Shown here piece by piece: positions 1-64,000 of a stretch of 64,000 nucleotides of DNA (position 1 is its first letter; every line of letters begins with the position of its first letter). The stretch is from positions 62,001 through 126,000 of the forward strand of contig NZ_WVHT01000005.1 of assembly GCF_009834875.1 (NCBI RefSeq), given 5' to 3'. The notes under the pieces were generated by a model, which made no database searches, was not told where the DNA came from, and saw only the letters and a list, made by a program, of their open reading frames with translations. This DNA comes from Hufsiella arboris. Lineage in GTDB: Bacteria > Bacteroidota > Bacteroidia > Sphingobacteriales > Sphingobacteriaceae. Made by a program: the position numbers and the translations under genes.

Positions 1-254
1 TGGGTCTGTTAGGTACTGTAACTGGTATGATTAAATCATTCGCCGCTCTTGCAACTTCAGGTGCTCCGGATCAGGCAGCTCTTGCAAACGGTATTTCTGA
101 GGCCTTGATTAACACTGCAACTGGTATCTTGACGTCAACGCTTGCTATTATTATGTACAATGTGTTCACTTCAAAAATCGATAAATTAACTTATTCGATC
201 GATGAGGCTGGATTCTCAATTGTACAAACTTACGCGAGTACACACGAAGATTAA
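1..254 (+). CDS. exbB: ExbB/TolQ/MotA-family proton channel, C-terminal part
   Basis: This is the C-terminal part of a MotA/TolQ/ExbB proton-channel protein, cut by the window start and open from the first complete codon at base 3. The visible start, GLLGTVTGMIKSF, is the family's conserved segment at the end of a transmembrane helix. A second helix follows (about TGILTSTLAIIMYNVF), then a short cytoplasmic tail. ExbB forms the pentameric inner-membrane motor that, with ExbD, feeds proton-motive force to TonB. Two exbD genes and tonB follow on the same strand, which fixes the role. The internal ATG at 27 is not the start. Confidence 0.9.
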   Translation, partial: GLLGTVTGMIKSFAALATSGAPDQAALANGISEALINTATGILTSTLAIIMYNVFTSKIDKLTYSIDEAGFSIVQTYASTHED

Positions 255-347
255 TTTTAGTGAATTTTTCAATACCGGGTTTGTGGAAAATCCGGTGTTT
301 TAGCATCACTAAATAAACAGAGTTAAAAAGGATCAATAAAATTAAAG

Positions 348-971
348 ATGCCTAAAGTAAAAGTTCCAAGAAAGAGCACAGTAATTGACATGACGGCGAT
401 GTGCGACGTGGCTTCTCTGTTGCTAACTTTCTTTATATTAACAGCAACAGCCCGCCAGCCTGAGCCACTTCCGGTTGATACCCCTGCTTCTGTTGTAAAC
501 ATCCCTCAGCCTGATACCCAGATAGGTACATTGACTGTAGGACATGGAAAAGTGTTTTTTGGAGTAAAAGAACAACCGGTGCGTGTTAAGATGCTCGAAA
601 AAATGAGTGCCATTTACAATGTTCAGTTTACACCTCAGGAAAAACAGCGTTTTGCCACTATGGAATCTTTTGGGGTTCCAATTAATCAGTTAAAGCAGGT
701 AATCGCGATGAATAGTACCGATAGAAATAAGGAAGGATTGCAACCAGGTATTCCGGCCGATTCTGTAGGCACGCAACCATCAGAGCTGCACAACTGGATA
801 TTACAAGCACGTTATGCCACTAAAGAGTTGAGTAATAACGACATGCGGGTAAGTATCAAAGGCGATTCTAAAGAGGAGTATCCAGCGATTAAAAAGGTTA
901 TCGACATCTTACAGGCTCAACGGCTTAACAAGTTCAGTTTAATAACTTCGTTACGGGTAGCGGATAAATAA
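348..971 (+). CDS. exbD: ExbD/TolR biopolymer transport protein (first copy)
   Basis: ExbD-family subunit of the TonB motor, 207 residues. A short cytoplasmic N-terminus is followed by one transmembrane helix (about residues 17-35) that carries Asp20, the family's proton-binding aspartate (context MCDVASLLLTFFI). The rest is a periplasmic domain. It is longer than the typical ~140-residue ExbD and has an insertion in the periplasmic part, as is common in Bacteroidota. It lies between exbB and a second exbD, 18 bp ahead of the latter, so the genes are probably co-transcribed. The two copies differ clearly and are not a recent duplication. Confidence 0.9.
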   Translation: MPKVKVPRKSTVIDMTAMCDVASLLLTFFILTATARQPEPLPVDTPASVVNIPQPDTQIGTLTVGHGKVFFGVKEQPVRVKMLEKMSAIYNVQFTPQEKQRFATMESFGVPINQLKQVIAMNSTDRNKEGLQPGIPADSVGTQPSELHNWILQARYATKELSNNDMRVSIKGDSKEEYPAIKKVIDILQAQRLNKFSLITSLRVADK

Positions 972-989
972 ATATTAAAATTCTAAAAC

Positions 990-1544
990 ATGGCAGAATT
1001 AAATAGCGGCGGTGGCGGCGGTGGCCATAAAGGCGGGAAAATAAGAAGCAAAAAGCAGAATGCACGTGTGGATATGACTCCCATGGTGGATTTGATGTTC
1101 CTTCTTATCACCTTCTTTATGTTAACCACTACGTTGGCCAAGCCTAAGGCAATGGACATGGCAATGCCTGACAAGAGTGAAAAGCCGGAAGACGATCTTA
1201 AAATAGCCGACTTCCGTTCATTGAATATTTTGTTAGGAGCCAACAACCGTATTGAATGGTATATTGGTCAGGCGGACAATCCGTTGGCCCCACCAACAGT
1301 TACCAATTATGGTAAAAACGGCATCCGGGAAGTGCTTATCGAGCAAAATAAAAAGGTAATAGCGCAAACCGGAGATCCTAAGAAAGGTGTCATCGTATTG
1401 ATAAAACCAAGTAAACAATCGGTGTACCGTAATTTGGTTGATATCCTTGATGAAATCAAGATTACCAATTTACAGCAGTATGCGATTGTCGATATAGCGG
1501 ATCCGGAAATAGACCTGCTTAAACGCGATGGTTTGTATAAATAA
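990..1544 (+). CDS. exbD: ExbD/TolR biopolymer transport protein (second copy)
   Basis: Second ExbD-type subunit, 184 residues. The N-terminus begins with a glycine run (residues 7-12) and a basic stretch. A single helix follows, with the conserved Asp34 in PMVDLMFLLITFF. The periplasmic part contains the usual 'VLIKPSKQSVYRNLVDILDEI' type of segment. The tandem exbD-exbD-tonB order is typical of Bacteroidota, where the two ExbD proteins may form a mixed dimer inside the ExbB pentamer; that stoichiometry is inference. The gene starts 18 bp after the first exbD and ends 23 bp before tonB. Confidence 0.9.
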   Translation: MAELNSGGGGGGHKGGKIRSKKQNARVDMTPMVDLMFLLITFFMLTTTLAKPKAMDMAMPDKSEKPEDDLKIADFRSLNILLGANNRIEWYIGQADNPLAPPTVTNYGKNGIREVLIEQNKKVIAQTGDPKKGVIVLIKPSKQSVYRNLVDILDEIKITNLQQYAIVDIADPEIDLLKRDGLYK

Positions 1545-1567
1545 GTAAACCATTAAAACGAACTAAG

Positions 1568-2392
1568 ATGGCTAAATTAGATATTTTCAAACTCGATTGG
1601 ATCGACGTCGTTTTTGCTGACAGGAATAAAGCTTATGGAGCTTATGAACTGAGAAAGGAAAATGCAAAAACAACTAATAAGGCGTTGGTAATCGGCAGTA
1701 TATTGTTTATACTGGCGGTTTCAGCTCCAATCATTATCAAATACATTTCAGGTTTTGTTCCTGATTCAAAGGAAAAAACTATTGAAACGGAAGTGGTACT
1801 GGCTCCGCCGCCACCGGTGGATAAAAATCAGCCACCTCCCCCTCCACCTGCAGAGCCTCCGAAACCGAAGGTTAACCAGGTTAAATTTCCACCTCCGGTA
1901 GTAGTACCAAAGGAACAGGTTCGTGACGAAGAGCCACCAACCGTAGAGGAATTAAAAACAGCTGATCCTGGTCAGAAAACTATCCAAGGTGATCCAAATG
2001 CAGAAGTACGTATTGACGCACCTGCCGGTGAAGCTCCTAAGGAAGCTGCTGTTACTGAAGATAACGGTGTTCACGATTTTGCCAGCGTTGAAGTATTGCC
2101 GGAATTTCCAGGTGGTATGAACAAGTTCTATGACTATGTTGGAAAGAAATATCGTTATCCGGCACAGGCTCAGGAACAAGGCGTATCAGGACGTGTTACC
2201 GTTAGTTTCATCGTTGAAAAAGATGGTAGCTTAACTGATATCAAAGTTTTACGTGACTTGGGTATGGGTACTGGTGAAGAAGCTGTTCGTTTATTGAAGT
2301 CTTCTCCAAAATGGAAGCCTGGTATTCAAAATGGTCGCCCGGTACGTGTGGCTTATACTATTCCAATCATGTTGAATCTGGAAGCACAGTAA
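1568..2392 (+). CDS. tonB: TonB energy-transducing protein
   Basis: TonB, the periplasm-spanning link between the ExbBD motor and TonB-dependent outer-membrane receptors such as the SusC proteins at 22877 and 50812. The protein has 274 residues. The cytoplasmic start (DVVFADRNKAYGAYELRKEN) is characteristic of Bacteroidota TonB. It is followed by a transmembrane helix at about 34-60, a proline-rich rod with PPPP runs at about 78-135, and a C-terminal TonB domain at about 185-274 (YPAQAQEQGVSGRVTVSFIV, then VAYTIPIMLNL). It closes the exbB-exbD-exbD-tonB set, and 3 bp separate its stop from the next start. Confidence 0.95.
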   Translation: MAKLDIFKLDWIDVVFADRNKAYGAYELRKENAKTTNKALVIGSILFILAVSAPIIIKYISGFVPDSKEKTIETEVVLAPPPPVDKNQPPPPPPAEPPKPKVNQVKFPPPVVVPKEQVRDEEPPTVEELKTADPGQKTIQGDPNAEVRIDAPAGEAPKEAAVTEDNGVHDFASVEVLPEFPGGMNKFYDYVGKKYRYPAQAQEQGVSGRVTVSFIVEKDGSLTDIKVLRDLGMGTGEEAVRLLKSSPKWKPGIQNGRPVRVAYTIPIMLNLEAQ

Positions 2393-2395
2393 TCC

Positions 2396-2641
2396 ATGAT
2401 TTACAGAGATAATTCAGAACAGAAATCGCCCGCAAAGCGATTTCTGTTCATTTTGGGCCTTTTCACTCCGCTGATTTACGTTGTTTTGGGAGTGACAATT
2501 GTATTCTTTAACGGGCTTAAGTATCTAAATGTGAGCCTTTCGAGGACAAATGAAATTTTATTTGGCTCGTTTTTACTTGCCTATGCTGTGTTCCGTTTTG
2601 TCAGGGTTTACCTTTCGTTAAAAAATGATAAAAATATATAA
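2396..2641 (+). CDS. Small two-helix membrane protein, unknown function
   Basis: A short protein of 81 residues that I do not recognise. It has a basic, hydrophilic start and two hydrophobic segments (about residues 16-38 and 51-72), then a basic tail, so it is probably an inner-membrane protein with both ends in the cytoplasm. It starts 3 bp after tonB and overlaps the start of the downstream PstS-like gene by 17 bp. That tight packing argues that it is real and translated in the tonB operon. No catalytic motif is visible, and its role is unknown. Confidence 0.7.
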   Translation: MIYRDNSEQKSPAKRFLFILGLFTPLIYVVLGVTIVFFNGLKYLNVSLSRTNEILFGSFLLAYAVFRFVRVYLSLKNDKNI

Positions 2642-3542
2642 GTATACTTTTTTAATACTCGGCATTTCTGTTTTTACGTCATGTAAGCAAAGCTCGAAAC
2701 CAACCCAGACAACAAGGGAGGGTTCGGCTACTTTTGTTGCTGATGAAACATTTAAGCCTATTATCGATGATGAATTGTATATTTTTCATAACACCTACCC
2801 AAATGCACAAATTAAAGTGCGTTATGAACCGGAGCGCACGGTGCTTAATGAATTTTTGAATAATGATACGACTCGTGTAGCTATCCTTGCCAGAGAATTG
2901 ACCCAAAAAGAGCGTAAAGTTTTTTTGGATAAAAAGATCGTGATCCGTACAAACAGGTTCGTAATTGACGGAATTGCACTCATCGCTAACACGGCGTCAC
3001 TTGATACTGGCGTAACTGTTCAGGAGATAATAAACCTAATGCAGTCAAAACCGTCAAACATTAAAAAATTAGTATTTGACAACGCAAATTCGAGCACTGT
3101 CAGATACTTAAAGGAATTAAGTAACGTTAAGAAATTGCCAACAACAGGAATATACGCTCTCCAGTCAAACCCAGAGGTTATAAAATTTGTTTCCGAAAAC
3201 ACAGGGGCACTTGGAGTTGTTGGAGTGAATTGGTTAATTGATCCTAAAAATGATCTGAAACCTGCAGTTGATAAAATAAAAATTCTTGGTGTTAAAAATC
3301 TCCAGGGCAAAAAAGGGGCTGACAAATTCTATGAGCCAGATCAAAATAATCTTGCTTTAGGTCTGTATCCTCTTACCAGGAATGTATATATTATTGATTG
3401 CCAGGGTGGAACCGGTTTAGGCACAGGTTTTGCATCGTTTATCGCAGGCGAAACCGGCCAGCGGATTGTGCTAAAATCAGGATTATTACCTGACAGCATT
3501 CCACCGCGCGAGCTTATTATTAGAAAAACATTGGAAAAATAG
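2625..3542 (+). CDS. PstS-like substrate-binding lipoprotein
   Basis: PstS-type (phosphate ABC transporter substrate-binding) lipoprotein of 305 residues. It has a lipoprotein signal peptide with the lipobox VFTSC (Cys20), then the PBP-like fold: the segment ATFVADETFKPIIDDELYIF near the start, and later IDGIALIANTASLDTGVTVQEI, which matches the PstS family. No pstCAB transporter genes lie beside it. In Bacteroidota such orphan PstS-like proteins often sit between tonB and a TPR gene. Substrate and role are therefore uncertain, and it may not bind phosphate. Its start overlaps the preceding ORF by 17 bp. Confidence 0.75.
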   Translation: MIKIYKYTFLILGISVFTSCKQSSKPTQTTREGSATFVADETFKPIIDDELYIFHNTYPNAQIKVRYEPERTVLNEFLNNDTTRVAILARELTQKERKVFLDKKIVIRTNRFVIDGIALIANTASLDTGVTVQEIINLMQSKPSNIKKLVFDNANSSTVRYLKELSNVKKLPTTGIYALQSNPEVIKFVSENTGALGVVGVNWLIDPKNDLKPAVDKIKILGVKNLQGKKGADKFYEPDQNNLALGLYPLTRNVYIIDCQGGTGLGTGFASFIAGETGQRIVLKSGLLPDSIPPRELIIRKTLEK

Positions 3543-3557
3543 ATTAATAATTGAACT

Positions 3558-5225
3558 ATGGAATTTAAGAAGAAAGCAATTTATGCGTCTATAGCATTTG
3601 TAATGGCTGGTACGTCAGTTTTTGCACAAGATGTTAATGAGGCAAAGAAAGCTATTGATGCTGAACAATATCAAAAAGCGGAAGGAATTTTAAAGAAGCT
3701 AGTAGCTTCACAGCCAACGGCTGCTGAAAATTATTTTTTCCTGGGTGACGTTTATTTAAAAAATGATTATCCAGATTCTGCCAAAATGACATTTAATAAG
3801 GGCGTTGCTGCAGCTGCATCAAGTCCTTTAAATTATATAGGACTTGGCGCTGTTGAATTAGAAAATAACAACGCGGCAGGTGCCAAGACAAATTTTGACA
3901 AAGCTGCTTCGCTTGCAGGAAAAAAAGATAACAAAACGTTCCTATATATTGGAAAAGCTTATGTCAGTGCGCCAAAGCCTGATTATAACACGGCCCTTAC
4001 TTTTTTAAATAAGGCGAAGGCCGTAAATGAAAAAGATGGCGAAGTATTTTTGGCTTTGGGTGATGCACATCGTGGTTTGAAAGATAATAGTGCTGCTTAC
4101 AGTGATTATCGTACAGCTTACGATCTTGATAAAAACCTTTTACGCTCAAAGATTGGTTTGGGAATTATTAACAAACAATCAAAGGCTTTCAAAGAATCAA
4201 CCGACGAATTCAATGGCGTTATTGCTCTTAATGCGAATTATGGTCCGGCATATCGTGAGCTTGCCGAAACTTATTACTTATGGGCTAACAACGAGCCGAA
4301 AGAATATGATGCACGCATCAAACAAGCGGTTGATTACTACAAAAAATATCTTGATTTAACAGATCGTTCAATTGATTCAAGAATGCGTTATGCCGACTTC
4401 TTATATCTTTCTAAGGATTACAAAGCATTAATTGAAGAAGCAAAAGCGATGTCAAGTCAGCAAAATGCTAATGCTCGTGTTTATCGCTATTTAGGTTATG
4501 CAGATTTCCAAAGCGGTGATTATGCAGGTGCTGTTCAGGCGTTAAATACTTTTATCAGCAAAGCAGATACTTCACGTATCATAGCGAGTGATTATCTTAA
4601 TCTTGGACAATCGCAAATAAAAGCGGGTGATAAAGCGGCTGGTATTGCCAGTCTTAAAAAGGCAATAGCTAAAGATTCAACTAACGCAGCTGCAATGTCT
4701 GAAGTTGGTAAAACACTTTATGATTCGAGAAACTATGCTGAAGCAGCAGATGCATACGAGATTGCAATTAAAGATCCAAAAACTCCTTTGCTTGACTTTT
4801 ATTATTTAGGAGTATCACACTATTTTGATTACGGGGCGAAGAAAACAGCAAACCAAAATCCTGATAAACAAATACTCGTTCAAGCAGATTCGGCGTTTAG
4901 CAAATTATTGCAGCGTTCACCAACAACTGAGCAAGCGTTGTTATACAGAGGTCGTATTCATCGTTTGATGGATGATGAGCAAGATAGCCAGGGATTAGCC
5001 GTTCCGTATTTTGAACAGTTTATACAATTGGTAACTGTTACCCGTCCTGAAAAGGCAGAAAAAAACAAAACCGGATTAGTTGAGTCATACCTTTATTTAG
5101 GTTCTGTTGCCGCACGTAAAGACAATAACGTTACGAAAGCTAAAGAATATTTTAACAAAGCTTTAGCGCTTGATCCGGCAAATGCTCCAGCCCAGCAAGC
5201 GATGAAGGCAATAAGCGGAAAATAA
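3558..5225 (+). CDS. Secreted tetratricopeptide-repeat protein
   Basis: A 555-residue TPR protein with a Sec signal peptide (about residues 1-24, ending SVFAQ), so probably periplasmic or attached to the outer membrane. Helical repeats of about 34 residues run through the whole length, for example AAENYFFLGDVYLKNDYPDSA near the start and ESYLYLGSVAARKDNNVTKAKEYFNKALALDPANA at the end. TPR arrays are protein-protein scaffolds and no enzymatic motif is seen. It is the last gene of the tonB-linked operon, followed by a strong hairpin at 5251. A scaffold function for the envelope transport machinery is inference from position. Confidence 0.8.
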   Translation: MEFKKKAIYASIAFVMAGTSVFAQDVNEAKKAIDAEQYQKAEGILKKLVASQPTAAENYFFLGDVYLKNDYPDSAKMTFNKGVAAAASSPLNYIGLGAVELENNNAAGAKTNFDKAASLAGKKDNKTFLYIGKAYVSAPKPDYNTALTFLNKAKAVNEKDGEVFLALGDAHRGLKDNSAAYSDYRTAYDLDKNLLRSKIGLGIINKQSKAFKESTDEFNGVIALNANYGPAYRELAETYYLWANNEPKEYDARIKQAVDYYKKYLDLTDRSIDSRMRYADFLYLSKDYKALIEEAKAMSSQQNANARVYRYLGYADFQSGDYAGAVQALNTFISKADTSRIIASDYLNLGQSQIKAGDKAAGIASLKKAIAKDSTNAAAMSEVGKTLYDSRNYAEAADAYEIAIKDPKTPLLDFYYLGVSHYFDYGAKKTANQNPDKQILVQADSAFSKLLQRSPTTEQALLYRGRIHRLMDDEQDSQGLAVPYFEQFIQLVTVTRPEKAEKNKTGLVESYLYLGSVAARKDNNVTKAKEYFNKALALDPANAPAQQAMKAISGK

Positions 5226-5250
5226 CGAAAGGTAATTTTCTATATTCTAT

Positions 5251-5282
5251 AAGAAGAGCCGGTAATTTTACCGGCTCTTCTT
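5251..5282. terminator. Strong symmetric hairpin between TPR gene and nuoA
   Basis: A perfect inverted repeat with 15-nt arms (AAGAAGAGCCGGTAA and its complement) and almost no spacer, starting 26 bp after the TPR stop. The right arm ends in TTCTT and an AT-rich stretch follows. It probably terminates the tonB operon. The nuo promoter element begins within 2 bp of its right edge. Confidence 0.75.
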
Positions 5283-5283
5283 A

Positions 5284-5291
5284 TATATTTG
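5284..5291 (+). promoter_or_regulatory. Bacteroidota -7 element upstream of nuoA
   Basis: TATATTTG matches the Bacteroidota housekeeping -7 consensus TAnnTTTG and lies 17 bp before the nuoA start. I see no clear TTG -33 element at the usual spacing, because that space is filled by the hairpin. Confidence 0.5.
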
Positions 5292-5308
5292 CATTTGAAA
5301 ATTAAAAG

Positions 5309-5680
5309 ATGGAAGCACAAAGTATATCAGTTGATTATTTGCCGATTTTTTTCCAGATGCTGGTAGCAATAGGATTTGTAGTTGCTACAATGCTTGCAAC
5401 CCACCTGATAGGCCCTAAGCGAAAAACAAAAGATAAGTTGTCTACTTTTGAAGCGGGTATCGAAGTTGTCGGTAATGCACGTCAGCCATTTTCAATTAAG
5501 TATTTCCTTGTCGCAATTTTGTTTGTCTTATTCGATATCGAAGTTATTTTCATGTATCCCTGGGCCGTTAATTTCAGAGATTTGGGACTACGCGGAATGG
5601 TCGAGATGTTTATATTCATGGCGACATTACTTTTAGGATTTATATACATTATAAAGAAGAAAGCATTAGAGTGGGATTGA
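5309..5680 (+). CDS. nuoA: NADH-quinone oxidoreductase subunit A
   Basis: Membrane subunit A of respiratory complex I, 123 residues, with three transmembrane helices. The family segment after helix 1 is visible (KTKDKLSTFEAGIEVVGNARQPFSIKYFLVAILFVLFDIEVIFMYPWA), including the acidic residues of helix 2. NuoA lies at the junction of the quinone tunnel and the first proton channel. It is the first gene of a full nuoA-N set that runs to 18333, all on the + strand. Confidence 0.97.
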   Translation: MEAQSISVDYLPIFFQMLVAIGFVVATMLATHLIGPKRKTKDKLSTFEAGIEVVGNARQPFSIKYFLVAILFVLFDIEVIFMYPWAVNFRDLGLRGMVEMFIFMATLLLGFIYIIKKKALEWD

Positions 5681-5734
5681 GTTTAGATTGATTCTAAATA
5701 TCGTAACCAACAAATGCTTAATCGACTTAATTAG

Positions 5735-5742
5735 TAGATTTG
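5735..5742 (+). promoter_or_regulatory. Possible internal promoter before nuoB
   Basis: TAGATTTG fits the TAnnTTTG -7 consensus, within an unusually wide 113-bp gap between nuoA and nuoB. There is no convincing TTG at -33. It is a possible secondary promoter for the peripheral-arm genes. Confidence 0.35.
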
Positions 5743-5793
5743 TGCTCATTTCAATGTGTTTGAAGTGAGTTTCTTGTTTTAGGAAAGGCATTA

Positions 5794-6336
5794 ATGAGTG
5801 AAGTTAATATTGTTGAAGCTCCTCCCGGAATAGAAGGATCGGGCTTCTTTGCTACTTCGTTAGATAAAGTAATAGGAATGGCTCGTGCCAACTCTCTTTG
5901 GCCGTTACCTTTCGCGACATCTTGCTGCGGAATTGAGTTTATGGCAACCATGGGATCCCATTATGATTTTGCGAGATTTGGTGCGGAGCGTTTGAGTTTT
6001 TCTCCTCGCCAAGCGGATTTGTTAATGGTTATGGGAACCATAGCAAAAAAAATGGAGCCTGTATTAAAGCAGATATATCTCCAGATGGCTGAACCTCGGT
6101 GGGTGCTTTCTGTAGGAGCCTGTGCTTGTAGCGGCGGTATTTTTGATACATACTCAGTACTTCAGGGAATTGACGAAATTATTCCTGTAGACGTTTATGT
6201 GCCTGGTTGTCCTCCACGACCTGAAGCAATTTTAGACGGCGTTTTGAAAATCCAGGAGTTGGTAAAGAATGAATCCGGAAGACGCAGAAATAGTCCTGAA
6301 TACAAACAGTTGTTAGCTAAATACGGAATCCAATAA
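5794..6336 (+). CDS. nuoB: NADH-quinone oxidoreductase subunit B
   Basis: Peripheral-arm subunit (PSST homologue), 180 residues, which holds the terminal [4Fe-4S] cluster N2 next to the quinone site. The cluster ligands are visible: the adjacent pair Cys44-Cys45 in [10 protein letters not shown], the cysteine in [10 protein letters not shown] and the one in [10 protein letters not shown]. Length is normal. The stop overlaps the nuoC start by one base (TAATG), so translation is probably coupled. Confidence 0.97.
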
Positions 6337-6839
6337 TGAGTAGAATCAGTAATCAGGTTTTATTGCAGAAACTTAGCGATCGATTCGGTGATCAGATAAC
6401 AATTCCTTCAGAGCCATTTGGCCTTTTAACCTTCGAGACGAATAAAGAGATAATTCACGATGTATTGACTTTTCTTCGTGATGATTCTGAATTGAAGTTC
6501 AATTATCTAACAGACATAACCGGAGTTCATTTTCCGGAAAAAGACCTTTCTATCGGTGTTGTTTACCATGTCCACAGTTTGACAAACAACTTAAGAGTTA
6601 GAATTAAAGTGTTTCTTGAAGCTCAAAATCCGCAGATACCGACTGCCACAACGTTGTGGAAGGGTGCCAACTGGATGGAGCGCGAAACCTACGATTTTTT
6701 CGGAATTACTTTTACTGGACATCCTGATTTGCGTCGCATACTAAATGTCGACGATATGACGGTTTTTCCTATGCGTAAAGAGTATCCGCTGGAAGATCCA
6801 AACAGAGTTGATAAAAAAGATTATTTCTTCGGAAGATAA
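6336..6839 (+). CDS. nuoC: NADH-quinone oxidoreductase subunit C
   Basis: The 30-kDa subunit of complex I, 167 residues, encoded separately rather than fused to NuoD as in E. coli. The family signature ERETYDFFGITFTGHPDLRRIL is near the C-terminus, followed by RKEYPLEDPNR. It helps hold NuoD and NuoB in the connecting module. It starts one base inside the nuoB stop, and nuoD begins 1 bp after its own stop. Confidence 0.97.
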   Translation: MSRISNQVLLQKLSDRFGDQITIPSEPFGLLTFETNKEIIHDVLTFLRDDSELKFNYLTDITGVHFPEKDLSIGVVYHVHSLTNNLRVRIKVFLEAQNPQIPTATTLWKGANWMERETYDFFGITFTGHPDLRRILNVDDMTVFPMRKEYPLEDPNRVDKKDYFFGR

Positions 6840-6840
6840 A

Positions 6841-8052
6841 ATGAGTAATCATCCAATATATATAGATAACGATCCTCAAAAAGCTACAACAACGCTTAAC
6901 CTTGGGCCAACACACCCGGCAACTCACGGCGTGTTCCAGAATATATTAGAAATGGATGGGGAGCGTATTGTTAGCGGAGTTTCAACGATCGGATATATAC
7001 ACCGGGCTTTTGAAAAAATTGCCGAGCATCGCCCTTTTTACCAAATTACCCCATTAACTGACCGGATGAACTATTGTTCCTCACCGATTAATAATATGGG
7101 TTGGCACATGACGGTCGAAAAACTGCTTGGTATCAAAATGCCAAAGCGGGTTGACTATCTGCGTATAATTGTAATGGAGTTGTCAAGGATTTCCGATCAT
7201 ATTATTTGCAACACAATTATTGGCCAGGACACCGGAGCTACTACGCCGTTTTTGTACCTGTTCCAATATCGTGAGCACATTTACGAAATATATGAAGAGA
7301 TTTGCGGAGCTCGTTTAACTACAAATATTGGTCGCATTGGCGGTTTTGAACGTGATTTTAATGATATCGCCTTCGCTAAGATCCGTAAGTTCTTAAAGGA
7401 ATTTCCTGTTGCATTGGCTGAATTTGAAAAGTTGTTGACACGTAACAGGATTTTCATCGACCGTACCGCAAACGTAGCCTGTGTTACTCCGGAAGATGCG
7501 TTGAGTTATAGTTGGAGTGGCGTTTTGCTGCGTGCCACCGGTGTTGATTACGATGTCCGTGTAAATGAACCTTATTCGTCTTATGAAGATTTCGACTTCG
7601 AAATCCCGGTAGGAACCAAAGGAGATATTTACGATCGTTTTAATGTGCGTAACGGTGAAATGTGGCAAAGCATGCGCATTATTGAGCAAGCCCTTTCCAA
7701 ACTAGAGAATGAGCCAAAAGGTGTTTTCCATGCTGACGTTCCCGAATTTTATCTGCCGCCGAAAGAGCAGGTTTATAACAACATGGAAGCTTTGATCTAT
7801 CACTTTAAGATCGTGATGGGAGAAATTGACACACCTAAAACAGAAGTTTATCACTGTGTGGAAGGTGGAAACGGCGAACTCGGGTTTTACCTGATCAACG
7901 ACGGAGGTCGAACGCCATATCGCTTGCATTTCCGTCGCCCAAGTTTTATCAATTATCAGATGTATGCGCCGATGAGCCGCGGGATGCTGCTTTCGGACGC
8001 AATTATCAATATGAGTAGTTTAAACATTATAGCAGGAGAATTAGATGCTTAG
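6841..8052 (+). CDS. nuoD: NADH-quinone oxidoreductase subunit D
   Basis: The 49-kDa subunit, 403 residues from the ATG at 6841. That start gives the typical N-terminus and avoids a 32-bp overlap with nuoC that an upstream ATG would require. NuoD shapes the quinone-binding pocket together with NuoB. The sequence shows the conserved NLGPTHPATHGVFQ near the start, then RIGGFERDF, and the C-terminal GGRTPYRLHFRRPSF followed by IIAGELDA. It overlaps the nuoE start by 8 bp. Confidence 0.97.
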   Translation: MSNHPIYIDNDPQKATTTLNLGPTHPATHGVFQNILEMDGERIVSGVSTIGYIHRAFEKIAEHRPFYQITPLTDRMNYCSSPINNMGWHMTVEKLLGIKMPKRVDYLRIIVMELSRISDHIICNTIIGQDTGATTPFLYLFQYREHIYEIYEEICGARLTTNIGRIGGFERDFNDIAFAKIRKFLKEFPVALAEFEKLLTRNRIFIDRTANVACVTPEDALSYSWSGVLLRATGVDYDVRVNEPYSSYEDFDFEIPVGTKGDIYDRFNVRNGEMWQSMRIIEQALSKLENEPKGVFHADVPEFYLPPKEQVYNNMEALIYHFKIVMGEIDTPKTEVYHCVEGGNGELGFYLINDGGRTPYRLHFRRPSFINYQMYAPMSRGMLLSDAIINMSSLNIIAGELDA

Positions 8053-8587
8053 TGTAACAAATACAGAAGAAGTTATATTCTCACCTGAACTTGTCACAAA
8101 GTTCAAAGAAATCGTAAGCCGTTATCCGGAAGGAAAGCAAAAGTCGGCTTTACTACCTGTTTTGCATTTAGTTCAGGCAGAATTCGGCTGGGTGAGCGCT
8201 CCTGCAATGGATAAAGTTGCCCAATATTTGGACATCAGGCCAATAGAAGTGTACGAAGTTGCGACTTTTTACACAATGTTTTTCCTGAAACCGCAAGGTA
8301 AATATGTACTGGAAGTTTGCCGGACCGGGCCTTGCTGCCTTGTTGGCGCTGAAAAAATTATGAAACATATCGAGCAGAAACTTGGTGTGAAAGAAGGGCA
8401 GGTTACTAACGATAATTTGTTTAGCTGGCGTGGTGTTGAATGCCTTGCTGCCTGCGGTTTCGGACCGGTTTTACAAATTGGCCCTGAGTATACTTTTTAT
8501 GAAAACCTTACCGAAAGCAAGGTTGACGAACTAATTGATAATTTAAAACTTACAACGGCAGCAAAGCCGGTTGATCAAATCAGCTAA
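8045..8587 (+). CDS. nuoE: NADH-quinone oxidoreductase subunit E
   Basis: The 24-kDa subunit of the NADH-dehydrogenase module, 180 residues, carrying a thioredoxin-like [2Fe-2S] cluster. The four ligands lie in CRTGPCC and CLAACGFGP. The helical N-terminal domain has the usual KQSALLPVLHLVQAEFGWV-like start. It overlaps nuoD by 8 bp and ends 1 bp before the preferred nuoF start. Confidence 0.97.
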   Translation: MLSVTNTEEVIFSPELVTKFKEIVSRYPEGKQKSALLPVLHLVQAEFGWVSAPAMDKVAQYLDIRPIEVYEVATFYTMFFLKPQGKYVLEVCRTGPCCLVGAEKIMKHIEQKLGVKEGQVTNDNLFSWRGVECLAACGFGPVLQIGPEYTFYENLTESKVDELIDNLKLTTAAKPVDQIS

Positions 8588-8588
8588 C

Positions 8589-9950
8589 ATGGCCCGCAAG
8601 TTATTATTAGAACATATCAACGTACCGGGAATAAACACATTGGAGGTTTATCGGCAGCAAGGTGGTTACCGTGCTGTTGAAAAGGCTCTGAAAACACTTA
8701 CCCCCGACGAAGTTGTAGAAGAAGTTAAAAAATCGGGATTACGTGGCCGAGGTGGTGCAGGATTTCCTACCGGGATGAAGTGGAGCTTTTTGGCTAAACC
8801 GGAAGGTGTTGAACGCTACCTGGTTTGTAATGCCGATGAGTCGGAACCTGGTACGTTTAAAGACCGTTACCTGATGACTTACATACCTCATGCTTTGATC
8901 GAGGGAATGATCGTTGCGAGCTTCGCGCTGGGTGCTAAAACGTCATATATCTATGTTCGGGGTGAGATGATGCCGCAGATCCGCATCCTGGAAAAGGCCA
9001 TCGCGGAAGCGAAGAATGCCGGATTTCTTGGTAAAAATATTTTAGGAACGGGATACGATCTTGAATTGTATGTCCAGCCAGGCGGTGGGGCATATATCTG
9101 CGGTGAAGAAACTGCTCTTATTGAATCGCTGGAAGGTAAACGCGGTAATCCACGTATTAAACCTCCCTTTCCTGCAATTGCCGGACTGTACAATTGCCCG
9201 ACAGTAGTGAATAACGTTGAATCGATTGCAGCTATAGTTCCAATTATAAACGACGGTGGTGACGAATATGCGAAAGTCGGAATTGGCCGCAGCACCGGAA
9301 CAAAACTAATTTCTGCTGGCGGAAATTTGAATAAACCAGGTGTTTACGAAATTGAACTCGGATTGCCGGTCGAAGAATTCATCTATTCGGATGAATATTG
9401 TGGCGGTATCGCAAACGGCAAACGCCTGAAAGCTGTCGTTGCCGGCGGTTCTTCAGTTCCGATTCTGCCGGCAAACCTGATATTGAAAACTCTGAATGGT
9501 GAGAGCCGCCTCATGTCGTATGAATCATTAGCCGACGGTGGTTTCGCTACAGGAACCATGATGGGGTCCGGTGGATTTATCGCGTTCGATGAAGATCAGT
9601 GCATTGTTCGCAATACCTGGAACTTTACGCGTTTTTATCATCACGAAAGCTGCGGACAATGTTCTCCGTGCCGTGAAGGTACCGGCTGGATGGAGAAAGT
9701 ATTACACCGACTGGAGTACGGCCATGGCAAGCTTAGTGACATGGATCTTTTAGTTGACGTGTCGAAGAAAATTGAAGGAAATACAATATGCCCGCTTGGA
9801 GACGCGGCTGCATGGCCTGTTGCAAGCGCCATTCGTCATTTCCGTGACGAATTTGAGTGGCATGTGACAAATCCTCAGGAAGCTGTTCAAAGAAATTATG
9901 GATTGGCTCATTATGCTGATCCGCTGCCGCCGGTAGGTGAGCCAGCATAA
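8589..9950 (+). CDS. nuoF: NADH-quinone oxidoreductase subunit F
   Basis: The 51-kDa NADH- and FMN-binding subunit, about 453 residues from the ATG at 8589 (MARKLLLEHINVPG). An in-frame ATG six codons upstream lies inside nuoE and is less likely. The glycine-rich GLRGRGGAGFPTGMKW binds NADH/FMN. The [4Fe-4S] ligands are in ESCGQCSPCREGTGW plus the later cysteine in NTICPLGDAAAWP. This is the electron entry point of the complex. Confidence 0.97.
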   Translation: MARKLLLEHINVPGINTLEVYRQQGGYRAVEKALKTLTPDEVVEEVKKSGLRGRGGAGFPTGMKWSFLAKPEGVERYLVCNADESEPGTFKDRYLMTYIPHALIEGMIVASFALGAKTSYIYVRGEMMPQIRILEKAIAEAKNAGFLGKNILGTGYDLELYVQPGGGAYICGEETALIESLEGKRGNPRIKPPFPAIAGLYNCPTVVNNVESIAAIVPIINDGGDEYAKVGIGRSTGTKLISAGGNLNKPGVYEIELGLPVEEFIYSDEYCGGIANGKRLKAVVAGGSSVPILPANLILKTLNGESRLMSYESLADGGFATGTMMGSGGFIAFDEDQCIVRNTWNFTRFYHHESCGQCSPCREGTGWMEKVLHRLEYGHGKLSDMDLLVDVSKKIEGNTICPLGDAAAWPVASAIRHFRDEFEWHVTNPQEAVQRNYGLAHYADPLPPVGEPA

Positions 9951-9971
9951 CAGAATAAATACACTTGATAA

Positions 9972-10976
9972 ATGAGTGATTTAATTAAAGTAACAATAGA
10001 CGGAATAACCGTTGACGTAGCACCTGGCACAAGCATCCTGAATGCTGCACGGCAGATCGGTGGGGAAATTGTTCCGCCAGCTATGTGCTATTATTCTAAG
10101 CTCGAAGGAAGCGGTGGAAAGTGTCGCACCTGTCTTGTAAAAGTTAGCAAAGGTTCAGAAAAGGACCCGCGGCCTATGCCGAAGCTTGTTGCTTCCTGCC
10201 GTACCGGAGTTATGGACGGTATGGAGGTGCAAAATATTACGTCGCCGGAAGTTGTCGAAGCCAGGAAAGGCGTGGTTGAGATGTTGTTGATCAACCATCC
10301 GCTTGATTGCCCGGTTTGTGACCAGGCCGGAGAATGCCATCTTCAGGATTTGGGGTATGAACATGGTCTTTCGTCAACCCGATATGAGTTTGAACGCAGG
10401 ACATTCGACAGAATAGATATCGGAGATAAGATACAGTTACATATGACTCGTTGTATTTTATGCTATCGTTGTGTGTTTACTGCTGACCAGATAACAAATC
10501 AGCGTGTACACGGTGTTCTGGGGCGTGGTGACGCTGCTGAAATATCAACTTATATCGAAAAAGCTATTGATAATGATTTCTCGGGAAATGTTATAGATGT
10601 TTGTCCTGTTGGCGCTTTAACCGACAAAACGTTTCGTTTTAAGAACCGTGTTTGGTTTACAAAACCAGTTGATGCTCATCGCGATTGTCCGACATGCAGT
10701 GGTAAAGTGACACTTTGGTATAAAGGTGAAGACGTAATTCGAGTGACTGCCCGGAAAGACCAGTTCGGAGAAGTTGAGGAATTCATTTGCAATACTTGTC
10801 GCTTTGATCAAAAGAAAACGTCAGATTGGGTGATTGAAGGACCAAGAGCGATTTCTAATCAATCGGTTATATCTTCTAATCATTACGATACACTGAAGCC
10901 ATTGCCGGTAATAAAAACCAACCTTCAACTTCAGCAGTCAAATAAGGATCAATTTGAACGCGCTACTAAATTATAG
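9972..10976 (+). CDS. nuoG: NADH-quinone oxidoreductase subunit G, short form
   Basis: Iron-sulfur subunit of the NADH module, 334 residues. The N-terminal [2Fe-2S] domain (CYYSKLEGSGGKCRTC), the His-Cys [4Fe-4S] motif (CPVCDQAGECHLQDLGYEHG) and the following cysteine-rich segment (CILCYRC ... VCPVGAL) are all present. The long molybdopterin-oxidoreductase-like C-terminal domain found in the ~900-residue E. coli protein is absent. The frame closes cleanly and nuoH begins on the next base, so this is a natural short form, as known in other Bacteroidota, not a frameshift. Confidence 0.93.
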   Translation: MSDLIKVTIDGITVDVAPGTSILNAARQIGGEIVPPAMCYYSKLEGSGGKCRTCLVKVSKGSEKDPRPMPKLVASCRTGVMDGMEVQNITSPEVVEARKGVVEMLLINHPLDCPVCDQAGECHLQDLGYEHGLSSTRYEFERRTFDRIDIGDKIQLHMTRCILCYRCVFTADQITNQRVHGVLGRGDAAEISTYIEKAIDNDFSGNVIDVCPVGALTDKTFRFKNRVWFTKPVDAHRDCPTCSGKVTLWYKGEDVIRVTARKDQFGEVEEFICNTCRFDQKKTSDWVIEGPRAISNQSVISSNHYDTLKPLPVIKTNLQLQQSNKDQFERATKL

Positions 10977-12032
10977 ATGGAAGCAGCTTTTGTAATCGAA
11001 AAATTTATTCTGATCACTGTAATATTTACTGTGAGTCTTCTTGTTGCCATGTACTCAACTTATGCTGAGCGCAAGGTGGCCAGTTTTTTGCAAGATCGTG
11101 TCGGTCCCAATCGCGCCGGCCCGTTTGGTATTTTACAGCCGCTTGCCGATGGTATCAAGATGTTCACCAAAGAGGAAATTATTCCTACTCATGCTAATAA
11201 ATTCCTGTTTATCGCTGGCCCGTCACTGGCGATTTTAACAGCGTGTATTGGCACTGCTGTAATTCCATGGGGTTCAAATATTGAAATTGCCGGAAGAACG
11301 ATTCCTTTACAGGTTGCTGATGTTAATGTAGGAGTTCTATATATTTTTGGTGTAGTTTCCTTAGGTGTTTACGGTATTATGATTGGCGGATGGGCGTCAA
11401 ATAACAAGTATTCGTTGATGGGTGCTATCCGTGCCGCTTCTCAGAATATCAGTTATGAAATTGCTATGGGCCTTTCCATTATTGCTTTGCTGATGTCTAC
11501 AGGTTCATTGTCACTAAAAGTAATTGCCGAACAGCAATCCGGTTTCTGGGCACATGGCTGGTTTACCTGGAACGCATTTCAACAGCCATTAGGATTTCTG
11601 ATATTTTTAATTTGCGCATTTGCAGAAACTAACCGTTCGCCGTTCGATTTGCCGGAGTGTGAAACAGAGCTGGTTGGTGGTTATCACACGGAATACTCTT
11701 CAATGAAATTAGGTTTTTACCTGTTTGCTGAATATATCAACATGTTTGTTTCGTCCGCTGTTATGGCGACGCTTTATTTCGGAGCATATAATTTTCCTTT
11801 TATGCACCATCTCGGGCTTTCCGCCAATATGATCAGCATACTTGGAGTCGTGTTTATGATGCTCAAGATCTTCTTTTTCATCTTCTTTTTTATGTGGGTT
11901 CGCTGGACAATTCCGCGTTTCCGCTATGATCAGCTGATGAATCTGGGATGGAAAGTTTTGATTCCGTTGTCAATTGCTAACATTGTGTTAACCGGAATCT
12001 GGATAACAGTTAAGGATATTTATTTCAAATAG
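10977..12032 (+). CDS. nuoH: NADH-quinone oxidoreductase subunit H
   Basis: ND1 homologue, 351 residues with about eight transmembrane helices, which forms the quinone entry chamber and links the peripheral arm to the proton pumps. Signature loops are present: DRVGPNRAGPFGILQPLADGIK near residue 40, and AETNRSPFDLPECETELVGGYHTEYSSMK near residue 220. The start codon directly follows the nuoG stop. Confidence 0.97.
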   Translation: MEAAFVIEKFILITVIFTVSLLVAMYSTYAERKVASFLQDRVGPNRAGPFGILQPLADGIKMFTKEEIIPTHANKFLFIAGPSLAILTACIGTAVIPWGSNIEIAGRTIPLQVADVNVGVLYIFGVVSLGVYGIMIGGWASNNKYSLMGAIRAASQNISYEIAMGLSIIALLMSTGSLSLKVIAEQQSGFWAHGWFTWNAFQQPLGFLIFLICAFAETNRSPFDLPECETELVGGYHTEYSSMKLGFYLFAEYINMFVSSAVMATLYFGAYNFPFMHHLGLSANMISILGVVFMMLKIFFFIFFFMWVRWTIPRFRYDQLMNLGWKVLIPLSIANIVLTGIWITVKDIYFK

Positions 12033-12044
12033 AAAGTAAGATCG

Positions 12045-12542
12045 GTGGAGTCATTAAGTAACAGAAAAAAAGTAATCGAACAAAAGCCCTTAACATTGAT
12101 GGAGCGCTTGTATCTGCCTGCCATTGTGAAGGGTATGGCTATTACTTTTATGCATATGTTCAAGAAAAAGCCTACAGTGTTTTATCCGGAACAGCAACGT
12201 GAGTTTTCCGAAAACTGGCGTGGCATGCATTCGCTGAAAAGAGATGAAGAAGGCAGGGAACGTTGCACAGCCTGTGGTTTATGTGCTTTGTCATGTCCCG
12301 CAGAAGCAATTACCATGATCGCCGGGGAGCGTCAGAAAGGTGAAGAAAATCTTTACAGGGAAGAGAAATACGCAGCGGTTTATGAGATCAATATGCTTCG
12401 CTGCATCTTTTGTGGCTTGTGTGAAGAGGCTTGTCCGAAGGAAGCAATTTACCTTGATGGCCCGATAGTACCTTCTGATTATCTGCGCAAGGACTTTATT
12501 TACGGAAAAGAAAAACTGGTTGAAGAACCTTTTAAGAAATAA
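12045..12542 (+). CDS. nuoI: NADH-quinone oxidoreductase subunit I
   Basis: TYKY homologue of 165 residues, which carries two [4Fe-4S] clusters that pass electrons towards NuoB. Both CxxCxxCxxxCP motifs are visible (CTACGLCALSCP and CIFCGLCEEACP). The start is a GTG, 12 bp after nuoH; no ATG upstream in frame gives a plausible N-terminus. A 111-bp gap with a small hairpin and a -7-like element separates it from nuoJ. Confidence 0.95.
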   Translation: MESLSNRKKVIEQKPLTLMERLYLPAIVKGMAITFMHMFKKKPTVFYPEQQREFSENWRGMHSLKRDEEGRERCTACGLCALSCPAEAITMIAGERQKGEENLYREEKYAAVYEINMLRCIFCGLCEEACPKEAIYLDGPIVPSDYLRKDFIYGKEKLVEEPFKK

Positions 12543-12563
12543 CGTAAGTTTTAACCATTAACA

Positions 12564-12578
12564 GAGGCTGGAGGCCTC
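12564..12578. other. Small hairpin in the nuoI-nuoJ gap
   Basis: GAGGC and GCCTC arms flank a 5-nt loop, 22 bp after the nuoI stop. No T-run follows, so it is more likely an RNA-processing or stability element than a terminator. Confidence 0.35.
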
Positions 12579-12590
12579 GGGAATAAATCA

Positions 12591-12598
12591 TACATTTG
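12591..12598 (+). promoter_or_regulatory. Possible internal promoter before nuoJ
   Basis: TACATTTG fits the TAnnTTTG -7 consensus and lies 56 bp ahead of nuoJ. It could start a separate transcript for the membrane-arm genes nuoJ-N. There is no clear -33 TTG. Confidence 0.4.
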
Positions 12599-12653
12599 CC
12601 GCATTATTGGCAGATATAGTAACCATCCTCAGGGATGTATAAATAACAAATTA

Positions 12654-13157
12654 ATGAATATATCTTTATTCTATTTTGTAGCCTTCCTATCTATCTTCTT
12701 TTCACTTCTGGTGATTTTTTCAAAGAATCCGGTTCATAGTGTATTGTACCTGATTGTCACTTTTTTTACGTTCACGGTTCACTATATTTTGCTAAATGCA
12801 CAGTTTCTGGCCATCGTCAATTTTATAGTCTACATGGGCGCTATCATGGTGCTTTTTCTTTTTGTGTTGATGTTATTGAATTTGAACAAGGAAAGTGAAC
12901 CGGCAAAGTCGCCATTACTTAAAATTGCAGGGGTAGTAGCGGGCATGTGCCTTTTAGTTACTGTTGCTGGCTCAGTAAAAACATTACACACTTCTAATCC
13001 TATAGTTCTGCAATCGCCTACATTGGGTCTTGTTAAAAATCTCGGCAAGGTGCTTTTCAGCGATTTTTTACTGCCATTTGAAGTTTCATCGATTTTGTTG
13101 CTTTCGGCAATGGTTGGGGCGGTATTACTGGCAAAACGCGAACCAAACGACGCATAA
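12654..13157 (+). CDS. nuoJ: NADH-quinone oxidoreductase subunit J
   Basis: ND6 homologue, 167 residues, with five predicted helices. The conserved third helix, FIVYMGAIMVLFLFVLMLLNL, includes the pi-bulge region important for coupling. Its stop overlaps the nuoK start by one base (TAATG). Confidence 0.96.
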   Translation: MNISLFYFVAFLSIFFSLLVIFSKNPVHSVLYLIVTFFTFTVHYILLNAQFLAIVNFIVYMGAIMVLFLFVLMLLNLNKESEPAKSPLLKIAGVVAGMCLLVTVAGSVKTLHTSNPIVLQSPTLGLVKNLGKVLFSDFLLPFEVSSILLLSAMVGAVLLAKREPNDA

Positions 13158-13486
13158 TGGAACACATTACTAAAGCTATACAAGGAATTCCGCTTAATCA
13201 CTATATACTGTTAAGCGCAATTATTTTTTCAATCGGCGTGATCGGCGTATTAATCCGTCGCAATGCCATTGTTATTTTTATGTCCGTGGAATTAATGCTG
13301 AATGCGGTTAATTTACTTTTGACTGCCTTTTCAGCTTATAGCGGCGATGCAGCCGGACAAGTTTTTGTATTCTTTATAATGGCTTTAGCCGCTGCAGAAG
13401 TGGCAATAGGCTTGGCTATTATTGTAATGATCTACAGGAACACAAATTCCATAGATATTAATGTACTTAACCGGCTTAAGTGGTAA
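13157..13486 (+). CDS. nuoK: NADH-quinone oxidoreductase subunit K
   Basis: ND4L homologue, 109 residues with three helices. The two buried glutamates of the proton path are visible in MSVELMLNAVNLL and in AAAEVAIGLAI. It overlaps nuoJ by one base, and nuoL begins 50 bp downstream. Confidence 0.97.
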   Translation: MEHITKAIQGIPLNHYILLSAIIFSIGVIGVLIRRNAIVIFMSVELMLNAVNLLLTAFSAYSGDAAGQVFVFFIMALAAAEVAIGLAIIVMIYRNTNSIDINVLNRLKW

Positions 13487-13536
13487 GCTGTATTTTTTAT
13501 TAAAGTTCAGGAACCTAAACAGTTCAATCATATAAA

Positions 13537-15459
13537 ATGTCAGATCAAGTTTGGATTAATTTAGTTTGGTTAGTGCCACTTTTTCCATTGGTGGGATTTA
13601 TTATCAACGGCCTTGGAAGAAACGTCATTCCGAAATCTGTTGTCGGCTTTATCGGAAGCGCAACAGTGTTCCTTTCCTTTGCTGTTAGCATAGCGATTTT
13701 TTCGGAGCTTAGTTCATCGCCGGTAAAAGCTTTCGAAATTCATCTTTTCGATTGGATCCAGGCGGGCTCGCTTACAATACCTCTATCGTTCTTGGTCGAT
13801 CCGTTAAGTTCGTTAATGCTGTTGATAATTACCGGGATTGGATTTCTGATCCATGTGTATTCGACCGCTTATATGCATGATGACGCAGGATTCGCAAAGT
13901 TCTTTGCCTACCTCAACCTGTTTGTATTTTTCATGCTCTTACTCGTTTTAGGGTCGAACTACATCGTCATGTTTATCGGATGGGAAGGCGTTGGTTTATG
14001 CTCTTACTTATTGATAGGCTTTTGGTTTACAAATATCAACTATGCTTCTGCCGCTAAGAAAGCTTTTGTGATGAACCGTATCGGTGATCTTGGTTTTCTG
14101 ATCGCAGTATTTGTAATATTTCAAACATTCGGAAGCGTAGAGTTCGCGAAAGTTTTTCCGGCGGCAGCAAATATGGTTTCCGGTAATGGGACGCTTCTTT
14201 TAATCACACTTTTATTATTCGTCGGAGCAACCGGAAAATCAGCCCAGATACCATTATTTACCTGGTTGCCGGATGCGATGGCTGGCCCTACGCCGGTTTC
14301 TGCGTTAATCCACGCGGCTACGATGGTAACTGCCGGTATTTATATGATCGCAAGATCAAATATCCTGTTTACGCTATCTCCTGTTACAATGGATGTGGTG
14401 GCTGTGATCGGACTGGCCACAGCGATTTTAGCAGCATTGATAGCGTTGACGCAAACCGATATTAAAAAAGTACTGGCTTATTCTACCGTATCTCAGCTCG
14501 GTTATATGTTCTTAGGTTTAGGCGTTGGCGCTTATACAGGCGCTTTCTTCCACGTAATGACTCATGCTTTCTTTAAAGCTCTATTGTTTTTGGGTGCGGG
14601 TTCTGTAATTCACGGAGTGAGCAATGAGCAGGATATGCGTTTGATGGGTGGTTTGAAAAAGAAAATGCCGACAACTTTTATAACCATGATGATCGGCACA
14701 ATTGCTATTTCCGGGTTGCCGCCGTTCTCAGGATTCTTTTCGAAAGACGAGATACTTGCCCATGCTTACGAGCACAACAAGGCACTATGGGTGGTAGGAG
14801 TTATAGGAGCAATGTTTACTGCGTTTTATATGTTCCGTATGATGTTTCTCACTTTTTATGGATCTTTTAGAGGAACTCACGAACAGGAACATCATATACA
14901 TGAATCACCAAAAGCGATGACTATCCCGCTAGTTGTCCTGGCAATATTGTCGGCAGTTGGCGGTGTAATTGGTTTGCCTGAAATTTTCGGGGGACATCAC
15001 TGGTTATCCCGATTTCTAAATCCTGTATTAGAAAAATCGAACGCTTTAACAGAAAATATACCGTTGAGCCATTCAACAGAATATTTGTTAATGGCAGTGT
15101 CGGTCGCAGGAGCTTTAGTAGCTGCAATCATAGCTTATAGCAAGTATGTAAAGAAAGCGCATGTTCCTGTTGAAGATTTCGGTCCACGAAATGCATTTGC
15201 CCGGCTTTCTTATAACAAGTTTTACGTTGACGAGATATATGACGCCATCATCAGAAAACCACTTGACTGGCTGTCTGGGGCATTCTATAAATTCATTGAA
15301 AAATCAGGAATTGATGCGTTTGTGAACAGTTTGGGAAGCGGAGCTATGGAAGCAGGCAGAACCTTTAGATTATTCCAAACTGGGAATATTGGCTTTTATA
15401 TATTCATGATGGTAATCGGCATTGTTGCATTGCTGGTTTATGGTTTTTACAAAATTTAA
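13537..15459 (+). CDS. nuoL: NADH-quinone oxidoreductase subunit L
   Basis: ND5 homologue, 640 residues, the distal antiporter-like proton pump of complex I, with the long lateral helix at its C-terminus. The core segments are present: IGWEGVGLCSYLLIGFW, then GKSAQIPLFTWLPDAMAGPTPVSALIHAATMVTAG with its lysine and histidines. A proline-containing helix break is followed by the extended amphipathic region near residues 540-600. Length is normal for the family. Confidence 0.97.
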   Translation: MSDQVWINLVWLVPLFPLVGFIINGLGRNVIPKSVVGFIGSATVFLSFAVSIAIFSELSSSPVKAFEIHLFDWIQAGSLTIPLSFLVDPLSSLMLLIITGIGFLIHVYSTAYMHDDAGFAKFFAYLNLFVFFMLLLVLGSNYIVMFIGWEGVGLCSYLLIGFWFTNINYASAAKKAFVMNRIGDLGFLIAVFVIFQTFGSVEFAKVFPAAANMVSGNGTLLLITLLLFVGATGKSAQIPLFTWLPDAMAGPTPVSALIHAATMVTAGIYMIARSNILFTLSPVTMDVVAVIGLATAILAALIALTQTDIKKVLAYSTVSQLGYMFLGLGVGAYTGAFFHVMTHAFFKALLFLGAGSVIHGVSNEQDMRLMGGLKKKMPTTFITMMIGTIAISGLPPFSGFFSKDEILAHAYEHNKALWVVGVIGAMFTAFYMFRMMFLTFYGSFRGTHEQEHHIHESPKAMTIPLVVLAILSAVGGVIGLPEIFGGHHWLSRFLNPVLEKSNALTENIPLSHSTEYLLMAVSVAGALVAAIIAYSKYVKKAHVPVEDFGPRNAFARLSYNKFYVDEIYDAIIRKPLDWLSGAFYKFIEKSGIDAFVNSLGSGAMEAGRTFRLFQTGNIGFYIFMMVIGIVALLVYGFYKI

Positions 15460-15480
15460 TCTGACAGAGATTTATAAGTA

Positions 15481-16944
15481 ATGGATTTACTTTTCATTTT
15501 ATTTTTTCCATTAGTTGTCGCACTTGTTGCGCTGATAAATAAAAATTACAGCAAAGAGTCGGCGCTGATTGGTTCTGCAATCACATTTTTCTACACAGCA
15601 GCTCTGATAGCTAAGTTCCATCCGGACTCATCGACTCAGTTCTTAGTGAACTATCCATGGATGTATGCATTCGGAATAAATTTTAAGGCTGGGGTTGATG
15701 GTATAAATATATTGCTGATACTTCTAACCAACGCATTAATTCCATTAATCATTTTAGCGAGTTATCGCCATAAGTACGGCAATCCATCAGCTTTTTATGC
15801 ACTTGTTCTGTTTATGCAGACAGGGTTGCTTATTGTATTTACAGCACTCGATGGATTTTTATTTTACGTAGGCTGGGAAGCAGCCTTAATACCGGTTTAT
15901 TTCATCTGTGCTTTATGGGGTGGCGAAAATCGTATTCGCGTAAACCTGAAGTTTTTTGTCTATACCATTTTCGGTAGTTTGATAATGCTGATAGCAATCG
16001 TTTACCTGTATCTTCAAACACCAACCCATACGTTCGACATAGCTGCTTTTTATAATCTTACTTTGAGCGGAACCGAACAAAGCTGGATCTTCCTGGCTTT
16101 CTTCCTGGCATTTGCTATTAAAATGCCAATATTTCCATTTCATACATGGCAACCCGATACTTATACTGAAGCACCCACTGCCGGAACAATGCTTCTTTCA
16201 GGTATTATGCTCAAAATGGGGACTTATGGAGCTATCAGGTGGCTAATTCCTGTGGCACCGCTGGGATTTGTACAATGGGGCAAATGGGCGCTGGTTCTTG
16301 CTATAATTGGCATCGTCTACGCGTCTATTATCGCGTTCAGACAGAAGGATATTAAACGATTAATAGCTTATTCATCCATTGCGCACGTTGGACTAATCGC
16401 GGCCGGGATTTTTAGCTGGAATGTAGAAAGCCTCCAAGGAGCCCTGATTCAAATGCTCAACCATGGTATTAATGTTTTCGGACTGTTCTTTGTCGCTGAT
16501 ATAATTATCCGCAGGCTCAAAACACGTAATCTCGACGAGTTAGGCGGAATAGCTAAAAACGCGCCAAAATTTGCTATTGGTTTTTTAATTGTATTGTTAG
16601 GTACAGTTGCCTTGCCGATTACAAACGGCTTTATAGGAGAGTTTTTGTTATTGTTAGGAGTTTATCAGTATAACATATGGGCCGCCGCGGTAGCCGGACT
16701 TACAATTATATTAGGCGCTGTTTACATGCTGAGGATGTACCAAAAAGCAATGTTCGGGCCATCCAATGAATTGACATTAAAATTTACTGATCTCGACGGA
16801 ACAGAACGGTCAATTTTTATGGTTGTCGGCGCACTGATCATTATTATCGGTATTTATCCTCAGCCGCTTCTTCATCTTTCCGATGCTGCAGTTACAAACC
16901 TGGTTCAGACCGTTAACGCAAAAATTCAATCAGTAAAATTCTGA
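15481..16944 (+). CDS. nuoM: NADH-quinone oxidoreductase subunit M
   Basis: ND4 homologue, 487 residues, the second antiporter-like proton pump. The key glutamate segment (FYVGWEAALIPVYF) and the lysine/histidine segment (FAIKMPIFPFHTWQPDTYTEAPTAGTMLLSGIMLKMGTYG) are visible. It starts 21 bp after nuoL and ends 9 bp before nuoN. Confidence 0.97.
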   Translation: MDLLFILFFPLVVALVALINKNYSKESALIGSAITFFYTAALIAKFHPDSSTQFLVNYPWMYAFGINFKAGVDGINILLILLTNALIPLIILASYRHKYGNPSAFYALVLFMQTGLLIVFTALDGFLFYVGWEAALIPVYFICALWGGENRIRVNLKFFVYTIFGSLIMLIAIVYLYLQTPTHTFDIAAFYNLTLSGTEQSWIFLAFFLAFAIKMPIFPFHTWQPDTYTEAPTAGTMLLSGIMLKMGTYGAIRWLIPVAPLGFVQWGKWALVLAIIGIVYASIIAFRQKDIKRLIAYSSIAHVGLIAAGIFSWNVESLQGALIQMLNHGINVFGLFFVADIIIRRLKTRNLDELGGIAKNAPKFAIGFLIVLLGTVALPITNGFIGEFLLLLGVYQYNIWAAAVAGLTIILGAVYMLRMYQKAMFGPSNELTLKFTDLDGTERSIFMVVGALIIIIGIYPQPLLHLSDAAVTNLVQTVNAKIQSVKF

Positions 16945-16953
16945 TAAGATATA

Positions 16954-18333
16954 ATGAACACATTAATTACTATAACCGTTTTAGCCCTCGTTGTATTATA
17001 CCTTGGACTTTTTAAGGCTAAAACTTTATTGTTGCCCGTTACAATTGGCGGCTTATTGGTTGCTTTGACGAATGCACTTTTACAGTGGAATCAGAATAAC
17101 CAGCCAGTTTTCAAAGGGATGATGCAGTATGATAACTATGCTGTCGCGTTTTCCGCTTTGGCAATCAGTTCGACAATATTGATCCTGCTTTTATCGAAAA
17201 ATTATTTTGAAAAGATCAGTGAACACGTAGCTGAATATTACACCATTATACTTTTTTCACTTGCAGGTATAGTTGTAATGGTTTCATACCACAACCTTTC
17301 GATGCTGTTTATCGGTATTGAGATTATGTCGGTAAGCCTTTATATCTTGGCGGGAATCAAGAAGAACGATTTCCGTTCTAATGAAGCGGCTTTGAAGTAT
17401 TTCCTGATGGGCGCTTTCTCTACAGGGTTTTTGCTTTTCGGTATTGCCTTAATTTATGGCTCTGTATTTTCATTTGACCTGGAAGTGATCAAAAGCTATG
17501 TAAGCTTAAATCCCACTAAAATTTCGCCATTATTTTATTCGGGTATCTTGCTTATGCTGGTTGGACTGCTGTTTAAAGTTGGTGCGGCCCCGTTTCATTT
17601 CTGGACACCAGATGTGTATGACGGATCGCCAACCATTATAACCGCTTACATGAGCACCGTTGTTAAAACAGCCGGCTTCGCAGCTTTTTTACGTTTGTTC
17701 TGGTTTTGCTTTGCTCCATTACAACCGTTCTGGATGCCGGTTATTCTTATAATAACTATTGTTACTTTATTTGTGGGCAACATTACGGCTCTGTATCAGC
17801 AAAGTTTTAAACGCATGCTGGCTTATTCCAGTATATCACACGCCGGCTATATGTTGTTTGCTATTGTGGCCCTCGGTGGCAACTCTGGCTACGGGATATT
17901 TATTTACGCTCTGGCTTATAGCGCTGCGACTATTATTGCCTTCGCTACGCTTATGTTACTTCAAAATCAAACTGGCTCTGATTCATTCGACAGCTTTAAC
18001 GGACTTGCAAAACGCAATCCTTTCCTGGCTTTTGTGCTGACTATTTCAATGTTGTCATTGGCGGGCATTCCATTAACGGCCGGGTTTATTGGAAAGTTCG
18101 TTATGTTTTCAAACGCTCTTTCTCAGTATCATATCTGGCTTGTTGTGCTTGCTGTAGTTAATGCTGTAATAGGAATATTTTATTACCTGCGTGTCGTCGT
18201 GGCAATGTATTTCAAACCAATTGATCGCAGCGAAGTGCCGGTTCCAGCATATTTCAAAATAGTTCTACTGGTTTCACTAGCAGTAACAATAGCTGTTGGT
18301 GTGTATCCTGCGCTCGTTACCAATCTGATCTGA
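16954..18333 (+). CDS. nuoN: NADH-quinone oxidoreductase subunit N
   Basis: ND2 homologue, 459 residues, the third antiporter-like pump and last gene of the nuo operon. Conserved elements are MLFIGIEIMSVSLYILAGIKK (glutamate) and LLFKVGAAPFHFWTPDVYDGSPTIITAYMSTVVKTAG (lysines). No clear terminator hairpin follows; the next gene, a DedA-type protein, begins 51 bp later and may share the transcript. Confidence 0.97.
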   Translation: MNTLITITVLALVVLYLGLFKAKTLLLPVTIGGLLVALTNALLQWNQNNQPVFKGMMQYDNYAVAFSALAISSTILILLLSKNYFEKISEHVAEYYTIILFSLAGIVVMVSYHNLSMLFIGIEIMSVSLYILAGIKKNDFRSNEAALKYFLMGAFSTGFLLFGIALIYGSVFSFDLEVIKSYVSLNPTKISPLFYSGILLMLVGLLFKVGAAPFHFWTPDVYDGSPTIITAYMSTVVKTAGFAAFLRLFWFCFAPLQPFWMPVILIITIVTLFVGNITALYQQSFKRMLAYSSISHAGYMLFAIVALGGNSGYGIFIYALAYSAATIIAFATLMLLQNQTGSDSFDSFNGLAKRNPFLAFVLTISMLSLAGIPLTAGFIGKFVMFSNALSQYHIWLVVLAVVNAVIGIFYYLRVVVAMYFKPIDRSEVPVPAYFKIVLLVSLAVTIAVGVYPALVTNLI

Positions 18334-18384
18334 TACATCGGACTGATAATCAATTTATATTCGTACTTTTACGGATATTGACTT

Positions 18385-19020
18385 ATGCAAGATATTTGGG
18401 ATTCCCTGCAGCAAATCATTAATCCTGAAAAATTACTCAAAGACGGTGGCTTTTATGTCGTTCTCTTCGTTGTATTTGCTGAAACAGGCCTTTTTTTTGG
18501 ATTTTTTCTTCCCGGCGATTACCTATTATTTCTTGCAGGAATGTTTACCGCTACCAACAGGCTTGATGTTAATATTTTCACCCTGACTATTGGATTAATT
18601 TTGGCGGCGATTGCTGGAAACTTCGCTGGTTACTGGTTTGGTAAGAGAACAGGCCCGCTTTTGTACCAACGCAAAGATTCATTTTTCTTCAAGCAGCGCT
18701 ATTTATCTGCAGGTGAAAAATACTATAAAAAGCAGGGTGCGTTCGCGCTTATAATGGGAAGGTTTATACCTATTGTTCGAACTTTTGCACCGATATTTGC
18801 CGGTGTAATAGGCTTGGAATTTAAAAAGTTTGCGCTTTATAATGTTGTAGGAGCTGTTTTGTGGGTGACATCGCTTACCCTACTTGGTTACTTTCTCGGT
18901 ATGCGCTTTCAGAAAGAAATTGACAGTTATCTATTTTACATTATCATTGGATTTGTTATAATTACAGCCGTCCCTCTTATTTGGACGTATTTTAAGAATC
19001 GGTTTGTGACAAAAGATTAG
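18385..19020 (+). CDS. DedA-family (SNARE-associated / VTT domain) membrane protein
   Basis: DedA-family inner-membrane protein of 211 residues. The family hallmarks are ETGLFFGFFLPGDYLLFLAG near residues 32-52 and the motif GRFIPIVRTFAPIFAG near residue 127. Members move lipids such as undecaprenyl phosphate or phosphatidylethanolamine between leaflets and influence envelope stability; the substrate here cannot be read from sequence. About five hydrophobic segments are seen. It is followed 15 bp later by ppa. Confidence 0.9.
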   Translation: MQDIWDSLQQIINPEKLLKDGGFYVVLFVVFAETGLFFGFFLPGDYLLFLAGMFTATNRLDVNIFTLTIGLILAAIAGNFAGYWFGKRTGPLLYQRKDSFFFKQRYLSAGEKYYKKQGAFALIMGRFIPIVRTFAPIFAGVIGLEFKKFALYNVVGAVLWVTSLTLLGYFLGMRFQKEIDSYLFYIIIGFVIITAVPLIWTYFKNRFVTKD

Positions 19021-19035
19021 AATTAAATATATAGA

Positions 19036-19584
19036 ATGAGTAAAAACCATCCTTGGCATGATTTATCGCCCGGCGATAATATTCCATCATCAGTAAACGC
19101 AGTAATAGAAATTCCGAAGGGCTCGAAAGCCAAATATGAAATAGAAAAGGAGACCGGCCTATTGAAGCTCGATAGGGTTTTATTTTCATCTGTAATGTAC
19201 CCGGCAAATTATGGGTTTATTCCACAGACTTATTGCGATGACAAAGACCCGCTGGATATTTTGGTACTTTGTTCAGTTGATGTTTATCCTTTAAGTATTA
19301 TTGAGGCTAAAGTTGTCGGTGTAATGCACATGGTTGACAACGGCGAACAGGATGATAAAATTATTGCGGTTGCGAAAAACGATATGTCCGTTAATTACAT
19401 TGAAGATTTAGATGAACTTCCGCCACATACAATGAAAGAGATCGTCCGTTTCTTTCAGGATTATAAGGCTTTGGAACTTAAAAATGTTACCATTGAGCAC
19501 CTTTTAGGCAAGAGATACGCGTATAAAGTTATTCAGGAAAGCTTAGAACTTTACAAAACGACTTTTGTTAACAATTCAAAATAA
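19036..19584 (+). CDS. ppa: Inorganic pyrophosphatase (family I)
   Basis: Soluble family-I pyrophosphatase that hydrolyses PPi to two phosphates and pulls biosynthetic reactions forward. The protein has 182 residues. The metal-binding signature [11 protein letters not shown] (DxDPxD) follows the conserved [12 protein letters not shown] segment. It is cytosolic. It sits between a DedA gene and a CNNM-like gene, 3 bp before the latter. Confidence 0.95.
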
Positions 19585-19587
19585 CTA

Positions 19588-20907
19588 ATGGGTTTCCAGA
19601 TTTTTCTGACTTTTTTCCTGGTTTTTTTAAACGGATTTTTTGTGGCCGCAGAGTTTGCTATTGTAAAAGTGCGCGGCTCGCAAATTGAAATTAAAGCAAA
19701 ATCTGGAAGCCGTGTTGCAAAAATTGCAAAAAATATTACCCATCATCTTGATGGCTATCTTGCTGCAACACAACTTGGTATAACACTTGCGTCCCTTGGT
19801 CTGGGTTGGGTCGGCGAAAGCGTAATGACCGAGATAGTCGTAAAGTTTTTCAATCTGTTTAACGTGGATATGACCCAAGGAATTGCTGTTAACGTAAGTC
19901 ATATCCTCGCATTTTCATTAATAACCTTCCTGCACATTGTATTTGGCGAACTTGCTCCAAAGAGTTTGGCAATTCAGCGGCCCGTCGGCGTGACAATGAC
20001 AACTTCATTGCCATTGCAGTTTTTCTATGTAATATTCAGGCCAGTTATCTGGTTATTAAACAGTTTTGCCAATCTGATACTCAAAGCGTTTGGTATTAGT
20101 TCGATAGACGGCCATGAGGCTCACCATAGTTCAGAGGAATTGCAGTATCTGCTTGAACAAGGTAAAGAAAGTGGTGCTTTAGACATCACCGAGCATGAGC
20201 TTATCAAAAACGTGTTTGATTTTAATGAACGGGTCGTTAAAAATATAATGGTTCCCAGAACAAAAATTTCAGGAGTGGAATTGAGTTCAACGCATCATGA
20301 ATTACTTGACGTTATTATCAAAGAAGGTTATTCAAGAGTTCCTGTCTATGATGAAACTATCGACAAAATTGTTGGAGTGGTTCATGCAAAGGACATTTTG
20401 CCACTGCTGGCCGCTGATAAAGAATTGGTTTTAAAAGACATTATACGTAAACCTTATTTTATTCCTGAAACCAAAAAAATTAATGATCTGTTAACCGAGC
20501 TCCAATCTAAACGCATACAAATTGCTATCGTTTTAGACGAATTTGGTGGAACCGCAGGTATGGTGACACTGGAAGATATAGTTGAGGAAATAGTTGGTGA
20601 AATACAGGACGAGTACGACGAAGAAAAGCCAATCGTTGAAAAGTTATCTGACCGCGAATACATGGTGAATGCTTCGGCGAGTATTTACGACGTAAATGAA
20701 TATTTACCTCACGATTTACCTGAAGACGGCGATTATGATACCGTTGCAGGTATGTTAAGTGATTTGTTTGGTAAAATCCCCGAGGTCGGCGAGCGTAGAG
20801 ATTTCTACGGTTACACGTTTACCATACTAAAAAAGACCGATCAGAATATTGAATCGGTAAAACTTGAGCTTGTAATCAATAAATCAGAAATGGTTGACAT
20901 GCATTGA
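19588..20907 (+). CDS. CNNM/CorC-type CBS-domain membrane transporter (hemolysin family)
   Basis: A 439-residue protein of the HlyC/CorC (CNNM) family. The N-terminal DUF21 membrane domain covers about residues 1-190 (FFVAAEFAIVKVRGSQIE, AATQLGITLASLGLGWVGE). A CBS pair follows at about 210-335 (MVPRTKISGVE, YSRVPVYDETIDKIVGVVHAKDIL, IVLDEFGGTAGMVTLEDIVEEIVGEIQDEYD). A CorC/HlyC C-terminal domain ends the protein. Relatives export Mg2+ or Co2+; the 'hemolysin' name is historical. Its TGA overlaps the region where rsmE begins. Confidence 0.92.
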   Translation: MGFQIFLTFFLVFLNGFFVAAEFAIVKVRGSQIEIKAKSGSRVAKIAKNITHHLDGYLAATQLGITLASLGLGWVGESVMTEIVVKFFNLFNVDMTQGIAVNVSHILAFSLITFLHIVFGELAPKSLAIQRPVGVTMTTSLPLQFFYVIFRPVIWLLNSFANLILKAFGISSIDGHEAHHSSEELQYLLEQGKESGALDITEHELIKNVFDFNERVVKNIMVPRTKISGVELSSTHHELLDVIIKEGYSRVPVYDETIDKIVGVVHAKDILPLLAADKELVLKDIIRKPYFIPETKKINDLLTELQSKRIQIAIVLDEFGGTAGMVTLEDIVEEIVGEIQDEYDEEKPIVEKLSDREYMVNASASIYDVNEYLPHDLPEDGDYDTVAGMLSDLFGKIPEVGERRDFYGYTFTILKKTDQNIESVKLELVINKSEMVDMH

Positions 20908-20912
20908 TTGCC

Positions 20913-21620
20913 ATGCATCTTTTTTATACTCCCGATATCACGTTGTCAGCTCAGCAGTACACGCTAAGCGAAGAAGAAAGCAAGCATTGCTGCAGAGTAT
21001 TAAGGCTTGAAGCAGGCGATCAAATCTATCTTATCGATGGCAAAGGAGGATTCTTTACGGGCCGTATAGACGAGGCAAATCCCAAAAGAGTTAAAGTTGA
21101 AATTGTCGACAAAACGGAGGGTTACGGTAAAAGAAACCATTACCTTCATATGGCAGTCGCGCCAACTAAAAACATCGATCGTTTCGAGTGGTTTCTTGAA
21201 AAAGCCACAGAAATAGGGATAGATGAAATTACACCACTGATATGTGATCGTTCCGAGCGCAAAGAAGTCAAAATTGACCGCCTCAATAAAGTCATAACGT
21301 CCGCTGTTAAACAATCGGTTACGGCTTATCACCCTGTTTTAAACGAGCCAAAACGAATGAAAGATTTGCTGTCACAGGACTTTTCCGGTCAGAAATTCAT
21401 TGCCCATTGTGAAGAGGATGCTAAACAGGAATTGAGAAATACTATTCATTTGAAGAATCAATATCTGATATTGATCGGTCCTGAGGGAGATTTCAGCACA
21501 AATGAGATCAGTCAAAGCTTGAAATCCGGATTTATTCCGGTAACTTTAGGTAACACGCGCCTTCGGACTGAAACAGCAGCTCTGGAGGCTTGTTTTGAAG
21601 TCAATTTCCTGCATAGATGA
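20913..21620 (+). CDS. rsmE: 16S rRNA (uracil-1498-N3)-methyltransferase
   Basis: SPOUT-class RNA methyltransferase that methylates N3 of U1498 in 16S rRNA. From the ATG at 20913 (MHLFYTPDI) it has 235 residues. A TTG three codons upstream would overlap the preceding stop and is less natural. The C-terminal knot motifs LIGPEGDFSTNEI and LGNTRLRTETAALEA are clear, and the N-terminal PUA-like part contains SKHCCRVLRLEAGD. It overlaps the next gene by 4 bp (ATGA). Confidence 0.95.
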   Translation: MHLFYTPDITLSAQQYTLSEEESKHCCRVLRLEAGDQIYLIDGKGGFFTGRIDEANPKRVKVEIVDKTEGYGKRNHYLHMAVAPTKNIDRFEWFLEKATEIGIDEITPLICDRSERKEVKIDRLNKVITSAVKQSVTAYHPVLNEPKRMKDLLSQDFSGQKFIAHCEEDAKQELRNTIHLKNQYLILIGPEGDFSTNEISQSLKSGFIPVTLGNTRLRTETAALEACFEVNFLHR

Positions 21621-22273
21621 AATTCAAATACTTTTTTTTGACATCCTTAATTGGGGTGTTAATCTGTTCGTTTGCGCCGCCTTCTTATAAAATGGCCAAG
21701 TTAAAGTATAACGGTGGCGGCGACTGGTATGGAGACAGAACAGCTTTACCTAACCTTATTGAGTTCTGCAATAGAAATCTCCATACAAACTTTGAAAAAG
21801 ACGATGCTATTGTGGAAGTGGGGAGCCCGGATCTTTTTAATTACCCATTTGTTTTTTTAACAGGGCACGGTAATATTCAGTTTTCTGATCAGGAAGCAAA
21901 AAATTTGCGCGAATACCTGACTGGCGGCGGCTTCATTCACATAGACGATAACTACGGTTTAGATAAATTTATCCGGCCGCAAATGAAAAAGGTATTTCCT
22001 GAATTAAATTTTATTGAATTACCGATAAATCATCCCATCTATTCTCAAAAATTCAAACTCAATGGATTACCAAAAGTACATGAGCACGATGGAAAGAGGC
22101 CTCAGGGTTTTGCCCTAATCTACAAAGGCCGGGTGGTTTGTTTTTATACTTACGAATGCGATCTTGGAAATGGCTGGGAAGATCAGGGAACTTATGCCGG
22201 AGATTCTCCTCAAATACATGAGGCCGCTTTAAAAATGGGTGCCAACCTGGTCCAATATGCTTTGACTCAATAG
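21617..22273 (+). CDS. DUF4159-family exported protein
   Basis: Exported protein of 218 residues with a signal peptide (about 1-21). It matches DUF4159 as known in Bacteroidota, recognised by AKLKYNGGGDWYGDRTALPNLI near the start and GGFIHIDDNYGLDKFIRPQMKKVFPE in the middle. The fold resembles a class-I glutamine-amidotransferase-like or ThuA-like domain, but the function is unknown. It overlaps rsmE by 4 bp and is followed after 1 bp by the biotin-carrier gene. Confidence 0.8.
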   Translation: MKFKYFFLTSLIGVLICSFAPPSYKMAKLKYNGGGDWYGDRTALPNLIEFCNRNLHTNFEKDDAIVEVGSPDLFNYPFVFLTGHGNIQFSDQEAKNLREYLTGGGFIHIDDNYGLDKFIRPQMKKVFPELNFIELPINHPIYSQKFKLNGLPKVHEHDGKRPQGFALIYKGRVVCFYTYECDLGNGWEDQGTYAGDSPQIHEAALKMGANLVQYALTQ

Positions 22274-22274
22274 G

Positions 22275-22769
22275 ATGAAGAAAGCGACAGTCAATAAAAC
22301 AATCAGTTTTGAGATAGACAATAAGACAAATGTTATATCGCCCGATGGAAAGCCTGTTTTGCTTGATATTAAAGGGGACAAAGGCAAGTTTCATGTCATT
22401 ACCGACATGCGTTCTTTCAACGTAGAGATTATCGAAACAGAGGCAAATAGTAAGCAGTTCTTAGTCGCGGTAAATGGTAATGCCTATCACGTTCAGTTGA
22501 AAGACCAATATGATTTATTATTAGATCAAATGGGTTTAAATGACTCAACTTCAAATTCGATCTCAGATCTTAGAGCACCAATGCCTGGAATGGTGTTGGA
22601 AATACTTGTACAGCCTGGAGATATAGTGTCAAAAGGCGACAATTTGCTTGTTTTAGAGGCTATGAAGATGGAAAATTTAATTAAGTCTCCGATTGATGCC
22701 ATTATTCGAGAAATAGTGGTAGTAAAAAGCCAAAAAATAGAGAAAGGGCAATTAATTTTTATATTTTAA
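22275..22769 (+). CDS. Biotin carboxyl carrier protein (acyl-CoA carboxylase type)
   Basis: Biotinyl-domain protein, 164 residues. The C-terminal lipoyl/biotinyl domain (about 90-164) holds the attachment motif EAMKM with Lys131 as the biotinylated residue, after APMPGMVLEILVQPGDIVSKGDNLLVLE. Such short proteins serve propionyl-CoA/acetyl-CoA carboxylases or decarboxylases. The carboxylase and carboxyltransferase genes are not in this window, so its partner is unknown. Confidence 0.9.
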   Translation: MKKATVNKTISFEIDNKTNVISPDGKPVLLDIKGDKGKFHVITDMRSFNVEIIETEANSKQFLVAVNGNAYHVQLKDQYDLLLDQMGLNDSTSNSISDLRAPMPGMVLEILVQPGDIVSKGDNLLVLEAMKMENLIKSPIDAIIREIVVVKSQKIEKGQLIFIF

Positions 22770-22876
22770 TTGCCGATAATTCAAAATATTATTTACTATA
22801 CTGCTATTATTTAAAAAATTAATGTAATTGTGCTAGTTTTATTGTAAATTGTTCCAACAATTATTAAAATTAGCGT

Positions 22877-25800
22877 ATGAATCGAAAATTACTAGGATTT
22901 ATTCTGTTGTCTTTTGTGTTTTCTTTACAGTCTTTTGCTCAAAAAGCAGTAAGAGGTAAGGTTTCCGCGGCAGACGATGGTGTCGCACTGCCGGGAGTAA
23001 GTGTTACACTTAAAGGAACGAACAAAGGTACACAAACTGGGCCGGAAGGAGATTTTACTATTGAAGTGCCCGAAAATTCGACATTGATTTTTCGTTCTAT
23101 TGGGTTCGAAACCAAGGAAATTGATGTTAAAGGTCCCATTTTGAATGTATCGTTAAAGTCGGAATCAAAACAACTTTCGGAAGTCGTTGTAATAGGTTTC
23201 GGAACACAAAAGCGGGCTGATCTTACAGGTAATGTGGCGCAGGTTAAAGGTGCAGATATTGCTGACGTTCCGGTCGCAAACTTCACCCAAGCTATTCAAG
23301 GTCGCGCAAGCGGCGTGATGGTTGAAGGCCAAAGCGGTAAAGTGGGCGGCGGTATTAAACTTCGTATTCGTGGCGCCGGATCTATTTCTGCGTCAAATGA
23401 ACCGCTTTATGTTGTTGATGGTATTCCAATTAATACCGATGTCAATACGAGCGGCGGCGTAACCGGGAACGCATTATCTGACTTGAACTTTGACGACGTT
23501 GAATCTTTTGATATCCTTAAAGATGCATCCGCTGCTGCGATTTATGGATCTCGCGGCGCTAACGGCGTTGTGATCATTACCACAAAGAAGGGAAAATCTG
23601 GGAAGACGAACTTCTCCCTGGATATGCAGTATGGCGATAATAAGCCGACAAATCACAGAGAATTTTTTAATGCGGAACAATACGTCAATTATTTTTTAGC
23701 GGCCGCTGAAAATGGTGCAAAATATTATTGGAACCGTCAAAATGACTTAGCTCTTAACGATGAGTATACTTCCGAACAAGAGGTTGTAGATGATTGGGTG
23801 TCTGCTATGAAAGGGCGATTGAGACGTTATTCTGGTTATTCAGACTATACAACTTTACAAACTAATACAGATTGGGAAAGTTTGGCGTATAATGACAAAG
23901 CGCACAATGCAACTATAAACTTAAGTGCTTCCGGTGGAAATGAGAAGTCAAAGTTTTACACAAGTGGTTCATACGTTAAGCAAGACGGAATTTTAATTGG
24001 AAACAATTTAGAAAGGTATACGGGTCGGATCAACTTTGATAACCAAGCTTCTAAGATAGTATCATTTGGTTTTAATTTAGGATTGTCTGGTAGCAAAACA
24101 CGCCGTGTTCAAGAGGATAATGAGTTTTCGACACCGATGCAAATTGTCGCTTTATCTCCTATAACACCAGTGCGTAACCAAAATGGAGATCTTTATGATA
24201 CTCCAACTACGACCTATTACAATCCGCTGATCGATTACGAAGACGGGTCTTATTATTCACGCGCTTTTCGAAATCTGGGAAATGCTTATGCGAAAATTGA
24301 TTTTGCGAAAAACTTGTTTTTCCGGTCAGAATTTGGTGTAGATCTTTTAAATCTTAATGACGATCAATATTATGGTCGGCTAACTCAGACTGGAAAATCA
24401 ATAAACGGCTATGGGGAGAATAACTATTTAAAGTCATTTAATTATAATACCAACAACTACTTTAATTACCATGCTCTGCTTGGAAGCAAACATGATATTG
24501 AAGGAACGTTGGGGATGTCATATCAGCATTCCAGGACAGACCAAAATTATGTAATCGGGCAAGATTTCCCGGTAGATGATTTAAAGAAGCTCGCAAGCGC
24601 CGGTACGATTACAGGAGGAAGCTCGAGCACGAGCGAATATGCTTTCTTGTCGTACTTTTTAAGGGGTAATTATAAATTTAATGACAAGTATCTGCTTTCT
24701 GTAAGCGGTCGGGTAGACGGTTCATCGCGATTTGGAAATAACAACCGTTATGGATTTTTTCCTGCTGTGGCTGCAGGATGGATTATGTCAAACGAAAACT
24801 TCCTTAAAAATAACACGACCTTAAGTTTTTTAAAGCTTAAAGGTAGTTATGGCTTAACTGGTAATGCTGATGGAATTGGAAATTTCCCGCAGTTAGGATT
24901 GTATACGGGTGCTAAATATGCAAAAGTTTCAGATTTGGCTCCTTACCAGTTAGCTAACCCCGATTTGAAATGGGAGAAATCCGCTCAAGTAGATGTTGGC
25001 CTTGAATACGGCTTTATAAACAACAGGATATACGGTGAAGTTGATTATTATAACAAGAAAACTACTGATTTGTTATACAGTGTTCCTGTTCCCGGCACTT
25101 CTGGATTCTCGTCGATATATACAAACATCGGTTCCATGAAAAATTATGGGGTTGAATTCACCTTAAATACTCAGAATTTAGTTGGAAAATTCAGGTGGTC
25201 AACGTCCTTCAACGCTTCTTATAATAGAAACGAAATAACGAAACTGGATGGAATCAATACGATAATTCCAGGAAATGACGGACGATATCTAAATTCACTG
25301 ATAGTGGGCGAACCGATTGGTGTGTTTTATGGTCCTAAGTATGCGGGCGCAGATCCTCAGAATGGTGACGCACTATATTACAAAAATGACGGCTCTTTAA
25401 CGAACGATTATAATGAAGCGGGTGACTTTGTTGTAGGGAATCCAAATCCTAAATGGATCGGCGGCATGACAAACACATTTTCATACAAGGGATTTGAACT
25501 TAGTGTTCTATTGCAAGGTGTTTCTGGGAATAAAATAATGAATGGTGCCGGCGGATTTATGTCTGCAAATGCGGATTGGTTTGATAATCAAACAGTCGAT
25601 CAGCTTAATAGCTGGAAAAAGCCTGGTGACGTAACAGAGGTTCCTGAAGCCAGGTGGAATTGGTCCGGCTCTATTCCAAACGGTTTGGGTGCATCCAACA
25701 GATATATTTCCGACGGATCTTATTTAAGATTTAAAACGGTAAATCTCGGATACTCATTGCCGAAATCGGTTGCTTCAAAATTACACGTTGACAGGGTGAG

Positions 25801-25975
25801 GCTTTATTTTGTAGGCCAAAATTTGTTTACAATTACAAATTATGATGGATGGGATCCTGAAGTAAATACTGATTATCGGGTTACCGGCACCAATGCAAAC
25901 CGTAATCAGGGTTCTGATTTTTATTCAGCACCACAAATTAAATCATTCACATTCGGTATTAATCTTGGTTTTTAA
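22877..25975 (+). CDS. SusC/RagA-family TonB-dependent outer-membrane receptor
   Basis: Outer-membrane active importer of 1032 residues. It has a signal peptide (about 1-21, ending SFAQ) and a carboxypeptidase-regulatory-like domain (KAVRGKVSAADDGVALPGVSVTLKGTNKGT). A TonB-box region follows (SEVVVIGFGTQKRADLTG), then the plug (VPVANFTQAIQGRASGVMV, YVVDGIPIN, SAAAIYGSRGANGVVIITTKKG) and a 22-strand barrel ending in GINLGF. It pairs with the SusD gene starting 4 bp later. The next gene encodes a cyanophycinase-like peptidase, which suggests a peptide-like or cyanophycin-like substrate; that is inference. Confidence 0.95.
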   Translation: MNRKLLGFILLSFVFSLQSFAQKAVRGKVSAADDGVALPGVSVTLKGTNKGTQTGPEGDFTIEVPENSTLIFRSIGFETKEIDVKGPILNVSLKSESKQLSEVVVIGFGTQKRADLTGNVAQVKGADIADVPVANFTQAIQGRASGVMVEGQSGKVGGGIKLRIRGAGSISASNEPLYVVDGIPINTDVNTSGGVTGNALSDLNFDDVESFDILKDASAAAIYGSRGANGVVIITTKKGKSGKTNFSLDMQYGDNKPTNHREFFNAEQYVNYFLAAAENGAKYYWNRQNDLALNDEYTSEQEVVDDWVSAMKGRLRRYSGYSDYTTLQTNTDWESLAYNDKAHNATINLSASGGNEKSKFYTSGSYVKQDGILIGNNLERYTGRINFDNQASKIVSFGFNLGLSGSKTRRVQEDNEFSTPMQIVALSPITPVRNQNGDLYDTPTTTYYNPLIDYEDGSYYSRAFRNLGNAYAKIDFAKNLFFRSEFGVDLLNLNDDQYYGRLTQTGKSINGYGENNYLKSFNYNTNNYFNYHALLGSKHDIEGTLGMSYQHSRTDQNYVIGQDFPVDDLKKLASAGTITGGSSSTSEYAFLSYFLRGNYKFNDKYLLSVSGRVDGSSRFGNNNRYGFFPAVAAGWIMSNENFLKNNTTLSFLKLKGSYGLTGNADGIGNFPQLGLYTGAKYAKVSDLAPYQLANPDLKWEKSAQVDVGLEYGFINNRIYGEVDYYNKKTTDLLYSVPVPGTSGFSSIYTNIGSMKNYGVEFTLNTQNLVGKFRWSTSFNASYNRNEITKLDGINTIIPGNDGRYLNSLIVGEPIGVFYGPKYAGADPQNGDALYYKNDGSLTNDYNEAGDFVVGNPNPKWIGGMTNTFSYKGFELSVLLQGVSGNKIMNGAGGFMSANADWFDNQTVDQLNSWKKPGDVTEVPEARWNWSGSIPNGLGASNRYISDGSYLRFKTVNLGYSLPKSVASKLHVDRVRLYFVGQNLFTITNYDGWDPEVNTDYRVTGTNANRNQGSDFYSAPQIKSFTFGINLGF

Positions 25976-25979
25976 GACT

Positions 25980-27329
25980 ATGCGTATCAACATAAAACAT
26001 ATATTATTAGCAGGCCTGGTTGCTGTATCTGCAACTTCTTGCGACAAGGATTTAGATATCCTGCCTGAACAATATTTGGATGAATCTCAAGCGCTTGCGT
26101 CAGATGCTAACGTTAAGAAGGTTCTTCATGGCGCTTATAATGCATTAAGCTCAAGCTATTTATTGGGCGGGGATGCCCAGCTGTATTCTGAGTTGCTAGC
26201 CGCAGACGGGGAAATACGGTGGGTGGGAACCTTTAGTCAACCGAGAGAAATATACGGAAAGAACATTCTGACTACGAACTCTTATGTAAGAGATACATGG
26301 TTGAATGCTTATAATACTATTAATATTTGCAACAATGTTCTTGGAGCAATCGATAAGGTTGCTACTGCTGATCAGAATAGAGTAAAAGGCGAAGCCTCAT
26401 TTATTCGCGGTCTTGTTTATTTTGAGCTGGTCGAATATTTTGCGAAGCCATATTCCGCGGGAGGCGCAGGCACTGATTTAGGAGTACCTATCTTATTAAC
26501 AGGCACAACCGAAATTAGCGAAGAAAGTAAGGTTAAAAGGAATACAATCGAAGAGACATACAACCAGGCAATATCTGATCTAACGGCAGCCGAGTCGTTA
26601 TTGCCGGTAACAAATGATGTGTATGCAACAAAAACCGCTTGCGCTGCAATTTTGTCCAGGGTTTATCTACAAATAGGTAAATATAATGAAGCGTTACAAG
26701 CGTCTAACCGTGCAATTGGTTATAACTCAAAAATCGTTCTGACGGACACATACGAAGAAGCATTTAATAACTCTGAAAATTCATCAGAAGATATATTTGC
26801 TATACAAGTCAACGAACAGGATGGCGCAAATGATATGCAATTGTTCTTTTCAATTCCAGATTATGGCGGTCGAGATGGAGATGTTGAGGTAACAGATAAA
26901 CATCTCGCTCTGTACGAAGACGATGACGCGAGACTGGCATTATTTTATGAAGGAAGCGGTGCGATAAGAAGTGGTAAATGGAAGCTCCAATATAAAAATC
27001 TGCCAATTATACGCTTAGCAGAAATGTATCTGACAAGAGCGGAGTGTAACGCGCGTTTGACGTCTTCAATTGGCGATACGCCACAGAATGATCTTGATAA
27101 AATTCGCGATAGAGTTGGGCTAACATCAATTCCTGCTACGCTGGATAATATTGTAAAGGAAAGAAAACTTGAGCTTGCATTGGAAGGCCAAACTATTCAC
27201 GACGCTAAACGGATGAAAAAATCTGTTGATGGCCTGCCTTACGATTCAAATAAATTAGTTTTTCCAATTCCTCAACGTGAAATGGACGCTAACAGTAATT
27301 TGATTCAGAATCCAGGTTATGGTGGTTAA
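25980..27329 (+). CDS. SusD/RagB-family substrate-binding lipoprotein
   Basis: Surface lipoprotein of about 449 residues that forms the lid over the preceding SusC barrel. The start at 25980 gives a proper lipoprotein signal with the lipobox SATSC (Cys21); an upstream ATG lies inside susC. SusD features are seen: helical TPR-like segments (RGLVYFELVEYFAKPYSAG, AILSRVYLQIGKYNEALQ) and the C-terminal RLAEMYLTRAEC and LDKIRDRVGL ... ERKLELALEGQTIHDAKRM. A hairpin terminator follows at 27353. Confidence 0.95.
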   Translation: MRINIKHILLAGLVAVSATSCDKDLDILPEQYLDESQALASDANVKKVLHGAYNALSSSYLLGGDAQLYSELLAADGEIRWVGTFSQPREIYGKNILTTNSYVRDTWLNAYNTINICNNVLGAIDKVATADQNRVKGEASFIRGLVYFELVEYFAKPYSAGGAGTDLGVPILLTGTTEISEESKVKRNTIEETYNQAISDLTAAESLLPVTNDVYATKTACAAILSRVYLQIGKYNEALQASNRAIGYNSKIVLTDTYEEAFNNSENSSEDIFAIQVNEQDGANDMQLFFSIPDYGGRDGDVEVTDKHLALYEDDDARLALFYEGSGAIRSGKWKLQYKNLPIIRLAEMYLTRAECNARLTSSIGDTPQNDLDKIRDRVGLTSIPATLDNIVKERKLELALEGQTIHDAKRMKKSVDGLPYDSNKLVFPIPQREMDANSNLIQNPGYGG

Positions 27330-27352
27330 AGATATATAACAACTTATTGATT

Positions 27353-27385
27353 AAACCCTGGCTCTTTTTAATAGTACCAGGGTTT
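27353..27385 (+). terminator. Rho-independent terminator after susD
   Basis: Arms AAACCCTGG and CCAGGGTTT form a 9-bp stem around a 15-nt loop, followed by a run of T. It starts 24 bp after the susD stop and may separate the SusC/SusD transcript from the peptidase gene, or act as a partial terminator. Confidence 0.75.
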
Positions 27386-27411
27386 TTTATTGTATTTCAA
27401 TTTTATATGAA

Positions 27412-28467
27412 ATGAAGATTGGTTTCATTCTTTTGATATTTTCTTATTGCTGGGCTTATGCGGATTGTAAGGGAAGAGGTTATATTGACGTATCCACAAC
27501 TCAATCAAAACAAAAGTCTCGTCCAGCTTCAATCGGTATAATTGGTGATACGTCCGATATTGCTACACCGACAACAGGCGGCACGGTTCTAATGGGTGGT
27601 GGCAACGATGTTAACCAGGCATTTCAGTGGATGATCAGAAAGAGTGGCGGAGGCGACGTTGTGGTTATCAGGGCTGCTGGCACAGATGCATATAATCCTT
27701 ATATAAACGCACTTGGAAAGGTTAATTCGGTTGAAACATTAAAGATCGATTCAAGGGAATTGGCTGACAACGATACAGTAATTTCTATTATTAAAAATGC
27801 AGAGCTTCTTTTTATTGCTGGCGGAGATCAATCTAACTACATGAAGTATTGGAAAGGAACTAAAACGGCAGATGCAATAAACTATCTCATGAATGAAAAA
27901 AAGGTTCCCGTTGGTGGTACAAGCGCCGGATGCGCCATTTTATGTGGCTATTACTTCAGTGGAGAAAAAGGGAGCATAACTTCAACAGAGGCGCTTGCCG
28001 ATCCTTATAACGCGGCGGTTACCTTGTATAAACAAGACTTTCTTCATCCACCCTTTTTAGAAAATGTTATTACAGATCAACATTATCTAACGAGAAACAG
28101 AGAAGGGAGGCATATTGCTTTTATAAGTCGGATTAAAAAAGATTGGAATGGAAAATTGACAGGAATCGCCGTCGATGAAAAGACTGCGTTATGCATAGAC
28201 AATAATGGTTACGCAACTGTATTTGGATCGAGTTATGCATTTATAATAAAACCAAATAATGGCAATATTGAAGTCTGCGAAAAAAATCAACGCCTTACAT
28301 GGATCAACGGAGAAAAGGCATTAGCTGTTTATCAGATAAAAGGAAAAGATTCAGGAGCAGGAGAAATTAAGTTAGCAGCTAAATCAATGAAGGATAAAAA
28401 ATCGGAAGGAAAATGGTTGTATTGGTGGGTGGATCAGGGTATTTTTAAAGCGTCCCATGAAAATTAA
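27412..28467 (+). CDS. Secreted cyanophycinase-like peptidase (family S51)
   Basis: A 351-residue member of peptidase family S51 (cyanophycinase / Asp-dipeptidase fold). An N-terminal signal segment (about 1-19) suggests export. The nucleophile elbow is visible as GGTSAGCAIL with Ser171, and VLMGGGNDVNQAFQWMIRKSGGGDVVVI and LLFIAGGDQSNYMKYWKGT are the other family blocks. Cyanophycinases cut multi-L-arginyl-poly-L-aspartate into beta-Asp-Arg dipeptides; relatives act on isoaspartyl or other peptides. The SusC/SusD pair just upstream probably works with it in scavenging. Confidence 0.82.
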   Translation: MKIGFILLIFSYCWAYADCKGRGYIDVSTTQSKQKSRPASIGIIGDTSDIATPTTGGTVLMGGGNDVNQAFQWMIRKSGGGDVVVIRAAGTDAYNPYINALGKVNSVETLKIDSRELADNDTVISIIKNAELLFIAGGDQSNYMKYWKGTKTADAINYLMNEKKVPVGGTSAGCAILCGYYFSGEKGSITSTEALADPYNAAVTLYKQDFLHPPFLENVITDQHYLTRNREGRHIAFISRIKKDWNGKLTGIAVDEKTALCIDNNGYATVFGSSYAFIIKPNNGNIEVCEKNQRLTWINGEKALAVYQIKGKDSGAGEIKLAAKSMKDKKSEGKWLYWWVDQGIFKASHEN

Positions 28468-28498
28468 AAGGCCGGTTAAGAACACCGGCCTTTTAATT
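28462..28498. terminator. Bidirectional terminator between peptidase gene and gldJ
   Basis: A perfect 15-nt inverted repeat (AATTAAAAGGCCGGT) around a 7-nt loop lies between convergent genes and overlaps the + strand stop. Each strand ends in a T-rich tail, so it can terminate both transcripts. Confidence 0.85.
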
Positions 28499-28499
28499 T

Positions 28500-30143
28500 T
28501 TATCTTACTTTCTTTGGCGCTTTTGAAGCGGGCTGTTTAAATTGAGGTTTTCCTTTTGAAGAAATCTCAGGAGCACCAACCAGCGTCATCGCACATCTGA
28601 AACCGAGTTCTGCGCTGGTTTCATCCTGCTGCATAAAGCGGCGGGTTGCCGGGTTAAGCCAATAAGCACGATCGTTCCATGATCCACCTTTGTATACTTT
28701 TGAACGGTCATTAACTAACGTTGTATAGCCATAAAGATTAGCGTTAACAGTATCTTTTTCGCCTCTGAAATCGGGATTATATGGCTTACCCGCAATCGCT
28801 GAAGCAGGAGCAGCTGTGTTTGCAGCACTTGAATCAGGGGCACCGTTATTCAGCTCAGCCCATTTTTGTTTTCTTGGAGACTTTGCCGGATCTTTTATCG
28901 GTCTTCCATACTTATCTTTGGCGTAAGTTCCCTTGTCTTTGTCTTCTAACCTTTTGTTTACATATTGGTTACCGCGGAAAGGACTGAAGTCTTCAAAATC
29001 TTCAAAAGATAATTTTCTATAAGTATCTTCTACCCATTCATTAACGTTGCCAGCCATATTGTACAAACCGAAGTCATTTGGCATGTAAGCTTTCACCGGT
29101 GCCGTAATATCAGCTTTATCGTTCAGATAGCCACCAGTTCCCATATTGTCACCCTCACCACGTTTAAAGTTGGCAAGGATCATTCCACGTGTTTTTTTCT
29201 TATTAGACCGTACGCCCAAACCAGACCAAGGGTAGATTTTTGAATCCGCAATATTCTCATACTCGGTATTTCCAATCAATCCTAACGCAGCATATTCCCA
29301 CTCAGCCTCTGTTGGCAAACGATAAGGTTGTTTCAAAACCCCATCTTCCAGGCGCACCGTACGCGTAGGCCCTTTACTTCCACCCTTAGCTCCTGAATTA
29401 GCTGCGGTAGCTGCAGGGTTCAAATCCTTTGGCATTTTTTTACCGTCGATTCCCTCGCCGCGATATTGACCATTAAGATAAATGTCGGTATTAAAAGGCT
29501 CTTGGGTTCCGGTTGAGGCAACCGTTGTAGCCCCTCCAGATTTTCCTTTTCCGCCACCAGCAAGTGATTTATAATCTAGTAATGCACCACGGTCGCGTAA
29601 TATTTGTTCGTTTACACGATCTGTACGCCATTCGCAATACGCATTGGCCTGCTCCCAGCTTACGCCTACAACCGGGTAGTCCTGAAAAGCAGGGTGTCGC
29701 AAATAATTGTCCACATATGGCTCGTTATACGAGAGAGGTTTTCTCCATACCAGTGTGTCAGGAAGTGAGTTGTAATAAGCTTCTTTGTCGTCTGGAAAAT
29801 TTCGTCTTATCCAATACATGTATTCCAGCCAATCAACGTTCGAAACTTCTGTTTCATCCATATAAAAAGATGGAACTGTTACGCGGCGCCTGGTGTTATC
29901 ATACTCGTAGGCCAAATCCTGGTTCAAGGTTCCGCCCATAACAAATGTACCACCCTCAATAGCGATAAGGCCCGGCCCAGGTCCGGGTTTTACTTTTTTA
30001 TTTACCTGGAAACCACCGTTATATTTATCGTTATATTTCCATCCGGTTTTAGACGAAGCGTTATTGCCTTTTGACTTACAGGCAATCACCAGAGTGCTGC
30101 AAGCAAGCAGATATAACAATTGATGAGTAAAAGTCTTTTTCAT
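28500..30143 (-). CDS. gldJ: Gliding-motility lipoprotein GldJ (FGE/sulfatase-modifying fold)
   Basis: GldJ-like lipoprotein, about 547 residues. I chose the ATG at 30143, which starts a lipoprotein signal (MKKTFTHQLLYL ... LVIAC); a start three codons upstream is possible. The body is a formylglycine-generating-enzyme-like (SUMF1) domain: IAIEGGTFVMGG, PVVGVSWEQANAYCEWR, YRLPTEAEWEYAA, MAGNVNEWVEDTY, YKGGSWNDRAYWLNPATRRF, LGFRCAMTL. GldJ is essential for gliding and type IX secretion in Flavobacterium and has no known enzymatic role. porV lies divergently next to it. Confidence 0.88.
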   Translation of the reverse strand: MKKTFTHQLLYLLACSTLVIACKSKGNNASSKTGWKYNDKYNGGFQVNKKVKPGPGPGLIAIEGGTFVMGGTLNQDLAYEYDNTRRRVTVPSFYMDETEVSNVDWLEYMYWIRRNFPDDKEAYYNSLPDTLVWRKPLSYNEPYVDNYLRHPAFQDYPVVGVSWEQANAYCEWRTDRVNEQILRDRGALLDYKSLAGGGKGKSGGATTVASTGTQEPFNTDIYLNGQYRGEGIDGKKMPKDLNPAATAANSGAKGGSKGPTRTVRLEDGVLKQPYRLPTEAEWEYAALGLIGNTEYENIADSKIYPWSGLGVRSNKKKTRGMILANFKRGEGDNMGTGGYLNDKADITAPVKAYMPNDFGLYNMAGNVNEWVEDTYRKLSFEDFEDFSPFRGNQYVNKRLEDKDKGTYAKDKYGRPIKDPAKSPRKQKWAELNNGAPDSSAANTAAPASAIAGKPYNPDFRGEKDTVNANLYGYTTLVNDRSKVYKGGSWNDRAYWLNPATRRFMQQDETSAELGFRCAMTLVGAPEISSKGKPQFKQPASKAPKKVR

Positions 30144-30302
30144 TCTAACCAATGAGCATTAATTTGATAAAAATAATAATATAATTCACAGCAATCAAGC
30201 AAGAAAAATAATATCGAAGCTGTTTAAAACGCTTAATTACGTAATAGCTACGCTGAATGTTACGTTTATTATCACACTTTAGTTTCACACTAGATAATGA
30301 TT

Positions 30303-30332
30303 TTGACAATGTCATAAAGCTAATTATCTTTA
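30303..30332 (+). promoter_or_regulatory. Promoter for porV
   Basis: TTG (30303-30305), a 19-bp spacer and TATCTTTA (30325-30332) fit the Bacteroidota TTG-N19-TAnnTTTG promoter with one mismatch. It lies 27 bp ahead of the porV start. Confidence 0.55.
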
Positions 30333-30359
30333 ACTTATATTGCACTCGGGTCATTGTCT

Positions 30360-31556
30360 ATGATATCTAAAACGTTCGCTTTCGCTACTACTTTATTACT
30401 GGGTGTGATTTCTGACAGCATTGCTTTGGCGCAAGTTGGTGGTCCCGATGATCCGACAACTGATGGGCGTGCCGGAAGCCAGATTATACAAACAGGTGTA
30501 CCTTTTCTGCTGATCGCACCCGATGCCAGGTCTGGTGCAATGGGAGATGCCGGAGTTGCAATTTCGGTAGATGCTAACGCAACACATTGGAATCCTTCAA
30601 AGCTAGCCTTCGTTGAAAATAATACCAGCGTTGCATTGTCGTATACACCCTGGTTGCAAAAGCTTGTTCCTGACATAAACTTAGCTTATTTATCTGCTTT
30701 TCACCGCCTGGATGACCGGAATGTGATAGGTGGCTCTATTCGTTATTTTTCACTGGGGCAAATTCAGCTGACGGATATTTATGGCCAGAATACCGGAACA
30801 TATGATCCTAACGAGTTTGCAATCGACGGCACGTATGCACGGAAATTTGGAGACAAGTTTTCTTTGGGTACTTCTTTGAGGTTCATTTACTCGAAGCTTT
30901 CAAACGGGCAGTTTCAGCAAGGACAGGATATACATGCCGGAACGGCTCTTGCCGTTGATGCGGCAGCTTACTATAAAAATGAAACCCAGCTTTTTGGCAA
31001 GGATTCCCGAATTTCAGCGGGACTTAATATTTCCAACATCGGTAACAAGATTAGCTACGTTGACAATGGCGCAAAGGTTTATCTGCCAACAAATCTTAAA
31101 CTTGGCGGGGCCACGACTTTTTTTATTGACGATTTCAACGAATTTACCGTTACACTCGATCTAAACAAGCTGTTAGTTCCATCGCCCCCGGTTTATGCTG
31201 TCGACGCAAACGGTCAGATATATATTGAATCAGGAAGAGACCCATCCGAATTATCAGTACCAGCAGCGATTTTCGGCTCATTCTCAGACGCTCCCGGCGG
31301 CTTCTCGGAAGAAATGCAGGAAATCAGCTACTCGACAGGCTTAGAATACTGGTATAACAAGCAGTTTGCATTAAGGGCAGGTTACTTTTACGAAAATCCA
31401 AACAAAGGTGACAGACAGTATTTTACGTTAGGCGCCGGATTGAAATACAATATTTTTGATCTCGATTTCGCTTACCTTATCGGAAGCCAGGATAAAAGTC
31501 CGCTGGCTAATACCCTTCGTTTCTCACTTGTTTTTAACTTTGTGCCCAAAAAATAG
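30360..31556 (+). CDS. porV: Type IX secretion system outer-membrane protein PorV
   Basis: PorV (LptO), a FadL-like outer-membrane barrel that receives T9SS cargo from the SprA translocon and passes it to the sortase PorU. From the ATG at 30360 it has 398 residues; a TTG two codons upstream is less likely. After the signal peptide (ending ALAQ) comes the family start QTGVPFLLIAPDARSGAMGDAGVA, then SVDANATHWNPSKLAF. The end shows YFTLGAGLKYNIFDLDFAYL. gldJ is its divergent neighbour and ispF follows after 3 bp. Confidence 0.92.
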   Translation: MISKTFAFATTLLLGVISDSIALAQVGGPDDPTTDGRAGSQIIQTGVPFLLIAPDARSGAMGDAGVAISVDANATHWNPSKLAFVENNTSVALSYTPWLQKLVPDINLAYLSAFHRLDDRNVIGGSIRYFSLGQIQLTDIYGQNTGTYDPNEFAIDGTYARKFGDKFSLGTSLRFIYSKLSNGQFQQGQDIHAGTALAVDAAAYYKNETQLFGKDSRISAGLNISNIGNKISYVDNGAKVYLPTNLKLGGATTFFIDDFNEFTVTLDLNKLLVPSPPVYAVDANGQIYIESGRDPSELSVPAAIFGSFSDAPGGFSEEMQEISYSTGLEYWYNKQFALRAGYFYENPNKGDRQYFTLGAGLKYNIFDLDFAYLIGSQDKSPLANTLRFSLVFNFVPKK

Positions 31557-31559
31557 CGC

Positions 31560-32039
31560 ATGAAGATTAAAGTTGGATTCGGATTTGACGTCCACCAGTT
31601 AAAAGAAAACCATCCATTTATATTAGGCGGAGTAAAACTTGAACATCACTCGGGTGCTTTTGGACATTCTGACGCTGATGTTTTAGTTCATGCAATTTGC
31701 GACGCTTTATTAGGGGCGGCAAACATGCGAGATATCGGCTATCATTTTTCAAATACCGACGACAGATGGAAGGGAATCAGCAGCCTTTTATTGTTAAAAG
31801 AATGTGTCAGGTTAATCGGCGAAAAGAATTGGAAAATTGGCAATATCGATGCGATGATTTGTCTTGAGGCCCCCAAAATTAATCCACATACGGGCGCTAT
31901 GAAAGCAAATATTGCTGAAGCTGCAGGTATTGATGCGGAAGATATTTCGATCAAAGCTACAACAAATGAGAGTATGGGTTTTATCGGGAGACAGGAGGGT
32001 ATAGTCGCTTATGCTGTTTGCCTTATCGAAAAATATTAA
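31560..32039 (+). CDS. ispF: 2-C-methyl-D-erythritol 2,4-cyclodiphosphate synthase
   Basis: IspF, fifth step of the MEP isoprenoid pathway, which converts CDP-methylerythritol 2-phosphate into the cyclic diphosphate with release of CMP. It has the standard 159 residues. Signature elements are VGFGFDVHQL (zinc Asp/His), GHSDADVLVHAICDALLGAA, and the C-terminal KATTNESMGFIGRQEGI. It is a homotrimeric zinc enzyme. It ends directly against the convergent glycosyltransferase gene with no spacer. Confidence 0.97.
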   Translation: MKIKVGFGFDVHQLKENHPFILGGVKLEHHSGAFGHSDADVLVHAICDALLGAANMRDIGYHFSNTDDRWKGISSLLLLKECVRLIGEKNWKIGNIDAMICLEAPKINPHTGAMKANIAEAAGIDAEDISIKATTNESMGFIGRQEGIVAYAVCLIEKY

Positions 32040-34058
32040 TCAATCGTTTGTGCGACGGTGCTTAAAGTAATAAAACGCAAGGTTGGCAGCAATAACGAAA
32101 TGATTAAGGAGATTCGGAATTAATCCGTAATGCTTAGTGAAGATATTAAACCGTTCTTTTAAACTTTGTCTGTGGCGTTTTTTTGACATACCTCCAACCA
32201 TATACTTTGCTACATATTTTCGCGTATTAACGATTTTCGAAGAATTCTTTACCGCTTCAAGTATCCAGTCAATATCCGAGCTGAGTTGATAATTGAGATT
32301 GTAAGGTTTAGCCAGACTTCTTTTTATATAAATCGCCTGATGGCTCACACTCATCCCAAAGCGGAAGCTTTTATAAGTGAATGTTTCGGGAGCTACATGC
32401 CGCCTCTTTCCCAGATTTTCCCAATTTTCATTATACATCTCCGTCTCTCCGTAATAAATATCTGCGTTTGAAGAGGAAGAAAAGACATCACTAACCGTAT
32501 CCGGTGAATAAAACTCGTCACCGGAATTCATGAATATCACGTAGTCGCCGGTTGCCAGTGCCAGGCCTTTATTCATCGCATCGTAAATGCCATGATCTTT
32601 TTCTGATACCCACTTTGCTATTTTTTGATCGTATTCCTTAATAATATCAATTGTACCGTCGTTTGAATTTCCGTCTATAATGATGTACTGGATTTTTGAA
32701 TAAGTTTGATTGATCACGGAAAGGACCGTACGCTCAATGTCTTTAACATTATTGTAAACAACGGTTATCACTGATAAGACGGGCTCAAAGGGCTCTTTTG
32801 CTAAAAGCTGCTCATATAATATGATGTGCTTACGGGCAACGATAGTTTCACTGAAGTTTTCCCGTACAATCTTGCTCGCGTTACGACGTAAAATCTCTTT
32901 TTCCGGAGTTTCAAGCACCCACGCCAGGCCGTTAGCCAAGTCATCGGAATTTTTATATTCAGCGAGGTACCCGTTGGTAAGATGCCTTACCATGTCAGGA
33001 ATACCGCCAGTGGTAAAAGATACAACTGGTGTTCCGCAGGCGAGACTTTCCATTACCGTGTTCGGGAGGTTGTCATCGAGTGAAGGAGTCAGAAAAACAT
33101 CGACTGCCGAGTAGCAGTAGGCCAGCTTTTCGTCGTTGCTGATTGTTCCCAGAAAAGTTGTTTTTACCGGGAAGTTGGGAACATTTTTATTATCTCTGTT
33201 TCCAAAAACTACCAATTCGATCTTTTGAGCTGGAACCCTTTTTGTCAATAATTCCAATGCTTCAATGAGATAGGGCGTTCCTTTGTGAAGATCATTTCTT
33301 GATGGCATAAAGCCACTTAAAATCAAAAATTTGTCCTTAGACAAGCCAAGGAACTCTCGAGAGATATCTTTGTCATGCGGATTAAATACAGTTGTTTCTA
33401 ATGTGTTTGGAATTACATGGACCGGAAAACCCTTCAACAAGCCACTTTTGCTGGCGGCCCCGCCCATCCAGTTACTGGGAGAAATAATGTTAAAACTCAG
33501 CTGTTTATATGCCCTATTTTTTTGAAGCCAGATATCATGTGAAGCGTCGCTCGGATTAGATGTTTTCAGAACCGGGCAATTACCGCATTCATGTTCATAG
33601 TGGTCACAGGAATATCGGACATGGCAACCACCGGTGAAAGCATTACTATCGTGAAATGTCCAGACAATGGGTTTATTTAGCTTAGCGATCTTTTGTAGAT
33701 CTTTTGGTCGCAAAAATCCATGATTGATCCAATGTAAATGAATGATATCGGCCTCTTGTAACTCCTTGTTTTTGGTAATATCGGTTCCCCAGAAAGGGTA
33801 TGAAAATGGAATTTTTATGGGCTTAGATATGAATGAGGAAATAAAGCGCTCAGCTAAAATTCCAAAAGCAGTTATCATTTTGCGGAAACCGCCTTTGTTA
33901 AAGCTTTTTATTGTATGGTCGTTTCCAAATTTATAGTTAACCCAGATTTCAGATTGAATGCCCTCTTGTTTTAACGCTTTATCCAAACGAATACATGCCC
34001 GTCCCGCACCACCGTTTCCGTCATATGAATTGATATGAATAATTTTCACAGGCTTCAA
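32040..34058 (-). CDS. Two-domain glycosyltransferase (GT4 + GT2 fusion)
   Basis: A 672-residue fusion. The N-terminal part (about 1-395) is a GT4-type (GT-B) transferase: IIHINSYDGNGGAGRACIRL at the start, IPNTLETTVFNP, and the donor-site segment FLTPSLDDNLPNTVMESLACGTPVV. The C-terminal part (about 405-640) is a GT2 (GT-A) transferase: VLSVITVVYNNVKDIERTV, DGNSNDGTIDII, SEKDHGIYDAMNKGLALATGDYVIFMNSGDEF. It probably adds two sugars in succession to a surface glycan. It faces ispF tail to tail and lies divergent from the methyltransferase at 34101. Confidence 0.88.
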   Translation of the reverse strand: MKPVKIIHINSYDGNGGAGRACIRLDKALKQEGIQSEIWVNYKFGNDHTIKSFNKGGFRKMITAFGILAERFISSFISKPIKIPFSYPFWGTDITKNKELQEADIIHLHWINHGFLRPKDLQKIAKLNKPIVWTFHDSNAFTGGCHVRYSCDHYEHECGNCPVLKTSNPSDASHDIWLQKNRAYKQLSFNIISPSNWMGGAASKSGLLKGFPVHVIPNTLETTVFNPHDKDISREFLGLSKDKFLILSGFMPSRNDLHKGTPYLIEALELLTKRVPAQKIELVVFGNRDNKNVPNFPVKTTFLGTISNDEKLAYCYSAVDVFLTPSLDDNLPNTVMESLACGTPVVSFTTGGIPDMVRHLTNGYLAEYKNSDDLANGLAWVLETPEKEILRRNASKIVRENFSETIVARKHIILYEQLLAKEPFEPVLSVITVVYNNVKDIERTVLSVINQTYSKIQYIIIDGNSNDGTIDIIKEYDQKIAKWVSEKDHGIYDAMNKGLALATGDYVIFMNSGDEFYSPDTVSDVFSSSSNADIYYGETEMYNENWENLGKRRHVAPETFTYKSFRFGMSVSHQAIYIKRSLAKPYNLNYQLSSDIDWILEAVKNSSKIVNTRKYVAKYMVGGMSKKRHRQSLKERFNIFTKHYGLIPNLLNHFVIAANLAFYYFKHRRTND

Positions 34059-34100
34059 AAATACAATTCATTTGCTTTCTTTTTATTTTCTTTGTAAGGC

Positions 34101-34853
34101 ATGAATAACGAATTAACTGATCTAACGTTCTGGAAAGAATATTGGGAATCTAAAAAAGGATTGGCTTTTAAGGTTCCTGAAAATTACACTTTTCATAAGC
34201 AACTCAAGCAAATCGTAAAAGACGATAACATTAAATCAGCTATTGAAATTGGCGGTTTTCCGGGTTATTATGCTATTTATCTAAAGAAATACTTGTCTGT
34301 CGACACTTCGCTGCTAGATTATTATATCCATCCGGAAATTGTTAAAGAAGTGCTTGAGGTGAACGGTTTGCGACGCAATGACATCGATGTTATTGAAGCT
34401 GATTTGTTTTCCGCGGTACCGGAACGTCAATTTGATCTGGTTCTTTCATGCGGTCTGATCGAACATTTTGAAGATACAACCGATATCATTTCCAGGCACT
34501 TGAAATATTTAAAGCCTGGCGGAACACTGTTTATAACGCTCCCTAATTTTTTAGGAGTGAACGGTTGGGTGCAGCGGACGTTCGATAAGGAAAATTATCA
34601 AAGACACAATGTCGAAGCGATGGATATCTCAAATCTTGTGCAGGCAGCGGTTAGTCTGAGATTGCATGATATTGATATTTACTATCATGGGGGTTTCAGT
34701 ATATGGCTGGAAAACTGGAGAGAAAAAAGCCTGTTAACGAAAGCCTTTATCAAAGCTTTATGGCTTGCAGGGAAAATTCCGACGAAAATGTTCAGATTTG
34801 AGTCGTTAGAATTATCGCCTTATATCGTTATGACAGCTAAAAAACCTATCTGA
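34101..34853 (+). CDS. SAM-dependent methyltransferase
   Basis: Class I methyltransferase of 250 residues. Motif I is IEIGGFPGYYAIYLKKY (about residues 47-63), and the acidic and post-motif segments are FDLVLSCGLIEHFEDTTDIISRHLKYLKPGGTLFITLPN. The acceptor is not readable; the setting among glycosyltransferases suggests glycan methylation. It is a lone + strand gene between two minus-strand groups. Its 3' end overlaps the convergent glycosyltransferase at 34846 by 8 bp. Confidence 0.82.
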   Translation: MNNELTDLTFWKEYWESKKGLAFKVPENYTFHKQLKQIVKDDNIKSAIEIGGFPGYYAIYLKKYLSVDTSLLDYYIHPEIVKEVLEVNGLRRNDIDVIEADLFSAVPERQFDLVLSCGLIEHFEDTTDIISRHLKYLKPGGTLFITLPNFLGVNGWVQRTFDKENYQRHNVEAMDISNLVQAAVSLRLHDIDIYYHGGFSIWLENWREKSLLTKAFIKALWLAGKIPTKMFRFESLELSPYIVMTAKKPI

Positions 34854-35745
34854 TCTTTTTTGCAACAAATCGTACCAGTCGTTGCAGGATATTGCCTTTT
34901 CGTTTTGCCAGAAAATCTCTTATTGCGTAATACGCTGCAAAATTTTCTGAGACCTGTGACGGAAACTCAGTAATAGGGTAACGGTTCAGGATTACGTTGT
35001 AGATATCCTCATTATTGGAATGCACGCCGGTGCCGTCATGGCCGATATTTTGTATTAATGATTTCGAAGGATTAAGAGTAAGCCCATTTTTCAGGAAAAT
35101 AGAAGCATACCAGCGAATTGCCCACGAATTATTTTTGCCATTTTTAAATTCCTTCATCTGCTTCCAGAAATTCATTTTACCGTCTATCGAAAACCGGTTG
35201 ATTTTTTCCTTGTCAAATTTGGACATCAGCTTGTCGACATCTGGCTCAAAGTTGTTCCATGCCCTTTTCCACGTAGCCCAGCCCCAGCTGGTAGCGGCAC
35301 GATAGAAAAAAGTTTGGGGAAGATTCGGCGCTTTGAGCGGATACATGTAGGCACCTATGTGCATCACTTGTTCATCGTCTTTGTATCGCTTTAAGGAATC
35401 ATTAAAATACTGCAGCGTATACGGCGATGAGATAAGATCGTCTTCAAAAACAATCACTTGTCCATACTCTTGCACAAGTTGCGAAACACCCTCAATGATC
35501 GATTCGGCAAGCCCTGCGTTTTCTTTTCGCTTGAAAATTTCTACGGACTTAAAACCTGAAACGCTGTCAATAATCTCGCGAACTTCAGCAACGCTGCGTT
35601 CATCGTTTTGAGATTTTGGCCCATCAGAAAAAATAAAGAGGCGCGTTTCATCCGCCAGCAGATTTTGCTGTAAGAATTTAATAGTACGGCGGGTATGATC
35701 CGGACGATTATATACAAAGAGTGCAACAGGAGCGAAATGCTGCAT
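34846..35745 (-). CDS. Glycosyltransferase (GT-A fold, sugar transferase family)
   Basis: A 299-residue GT-A-type transferase. The opening PVALFVYNRPDHTRRTIKFLQQN, the segment LFIFSDGPK and the metal-binding FEDDLISSPYTLQYFNDSL are seen, followed by RAATSWGWATWKRAWNNFEPD, typical of this bacterial GT group. Donor and acceptor are unknown. It ends within the convergent methyltransferase (8-bp overlap) and begins 2 bp after the stop of the methyltransferase upstream on the minus strand. Confidence 0.82.
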   Translation of the reverse strand: MQHFAPVALFVYNRPDHTRRTIKFLQQNLLADETRLFIFSDGPKSQNDERSVAEVREIIDSVSGFKSVEIFKRKENAGLAESIIEGVSQLVQEYGQVIVFEDDLISSPYTLQYFNDSLKRYKDDEQVMHIGAYMYPLKAPNLPQTFFYRAATSWGWATWKRAWNNFEPDVDKLMSKFDKEKINRFSIDGKMNFWKQMKEFKNGKNNSWAIRWYASIFLKNGLTLNPSKSLIQNIGHDGTGVHSNNEDIYNVILNRYPITEFPSQVSENFAAYYAIRDFLAKRKGNILQRLVRFVAKKIR

Positions 35746-35747
35746 TT

Positions 35748-36515
35748 TTAGAATATTTTTAAAGTGGATGTTTTATGAGTCAGAACGGTGTATGCATTGG
35801 CAAATTCTTCTTTCTTTTTTTGCCCTGCGATATTCGAAAGAAGCTTTTTTACTCCAAATTCCAGATCTATTTTAAACGACTTAAACGCTGATTTCTTTTT
35901 TTTCTGATTAACAAAGGTGTTGAACTTTGTTACTTCGGGCGCAATCATCGATATTTTGTCACTTAAAATTTCCAAACCTTCTGTTTTTAAAAGAAAGCGC
36001 AAGGATGATGGTGTGTACATATTTATGTGACCATAATTCAGAAAATGTTTTGTTTTTTTATCCATTCCGAATTTATAATCGCGGGGTACTTCAATAACCT
36101 GGTATTTTGAAACCCGTTTCAATTCGCGCAACAATATTCGTTCAAACTCAACGTGTTCTAAAACATGCGATAAGATTACCAGGTCAAATTCATCGTCGCC
36201 GAAAGGAATATGATAACCATCAAATTCTTGAACAGAGTGTAATTTCGCTATGTTTCGTGATTTAATTTGCTCTACGCCGCTTTTGGAAAGTTCAAGGGCG
36301 TGCATTTCTGGCGCAAAATTCCATTTGCCAAGAAAAAATAGAATGCTTCCATCGCCGGCACCTACCTCGAGTATTTTTTTGAACTCGCGGCCTTTACATA
36401 CATCGGCAATATTTTGTGCTTTGTAACGTGCGCCAAGCATACGCCAGGCATCATCATGGTTTTCGTAAAATCCGTCGTAGGCGGTTTTAATATTACTGTC
36501 AATATCCGACTGCAT
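35748..36515 (-). CDS. Class I SAM-dependent methyltransferase
   Basis: Methyltransferase of 255 residues. Motif I is KILEVGAGDGSILFFLG (about 46-62), and the later block FDLVILSHVLEHVEFERILLRELKRVSKYQVIEVPRDYK is of the UbiE/Methyltransf_11 type. The C-terminal part is lysine-rich (NQKKKKSAFKSFK). It is the third gene in a minus-strand run of four that starts at 38292, and probably modifies a glycan or a sugar intermediate. Confidence 0.82.
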   Translation of the reverse strand: MQSDIDSNIKTAYDGFYENHDDAWRMLGARYKAQNIADVCKGREFKKILEVGAGDGSILFFLGKWNFAPEMHALELSKSGVEQIKSRNIAKLHSVQEFDGYHIPFGDDEFDLVILSHVLEHVEFERILLRELKRVSKYQVIEVPRDYKFGMDKKTKHFLNYGHINMYTPSSLRFLLKTEGLEILSDKISMIAPEVTKFNTFVNQKKKKSAFKSFKIDLEFGVKKLLSNIAGQKKKEEFANAYTVLTHKTSTLKIF

Positions 36516-36541
36516 GGGGAGTTTGTTTTATTAAAACCAGG

Positions 36542-37273
36542 CTAGTTTTTTGCTTTCAGTTCGCTGATAAATTGATTGAAATATAATGGATCTTTCAGAT
36601 TAAGGAACTCCATTCGATTTTCATCCAAATCCTTATAGGTAAGAGTCTGCATGTCCAATTGTTTTGACAATTTATTTTCAGCAGGTGTCTTTTGAATAAT
36701 ACCGACACCGTGATCTGAATTTATTACGCTGATGTCCAGGTCTTCCCTTTCTGATCGCAATTGCACAATCGCCTTCCAAACATCGCCATTCCAGATATTT
36801 GCCCAACCAGGAATATTTAACGCCCTGGCTTCTTCTGACGTATAAGCTCGTACTGCCGCCGCTTCAGATAGGGGATTGCAATCATGAACCAAAATAACGC
36901 CACCATCATTCAGGTATTGTAAGGCATTGGTTATGTCTGTTAAAACCTGTTCGTATAAATGTAATCCATCAATAAAAATAACATCGATGCCGCCGATTGA
37001 TTTTATATAGTCTTTTTTTTGAGCGAAAAAGTCATCGCTGGTAAGCTCAAAATACTCGTTATTGAAATTGGAAAAGTTACGGAAGTAAGCTTTTATCTTT
37101 TTTGTGGGCTTAATAATGAAACGAGGGTCGATCGCGATTTTTTTATCTGCTTTTATTTTGAAAAGGCAAAATCCGGTTTGAACGCCGATTTCAAAGTAAT
37201 TAACCGTTGTCTTTTTTTTCTTAACTACATCGATACAGGCTTGTATCATGTCATATCTTTTCAATTCACTCAT
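36542..37273 (-). CDS. Class I SAM-dependent methyltransferase (Methyltransf_24-like)
   Basis: A 243-residue methyltransferase. It has NYFEIGVQTGFCLFKIKADKKIAIDPRF at motif I and GGIDVIFIDGLHLYEQVLTDITNALQYLNDGGVILVHDCNP further on, typical of Methyltransf_24-like proteins in glycan clusters. Its start overlaps the stop of the upstream glycosyltransferase by one base (TAATG), so the two are likely co-translated. The acceptor is unknown. Confidence 0.8.
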   Translation of the reverse strand: MSELKRYDMIQACIDVVKKKKTTVNYFEIGVQTGFCLFKIKADKKIAIDPRFIIKPTKKIKAYFRNFSNFNNEYFELTSDDFFAQKKDYIKSIGGIDVIFIDGLHLYEQVLTDITNALQYLNDGGVILVHDCNPLSEAAAVRAYTSEEARALNIPGWANIWNGDVWKAIVQLRSEREDLDISVINSDHGVGIIQKTPAENKLSKQLDMQTLTYKDLDENRMEFLNLKDPLYFNQFISELKAKN

Positions 37274-38292
37274 TAAAATTTATTTGGAGTTGCTTTCCCT
37301 AAGTTTCCGTTTATGCCATCGTCAACAGCCGTAAGCAATTTCTTGTATTCGGCTGACTTTCCGCTCAGCAAACTTATGATCTTTAAGTAAAATAAATACA
37401 AGCCTTTATTAATATTAAATATAGTCTTGTTTTTTACAGCAACGCTTTGATAGAAATAAAGGCGGTTGCGAATAGCATAATATGTTCTGAAGCTCCATTG
37501 GTCCAGCAATTGCGAATGGAATAGTTGTTTCTTGTAGCCAATCCCCTGCGACTTGTCAATATCATCAACTTTGCAGGATGGAATAAGCCAGATGGTACCA
37601 TCGCTTTGCGTAATACGGTAGCTGTATTCCGAATCGTCGACATATAAAAAGAATCGTTCATCTGGCAAGCCGATTAAATCGACCATTGATTTGTGAAAGA
37701 ATAATCCGCCGTACGGCACATAGGGAATGGAAACTCTTTCTTTAAACGGTAATTGTGAGTCAAATTTATCTCTGAGCTTGTATAATTGATTTTTGGCGAT
37801 AGACGAAACGCTGAAACCTAAAAAGTTGTTAGGGACAAGGTAATATCGATACGGGGTTTCCCCGGCGGCAATTTTCAGATGAGCTGCACGGTCGTCGCGC
37901 AGGCAGAACAGAGCTTTTTTATTATCGGCAGTTTGGATGTTTCTCCATTGTAAAAGTAATTTTTCAAGCACGTTTTCTTCGGGCCGATTGTCATCGTCCA
38001 GGAGCCAGAGAAATTCGTTTCCGGTAGATCGATGAGCATATTCAATTGCTTGCCGATAACCGCCTGCAGATCCTAAGTTTTCGGCATTATTCAATACTAC
38101 AGCCCTGTCATGAGCTAATTCATTGACCTTCATTTCAACATCATATTCCGACGCGTTATTAACTATTACAATTTTGCTCACTTGCGGAAAGCTTAATAGC
38201 CGATTGATCACCTGCTCTAAAAACAACCATCGATTTCCGTAAGTAACGGTTAACACACTAACATTATGTTTTATATTTAACATGTTTTTCAA
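37273..38292 (-). CDS. GT2-family glycosyltransferase (GlfT-like)
   Basis: GT2 glycosyltransferase of 339 residues. The N-terminal VSVLTVTYGNRWLFLEQVINRLL, VNNASEY, NLGSAGGYRQAIEYAH and the metal-site LWLLDDDNRPEENVLEKL resemble galactofuranosyl/rhamnosyl transferases of the GlfT type. First gene of a four-gene minus-strand run; a second in-frame ATG three codons in (38283) could also be the start. The flippase gene lies divergently, 40 bp away. Confidence 0.82.
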   Translation of the reverse strand: MKNMLNIKHNVSVLTVTYGNRWLFLEQVINRLLSFPQVSKIVIVNNASEYDVEMKVNELAHDRAVVLNNAENLGSAGGYRQAIEYAHRSTGNEFLWLLDDDNRPEENVLEKLLLQWRNIQTADNKKALFCLRDDRAAHLKIAAGETPYRYYLVPNNFLGFSVSSIAKNQLYKLRDKFDSQLPFKERVSIPYVPYGGLFFHKSMVDLIGLPDERFFLYVDDSEYSYRITQSDGTIWLIPSCKVDDIDKSQGIGYKKQLFHSQLLDQWSFRTYYAIRNRLYFYQSVAVKNKTIFNINKGLYLFYLKIISLLSGKSAEYKKLLTAVDDGINGNLGKATPNKF

Positions 38293-38297
38293 AAGTA

Positions 38298-38305
38298 TAA
38301 TTTTG
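38298..38305 (+). promoter_or_regulatory. -7 element for the flippase gene
   Basis: TAATTTTG matches TAnnTTTG and lies 27 bp ahead of the flippase ATG, inside the short divergent gap. Confidence 0.4.
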
Positions 38306-38332
38306 CCGGTAAAACAAGCCGCAGCTAATTGA

Positions 38333-39817
38333 ATGGGAATAATAATTAAACAAACTATAAAAGGTACAATTTATTCCTATCTCGGTATTTTAATTGGCTT
38401 TATAACGACAAGTATTATACAACCGCACGCATTAGACCCGTCGGAAGTTGGTCTTTTAGGATTGCTTACATCTGGCACTTTACTGTTTGCGCAGTTCTCG
38501 ATATTAGGATTTAACGGAACTGCCAGATATTTCCCTTATTTCAGAAACGAAGAAAAAAAGCATCACGGCTATTTATTTCTTGCCTGCGTTATTTCACTTA
38601 TCGGAATGATTCTGTTTACAATTCTGGCTTTTGTTTTTAAAGACCAATTGATTGGTTACGGTGCTGAAAAATCTAAGCTTCTTGTAAAATACTATTGGTA
38701 TATAATTCCGCTTACATTTTTTACGCTCTTTTTTAATGTATTTGATCTTTACGCCCGGTTATTATATAACATAACAACGGGGCTGATACTTAAAGAATTT
38801 GTCAAAAGAATATTTATTCTGATTGCCTTTTTGCTAATATATTTCAATTTAATAGGCTTCGGTTCATTTATGGTGATGTGGCTGATTGCCAATATATTCC
38901 CGATTATTTTTATGGTGTCGCGACTTATAAAAGATAATCAATTTCACTTTAAGCCCGATTTTCAATTTCTTGACCGCACGATATCATCAAAGCTGTTAAC
39001 AATTTGTTTTTTCACCATTTTGACCGGTGCAGCTCCGTTGATCATTCAAAATATCGACACCTATTATATCTACAAAAAAATAGGGTTGAGCGCTGCTGGC
39101 ATTTACTCAATTGCATTTTTCTTTGCTACAGTAATATCGCTTCCATCAAGGTCGCTATATAGCATTGCGTACACGGTTATCGCGGAATCGTGGAAATCAA
39201 ACGACATGCAAAATATAATTACCGTTTACAGGAAAAGTTGCATTAATCAGCTTTTAAGCGCCTTGTTTATTTTTATTATAATTTGGGCAAATGTCGGCAA
39301 CATATTCAAGTTACTGCCGCCGGAATATAAAGATGGTGAGTACGTAATTTTCTTTGTTAGCCTCGGATTTTTAATTGATTCGGCGACCGGTGTTAACGGG
39401 GTTATTCTGGCCACATCGAAGTATTTTAAATACGATTCTCTTTTTAACTTTCTGCTTGTTGGTATAACTATCGGCGCAAATTTGTGGCTTATCCCGATTT
39501 ATGGTTTAAATGGTGGGGCGCTGGCGTCAACCTTAACGTTTTTAATCTTTAATCTTTTCAGATTTATATTCATCTGGATAGCTTTCAAAATGCAGCCATT
39601 CAATTATAAAAGCTTATTAATATTGGTTTTAGGAGTGATTATTTATTTCATCTCAGAGTGGATCATCCCGGTAATAAGCAATTTTATTGCGGACGGAATT
39701 GTAAGAAGCTTATTTATAACATTCGCTTTTGGATTAGGCACTTATTATCTAAACCTTTCTGAAGACGTTAATGTGCTTATTAATAAGTATCTGCCAGTTC
39801 TGAAAGTCAAACGTTAA
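38333..39817 (+). CDS. Wzx-type polysaccharide flippase / MOP-family exporter
   Basis: Membrane protein of 494 residues with about 12-14 hydrophobic helices, of the MOP (polysaccharide transporter / Wzx) superfamily. The start IKQTIKGTIYSYLGILIGFITTSIIQPHALDPSEVGLLGLL is the usual first pair of helices of lipopolysaccharide-type flippases. It would move lipid-linked glycan units across the inner membrane. It lies divergent from the transferase cluster it probably serves. No Wzy polymerase or ligase gene is seen in the window. Confidence 0.82.
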   Translation: MGIIIKQTIKGTIYSYLGILIGFITTSIIQPHALDPSEVGLLGLLTSGTLLFAQFSILGFNGTARYFPYFRNEEKKHHGYLFLACVISLIGMILFTILAFVFKDQLIGYGAEKSKLLVKYYWYIIPLTFFTLFFNVFDLYARLLYNITTGLILKEFVKRIFILIAFLLIYFNLIGFGSFMVMWLIANIFPIIFMVSRLIKDNQFHFKPDFQFLDRTISSKLLTICFFTILTGAAPLIIQNIDTYYIYKKIGLSAAGIYSIAFFFATVISLPSRSLYSIAYTVIAESWKSNDMQNIITVYRKSCINQLLSALFIFIIIWANVGNIFKLLPPEYKDGEYVIFFVSLGFLIDSATGVNGVILATSKYFKYDSLFNFLLVGITIGANLWLIPIYGLNGGALASTLTFLIFNLFRFIFIWIAFKMQPFNYKSLLILVLGVIIYFISEWIIPVISNFIADGIVRSLFITFAFGLGTYYLNLSEDVNVLINKYLPVLKVKR

Positions 39818-39926
39818 AATAATGCAGGATCAGGTTATAGGCTATTAGGTCTCCTGTAAAAATTATAGATTAAATAGGCGAAGCAAGGTTTACATTGGAT
39901 AATGTTGTCATGCCTGGATGAAAAAT

Positions 39927-39962
39927 AAAAAGGGTTCAGCGTATTAACGCTAAACCCTTTTT
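39927..39962. terminator. Bidirectional terminator between flippase gene and typA
   Basis: Imperfect hairpin: arms AAAAAGGGTT and AACCCTTTTT with an inner AGCG/CGCT stem and one C-A mismatch, around a 6-nt loop. It lies between convergent genes and has T-rich tails on both strands. Confidence 0.8.
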
Positions 39963-39980
39963 ATTTAAAGATTTTAATCA

Positions 39981-41789
39981 TTACGACTGGAACTTCTTCG
40001 CATTTATCTTACGCTCGTTTTCAGTCAGATAAATTTTACGTAAACGCATGCTTGCCGGAGTTACCTCGATATACTCGTCAGCCTGGATGTATTCCATCGC
40101 TTCTTCCAATGAGAATTTAATTGCTGGGGCGATACGTGTATTGTCATCTGTTCCTGATGCGCGCATGTTTGTCAATGCTTTTCCTTTAACAAGGTTTACG
40201 ACTAAATCGTTATCACGAATGTGCTCACCCATGATCTGTCCTTCGTAAACATCAACGCCCGGATCAACGAAGAAACGGCCTCTGTCTTGTAACTTATCAA
40301 TAGAATAAGCTGTTGTGCTGCCCTTTTCCATTGAAACTAATACTCCATTTGAACGGCCTGGAATAGTGCCTTTCCATGGTTCGTATGATTTGAAACGGTG
40401 AGCCATAATTGCTTCACCAGCAGTTGCAGTTAAAACGTTGTTACGTAAGCCGATGATACCGCGGGAAGGAATTTCAAATTCCAAATGCTGTAAATCGCCT
40501 TTTGGTTCCATGATCAATAACTCACCTTTGCGTTGAGTTACCAACTCAATTACCTTTCCGGCAACTTCACCCGGTACGTCAACAATAAGTGTCTCAATCG
40601 GCTCATTTTTGCGGCCGTCGATTTCCTTAACGATAACTTGCGGCTGGCCTACCTGTAATTCATAACCTTCACGACGCATCGTTTCGATCAATACAGACAA
40701 GTGAAGAATACCGCGGCCATAAACCAAGTAAGAATCCGGAGAATCTGTTTCTACAACCTTCAGCGCCAGGTTTTTTTCCATTTCCTTGTACAAACGCTCT
40801 CTCAAACGCTGCGAGGTAACGAACTTTCCTTCTTTTCCGAAGAACGGTGAGTTGTTAATAGTAAACAACATGTTCATCGTCGGCTCATCAATGTGGATTA
40901 CTTCCAGTTGTTCCGGGTTTTCGAAATCTGCGATGGTATCACCGATTTCAAATCCTTCGATACCAACTACAGCGCAGATATCACCGGATTTAACTTCCTG
41001 AACTTTAACTTTACCTAAACCTTCGAATGTATACAATTCCTTGATACGTGATTTTTGGATTTTACCATCGCGCTTTACTAACGATACCGGCTGGTTTTCC
41101 TTGATTACTCCGCGTGCAACACGCCCGATAGCGATACGGCCGACGAAAGAAGAATAATCCAATGATGTGATTTGCATTTGCAAGGTACCCTCACTGATAG
41201 GCGCAGGTGGAATGTTTTCCAAAATTGCATCCATCAACGGGAATATATCGTCGGTCTTAACTTTGTAATCAGTACTCATCCATCCTTGTTTAGATGAACC
41301 GTAAATTACAGGAAAGTCAAGCTGCTCTTCTGTTGCATCAAGGTTAAAGAACAATTCAAATATTTGCTCATAGACCTCTTCAGGGCGACAGTTTTCTTTA
41401 TCAACTTTATTTACAACCACAATTGGTTTCAAACCCAAAGCAAGTGCTTTCTGTGTTACGAAACGTGTTTGGGGCATAGCGCCTTCAAAAGCATCGCAAA
41501 GCAGCAACACGCCATCGGCCATTTTCAATACACGCTCAACCTCACCGCCAAAGTCGGCGTGGCCAGGTGTGTCAATAATGTTGATTTTAACGTCTTTATA
41601 GCGTACAGATACGTTTTTAGAAACGATGGTGATACCACGCTCGCGCTCTAAATCGTTATTGTCAAGAATCAGGTCACCTGTTTCCTGGTTGTCACGGAAA
41701 ATAGCACAGCTGTGTAATATCTTGTCAACCAAGGTTGTTTTACCGTGGTCAACGTGTGCAATGATAGCAATGTTACGAATGTTTTGCAT
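39981..41789 (-). CDS. typA: Translational GTPase TypA/BipA
   Basis: Ribosome-binding GTPase BipA/TypA, 602 residues, involved in 50S assembly and stress or low-temperature growth. GTPase motifs are [13 protein letters not shown] (G1), RERGITI (G2), [14 protein letters not shown] (G3) and [14 protein letters not shown] (G4). EF-G-like domains and the BipA-specific C-terminal domain follow ([32 protein letters not shown]). It is a single gene, with a bidirectional terminator after it and a promoter element 27 bp upstream. Confidence 0.97.
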
Positions 41790-41815
41790 GAAAATGCGCC
41801 TCTTTAATTTTGGCG

Positions 41816-41823
41816 CAAAGGTA
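41816..41823 (-). promoter_or_regulatory. -7 element for typA
   Basis: Read on the minus strand this is TACCTTTG, a match to TAnnTTTG, 27 bp before the typA ATG. No clear -33 TTG. Confidence 0.5.
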
Positions 41824-41962
41824 GGGTAAATTTGTGAGATTTACTATTGACAGACAGCTTGTTCGCTTAAATCAGCTTTTAAGAGCTTTAGATGCCTGAA
41901 TAATTACAAATCAATAACTTAAGCGTGTTGTTTAAGACTGTTAAAATAAGGAAATTTGTATT

Positions 41963-42124
41963 ATGAATTCTCAATTGGTTCTTGTTGGTCTAATTTTTCT
42001 TGCAGCGGTATTTTACATCGGAAGGATGATCTACGGAACCCTCCAGTCAAAAAAAGGCTGTGGACAAAACTGCAAATGTGGCGTGGATTTTTCGGCTATC
42101 GAGCCTGTAAAGCCGCGTAAATAG
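41963..42124 (+). CDS. Small Cys-rich membrane protein (FeoB-associated-like)
   Basis: A 53-residue protein starting at the ATG at 41963. One hydrophobic helix (about residues 4-20, LVLVGLIFLAAVFYIG) is followed by a basic stretch and the cysteine motif CGQNCKC (Cys33, Cys37, Cys39), then a short proline/lysine tail. This layout resembles the FeoB-associated Cys-rich membrane proteins (FeoC-like/P12 group), which may assist ferrous iron uptake. No feoA or feoB is in this window, so it is an orphan here. It ends 53 bp before the fusion gene at 42178. Confidence 0.72.
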   Translation: MNSQLVLVGLIFLAAVFYIGRMIYGTLQSKKGCGQNCKCGVDFSAIEPVKPRK

Positions 42125-42151
42125 CTTCATTTTATCTTCATTTTACCAGGA

Positions 42152-42159
42152 TATCTTTG
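42152..42159 (+). promoter_or_regulatory. -7 element for the 1142-residue fusion gene
   Basis: TATCTTTG is a full match to TAnnTTTG and lies 18 bp before the ATG at 42178. It implies a very short 5' leader and transcription separate from the small upstream gene. Confidence 0.5.
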
Positions 42160-42177
42160 TCTTAAAGATTAGGTAAA

Positions 42178-45100
42178 ATGCAAGGCAATCAGATATTTCA
42201 GACAAAATCTCCATCGCGGTGGAAGAAATTTAAATGGCTCAGCAGAGTAATTGTCCTGGCCGTTTTTGTTGCGCTTACCTGCGCGGGGTTAACCATCTTT
42301 TCCAACCAATATCCTAAACTTCCGGATCTTTCACACGTTCCCTCATACAGCAAAAAACAGCTTGATCAGATTAAAAGATCGGCGAAATACAAAGAGTTTA
42401 AATTTGAAAAGGCAAAACTAATTTCGCTTGAAAAGGACAAACTAAAACACCAGCGCCGTCATCCTGACCTTCGGAACAGGATTAATGCAGGATTTTTTGT
42501 CGACTGGGATCCGCAGTCATATACATCACTGCACGATCACATCAACCAAATGGATATGGTGATTCCCGAGGTTTTCTTTTTGAAGCCTGGCACAGATTCG
42601 CTTAAAGTTAAAATTGATCCGGAAGTAGTAAACCTGGTCAAAAGCCATCACAAGAAACTCATCGCTTCGTTGAAGAACATAACCGATGATGGAAACTGGA
42701 ACGGGCAGGAAGTTCATTACATTATCAGCTCTCCGCAACGAACCGATGAATTCATTAATAATCTTCTTATTCAGTTACGGAAGTATAAAATCGATGGCGT
42801 AAATGTCGATTTTGAAGAGATGATTGAGAATAGCGATGAGCCAATCATAGCTTTTCAAAAGAAGTTGTATGAATCGCTTCATGCTCATGGATACCTCGTA
42901 ACGCAAGATGTAATGCCTGATAATGACGATTACAATATCGATGCGCTTAATAATTACAACGATTACATTTTTTTGATGGCTTATGATCAGCATACGGAAT
43001 TAAGTGATGCCGGCGACATTTCACATCAAAAATGGGTTGAAGAGCAACTTGATGACATTTGTAAAAAAATCCCGAGTGAAAAAGTGATCCTTGCTATTGC
43101 TGGTTATGGTTTCGACTGGCCGGAGAACAGCGTCGGTACTTCCGTAACTTATCAGAAAGCCATCAGCTTAGCTCAGCAGCATAACTCGAAAGTTGTTTTT
43201 GATTCGAATTCCGGAAATCTGCATTTCGGCTACTCCGATAATCGTGGCACTAAGCATACGGTTTATTTTACTGATGCTGCGACGAATTTTAATACGATCC
43301 GCCTGGCGGACGATTGGGGCGCCGGGGGCGTTGCCTTATGGCGACTTGGTTCGGAAGACTCACGCCTGTGGACATTTTTTGATAAAGACTTATCTCTTGA
43401 ATCGCTAAAGAAAAATGGATTTAATAAAGATCTGCTTACAAGATTTACCCTTAATAACCGCGTAGACTATTCCGGCGACGGTGAAATTCTTGATTTGGTT
43501 TCGGCGCCTAAAAATGGCAGGCTAGCGCTAACGCTGGATCCGAAAACTATGATGGTTACTGATCAGCAGTACGTTACGCTGCCTACGAAATATACTATTA
43601 ACAAATTTGGTGAAGCAGATAAAAAGGTGATTCTGACTTTCGATGATGGTCCGGATCCAACCTATACACCACAAATATTAGATATCCTGAAAAAAGAAAA
43701 GGTGCCCGCCACTTTTTTTATGGTTGGCATGATGGCTGAGCAAAATATTCCGCTGGTAAAAGAAATATACAATCGCGGCTATGAAATTGGAAATCACACC
43801 TTTTTTCATCCCGATCTTTCAAAGGTTAGTAATACGCGCGTTCAGTTTGAATTGAACGCGACCAGGAAGCTTATTGAATGTATCACGGGACGAAGCACTA
43901 TTTTATTCCGGCCGCCGTATAATGCTGATGCCGAGCCGCAGACAGAAGCTGAAATTTTGCCTGTCCTTCAAAGTAAAAAGGAAAACTATATCAATGTCGG
44001 TGAATCTATTGACCCGCAGGATTGGTATCCCGGTATTTCCGCTGATTCGATCGTAGCTCGCGTTATTGCCCAGCACAACAACGGAAGCATGATTTTGCTT
44101 CACGACGCAGGCGGAGACAGGACAGCCACTATAGCGGCGTTACCAAGAATTATACACTATTTCAAATCGCAGGGATACCAGTTTACAACTGTTGTAAATA
44201 TCCTTGGCAAATCAAAAGATGCTGTAATGCCGCCGATCACAGATGATGCTGATTCCGGGTTTATGGGTAATGCAAATCGGCTGTTTGTAGAAGCTCTTTT
44301 TTACGGAAATAAGTTTTTGTATTACATTTTTACCACTGCTATTCTGCTGGCGTTGGGTAGAATTTCCGTAATCATTTTCCTGGCAAGGAAAGCATATAAA
44401 CAGGAGAAAGCAAACGAACTACTGGTTTATCAGCCCTTACCACAGGTAAGCATCATTATACCTGCGTATAACGAAGAGATTACTGCAGTGAATACGATAG
44501 ATAGCTTACTAAAGCTGAATTACTCATCATACGAACTGATTTTTGTTGATGATGGCTCAAAAGACGAAACCTTCAATATAGTGTCGCGAACTTTTGCCAA
44601 TAATTCAAAAGTCAGGGTATTTACCAAACCGAACGGAGGTAAGGCGTCTGCGCTGAATTACGGTATCGAGCTTGCTAACTATCCATTTGTAGTGTGTATT
44701 GACGCGGATACACAACTGCACCCAGATTCAGTTATGCACATGATGAACTGCTTTGCTAATAAGGATGTTGCTGCCGTTGCCGGCACGGTAAAAGTGGGCA
44801 ATGAGACAAACTATCTGACCAAATGGCAATCGATCGAATATATCACCAGCCAAAATATGGACCGGCGCGCGTTTGATTTGATTAATAGTATCACCGTTGT
44901 GCCGGGCGCAATCGGAGCGTTCAGGAAAGACGTTATTCAGCAGGTTGGAGGTTTTACAAGTGATACACTGGCTGAAGATTGTGACCTGACTATGCGAATC
45001 CTTAAAGCCGGTCATATCGTTAAAAATTGTTCGAAAGCAGTGGCTTATACTGAAGCGCCGGAAACGTTAAATATGTTCCTGAAGCAACGTTTCAGGTGGA

Positions 45101-45606
45101 GTTTTGGCGTAATGCAGAGCTTCTGGAAAAATAGACACGCTCTGTTCAATAAAAAATATCGCTATTTCGGGATGGTTGGGATGCCTAACATCCTGATTTT
45201 CCAGATCATTTTACCGCTGTTTGCTCCATTGGCAGATCTGTTTATGCTAATCGCACTTTTAAGTGGTTTTGCAACCCTTATTCATGCCGGAAGCATGAGC
45301 TGGACAGCAATTGCGACTGTGTTTTCGCCAACAACAAGTTTCGGCCAGGTAATCATTTACTACTTCCTGTTCGTGTTGGTTGATATGGCGTTTGCGATGT
45401 ATGCGTTTAAACTTGAAGGCGAGCGTTATAAAAAGCTGATCTACATGATTCCTCAGCGGCTTATTTGGCGTCAACTGATGTATTACGTATTATTTAAATC
45501 GGTTCGTAAAGCCATTAAAGGGGAAATAAACGGTTGGGGGGTATTAAAAAGAACGGGAAACGTACAAATTAATCCGATTCAATCAACGTTGCAGGATGCA
45601 GTATAA
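42178..45606 (+). CDS. GH18-like hydrolase / polysaccharide deacetylase / GT2 synthase fusion
   Basis: An 1142-residue membrane protein with three modules. After an N-terminal helix (about 22-42), a GH18-like domain (about 95-420) carries the catalytic motif DGVNVDFEE near residue 206. A CE4 deacetylase (about 480-680) shows TFDDGPDPTYTP, the metal histidines in NHTFFHPDLS and RPPYN. After another helix (about 710-735), a processive GT2 domain shows IIPAYNEE, VDDGSKDE, CIDADTQLHPDS, LAEDCDLTM and QRFRWSFGVMQ, with C-terminal helices. It resembles PgaC and PgaB combined, so a role in making, trimming and deacetylating a beta-1,4/1,6-GlcNAc-like exopolysaccharide is likely; the polymer is unknown. 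Confidence 0.88.
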   Translation: MQGNQIFQTKSPSRWKKFKWLSRVIVLAVFVALTCAGLTIFSNQYPKLPDLSHVPSYSKKQLDQIKRSAKYKEFKFEKAKLISLEKDKLKHQRRHPDLRNRINAGFFVDWDPQSYTSLHDHINQMDMVIPEVFFLKPGTDSLKVKIDPEVVNLVKSHHKKLIASLKNITDDGNWNGQEVHYIISSPQRTDEFINNLLIQLRKYKIDGVNVDFEEMIENSDEPIIAFQKKLYESLHAHGYLVTQDVMPDNDDYNIDALNNYNDYIFLMAYDQHTELSDAGDISHQKWVEEQLDDICKKIPSEKVILAIAGYGFDWPENSVGTSVTYQKAISLAQQHNSKVVFDSNSGNLHFGYSDNRGTKHTVYFTDAATNFNTIRLADDWGAGGVALWRLGSEDSRLWTFFDKDLSLESLKKNGFNKDLLTRFTLNNRVDYSGDGEILDLVSAPKNGRLALTLDPKTMMVTDQQYVTLPTKYTINKFGEADKKVILTFDDGPDPTYTPQILDILKKEKVPATFFMVGMMAEQNIPLVKEIYNRGYEIGNHTFFHPDLSKVSNTRVQFELNATRKLIECITGRSTILFRPPYNADAEPQTEAEILPVLQSKKENYINVGESIDPQDWYPGISADSIVARVIAQHNNGSMILLHDAGGDRTATIAALPRIIHYFKSQGYQFTTVVNILGKSKDAVMPPITDDADSGFMGNANRLFVEALFYGNKFLYYIFTTAILLALGRISVIIFLARKAYKQEKANELLVYQPLPQVSIIIPAYNEEITAVNTIDSLLKLNYSSYELIFVDDGSKDETFNIVSRTFANNSKVRVFTKPNGGKASALNYGIELANYPFVVCIDADTQLHPDSVMHMMNCFANKDVAAVAGTVKVGNETNYLTKWQSIEYITSQNMDRRAFDLINSITVVPGAIGAFRKDVIQQVGGFTSDTLAEDCDLTMRILKAGHIVKNCSKAVAYTEAPETLNMFLKQRFRWSFGVMQSFWKNRHALFNKKYRYFGMVGMPNILIFQIILPLFAPLADLFMLIALLSGFATLIHAGSMSWTAIATVFSPTTSFGQVIIYYFLFVLVDMAFAMYAFKLEGERYKKLIYMIPQRLIWRQLMYYVLFKSVRKAIKGEINGWGVLKRTGNVQINPIQSTLQDAV

Positions 45607-45611
45607 ATTGT

Positions 45612-46079
45612 TCATGGATTCGCTTTCAGACGGGGATCAAAAGTGAATTTGTTAACCTGTACAATTTTCACTTTTGAAAAATCCTGGTGATTCGGATTTA
45701 GGAGGTAATTGAACTCCAGGTCGATAATGGCGGACGGAACTTTCAAAATCGCTGAACTTCCTGATTTTAACCATTCGTCTCCAAGAGCCTGGGTAACCGG
45801 ATAATTGATGACCTGGAACCATTTTTCGTCCAGTCCAATAAGGCTTTCAACTATAATTTCCTCAATTTTTATGTTTTGATCTAATTCAATAATTGCCACG
45901 GAAAAATCTCCCGACTGTAACGAAGCGCCGCTTTTATGAGCCACTATTTCCAAACATGAAAGGGCCAATGATCCGCCAGTATAGATTATACGCTGGCCGG
46001 CGGAATTCCATCGGGCTGCAATGCCGGGTGCAATTAAACTATTCGCGTATTTAGTTTGGCTGATTCTGTAAACAAGCAT
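45612..46079 (-). CDS. RES-domain toxin
   Basis: RES-domain protein of 155 residues, the toxin of a type II RES/Xre pair. Family members degrade NAD+ (phosphorolysis or hydrolysis). The sequence shows the N-terminal arginine (YRISQTKYANSL), the RWNSAGQRIIYTGGSLALSCLEIVAH block with the conserved glutamate, and a serine-containing C-terminal part. It lies 6 bp after the antitoxin stop, on the same strand and in the usual antitoxin-first order. It faces the fusion gene tail to tail, 5 bp away. Confidence 0.88.
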   Translation of the reverse strand: MLVYRISQTKYANSLIAPGIAARWNSAGQRIIYTGGSLALSCLEIVAHKSGASLQSGDFSVAIIELDQNIKIEEIIVESLIGLDEKWFQVINYPVTQALGDEWLKSGSSAILKVPSAIIDLEFNYLLNPNHQDFSKVKIVQVNKFTFDPRLKANP

Positions 46080-46085
46080 CTATGG

Positions 46086-46496
46086 CTAGGCAACAACACC
46101 AAAATCGATACGAAGTAATTCATTCATTACAATACTAATACCTGTAATTGTGTCGAGCAGATCAATAGGCCTGGCATCGATGCCGATATTGTGCTGAGGA
46201 AGCCAGTTCTTGAATTCGTCAAGCGATCCGAAGGTGTCCATGCCTTTATCAAAAAGTTCGAATAACTGTAAGATATGTTCACTTAAACCCGTATTTAACT
46301 CTTTACCTGCTTTAATATGCTTGCGTAAAGTAGGTTCGGTAAGATCTAAGATAGTTGCAAGATCTGTTTGGGTGGCGCCCGTTAGTAGAATTAAATCACT
46401 GATTGCCCGCGATTTCAAGCCTGTTTTTATGGCCGATAGCTTAGCTGCGGGTGATTTATAAAGTTTTACATACGGTTCAAGAATATCAGAGGCCAT
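46086..46496 (-). CDS. Xre/MbcA/ParS-type antitoxin (DUF2384)
   Basis: Antitoxin of the RES toxin, about 136 residues from the ATG at 46496 (MASDILEPYVKL); another ATG four codons upstream is possible. An N-terminal helix-turn-helix-like part (LILLTGATQTDLATILDLTEPTLRKHI) is followed by the C-terminal DUF2384 toxin-binding domain (LFDKGMDTFGSLDEFKNWLPQHNIGI, LLDTITGISIVMNELLRIDFG). Such proteins neutralise the toxin and repress their own promoter. Confidence 0.88.
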   Translation of the reverse strand: MASDILEPYVKLYKSPAAKLSAIKTGLKSRAISDLILLTGATQTDLATILDLTEPTLRKHIKAGKELNTGLSEHILQLFELFDKGMDTFGSLDEFKNWLPQHNIGIDARPIDLLDTITGISIVMNELLRIDFGVVA

Positions 46497-46519
46497 GATC
46501 GATTCCATATATAAAAGTA

Positions 46520-46547
46520 ATTATTTTCCTTTTAAAACGGAAATATT
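46520..46547. promoter_or_regulatory. Imperfect palindrome upstream of the antitoxin gene
   Basis: ATTATTTTCC and GGAAATATT arms flank a 9-bp A/T centre (TTTTAAAAC), 24 bp before the antitoxin start. Its position fits an autoregulatory operator for the toxin-antitoxin pair; binding is inference. Confidence 0.4.
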
Positions 46548-46566
46548 TTTCTTTTGTTTGAACAGA

Positions 46567-46986
46567 TTATTCGCCCCAAGCCGTAAGTATCAGGTGTCGT
46601 ATGCCACCGTTATTCCTGTGTTCGCATAAGTAAATTCCTTGCCAGGTTCCTAATGCCAGTCTTCCGTTCGAAATTGGAATCATAACCGACGCCCCTAAAA
46701 TTGCCGCTTTTAAATGTGCAGGCATATCATCCGAACCTTCATAGTCATGTTCATAATCCGGGTCATTCTCGGGTACGGCTTTGTTAAAAAACGTTTCAAA
46801 ATCCTTTCGAACAGTTGAATCGGCATTTTCATTTATGCAAAGTGAGGCAGACGTATGCATGATGAAAACTTGGAGCATGCCTTTTTTTAATGATGATATT
46901 TCTGGAAATGCTCTTAATACATCATTTGTTATTAAATGAAATCCGCGTCTTTTCGAGAGGCTGAAGGCGTTTTGAAAAATTTTCAT
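46567..46986 (-). CDS. YjbQ-family protein (UPF0047)
   Basis: YjbQ/UPF0047 protein of 139 residues. The conserved block FIMHTSASLCINENADSTVRKDFETFF and the metal-binding-like C-terminal part GTWQGIYLCEHRNNGGIRHLILTAWGE are clear. Members have weak thiamine-phosphate-synthase-like activity in vitro; the cellular role is unsettled. It is a single gene between the toxin-antitoxin pair and the YfhO-family gene, all on the minus strand. Confidence 0.88.
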   Translation of the reverse strand: MKIFQNAFSLSKRRGFHLITNDVLRAFPEISSLKKGMLQVFIMHTSASLCINENADSTVRKDFETFFNKAVPENDPDYEHDYEGSDDMPAHLKAAILGASVMIPISNGRLALGTWQGIYLCEHRNNGGIRHLILTAWGE

Positions 46987-47054
46987 TCTGATAGCTGTTG
47001 TCCGTTGAAAACATGGGATATCAACGGAGGTTTCAGTTTTTTTGCCTAAACAAA

Positions 47055-47076
47055 AATGGCCCGATACCAGGCCATT
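47055..47076 (-). terminator. Terminator after the YfhO-family gene
   Basis: AATGGCC and GGCCATT arms form a 7-bp stem with an 8-nt loop. On the minus strand the second arm runs into TTTTTG, 21 bp after the stop of the YfhO-family gene. Confidence 0.7.
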
Positions 47077-47096
47077 AAAAAAATTATTTACTTTGA

Positions 47097-49574
47097 CTAA
47101 GCCGTTTTCAGTGTGTATTCGTCTTTCTTTTTAACTGAGAACCAAATCGCGGAAGCGAGTCCGGCGATTAAAATAATCGAAGAAATTAATGAAATCGTTT
47201 CGCCTGTATAATAAGAAGCCGGCTCAAACTTAAATTCAAGTTTGTGATTTCCGCCAGGTAACTCAGCTGCACGCAGGATGTAGTTAGCACGGAAATGCGG
47301 GAGCTTTTCTCCATCAACGTAAGCGTTCCAGCCTTTGTCATACCATATCTCCGCGAAAACAGCTAACACATCATGCCCCGCCGAGTATTCATATTTTAAA
47401 TCGTCAGGTTGATAGCTAACAAGTTTAATTTGATCTGTCGCTGCAAAGGCCGTTTTTTTGTCGTCAATTAGCGATTTGAATTTTTCATCAACTACAGCTT
47501 CATTATGCGGATCGAAGCTGCTGATGGCCGTCATTTCCTCGTCCGCATTTTTTACAAATTTCACATTTTTGACAAACCAGGCATTTCCGCATGCGGTACT
47601 TCTGTTCTGAATCCGTTGGCCCTTATTGTCTGCAGTGATCAGGTATTTAGTGTTAAGCATGTCCAAAACATCTTCGTTGATGGAATTGGAGAACTGTTTG
47701 TCAAGCACTTCCTGGTAACGCTTTAATTTCGCTGCATGATAACCTCCAAGGCTTTTGTGATAGTAAGACGTTTTGGCGTCCTGGAACGGGCTGCCGCTGG
47801 TAAGATCTAATACACGGTAATCCAAAGCCGGGTCGCGCAGAATTAACTGATCAACTTCGCGTTGCGGAATTAGTTGCTCCAGTGATTGCTTCTCGGTGAA
47901 ATTTGCATTATTCAGATAACGGCGATCAACACCCCACATATCAACTAGAACCGCTACTGCAAGCAATATGAACGTTAACTCTGGTTTTAGCTTCTGCTTC
48001 AACATTGCCCATAATAATCCGGCGGCTACCAAAACAAAAATAAGTGATCTGAAAGCGTCGGTGCGTGCCAGGCTTTCGCGGTCTTTAACCAGTGCGTTCA
48101 TGATAGAATCAGCGAAGCCTTTGTCGCCAACTACCTGTACGAGCTGGTTTTGAACAAATGAATCATCGTTGGCTGAACGGAACGACATAAATAGTCCCGG
48201 AATTGCAATAAGTAATAACAGGATACCGCCAGTAATGTACAGCGAGTATAAAAGCTTTTTTTGCAGTTGCTTTGGATCGAGTTTGTGAAAGGCTATTTCC
48301 TTAACCGCCAGTACGGCCAAAATCGGGAATAGAAAACCTGCGATTGATAAATTGGATTCAACCGCCCGGAACTTATTGTATAAAGGGAAGTAGTTAAAGA
48401 ACAAATCAGATATAACCGGCAGATTTTTTCCGAAAGAAAGAAACAAGCTTAAAATCGTTGCTCCTAAGATCCACCACTTTAAGCGGTCTTTAACAATGAA
48501 AAGTCCCAGGATAAAAAGAAAACAGATACTGGCGCCAAAGTAATAAGGTCCTGAAGTGAAAGGCTTGTCGCCCCAGTAAGTTGGCATTTGCTTCGCAAAG
48601 CTTGCAGCCTGATCTGCGGGAACACCCTTTTCCTGTACAATTTTTGCAACGGCTGAGTTTTCGTCGAGCGCCTGCGAACCTGATGATCCTCCATAAGCAT
48701 TTGGAACAAGGAAAGTGATATTTTCACCGACACCCTGGCTCCATTGGTAAGCATATTCTTTATCTAAGCCAGTTTGAGGTTCGGCCTTATCTGATGTCAG
48801 ATTTGATTTACCCCGGATTGATTCTTGTCCATACTCATAAGTGGTCCACAGAGAACCAGCGTTAACACCTACTGCTACGATAACTGCGGCGGCCAAAAAA
48901 CCTACCGATTTTAAAAATCCGGAAGTTGATTTTGCTCGTATGGCATGGTACAGCTCAATACCAACCAGAATTATCAGTGCAATAAACAAATAATAAGTCA
49001 TCTGGATATGATTCGCCCGTACTTCAAGGGCCAGAAACAGGGCAGTAATCGCAGCGCCTAAAAGATATTTGCCGCGGAACGTTAGTAAGATTCCGGCCAA
49101 TATAGGAGCGAAAAAGGCCATAGCCAGCGCCTGGTTAGCATGTCCCGCTTCTATCAGAATAAAATTATAGGAAGAAAAAGTGTAAGCAATTGCGCCAGCT
49201 GCAGCCAGCCAGGGGTTCATGCGAAGGACACAAAACAATAAATATCCGCCTAACAAAAAGAGGAATATTAAATAAATGGGATTAGGTAAAACAGTTGTTA
49301 AAAATGCAATAACATGCGTGATAACGTTTTTCGGATATTGCGCCCAAACCTGGTATGCCGGCATACCGCCAAACATGGAATTAGTCCAAAGTGGTGCCTT
49401 GCCATCCTTGGCCTTGAAATCCATTATTTCCTTTTGTCCGGCCTGAGCCTGCAATACATCGCTCTGCATGAGCGATTTTCCCTGCAATGCCGGAGTAAAG
49501 TAAATTCCACACAGCACTATAAAAATTCCAATAATGGCCAGGTGAATGCCATTGCGTTTGAACCAGTTATTCAT
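47097..49574 (-). CDS. YfhO-family multi-pass membrane protein
   Basis: An 825-residue membrane protein with about 12-13 helices and a large extracytoplasmic loop near the C-terminus. It matches the YfhO family (Bacillus YfhO glycosylates lipoteichoic acid; the fold is GT-C-like). Visible features are QSDVLQAQAGQKEIMDFKAKDGKAPLWTNSMFGGMPAYQ in the first loop and an acidic/aromatic motif there, plus AEIWYDKGWNAYVDGEKLP near the end. In Bacteroidota its substrate is not known; transfer from a polyprenyl-phosphate sugar is the likely reaction type. It stands divergent from the SAM-riboswitch locus. Confidence 0.85.
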   Translation of the reverse strand: MNNWFKRNGIHLAIIGIFIVLCGIYFTPALQGKSLMQSDVLQAQAGQKEIMDFKAKDGKAPLWTNSMFGGMPAYQVWAQYPKNVITHVIAFLTTVLPNPIYLIFLFLLGGYLLFCVLRMNPWLAAAGAIAYTFSSYNFILIEAGHANQALAMAFFAPILAGILLTFRGKYLLGAAITALFLALEVRANHIQMTYYLFIALIILVGIELYHAIRAKSTSGFLKSVGFLAAAVIVAVGVNAGSLWTTYEYGQESIRGKSNLTSDKAEPQTGLDKEYAYQWSQGVGENITFLVPNAYGGSSGSQALDENSAVAKIVQEKGVPADQAASFAKQMPTYWGDKPFTSGPYYFGASICFLFILGLFIVKDRLKWWILGATILSLFLSFGKNLPVISDLFFNYFPLYNKFRAVESNLSIAGFLFPILAVLAVKEIAFHKLDPKQLQKKLLYSLYITGGILLLLIAIPGLFMSFRSANDDSFVQNQLVQVVGDKGFADSIMNALVKDRESLARTDAFRSLIFVLVAAGLLWAMLKQKLKPELTFILLAVAVLVDMWGVDRRYLNNANFTEKQSLEQLIPQREVDQLILRDPALDYRVLDLTSGSPFQDAKTSYYHKSLGGYHAAKLKRYQEVLDKQFSNSINEDVLDMLNTKYLITADNKGQRIQNRSTACGNAWFVKNVKFVKNADEEMTAISSFDPHNEAVVDEKFKSLIDDKKTAFAATDQIKLVSYQPDDLKYEYSAGHDVLAVFAEIWYDKGWNAYVDGEKLPHFRANYILRAAELPGGNHKLEFKFEPASYYTGETISLISSIILIAGLASAIWFSVKKKDEYTLKTA

Positions 49575-49734
49575 TTAATTCTAAAAATTACGAAAGCCAA
49601 AAATAGGAAAAGGATATAGAATGCGAAATGCAGGAAGTTAAGTTTCTGGCAGCTTTTAAATCTCCAGGATTAGATCATGAAAAAGGAATAATCGTAAGAT
49701 AAAAAATAATAATCTATAGAATTAGTAGATTTAA
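49575..49734. other. Gene-free stretch between YfhO-family gene and riboswitch
   Basis: About 160 bp of AT-rich DNA with no convincing ORF. It must hold the promoters for the two divergent units; only the element near 49737 for the right-hand unit is recognisable. Confidence 0.5.
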
Positions 49735-49736
49735 TT

Positions 49737-49744
49737 TATCTTTG
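49737..49744 (+). promoter_or_regulatory. -7 element ahead of the SAM riboswitch
   Basis: A TAnnTTTG-like element (ending TTTG, directly before CCGCAT) lies about 22 bp ahead of the riboswitch P1 helix, at the right place to start the leader transcript. The exact edge is approximate. Confidence 0.45.
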
Positions 49745-49765
49745 CCGCATAATCGTTCTTATTCA

Positions 49766-49868
49766 ATTATCAAGAAAGACTGAGGGAAAGGCCCGATGAC
49801 GTCTTAGCAACCTGCGCCTCCAGCGTAACGGTGCTAATTCCTATCTGTTAAATGACAGAGAAGATAAT
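49766..49868 (+). promoter_or_regulatory. SAM-I (S-box) riboswitch aptamer
   Basis: This leader matches the S-box consensus. P1 is ATTATC (49766-49771) paired with GATAAT (49863-49868). The core contains GAGGGAAAGGCCCGATGA, AGCAACC, a P3 with CGC/GCG arms, GGTGCTAATTCC and a P4 (CTGT/ACAG). SAM binding stabilises P1 and normally switches genes for methionine or sulfur metabolism off. It lies 82 bp before the TlpA-like gene and heads the unit with the poly-Cys ORF and the SusC/SusD pair. Confidence 0.93.
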
Positions 49869-49958
49869 GCAGAAGATTTGCATTGAACGGAGCTCCGGGA
49901 TATGATACCTCTTTCTTTCACTAATTGATTTACGGTTTAATTAAAGTCTAATGCAAAT
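49866..49958 (+). promoter_or_regulatory. Putative translational expression platform of the SAM riboswitch
   Basis: ATTTGCATT (49876-49884) is perfectly complementary to AATGCAAAT (49950-49958), which covers the start codon of the TlpA-like gene. The same segment can instead fold with AATGCAGA (49866-49873) into an 8-bp hairpin (one G-U pair), but that hairpin uses the last three P1 bases. With SAM bound, P1 would free the segment to mask the start codon. Without SAM, the local hairpin would hide it and leave the start open. Pairing is seen in the sequence; the switching is inference. Confidence 0.6.
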
Positions 49959-50541
49959 GATAAATAAAATCAGGGGCAGCTTTCGTCTGCTGGGTATTGC
50001 GTCATTATTATTAATGTCCTTTCTAACGAAGGCGCAAGGCTTAAATACATCTAATTCAGCGACTGATGATCGTGGCTACTTAGTTAAGACGGGTGATGTC
50101 GCTCCGGCTGATTTCACTCTTCGGTTGGCAGATGGCACTGAGACATCTTTAAGTAAACTACGCGGAAAGGTGGTGGTGTTGCAATTTACAGCCAGCTGGT
50201 GCAGCGTTTGCCGCGAAGAAATGCCGCATCTTGAAAAAGAAGTTTGGCAAGCCTATAAAAATAAAGGACTTGTTTTGATTGGCGTCGACAGGGACGAACC
50301 GCTTGAAAAAGTAATCAACTTTCAAAAGAGTATGAACATCAGTTATCCCTTAGCACTTGATCCCGGCGCAGAGATATTTGGACGCTTCGCCGATAAAAAA
50401 AGTGGTGTCACACGGAATGTTGTAATCGATAGGGACGGCAAGATAGCTTATCTCACCCGCTTGTATGACCGGCAGGAATTTATGTCAATGCTTAAAAAAA
50501 TTGAGTCGCTGGTAGCTACAACGGGCGCCGCTTCAAGGTAG
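49951..50541 (+). CDS. TlpA/ResA-like periplasmic thiol-disulfide oxidoreductase
   Basis: Thioredoxin-fold protein of 196 residues with a Sec signal peptide (about 1-30, ending TKAQ), so periplasmic. The redox site is WCSVC (Cys84 and Cys87) in VVLQFTASWCSVCREEMPHLEKEV, followed by the AhpC/TSA-like VIDRDGKIAYLTRLYDRQEF. It would reduce or shuffle disulfides. As the first gene behind a SAM riboswitch and ahead of a SusC/SusD pair, it may handle an imported sulfur compound or keep receptor thiols in order (inference). A second ATG at 49957 is an alternative start. Confidence 0.9.
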   Translation: MQMINKIRGSFRLLGIASLLLMSFLTKAQGLNTSNSATDDRGYLVKTGDVAPADFTLRLADGTETSLSKLRGKVVVLQFTASWCSVCREEMPHLEKEVWQAYKNKGLVLIGVDRDEPLEKVINFQKSMNISYPLALDPGAEIFGRFADKKSGVTRNVVIDRDGKIAYLTRLYDRQEFMSMLKKIESLVATTGAASR

Positions 50542-50580
50542 CCGCCAGCAATAACCGCATTTAGTTTAAACGATAATTCC

Positions 50581-50694
50581 ATGAAAACATCATCTACCAT
50601 CCTTCGTAAATCTTCTGTTCTTATCACTTCGCCTGTTAAGGTATTTATGGCACTATGTGCCACAAATCACTCATGTTGTTGTTGCTGCTGTTGA
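50581..50694 (+). CDS. Poly-cysteine leader peptide (37 codons, ends in six Cys)
   Basis: A small ORF, 39 bp after the TlpA-like stop and 117 bp before the SusC start. The peptide begins MKTSSTILRKSSVLITSPVK and ends ALCATNHSCCCCCC, so six consecutive Cys codons (TGT, TGT, TGT, TGC, TGC, TGT) sit directly before the TGA. A 6-bp hairpin (TGGCAC/GTGCCA, 50648-50662) lies just upstream of the Cys run. Poly-Cys short ORFs that sense cysteine supply by ribosome stalling are known in mycobacteria; here the idea is inference from layout. The peptide is basic and has no domain. Confidence 0.65.
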   Translation: MKTSSTILRKSSVLITSPVKVFMALCATNHSCCCCCC

Positions 50695-50811
50695 TATTTT
50701 AATCGTGGACCGTCGTCCGAACACTAATTCCTAGTCTTTAATCTTCACATGCAACTGGTAAAATCCCGGGATGTTACAATGTATGTACATTAAAATCTAT
50801 TTAAAACTATC
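50695..50811 (+). promoter_or_regulatory. Structured spacer between poly-Cys ORF and SusC gene
   Basis: This gap holds several small inverted repeats: GGAC-CGTC-GTCC (about 50707-50718), ATCCCGGGAT (palindrome, about 50764-50773) and AATGTA-TG-TACATT (about 50779-50792). GCAAC at about 50751 can pair with GTTGC inside the Cys codons. No T-run hairpin is seen, so control here, if any, would act on translation or on Rho-dependent termination. Confidence 0.4.
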
Positions 50812-53800
50812 ATGAAAAGAATTTACAAATGGCTCCCTGCTATTTTACTATCATTCATTTTTCTACAGAAGGTGGCAGCACAATCTGTCATAATAAGCGG
50901 TACTATCACTGCGCAATCAGATAAGCTTCCCCTGCCAGGGGTAAGTATAACAGTGAAAGGATCTTCGGCTGTCACCCAAACCAATACTGAGGGTAAATTT
51001 ACTGTAAGGGCAAATGTTAACGATGTGCTCAGAATAACTTACATCGGTTTTACTGCTCAGGAAATTACAGTTACTCAAAATAATTCCAACCTGCAGATAG
51101 TGCTTCAGGAAACCGCCAATTCTCTAAGCGAAGTTGTTGTGACGGCATTAAATATTTCCAAGGATAAAAAATCGTTAGGATATGCTGTTCAGGGGCTGAA
51201 GGCTAAAGATATTTCGCAGGCAAAGGAAACTAACCTGGTCAATGCACTTTCTGGCAAGATTGCTGGTGTACAGGTTACCAATAGTCAGGGTGACATGGGT
51301 TCTTCCCGAATAGTTATCCGTGGTGAAACTTCGGTATCGGGTAATAACCAACCACTTTTTGTTGTCGACGGTGTGATTGTTGATAATTCGCAGTTCCAGG
51401 GTACCAATGGATCAAGGGATTTTGCTAATGCCATTTCTGATCTGAACTCCGAAGACATCGAGTCCATCAGTGTGCTTAAGGGACCAAACGCGGCGGCATT
51501 ATATGGTTATCGTGCTGCTGCCGGCGTAATTCTGATTAAAACAAAAACCGGTAAAGGAACAAAGGGACTTGGTATAACCGTTAACTCGAATACTACTTTC
51601 TCTAATCTGAATGTGTTTCCGGATTATCAGAATGCATATGGCCAGGGTTCTAACGGAAAATTCAGCTATGTAGACGGTAAAGGCGGTGGTGTAAACGATG
51701 GTGTAGATGAGAGTTGGGGGCCGGCGCTGGATGGCTCACTGATTCCTCAGTTTTATTCGAACGGACAGGCTGTGCCGTTCGTAGCACATCCGGATAACGT
51801 ACGCAGTTTTTTCAGAACAGGCGTAACCTTGAACAATGGAGTCGCACTTTCGGGCAGCGGCGAAAAATATGATTTCAGGTTATCGTACAACAATCTACAC
51901 CAAACGGGAGTTGTGCCGAACTCGTCGCAAGGCAGAAACTCCTTTTTACTAAACGGCAGTTACAAGCTAAACAAAAATCTAACATTGACCGCTATTGCCA
52001 ATTACATCAAAGATGATGCTGACAATTTGCCGGGCGCTTATGGCAGAAGGGCGACAAGCACCATGTTACAGTTCACCTGGTTCGGGCGCCAGGTCGATGT
52101 AAACCAGCTTTATCCTTATCGTGATGCCAACGGCAATACGTTTAACTGGAACAACAGCTATTACAGCAATCCATACTTTATCGCTTATGAAAATACTGTC
52201 GGACAACACAAAAACCGCTTGATCGGAAGTGTTGAACTTAACTACAAAATAGCCGAAGGTTTATCTGCTAATTTCCGTACCGGTACAGACTTTTATAACG
52301 ATCGCCGGAAAATAAGGATTGCTTATGGCACCAATGGAACGCCGTTTGGCTCATATGAAGAAGACGCATATTATGTGAATGAAACCAATACAGAAGCGCG
52401 GTTGCAATACACTAGAAAGTTGAACGATGACTTTTCAATTGATGTTTTCGCCGGAGGCAATCTGAGTTCCATTATAAACGAACAGAATGACCAGGTAGCG
52501 CCTAAACTGGCGGTGGCAGGGTTATATACGCTCAGCAATTCCCGCGATCCGCTGGTGTCATCGAATTACTATGGGAGGCTAAAAACGTACAGTATTTTCG
52601 GCTCGGCACAGGTTGGGTTCAGGAATTATGCATATATAAATTTTACCGGCCGTAATGACTGGTCTTCTACATTACCGGTAGCCAACTTATCTTACTTTTA
52701 CCCATCTGTAAATGGAAGTTTGATACTTTCGGAGGCATTTAATCTGAAGGGCGATGTATTAAGCTATTTTAAATTGAGAGGCGGCTGGTCGAAGGTCGGG
52801 AAAGCGACAACGCCTTACCAGTTAATTAATACTTACACATTCGGTACGCTTTTCGGCTCCAATCCACAGCAAAGCGCAGCCAGCGTCAACCTGAACGCAA
52901 ACCTGAAACCGGAAACGACAACTTCGGGAGAGGCGGGCTTTGAACTAGGCTTTTTAAAGGATCGCGTACGGCTTGATGTGAGTGCTTACAATACCAATAG
53001 TGTTAACCAGATATTAAGTGTAGATGTTAGTCCTTCGACAGGCTATAGCCAGCAACTGATTAACGGCGGCCGCATAAACAACAGGGGGCTTGAAATACAA
53101 CTGGGTGGCACCCCGATTAAGAAAAGCGATTTTTTATGGGATGTCACGATCAATTATTCTCTGAACCGAAGCAAGGTTGAATCACTTGATGAAGAAGGTC
53201 GCCTGCAAAGTTATATTCTTGGCACCAACCGGACCGTGCAGGTTTTGGCAGCCGTAGGTAAACCTTATGGCACGCTCTTCGGCAATGCTTATCTTCGCGA
53301 TGCCTCAGGTCAGATTATTATCGGGGCTAACGGTACGCCGGTCACTAATCCCACCAAGCAATATTTAGGAAAATTTACGCCGGATTGGCTTGGAAGCATT
53401 AATAACAGCTTCAGCTATAAAGGGATAAACCTTAGTTTTTTAGTTGATGCCCGGGTAGGAGGATCGATTTATTCGAATACTAATCGTACAGGGACTTACA
53501 CCGGTGTGCTGGCGTCAACATTGCCCGGCCGGGGTGCAGCTAACGGTGGTTTGAGTTATTATTATCCGGAGAATAATACCGCTACTGCCGCAGTGCAGAT
53601 CAGCAACGGAGGACAAGCGCCCAAAGGTGAAGTTGTATACGATGACGGTATGATTTTCAAAGGAGTAAAATCGGACGGGACACCCAATACTACTATTCTC
53701 CCGGCTCAATCTTATTACAAAGGATTCACAAACTTTGATGAGTCTTTTGTTTACGATGCATCCTATGTCAAGTTACGCGAAGTGAAGATAGGTTACGTTT

Positions 53801-54000
53801 TCCCGTCCAAACTGGTAAAAGGGCTGGGTCTGCAATCTGCCACGGTGTCGTTAGTTGGCCGTAATCTTTGGATAATTCATAAAAATGTTCCAAATATCGA
53901 TCCTGAAACTGCTTTTAATACGGGAAACGGGCAGGGTCTGGAAGATCTGACCCTTCCGACAGTTCGCAACGTTGGTTTTAACATTAACCTTAATTTCTAA
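50812..54000 (+). CDS. SusC/RagA-family TonB-dependent receptor of the SAM-riboswitch locus
   Basis: Outer-membrane importer of 1062 residues. It has a signal peptide (about 1-24, ending KVAAQ), then the carboxypeptidase-regulatory-like domain (SVIISGTITAQSDKLPLPGVSITVKGSS) and a TonB-box region (LSEVVVTALNISKDKKSLGYAVQ). The plug shows LVNALSGKIAGVQVTNSQGDMGSSRIVIRGE, LFVVDGVIVDN and GPNAAALYGYRAAAGVILIKTK; the barrel ends in FNINLNF. It belongs to a different subgroup from the receptor at 22877. With the SAM riboswitch and the poly-Cys ORF upstream, a methionine-, cysteine- or other sulfur-containing ligand is the best guess. Confidence 0.95.
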   Translation: MKRIYKWLPAILLSFIFLQKVAAQSVIISGTITAQSDKLPLPGVSITVKGSSAVTQTNTEGKFTVRANVNDVLRITYIGFTAQEITVTQNNSNLQIVLQETANSLSEVVVTALNISKDKKSLGYAVQGLKAKDISQAKETNLVNALSGKIAGVQVTNSQGDMGSSRIVIRGETSVSGNNQPLFVVDGVIVDNSQFQGTNGSRDFANAISDLNSEDIESISVLKGPNAAALYGYRAAAGVILIKTKTGKGTKGLGITVNSNTTFSNLNVFPDYQNAYGQGSNGKFSYVDGKGGGVNDGVDESWGPALDGSLIPQFYSNGQAVPFVAHPDNVRSFFRTGVTLNNGVALSGSGEKYDFRLSYNNLHQTGVVPNSSQGRNSFLLNGSYKLNKNLTLTAIANYIKDDADNLPGAYGRRATSTMLQFTWFGRQVDVNQLYPYRDANGNTFNWNNSYYSNPYFIAYENTVGQHKNRLIGSVELNYKIAEGLSANFRTGTDFYNDRRKIRIAYGTNGTPFGSYEEDAYYVNETNTEARLQYTRKLNDDFSIDVFAGGNLSSIINEQNDQVAPKLAVAGLYTLSNSRDPLVSSNYYGRLKTYSIFGSAQVGFRNYAYINFTGRNDWSSTLPVANLSYFYPSVNGSLILSEAFNLKGDVLSYFKLRGGWSKVGKATTPYQLINTYTFGTLFGSNPQQSAASVNLNANLKPETTTSGEAGFELGFLKDRVRLDVSAYNTNSVNQILSVDVSPSTGYSQQLINGGRINNRGLEIQLGGTPIKKSDFLWDVTINYSLNRSKVESLDEEGRLQSYILGTNRTVQVLAAVGKPYGTLFGNAYLRDASGQIIIGANGTPVTNPTKQYLGKFTPDWLGSINNSFSYKGINLSFLVDARVGGSIYSNTNRTGTYTGVLASTLPGRGAANGGLSYYYPENNTATAAVQISNGGQAPKGEVVYDDGMIFKGVKSDGTPNTTILPAQSYYKGFTNFDESFVYDASYVKLREVKIGYVFPSKLVKGLGLQSATVSLVGRNLWIIHKNVPNIDPETAFNTGNGQGLEDLTLPTVRNVGFNINLNF

Positions 54001-54004
54001 ACTT

Positions 54005-55444
54005 ATGAAACTCAATTATATAGCTTTGATGATATCTGGGATACTTTTGTTTTCCGTGACATCATGCAAGAAAGACCTTCAGGATACCAACCAAAATCCA
54101 AATGCTTCGCAAAATGCGCAGCCGGATTACTTATTGACAGCGGCGACAAAATCTACGGCTGACACCTACTGGGGTACCGCCAATAATATGGATGCAAGCT
54201 TGCTTTTTGTTCAGCATTGGGCAAAGATACAGTACACAGATCCCGACAGATATATCTTTTCAAACAGCGCCTTCCAGGAATTATGGACAACGGGATATTC
54301 AAAAAGTATTGTTAATCTCAACCAGATCATTAAAATTGGCGATGAACAATCGAATCCTAATTACAAGGGTGTTGCCTTAGTGCTGCGTTCATGGGTGTTT
54401 CAGTTATTGACCGATGCTTATGGCAACATTCCGTATAAACAGGCAGCCAGTATCGATGAATATCTAACTCCGGCTTACGATACTCAGAAGGACGTTTATT
54501 TTTCATTGCTGGACGATCTGAAAGCGGCCCAGGCTGCTCTAGACCCGGCGGGAAAAGCTATTTCAGGTGATGTTCTTTATGGAAATAATATCGCTTTATG
54601 GAAGAAATTTGCCAATTCTTTGCGTATCCGGATTGCCTTGCGAATTGCTGATCGTGAGCCGGAAAGAGCGAAACAGGTTTTTGCAGAGATACAAGCTGAA
54701 GGGGGCCTGCTTATCAGCTCAAACAGTGAAACTGCGCAGCTTGTTTATCTTGATTCGCCAAATCAGAATCCAATCAGCAATTTATTTGATACACGTGACG
54801 ATTACCGCATCAGTAAAACCATTGTTGATAAATTATTCGCGTTAAACGATCCGCGTCTGCCTGTATATGCAAGCAAAACAAAGGATCCTACAGATAAAAC
54901 CTATGTAGGTATACCGAATGGCTTGCTGGTCGGCGATGCAAGTAATCTTGGATTCACCAGAACATCGAAACCCGGCACGTACTTTTTAGCGCCGCATGCC
55001 CCTGCAGTAATCATCAGTTATGCAGAAGTGTTGTTTGACCGTGCTGAGGCGGCGGCCCGCGGATTTACGGTCGAAAATGCCGCTGATCTATACCTGCAGG
55101 CTATACGAGCGTCTTTAACACAGTACGGAACGGCCGACAGTGAGATAAACACTTACCTTGCTTCGCCTGCTATTCAATATGGTGCTTCCAATTTTAGAAA
55201 ATCGATCGGGGAACAAAAATGGATTGCCCTTTTTGGCCAGGGTCTCGAAGCTTTCGCCGAGTGGCGCCGCTTAGATTATCCGCAATTGCAGCCTGCCGTT
55301 GCCGGAACGCTTAACGGTAAAATTCCACAGCGCTTTATTTATCCGGGAACGGAGCAGTCACTTAATGCCGACAGTTACAAAGCCGCCGTGACTAACCAGG
55401 GTGCCGACCTGTTAACTACCAAACTTTGGTTTGATGTGAATTAA
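54005..55444 (+). CDS. SusD/RagB-like nutrient-binding lipoprotein (SusD-like_2)
   Basis: Outer-membrane lipoprotein of 479 residues that caps the preceding SusC. The start at 54005 gives the lipobox SVTSC (Cys21); the ATG at 53972 lies within susC. The pattern NPNASQNAQPDYLLTAATKSTADTYWG and FQELWTTGYSKSIVNLNQIIKIG, then VLRSWVFQLLTDAYGNIPYKQA, fits the SusD-like_2 group, which often binds peptides or small nutrients rather than glycans. It ends 11 bp before the hairpin at 55456. Confidence 0.93.
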   Translation: MKLNYIALMISGILLFSVTSCKKDLQDTNQNPNASQNAQPDYLLTAATKSTADTYWGTANNMDASLLFVQHWAKIQYTDPDRYIFSNSAFQELWTTGYSKSIVNLNQIIKIGDEQSNPNYKGVALVLRSWVFQLLTDAYGNIPYKQAASIDEYLTPAYDTQKDVYFSLLDDLKAAQAALDPAGKAISGDVLYGNNIALWKKFANSLRIRIALRIADREPERAKQVFAEIQAEGGLLISSNSETAQLVYLDSPNQNPISNLFDTRDDYRISKTIVDKLFALNDPRLPVYASKTKDPTDKTYVGIPNGLLVGDASNLGFTRTSKPGTYFLAPHAPAVIISYAEVLFDRAEAAARGFTVENAADLYLQAIRASLTQYGTADSEINTYLASPAIQYGASNFRKSIGEQKWIALFGQGLEAFAEWRRLDYPQLQPAVAGTLNGKIPQRFIYPGTEQSLNADSYKAAVTNQGADLLTTKLWFDVN

Positions 55445-55455
55445 CGGTTAGGATC

Positions 55456-55485
55456 GCCGGCATCATAGATTAAAAGGATGCCGGC
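55456..55485 (+). terminator. GC-rich hairpin after susD
   Basis: GCCGGCATC and GATGCCGGC form a perfect 9-bp stem around a 12-nt A-rich loop, 11 bp after the susD stop. No T-run follows. Its right arm overlaps the 5' end of the tRNA-like sequence, so the two structures compete. Confidence 0.6.
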
Positions 55486-55555
55486 ACCGATGGCGGAGTG
55501 GTCAGGCGGAGGTATGCAAAACCTTTTACGACGGTTCAAATCCGTCCTCGAGCCT
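55483..55555 (+). tRNA. tRNA-Cys(GCA)-like sequence with damaged acceptor stem
   Basis: The anticodon arm GAGGT-ATGCAAA-ACCTT (anticodon GCA, cysteine), a 4-nt variable loop (TTAC) and the T arm GACGG-TTCAAAT-CCGTC are intact, and U73 with a GCC end is kept. The D arm has only two good pairs. The acceptor strands (GGCACCGA and CTCGAGCC) pair at three outer positions and then mismatch, with one extra base on each side compared with an expected GGCTCGA/TCGAGCC. No CCA is encoded. It is either a decayed tRNA-Cys copy, a tRNA-like regulatory element, or an unusual tRNA. A working tRNA is doubtful. Confidence 0.6.
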
Positions 55556-55560
55556 CTATC

Positions 55561-55595
55561 TTATAAGTAGACTTTTACTAAAGCCGTGCTTATAA
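55561..55595. other. Inverted repeat after the tRNA-like sequence
   Basis: TTATAAG and CTTATAA are separated by 21 bp. It is a weak hairpin directly downstream of the tRNA-like element; the following 130 bp to 55725 contain nothing else I can name. Confidence 0.3.
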
Positions 55596-55725
55596 ATAAC
55601 AAATGACTGGATAATTTAGCAGTAGATGATAGAGCAAGCTTTGAACTATACTCCTTAAAGTAAATCGTTCAAAACCCTAACGAAAATGCAAGGATTTGAT
55701 TAAAACAGGATGCCTGCTTTTAAAT

Positions 55726-55989
55726 CTACTTTATCTCCTCAAACTCAACAAAGTCACCGGCCTTGTCTGCAGCTTTGGCTTCTTTATCTTTAGGAGGCAC
55801 ATAGTCAATATGAATTTTCCCTTCAGGCTTGTGCTGCTGGTAAGAGTTTTGATTCTGATAACTACGGCTAGCTTGTTGCTGAGCTTTGCCAACGAGGCTT
55901 TGAAAAACCAGTGGAAGAACTAGTCTGACAATAAATCTTACTGCCCAGAGAAGGCAGATTGAAATAATTAAAAATCTTAATAAACCCAT
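55726..55989 (-). CDS. DUF4834-family small membrane protein
   Basis: An 87-residue protein with one N-terminal transmembrane helix (about 4-30, LLRFLIISICLLWAVRFIVRLVLPL), a Gln-rich linker and an acidic/lysine tail ending KIHIDYVPPKDKEAKAADKAGDFVEFEEIK. This fits the Bacteroidota DUF4834 family of unknown function. It is a single gene with a TAnnTTTG-like element 18 bp upstream (56007-56014 on the minus strand). Confidence 0.75.
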   Translation of the reverse strand: MGLLRFLIISICLLWAVRFIVRLVLPLVFQSLVGKAQQQASRSYQNQNSYQQHKPEGKIHIDYVPPKDKEAKAADKAGDFVEFEEIK

Positions 55990-56006
55990 TTCTAAATAAT
56001 TCGATA

Positions 56007-56014
56007 CAAATATA
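56007..56014 (-). promoter_or_regulatory. -7 element for the DUF4834 gene
   Basis: Read on the minus strand this is TATATTTG, matching TAnnTTTG, 17 bp before the start codon. Confidence 0.4.
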
Positions 56015-56069
56015 GATGAATATTTTAGTGAATTGTTTCAGCGCAATTTAAACGTTACAATACTATGAA

Positions 56070-56567
56070 TTATTGGGACAGCCTGTTAATCAATTCAAAA
56101 TGCTGCGGAAACTGCTCGCGCAGCTTTCGCTTTTCCGCCATTTCAAAGTCTTCAAAATCAAAGCCCGGGGCAACCGTACAACCCACTAACGAAAACTGGG
56201 TCTCCGGCTGAGAAGCAAACCAGCATCCGGCTTTAACGACAGCCTGAAAAGTACAGCCATTTTCGGGATCGTTACCAAGCTTGATCTTCTCAAGATCCCC
56301 TGATGGATGAATAACATAAACTGTTAACGGCGATCCGTAATAAAAATGCCAGAGTTCATCGCTTTTGATTCGATGAAAAGCTGAAAATTGATGACATTCC
56401 AGTAAGAAATAAATGGATGTAGACAAATTCCGGTCGCCTGTAAATCGTTGTGGTAAGCCCTGCCGTAAGACTTTTTCTTCCGAGCGATACACTTCGCGGA
56501 AATAGCCGCCCTCAGGATGTTCAGCCAATTGAAACTTTTCAATGAAATAGCTTGCAGAGTATTCCAT
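56070..56567 (-). CDS. DUF985-family cupin protein
   Basis: Cupin-fold protein of 165 residues. The start FQLAEHPEGGYFREVYRSEE and the middle part LSTSIYFLLECHQFSAFHRIKSDELWHFYYGSPLTVYVI, then FQAVVKAGCWFASQPETQFSLVGCTVAPGFDFEDFEM, are typical of the DUF985 (YML079w-like) group. The substrate is unknown; relatives bind small molecules or sugar nucleotides. Its start shares one base with the stop of the YwbE gene, in an apparent Fic-YwbE-cupin run. Confidence 0.88.
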   Translation of the reverse strand: MEYSASYFIEKFQLAEHPEGGYFREVYRSEEKVLRQGLPQRFTGDRNLSTSIYFLLECHQFSAFHRIKSDELWHFYYGSPLTVYVIHPSGDLEKIKLGNDPENGCTFQAVVKAGCWFASQPETQFSLVGCTVAPGFDFEDFEMAEKRKLREQFPQHFELINRLSQ

Positions 56568-56764
56568 TAATCTTCAATTATTTCAATTACCCGTCCGATC
56601 TGACCATCTTCCAGTCTTACTTTTATACCCCTGGAATGAAATCTTGAGCTGGTTAGCAAATCTTTCACTATCCCGCGTGTACGTTTGCCGCTTCGCTGGT
56701 CCTTTTTAAGAATTATATCTACTTCAAGACCGGGGTATACATCGTCCCTGTTTTGTCCGTTCAT
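56567..56764 (-). CDS. YwbE-family protein
   Basis: A 65-residue YwbE-type protein. The sequence GLEVDIILKKDQRSGKRTRGIVKDLLTSS followed by HSRGIKVRLEDGQIGRV is the conserved core. It looks like a small beta-barrel (KOW/SH3-like) and may bind nucleic acid, but no function is established. It begins 4 bp after the Fic gene stop and its own stop overlaps the cupin start. Confidence 0.9.
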   Translation of the reverse strand: MNGQNRDDVYPGLEVDIILKKDQRSGKRTRGIVKDLLTSSRFHSRGIKVRLEDGQIGRVIEIIED

Positions 56765-56768
56765 GTTA

Positions 56769-57548
56769 TTAATGATGTTTTACGCTGTCAGGCAGCATTA
56801 ACAGAAAAGGTAATGCCTGGGAATAATCCAGTGATTCATATTCTAACCCTAACAAGCGAATGTTTTTGTAATACGTTTTATGATTATCGTAATAATTCTT
56901 TTCAGATTCAATAAGCCAGGCTTTATCTCCAAGTTTTTCGGACAGGAACCATTTTTCAATAAGGCGGGATATTCTTCCATTCCCATCATCAAAAGGATGA
57001 ATTTTTACGAAGACCAGGTGAAGCAATGATGCGAAAAAAAAGATTTCCTGTATGGTCAATTGCTTAGTTGACAATGTATTTAAATCCTGATAGAACTTTT
57101 TTAGTTCATTATTAACCGATCCAGCTTGTGCGGCCACATATTCAATTTTTCCATCAGCTGTTGTTGCGAACATATTGCCGGTTCTGATTTTTCCCTGATG
57201 GCTTTTAGGTAAAATATGTTTAGTAAGTAATTGATGAGCATTGAGAATATTGCTCTCTGTTAAACTATTGTTGTTGGCAAATTGATAGGCATTATACAGG
57301 TCGTCTATTTTTCGGGTGTAATCTGGCAAAAACTCAATTCCAAAGCGTTTATGCTTTACGTAAGAATCTAATTCAATAGGTTCGCCTTCAATTTTAGAGG
57401 AAAAAACAGCAGCTACTGATGTATAAAAACTAAATGTATCAATTGACAATTCGCTGTCCTCAAGAAGTTCATAGTTTTTTAAATGGTCTTCAGTTGCAAT
57501 TTTGTTGTATTCGTTAAAAATGTCTGAAGGTAAAATACTCAAATTCAT
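56769..57548 (-). CDS. Fic-domain protein (AMPylation-type, self-inhibited)
   Basis: A 259-residue Fic protein, likely to transfer AMP from ATP to target hydroxyls. The catalytic loop HPFDDGNGR (residues 184-192) is complete with the catalytic His184. An inhibitory-helix motif SxxxEG is present at residues 50-55 (SSKIEG), so it belongs to the group with the inhibitor on the N-terminal side of the same chain. The target is unknown. It begins 6 bp after the uvrB stop and is probably co-transcribed with uvrB. Confidence 0.9.
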   Translation of the reverse strand: MNLSILPSDIFNEYNKIATEDHLKNYELLEDSELSIDTFSFYTSVAAVFSSKIEGEPIELDSYVKHKRFGIEFLPDYTRKIDDLYNAYQFANNNSLTESNILNAHQLLTKHILPKSHQGKIRTGNMFATTADGKIEYVAAQAGSVNNELKKFYQDLNTLSTKQLTIQEIFFFASLLHLVFVKIHPFDDGNGRISRLIEKWFLSEKLGDKAWLIESEKNYYDNHKTYYKNIRLLGLEYESLDYSQALPFLLMLPDSVKHH

Positions 57549-57554
57549 AGTAGC

Positions 57555-59588
57555 TTACTTTCCAAACCGCTCGTCCATCATTTTCTCTAATGCAAACATT
57601 TCATCACGCAACTTCGCTGCCGAGAGGAAATCCATGTCCTTCGCTGCCGCGAGCATTTGTTTTTTCGTGTTTTCAATAGATTTTTGAAGTTCCGGCTTGC
57701 TCATATATTGAACTATCGGATCGGCAGCGATACTATCGGCCGTTTCTTTTTCTATGTAAGCTTTCTGAACGCCGCCTTTAAAATCTACCACTGAAGTTTG
57801 TTCAATGATGGCTTCTTTCGACTTGCCGACTGTTCTTGGAACAATGCCATGTTCAAGATTGTAAGCAATTTGTTTATCGCGCCGACGATTAGTTTCTTCG
57901 ATTGTGATACGCATGCTTTCGGTCATCTGATCGGCATACATGATTACCCGACCGCGGTCGTTTCTGGCGGCACGGCCAATGGTTTGAATTAACGATCGCT
58001 CGGAGCGCAAAAATCCTTCTTTATCAGCATCTAAGATCGCTACGAGCGAAACCTCCGGTAAATCCAATCCTTCCCGCAAAAGATTAATTCCAACCAGCAC
58101 ATCAAACTCGCCTAAACGTAAACCACGTAAAATTTCCACCCGTTCCAAAGTTTTTACTTCCGAATGGATGTAGCGAACCTTTATCCCAAGCCGGTCCATG
58201 TATTTGGTCAGCTCTTCCGCCATGCGCTTGGTTAACGTGGTAACTAAAATTCTGTCGCCTAATTTTACCGTTTGGTCCACTTCTTCAAGCAGATCATCCA
58301 CCTGGTTTATAACAGGCCTGATTTCTATGGTTGGATCGAGCAAGCCTGTTGGCCTGATCACCTGCTCCACAAAAACGCCTTCAGTCTTTTCCAGTTCATA
58401 ATCGCCAGGTGTTGCACTTACATAGATAGTTTGCGGCGCCAGTCGCTCGAACTCGTTAAAGTTAAGGGGGCGATTATCTAAAGCCGCCGGCAAACGGAAA
58501 CCATAGTCAACGAGAGCCATCTTTCTTGAGCGGTCTCCGCCGTACATGGCCCGTATTTGTGGCACAGTTACATGGCTCTCGTCAATTACCATTAGATAAT
58601 CGTCGGGGAAATAATCTAGAAGACAAAAAGGCCGCATCCCGGGCGACCGGCCGTCAAAAAAGCGAGAATAATTTTCGATACCGCTGCAATAACCCAGTTC
58701 CCGCATCATTTCGAGATCGTAATTTACCCGCTCTTCCAAACGCTTCGCTTCCAGGAAGCGCTGCTCTTTTATGAATTGTTCTTTTCTTGCTTCCAGTTCT
58801 TCCTGTATTGCCCATACAGATTTATTGAACCTATCCTTTGGCGTAACGAAAAGATTTGCCGGAAATATCGCAAGATGCGTCATCTTTTCAAGTGTTTTCC
58901 CCGAAGCCGGATCAATTGCACTCAACTCTTCGATATCGTCGCCAAAAAATGATACGCGGTATGCATAATCCATGTATGCCGGGTAAATATCTACCGTGTC
59001 TCCTTTAACGCGAAAAGTTCCCCGGCGAAAATCGGCAGTTGTTCGTGAGTATAGAATTTCCACAAGGCGATGCAGAAACGCGTTGCGGCTTACACGAGTT
59101 CCTACGGCGAAACGGAAAACGGAATTTGAAAAATCTTCGGGGTTTCCCATACCATATATGCAGGAAACAGAAGAAACGACAATAATGTCTCTGCGGCCCG
59201 ACATAAGTGCAGATGTTGTCCGAAGCCTTAACTTTTCAATTTCATCGTTTATCTGGAGGTCTTTTTCGATATAGGTGTTTGAAGAAGCTATATAGGCTTC
59301 CGGCTGATAGTAATCGTAGTAGGAAACGAAATAGTTAACCGCATTCTCGGGAAAAAACTGTTTGAATTCCCCATATAGCTGGGCTGCAAGTGTTTTGTTA
59401 TGACTTAAAACCAACGTTGGTTTCTGGGTTTGCTGCACGACATTGGCAACAGTAAAAGTTTTACCAGAGCCAGTTACTCCCAGCAGAGTTTGATAGTGCT
59501 CACCGGAGTTTACACCTTCAACAAGTTGTTTTATAGCGTTTGGCTGATCGCCTGTTGGCTGGTATTGCGAAGTTAAATTGAAATCCAT
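57555..59588 (-). CDS. uvrB: Excinuclease ABC subunit B
   Basis: UvrB, the damage-verifying helicase-like subunit of nucleotide excision repair, 677 residues. The Walker A motif GVTGSGKT is near residue 40 and the beta-hairpin segment YYDYYQPEAYI near 92. The DEAD-like DESHVT, VLVGINLLREGLDLPEVSLVAILDADKEGFLRS and QTIGRAARN helicase motifs are all present. The C-terminal UVR motif (LQKSIENTKKQMLAAAKDMDFLSAAKLRDEMFALEKMM) binds UvrC. A T-tailed hairpin lies about 48 bp upstream of its start. Confidence 0.97.
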   Translation of the reverse strand: MDFNLTSQYQPTGDQPNAIKQLVEGVNSGEHYQTLLGVTGSGKTFTVANVVQQTQKPTLVLSHNKTLAAQLYGEFKQFFPENAVNYFVSYYDYYQPEAYIASSNTYIEKDLQINDEIEKLRLRTTSALMSGRRDIIVVSSVSCIYGMGNPEDFSNSVFRFAVGTRVSRNAFLHRLVEILYSRTTADFRRGTFRVKGDTVDIYPAYMDYAYRVSFFGDDIEELSAIDPASGKTLEKMTHLAIFPANLFVTPKDRFNKSVWAIQEELEARKEQFIKEQRFLEAKRLEERVNYDLEMMRELGYCSGIENYSRFFDGRSPGMRPFCLLDYFPDDYLMVIDESHVTVPQIRAMYGGDRSRKMALVDYGFRLPAALDNRPLNFNEFERLAPQTIYVSATPGDYELEKTEGVFVEQVIRPTGLLDPTIEIRPVINQVDDLLEEVDQTVKLGDRILVTTLTKRMAEELTKYMDRLGIKVRYIHSEVKTLERVEILRGLRLGEFDVLVGINLLREGLDLPEVSLVAILDADKEGFLRSERSLIQTIGRAARNDRGRVIMYADQMTESMRITIEETNRRRDKQIAYNLEHGIVPRTVGKSKEAIIEQTSVVDFKGGVQKAYIEKETADSIAADPIVQYMSKPELQKSIENTKKQMLAAAKDMDFLSAAKLRDEMFALEKMMDERFGK

Positions 59589-59635
59589 GTGTTAAACAAA
59601 GATAAACATTGATCGGTAGAGAGGCAGATAAAAAA

Positions 59636-59656
59636 GGGGACCACCTGGTGGCCCCC
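59636..59656 (-). terminator. T-tailed hairpin in the uvrB leader region
   Basis: On the minus strand, GGGG and CCACC-type arms (5'-GGGGGCCACC, 3'-GGTGGTCCCC) are followed by TTTTTT, about 48 bp before the uvrB start. The orientation is that of a terminator reading towards uvrB, so it may end a short leader or small RNA transcript. Confidence 0.55.
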
Positions 59657-59851
59657 AAATCAAACCTTATTTAACAAAACATTATCACCAAATAATGCTC
59701 GTTAATATGAAATATACGTTTTATAAAGGGATTTGGTTTATTGAAAATTTAAAAATCTTGCCGGTAACAACGCTTTTGATGTTTATATAACATGAGTATT
59801 TTAGCGTGCAAATTGGCTGTTACATACTGAAAATAGTCTTAATTTTATCGT

Positions 59852-60496
59852 ATGACATTTATTTTAAGCGAAACGCCTTCCATTGGCAATCATTTTATTG
59901 CCGAATTGCGTGATGTAACAATTCAGACAGATAGCATGCGTTTTCGTAAAAACCTCGAAAGATTGGGGGAGATTTTTGCTTACGAAATTTCAAAGACCTT
60001 CCAATATCTCGAAACTGATTTTGAAACGCCGCTTGGCACAGCTACAGTTGAAATTTTTGAACAGCAGCCCGTGATAGCTACGATACTACGGGCAGGATTG
60101 CCTTTGCATAAAGGCTTGCTCAATTATTTTGATAAAGCGGACTCTGCATTCATTTCCGCTTACAGAAAAACTAACAAAGCCGGCGGCTTTGAAATTAAAA
60201 TGGATTATATTTCAACACCACCGCTGGATGATAAAATCGTAATAATAGCTGATCCGATGCTTGCTACCGGTTTAAGTATGGTGCTGTGCTGTAAAGAACT
60301 TTTATCGCAATATAAAATCAGGGAACTTCATATCGTATCAGTAATTGCAAGTACCGAAGGTCTGGCCCATGTAAAAGCTAACTTGCCGAAAGCTAATGTC
60401 TGGGTTGGGGCGGTAGATGAAGAAATGACCACGAAAGCTTACATCGTTCCGGGTTTGGGTGATGCCGGCGATCTGGCATATGGCGTGAAGAGTTGA
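59852..60496 (+). CDS. upp: Uracil phosphoribosyltransferase
   Basis: Salvage enzyme that converts uracil and PRPP to UMP, 214 residues. The PRPP loop is IIADPMLATGLSM, and the segments VIATILRAGLPLHKGLLNYF and VWVGAVDEEMTTKAYIVPGLGDAGDLAYG are the substrate-binding blocks of Upp. It is a single gene divergent from uvrB. A heptanucleotide repeat array follows its stop directly. Confidence 0.95.
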   Translation: MTFILSETPSIGNHFIAELRDVTIQTDSMRFRKNLERLGEIFAYEISKTFQYLETDFETPLGTATVEIFEQQPVIATILRAGLPLHKGLLNYFDKADSAFISAYRKTNKAGGFEIKMDYISTPPLDDKIVIIADPMLATGLSMVLCCKELLSQYKIRELHIVSVIASTEGLAHVKANLPKANVWVGAVDEEMTTKAYIVPGLGDAGDLAYGVKS

Positions 60497-60498
60497 AT

Positions 60499-60561
60499 AG
60501 CTATCAGCTTTGAGCCATGAGCTATCAACCATGATCTATTAACGATGAGCTATCAGCACCT
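60499..60561. repeat. Degenerate 7-bp tandem repeat array behind upp
   Basis: Nine consecutive 7-bp units follow the upp stop: AGCTATC, AGCTTTG, AGCCATG, AGCTATC, AACCATG, ATCTATT, AACGATG, AGCTATC, AGCACCT (last one weak). The consensus is AGCTATS / AGCCATG. The phase is kept over the whole 63 bp, although single bases differ. It ends 32 bp before the next gene. Confidence 0.75.
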
Positions 60562-60592
60562 TATCTATCCCAAACCTTGAACTTTAAAAAGC

Positions 60593-61282
60593 ATGTATAA
60601 ACACATTTTTTTCGACCTGGATCACACTATCTGGGATTTCGATAAAAACGCAGAAGAAACTCTCCACGAACTGTATCACGCACATTCATTAAAATCACTC
60701 GGGCTTCATTCGGCTGATCTATTTATCGAAACCTACACACGCAATAATCATACGTTGTGGGCCGAATATCATGTTGGAAAAATCAGTAAAGATTATTTGC
60801 GGGAACATCGCTTTAAGCGTACTTTCATTGAACTGGGTTTGTCTCATGAATCAATTCCGGTCGATTTTGAAAATGATTATGTACGTATTTGCCCAACAAA
60901 AACCAACTTGTTTCCCGATGCCCATGACACGCTTGGCTATCTCGGCAACAAATATAATTTACATCTTATTTCAAACGGATTCAGGGAATCCACTGAGATA
61001 AAGATCGAACTTACCGGATTGAAAAGGCATTTCAAGACAGTTATTATATCGGAAATAGTTGGTGTAAACAAGCCTGATAAGGCGATATTTGACTTTGCCC
61101 TGAACGGTGCTGCGGCAGAGAAACACGAAAGTTTGATGGTTGGCGACAGTCTTGAAGCCGATATATACGGCGCGTTAAATTATGGGATGGATGCAATTTA
61201 TTTCAACCCGTTAAACAAGGATAAGCCCGCTGATGTTACAACACAAATCTCAGCACTGAAAGAACTAACCGCCCTTTTATGA
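60593..61282 (+). CDS. YjjG-type HAD nucleotidase (noncanonical pyrimidine nucleotidase)
   Basis: HAD-superfamily hydrolase of 229 residues. Motif I is FFDLDHTIWDFDKN with nucleophile Asp8 and Asp10. Motif II is LHLISNGF, and motif III/IV is the region VNKPDKAIFDFALNGA with MVGDSLEADIYGALNYGMDAIYFNP. The match is best to the YjjG family, which removes phosphate from (often non-canonical) pyrimidine nucleotides. A pyrimidine role fits the position behind upp. It overlaps the DinB gene by 4 bp. Confidence 0.88.
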   Translation: MYKHIFFDLDHTIWDFDKNAEETLHELYHAHSLKSLGLHSADLFIETYTRNNHTLWAEYHVGKISKDYLREHRFKRTFIELGLSHESIPVDFENDYVRICPTKTNLFPDAHDTLGYLGNKYNLHLISNGFRESTEIKIELTGLKRHFKTVIISEIVGVNKPDKAIFDFALNGAAAEKHESLMVGDSLEADIYGALNYGMDAIYFNPLNKDKPADVTTQISALKELTALL

Positions 61283-61806
61283 ACATAGGAAAAATAGCCG
61301 CAGGCATCGTTGAAACAAGCGATGATTTTTTAAATTTTCTTAAAAAAATAAGCGACGAAGATTTCCAGAAAACACCTGCCGACGGTGTATGGTCATATTC
61401 TGAAGTTTATTCACACATCTTTGATCTCAACCTGATGTCGCTCATGCCGATAGAACGGTGTATAAGATCACATAAAACGGTTACTGGTACTACTAAACTG
61501 GCCGCCCGGCTGGTTTTCCTGTTTGGTCGCTTTCCTCCAGTAAAACTGAAAGCGCCCGAAAATTTAGGCGCAGAAATAAAAAAAATGTCAAAAGAAGAGG
61601 CCAGTAACCTCGTCATCGACTTTAAGCATAAGCTAGAAGCAGTTGTTCCACTTATAAAAAAGGCTCCAGCCAATCAACGTGTTCAGCACCCACGGCTTGG
61701 TCCTTTAACGGCTGTTCAATGGCTTCGGTTTATAGAAATCCATACAAAGCATCATTACAAACAACTCCTGCGCATTCAAAAAATGCTTGCCGGTCAGCCG
61801 GATTAA
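61279..61806 (+). CDS. DinB-family four-helix protein
   Basis: DinB/YfiT-like protein of 175 residues with a four-helix-bundle layout. Metal-binding histidines are expected at YSEVYSHIFDLN (after helix 1) and in the C-terminal HTKHHYKQLLRIQKML. Members are metal-dependent hydrolases or thiol (bacillithiol, mycothiol)-dependent transferases; the substrate is not known here. It starts 4 bp inside the nucleotidase gene (ATGA overlap). Confidence 0.82.
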   Translation: MNIGKIAAGIVETSDDFLNFLKKISDEDFQKTPADGVWSYSEVYSHIFDLNLMSLMPIERCIRSHKTVTGTTKLAARLVFLFGRFPPVKLKAPENLGAEIKKMSKEEASNLVIDFKHKLEAVVPLIKKAPANQRVQHPRLGPLTAVQWLRFIEIHTKHHYKQLLRIQKMLAGQPD

Positions 61807-61870
61807 AATTTAATAACTCCTTAATATACAGCTAACAACAGTTGCCTTGCTTTGGAAAACCTCATCAAAT

Positions 61871-61978
61871 ATGGGCGCTGATCTTTTGTATTACCTGCTG
61901 GTTTTCATTCTACTGACTTTGGGTCTTGCATTTTTAATAGGCCCATATGATTTAATGGTAGAAGATGAAGAAGACTAG
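61871..61978 (+). CDS. Small single-helix membrane protein (35 residues)
   Basis: A 35-codon ORF starting at the ATG at 61871. One hydrophobic helix (about residues 5-24, LLYYLLVFILLTLGLAFLIG) is followed by PYDLMVEDEED, so the acidic end is probably on one side of the membrane. Its end overlaps the start of the LpxH-like gene by 14 bp, which suggests translational coupling. No family is known to me. The composition (a clean helix plus charged tail) makes a chance ORF less likely, but it remains unproven. Confidence 0.5.
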   Translation: MGADLLYYLLVFILLTLGLAFLIGPYDLMVEDEED

Positions 61979-62834
61979 CGAACAAACTGGAAAAAGGGAA
62001 GTAGAACTGGTTGTTATTTCAGATGTGCATTTGGGAACCTACGGCTGTCATGCTGCTGAATTGCTTCAATATCTCAAAAGCATTAAACCCGGAACGCTTA
62101 TTTTAAACGGAGATATCATCGATATCTGGCAGTTCAGTAAATCTTACTGGCCCGAGGCACATATGAAAGTGATCCGCAAGATCATGAAATTTATAACTGA
62201 TGGTGTGCCGGTCTATTATCTTACCGGTAATCACGATGAAATGCTTCGCAAGTTTACCGACCTGAGTATGGGCAGCTTTAAACTGATGGATAAACTTCTC
62301 CTGAACGTTGGAGATAAGAAAGCCTGGATCTTTCACGGAGACGTTTTCGATGTTACCATGCAACATTCAAAATGGCTGGCCAGGCTTGGCGCGGTCGGCT
62401 ACGACACATTGATTTTGCTTAACAGGTTTGTAAACTGGGGCTTAAGTCTGTTGGGAAGAGAAAAAATGAGCTTCTCGAAACGTATTAAATCAAGCTTTAA
62501 AAATGCCGTAAAGTTCATTAATAACTTTGAACAAACAGCCGCGGAACTTGCCGCCGAAAAAGGTTATGATTACGTAATATGCGGCCATATTCATCAACCT
62601 GAAATCCGTTCGATACCCTGTGAGAACAAAATAATCACTTATTTGAACTCCGGGGACTGGATTGAAAATCTCACAGCTCTCGAATTTAATGATGGCAGGT
62701 GGGAAGTATTCCAGTATCATCCTGTCGCGTTCGATAAATATAACGATGGAACGGACGGTGAAGACGAAGACAATTTTAAGGAGCGCCTTGATGTTAAGAT
62801 CTTATTTGAGCGCTTCAAAGCAGAAGTTTCTTAG
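61965..62834 (+). CDS. LpxH-like metallophosphoesterase (UDP-2,3-diacylglucosamine diphosphatase family)
   Basis: Calcineurin-like phosphoesterase of 289 residues. All five metal-site blocks are visible: SDVHLG, LILNGDIIDIWQF, YLTGNHDE, FHGDVFD and CGHIHQPEIR. The family includes LpxH/LpxG-type enzymes that cut UDP-2,3-diacylglucosamine in lipid A synthesis. The neighbouring glycosyltransferase at 62906 supports an envelope lipid role. It starts 14 bp inside the small membrane-protein ORF. Confidence 0.85.
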   Translation: MKKTSEQTGKREVELVVISDVHLGTYGCHAAELLQYLKSIKPGTLILNGDIIDIWQFSKSYWPEAHMKVIRKIMKFITDGVPVYYLTGNHDEMLRKFTDLSMGSFKLMDKLLLNVGDKKAWIFHGDVFDVTMQHSKWLARLGAVGYDTLILLNRFVNWGLSLLGREKMSFSKRIKSSFKNAVKFINNFEQTAAELAAEKGYDYVICGHIHQPEIRSIPCENKIITYLNSGDWIENLTALEFNDGRWEVFQYHPVAFDKYNDGTDGEDEDNFKERLDVKILFERFKAEVS

Positions 62835-62905
62835 AAGTTTTACAATTGCCGCTTAATAGGCATATTTGCTTAAAGAATTGCCTGTCGTATTTTGTTTACA
62901 GATTT

Positions 62906-63895
62906 ATGAAGATACTTTACGCCATACAAGGCACTGGAAATGGACATACAAGCCGGGCCAGAGAGATTATACCCCTGTTACAACGGCATGGCGAAGTTGA
63001 TGTCCTGGTGAGCGGAACTCAGGCCGATATATTACCTGATCAACCGATCACACATCACTATCACGGTTTCAGTTTTATTTTCGGCGAAAAGGGGGGAGTG
63101 GATCATTGGAAAACATATAGATCAATGAATCTGCCGCGATTGTGGAAAGACATTAAGTCATTTCCGCTGAAACAATATAACCTTATTATAAACGACTACG
63201 AGCCCGTAACGGCCTGGGCCTGCCGCTTGCAGCATAGGAATTGCATTGCGCTTAGTCATCAAAGCTCTTTCTTGTCCGATCGTACGCCCCGCCCAGTTAA
63301 GCAATCGAATTATACGGAGTGGCTTTTCAAGTATTATGCCCCGTCAACGCATAAAATCGGGTTTCATTTCGAACGTTACGAGGATTTTATCCATACGCCG
63401 GTAATCCGCAGTCAAATACGGCAAACGGAATCGAAGGACTTAGGGCACGTAACAGTATATCTTCCGGCCTATTCCGATCAAACCTTGTTAAAATATTTGA
63501 AACTCGTGCCCGAGGTTAAGTTTGAAGTCTTCAGTAAACATAGTAAAATACCATTTACTGATACCAATGTCGCTGTAAGGCCTGTTAATAACAGTCAATT
63601 CAATATAAGTCTGGCAAACTGCCATGGATTACTAACCGGCGGCGGCTTTGAAGGTCCGGCCGAAGCGCTCTTTCTCGGCAAAAAAGTGATCATGCTGCCC
63701 ATGAAGTTCCAATACGAACAGCAATGCAATGCCGAAGCTGCCAAAAGACTGGGAGTTCCGGTGGTTTACCATCTTGATGACTCTTTTGTATTGAAGCTTA
63801 AAAGCTGGCTTCATTCGGATGTAGTTCCAAAAGTCAGTTTCCCTGACGAGACAGAGTCGATAATCGACAACCTGGTTAATCGCTACGCCGAATAA
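62906..63895 (+). CDS. MJ1255-like glycosyltransferase (GT-B fold)
   Basis: GT-B glycosyltransferase of about 329 residues; I use the ATG at 62906 (MKILYAIQGTGNGHTSRAREII) because the longer reading from 62846 adds an unlikely basic extension. The glycine-rich GTGNGHTSR near the start and GLLTGGGFEGPAEALFLGKKVIMLPMKFQYEQQCNA near the end are the acceptor and donor sites, as in MurG/GT28-like and MJ1255-type proteins. With the LpxH-like gene upstream it probably glycosylates a membrane lipid (inference). Confidence 0.82.
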   Translation: MKILYAIQGTGNGHTSRAREIIPLLQRHGEVDVLVSGTQADILPDQPITHHYHGFSFIFGEKGGVDHWKTYRSMNLPRLWKDIKSFPLKQYNLIINDYEPVTAWACRLQHRNCIALSHQSSFLSDRTPRPVKQSNYTEWLFKYYAPSTHKIGFHFERYEDFIHTPVIRSQIRQTESKDLGHVTVYLPAYSDQTLLKYLKLVPEVKFEVFSKHSKIPFTDTNVAVRPVNNSQFNISLANCHGLLTGGGFEGPAEALFLGKKVIMLPMKFQYEQQCNAEAAKRLGVPVVYHLDDSFVLKLKSWLHSDVVPKVSFPDETESIIDNLVNRYAE

Positions 63896-63952
63896 GGTGG
63901 CACGGCTTTAACATATCGGAGCTTTGCATTATAATTGCACTAAATATCCGGT

Positions 63953-64000
63953 ATGATCAACCAGTTCCGAAAGCTAAATCCCGTAAACTTACTATTGTTA
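63953..64000 (+). CDS. Start of a DUF6427-like membrane protein (cut by window end)
   Basis: An ORF begins at the ATG at 63953 and runs off the window: MINQFRKLNPVNLLLL. This matches the usual start of Bacteroidota DUF6427-type multi-pass membrane proteins. Only 16 residues are visible, so the call rests on that opening. Confidence 0.5.
   Translation, partial: MINQFRKLNPVNLLLL

Follow-up and report, generated by a model that had tools for sequence, protein, structure and literature searches.

Our analysis indicates that a 37-codon open reading frame (ORF) of Hufsiella arboris, lying between a tlpA-like gene and susCD, probably encodes a leader peptide through which the ribosome exerts cysteine-responsive attenuation, a reading to which we give a probability of about 0.83. 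Translation of the ORF, stalling, the direction of control and the substrate of the importer are all inferred, and no expression or ribosome data stand behind them. The interpretation had been advanced in the original prediction and is supported by a Cys run that recurs in relatives, by leaders of the same type at metY and by three terminator/antiterminator pairs; neither translation nor a cysteine effect has been shown.

Within the window (the whole stretch of DNA that was analysed, 64,000 nt), the ORF occupies 50581..50694 on the forward strand, as do all the features of the unit given here. It starts with an ATG at 50581, encodes the peptide MKTSSTILRKSSVLITSPVKVFMALCATNHSCCCCCC and stops at a TGA (50692-50694), directly after six Cys codons (50674..50691; TGT TGT TGT TGC TGC TGT) that we regard as putative control codons, the terminal Cys recurring in relatives. 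A 6-bp hairpin, TGGCAC-TAT-GTGCCA (50648..50662), sits directly 5’ of the Cys run and is also present in the minimum-energy fold; it is possible that it acts as a pause hairpin, although that function is inferred. The coordinates and translation of the ORF, its mixture of TGT and TGC codons and the hairpin had all been called beforehand, and all were found as described. The peptide matches neither a Pfam nor an NCBIfam model, and since no protein-family model recognises the ORF, such leaders are likely to have been missed by annotation.

The ORF had further been placed between a TlpA-like gene and susC in a SAM-riboswitch unit, which RF00162 and domain matches bear out. The SAM-I aptamer lies at 49764..49870 (RF00162; cmscan 86.3 bits against a gathering score of 44.4), and about 20 nt 5’ of it, at 49737..49744, we read from the sequence, by inference, a promoter box TATCTTTG of the TAnnTTTG type, which is the consensus of Bacteroidota promoters. 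The first gene of the unit (49951..50541) encodes a TlpA/ResA-like thiol-disulfide oxidoreductase of 196 aa (Redoxin 1.9e-23, AhpC-TSA 7.6e-23) that scores under the cut-off of the ResA model; 39 nt separate it from the leader ORF. A 117-nt spacer (50695..50811), where a switch structure would be expected, leads from the leader stop to a SusC-type TonB-dependent receptor of 1062 aa (50812..54000; Plug, TonB_dep_Rec and CarbopepD_reg_2 domains, TIGR04056 617.5 bits), followed by a SusD-type lipoprotein of 479 aa (54005..55444; SusD-like_2, 1.4e-111). Just 5’ of the promoter-like box, at 49712-49731, there is an AT-rich palindrome-like sequence CTATAGAATTAGTAGAT, variants of which also precede the leaders of loci L012, L049, L051 and L081; this is possibly an operator shared by several such units.

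In the mechanism that we propose, transcription would start ahead of the SAM-I riboswitch, and RNA escaping the riboswitch would allow the TlpA-like protein to be made and the leader ORF to be reached. With sufficient Cys-tRNA the ribosome would pass the six Cys codons and depart, after which a fold of the RNA may stop transcription or block initiation at susC; with Cys-tRNA scarce, a ribosome stalled on the Cys codons would prevent that fold and susCD would be expressed. The result would be a two-input gate, in which low SAM is required for the entire unit and low cysteine for the importer, while the TlpA-like gene, placed between both sensors, would answer to SAM alone. Such a gate suggests that the importer is for a sulfur compound, and from the leader together with the SAM riboswitch we infer that this is probably the role of the SusCD pair in the window.

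Conservation of the Cys run was examined by one rule: an ATG ORF within 350 nt upstream, 8-70 codons long and with its end no closer than 20 nt to the gene, qualified if it had at least three Cys among its last 12 residues. A search with the SusC of the window in 151 family genomes gave 23 with E <= 1e-200, own genome included, and upstream of many of these family susC genes we found short ORFs ending in RCCC, HCCC, QCCCCFRA, CCCCCCSLR, CCCCCMP and the like (no such Cys ORF at L136 and L148). Fourteen of the 23 loci qualified, compared with 0/23 on the reverse strand and 0.0 in dinucleotide shuffles. For a second susC sample we took the best 80 of 150 loci, less two whose gene start fell outside the locus; here 49/78 qualified, the opposite strand giving 3/78 and dinucleotide shuffles 1.6. 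The two samples have some genomes in common and many loci are close relatives, so that they are not independent.

By group, the rule was met at 30/33 Mucilaginibacter loci, 7/11 loci of Chitinophagaceae type (presumably, as we assigned the family from genus names) and 12/34 of Pedobacter type. Fewer than three Cys were present in 29 of the 78, and nothing Cys-like was seen upstream in L288, L302, L307, L319, L322, L323 and L326. Many Pedobacter-type loci retain a short ORF ending in FRMRMPC, FRMCMSC or similar with one or two Cys, and the run in these relatives is, judging from the sequences, weakened. The expectation that Cys-run ORFs would be found upstream of susC in relatives thus held in both samples (49/78 and 14/23) and was met only weakly in the Pedobacter type. 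In the 49 qualifying leaders, the position most often occupied by Cys is -3 (40 leaders), followed by -1 and -2 (31 each) and -4 (27); upstream of -10 no residue is counted in more than 13 of the 49. Lack of conservation of the Cys run had been named in the original prediction as an outcome that would refute it; the run does recur in relatives, and most of the peptide does not.

A SAM riboswitch was recognised upstream of susC at 64/78 loci by a consensus regular expression, and by covariance models at 10 of the 13 susC loci tested. Its distance to susC is a few hundred nt at some loci and about 1.0-1.5 kb at others, where a TlpA motif often intervenes. A single operon in genome G054 (L271, 2619-11377) holds a SAM riboswitch, a Cys leader, SusC, SusD and TlpA, and after TlpA a second Cys leader MIKDLHFLIIKTETPREEIHPHLDCCCCC precedes another TonB receptor. 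We also observed a recurring sequence like GGMATTGCTWTGCCC between leader and gene, which in many cases is very roughly 55-80 nt away from the start of susC (L128, L133, L134, L137-L143).

The same leader type is found at metY, which encodes O-acetylhomoserine sulfhydrylase (the copy of the own genome matches TIGR01326 with 679 bits). As metY serves sulfur assimilation, the gene behind the leader here does belong to the metabolism of the amino acid sensed, in the own genome and in relatives. metY was found in 119/151 family genomes; 70 of the 119 upstream regions were examined and one (L191) had no recognised start, leaving 69. The rule of at least three Cys in the last 12 residues was met by 51/69, 41 of them with at least four Cys, versus 3 on the reverse strand and 1.0 in shuffles; the other 18 fell below the threshold. 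A class-wide draw of 247 genomes contained metY in 53, from which 30 loci were taken, 22 of them from 13 other families (one of these, L371, without a recognisable start). By inspection, 11 of these 13 families have Cys-run leader ORFs before metY, with the ORF farther upstream in L360, L362 and L375; inspection found none at metY in families f41 and f68, nor at L359 and L361 (f15) or L368 (f11). SAM riboswitches were present at 15 of the 20 metY loci tested. In one genus (L199, L210, L213, L218) the metY leaders end in RMR and a stop (CGAATGCG.TAG) with few Cys, suggesting that the sensed codons have shifted or that a conserved RNA motif lies over the stop codon.

These comparisons bear on the possibility that the ORF encodes a small Cys-rich peptide that functions as a protein, by metal binding or thiol reaction, and whose translation senses the ligand. 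The upstream ORF CruR of Bordetella is copper-responsive, many of the leaders have 30-45 codons, their Cys pairs could bind metal and a TonB receptor adjoins the leader. Against this, the peptides differ widely outside the last residues, leaders of like kind precede metY, mostly with SAM riboswitches, and the run stands at the stop or, where it is internal (L366, L376 and L378), is followed by codons that can form an antiterminator. We therefore consider a functional peptide improbable, and prefer the reading of the ORF as a cysteine-responsive leader.

An attenuator requires an RNA switch after the Cys codons, and in the window we could not identify one. No intrinsic terminator was found in the spacer; leader and spacer together fold no better than shuffles (z -0.84, with 39/200 shuffles at least as stable); and pairing of the Cys tract with the downstream RNA is at chance level (z +0.65). 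Across leaders, pairing of the Cys tract with the whole spacer gave mean z values of -0.50 (23 susC) and -0.32 (62 metY leaders), with p <= 0.05 in 3/23 and 6/62, respectively, which is not a clear signal. When pairing was confined to the next 40 nt, in the 84 of 101 leaders that were retained as non-redundant and as having at least three Cys, mean z was -0.56 +/- 0.18 for 39 susC and -0.35 +/- 0.16 for 45 metY leaders, compared with 0.06 +/- 0.13 and 0.36 +/- 0.16 for a control stretch in the same test, a small signal above control and weak evidence.

Structures of the expected kind were found in relatives. Three metY leaders of distant origin have a strong U-tailed hairpin whose 5’ half has an alternative upstream pairing: L366 (MMMCCCMPINRPEQLYHIA; -20.2 kcal/mol for the hairpin and -9.4 for the alternative), L378 (MMCMCCCMAPPCLDSTV; -18.3 and -16.4) and L376 (MMCMCCYMLLFARGNLCFK; -18.8 and -14.0). 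Read by eye, the alternative partner comes directly after the Cys codons in all three and is weak in L366. In these modelled folds the three leaders look like textbook attenuators, with a predicted terminator and a competing antiterminator. The same analysis of the metY loci L368, L372, L373 and L377 found no strong terminator, and at L369 the strongest terminator lies upstream of the leader, a weaker U-tailed hairpin being visible by eye after it. In the Pedobacter-type susC leaders L141, L142, L143 and L145, a hairpin CCUGUUA...UAACAGG with 4-6 U behind it has the last Cys codon and the stop in its 5’ arm; this is a terminator only. Over the second susC sample, taking the best ORF per locus regardless of Cys number, U-tailed hairpins were present in 31/77 leaders, compared with 15.2 expected from shuffles; a family-wide terminator scan of the metY leaders found no consistent U-tailed hairpin. 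RNAalifold, run by genus, was strong only for the metY leaders of one genus, with three covarying hairpins, moderate for the RCCC clade of Mucilaginibacter, and gave nothing clear for the group containing the window. Because such structures were found in relatives and none in the window, we regard the control principle as well supported and the switch of the window as unidentified, with Rho-dependent termination and masking of the susC start both open.

The covarying three-hairpin fold also invites the idea that the switch is an RNA element that needs no translation, its Cys codons being a by-product of helix-forming UGY repeats, and at L128, L133 and L134 there is indeed a local hairpin whose 5’ arm consists of the Cys codons. 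This is opposed by the Cys codons being in frame with an ATG and by their in-frame interruption by other codons (MCMCCCC, CCMCM); the mixture of 117 TGT and 94 TGC in the 49 qualifying susC leaders argues against a pure repeat as well, without being decisive. We hold such an element to be less probable even than a functional peptide, and retain ribosome-mediated attenuation as the preferred reading.

Cys-codon words are by themselves weak evidence. Four Cys codons and a stop occur at seven places in the 4.8-Mb own genome, compared with one for the reversed pattern, and ATG-started short ORFs hold three of the seven. Three Cys codons and a stop occur at 50 places, of which 30 were inspected and only one (L386) was leader-like. 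Five Cys codons and a stop occur at 79 places in 58/151 family genomes (control 6), many of them without an ATG ORF. metY follows 104-124 nt downstream of 11 of the 79 (L010, L013, L014, L028, L030, L031, L033, L034, L035, L041 and L045), and in the own genome a four-Cys ORF (L007) ends 106 nt before metY; it was for this reason that the searches above were begun from genes and not from the Cys word. That the ORF is merely a chance frame over a TGY repeat, or the antisense of a repeat-rich coding stretch, agrees with the abundance of five-Cys words lacking an ATG ORF and with the 29 of 30 inspected three-Cys words that are not leader-like, but is scarcely credible given the recurrence in position before susC and metY and the near-absence on the reverse strand and in shuffles. 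It is this conservation upstream of both genes that makes the ORF of the window significant; the ORF is genuine and goes beyond what chance would give. Another of the three four-Cys words in ATG short ORFs belongs to a second six-Cys ORF of the own genome (L006/L038), which we do not accept as a leader: a gene on the opposite strand overlaps it with its end, and no same-strand ORF of at least 110 aa lies downstream within the stretch read.

Among other genes in the examined loci, 6/353 carry such an ORF, and all but one of these six background cases adjoin TonB receptors, peptidase or redox genes, or cobA. Three of the six loci (L047, L049 and L081) had been chosen for a Cys word. L081 is a SusC gene whose neighbours, judged on N-termini alone, look like cysN and a gene for a cystathionine-type enzyme. 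At L047 (4018-5493, an S10 serine carboxypeptidase gene) and L049 (complement of 4314-4943, a gene for an AhpC/TSA-type protein), the Cys-run ORF lies 56-57 nt upstream, and both genes are possible further members of the regulon. The remaining cases are cobA (L039), whose leader MVSNKTHGKFNYMIMCNTCCSRYRL is a weak candidate only, and L224 and L236, two of the 29 other SusC loci of the own genome. At L224, the SusD position behind susC is taken by a gene without a domain test, after which comes a sulfatase; the operon at L236 includes an M14 peptidase, an ATP-grasp protein and an SfnG/SsuD-like monooxygenase that scores under the cut-offs of those models. In L251 (about 4048-10635), an own-genome susC has the leader MDTLAQINRATYSKCCRCWCCCRM; a gene that we take to be dnaA precedes it, and a sulfatase and a gene in the SusD position come after it. 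In all, the own genome has at least four leader-bearing loci: the susC of the window, metY, a susC with a sulfatase and a susC operon with an SfnG/SsuD-like monooxygenase.

Downstream of susD in the window, at 55484..55554 on the forward strand, lies a degenerate tRNA-Cys-like sequence with a GCA anticodon and a shortened D-arm region (RF00005, 30.9 bits; negative by ARAGORN). The 80 loci of the second susC sample were scanned with ARAGORN, and 13 of them also with cmscan. At the matching place (about 8680-8750), an intact tRNA-Cys is present in five Mucilaginibacter loci, found by ARAGORN in L274, L277, L282 and L289 and by cmscan, with the anticodon read by eye, in L283. L294 and L316 carry a pair of tRNA-Cys genes, on the other strand, and L272 has one upstream, behind a gene reading as cysteine desulfurase. 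tRNA-Cys genes or remnants at Cys-leader SusCD operons are thus commoner than other tRNAs, at 8 versus 3 of 80 (L287 Asp, L303 Gly and L330 Ser); the scan found no tRNA at the remaining loci. In the family susC sample, a tRNA-Ser lies near the locus of G094. The own genome has two ordinary tRNA-Cys genes elsewhere, and the L236 operon contains a tRNA-Cys-like sequence between its M14 peptidase and ATP-grasp genes (43.4 bits; ARAGORN negative). In L250, a tRNA-Cys gene or remnant at a Cys-leader SusCD operon occupies the complement of 3074-3143.

On balance, we lean slightly towards a wider proposal, in which a ribosome-run cysteine network spans the class Bacteroidia: Cys leaders, usually in series with a SAM riboswitch, would control metY as well as several SusCD/TonB importers, a single RNA thereby reading both sulfur amino-acid signals, with the associated tRNA-Cys genes forming part of the response. 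If true, this would mean a cysteine sensor in a phylum in which attenuation has been little studied, provide a case of a riboswitch and a leader peptide operating in series, and allow the importers of sulfur compounds to be predicted, by their leaders, among the dozens of SusCD systems that a genome encodes.

With the attenuators of mycobacteria, whose polycysteine short ORFs are reportedly leaderless (to go by the title of the report on them), the present leaders share a short Cys-codon ORF upstream of cysteine or sulfur genes and several loci per genome. Unlike those leaderless ORFs, the leaders here are located within operons or downstream of a SAM riboswitch; a SusCD importer is among their targets, and intrinsic terminators occur in some relatives. 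The ORF of the window is not at the 5’ end of a transcript, as the mycobacterial case would have it, but about 840 nt after the predicted promoter box and behind tlpA; at L012, L049, L051 and L081, a TAnnTTTG-like box can be seen by eye within about 30 nt of the ATG. The mycobacterial polycysteine leaderless short ORF attenuators are those of Canestrari et al. 2020 (Mol Microbiol 114:93), for which we rely on the accessible parts of PMC9094748 and PMC13236596 and on a reference in PMC7790235; control there is by translation attenuation (PMC13236596, in part). Seliverstov et al. 2005 (PMC1262725) predicted Cys leader peptides in Actinobacteria upstream of cys operons or cbs, and these resemble ours in their Cys codon runs near the stop; in the part of that article available, no terminators were found for them and neither a SAM riboswitch nor a TonB/SusCD target appears, and the phylum is a different one. 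In Bacteroidota, excerpts of two articles describe leader-peptide attenuation upstream of amino-acid operons in Flavobacterium (PMC9723704) and leader-peptide-like short ORFs in Bacteroides (PMC7366714); as here, leaders are long and attenuation is suggested, and cysteine is not named in those excerpts. A cysteine attenuator in Bacteroidota was not found in the open-licence literature, and an earlier notice is not excluded, subscription papers and supplements having been mostly outside its scope. The SAM-I riboswitch (RF00162) is itself present upstream, and the arrangement here differs by the second, Cys-codon sensor placed after it. Classical attenuators of the trp/his type combine control codons, a terminator and a competing antiterminator; the window is unlike them in having a riboswitch in series and no detected terminator, while the metY leaders L366, L376 and L378 are like them in having all three elements.
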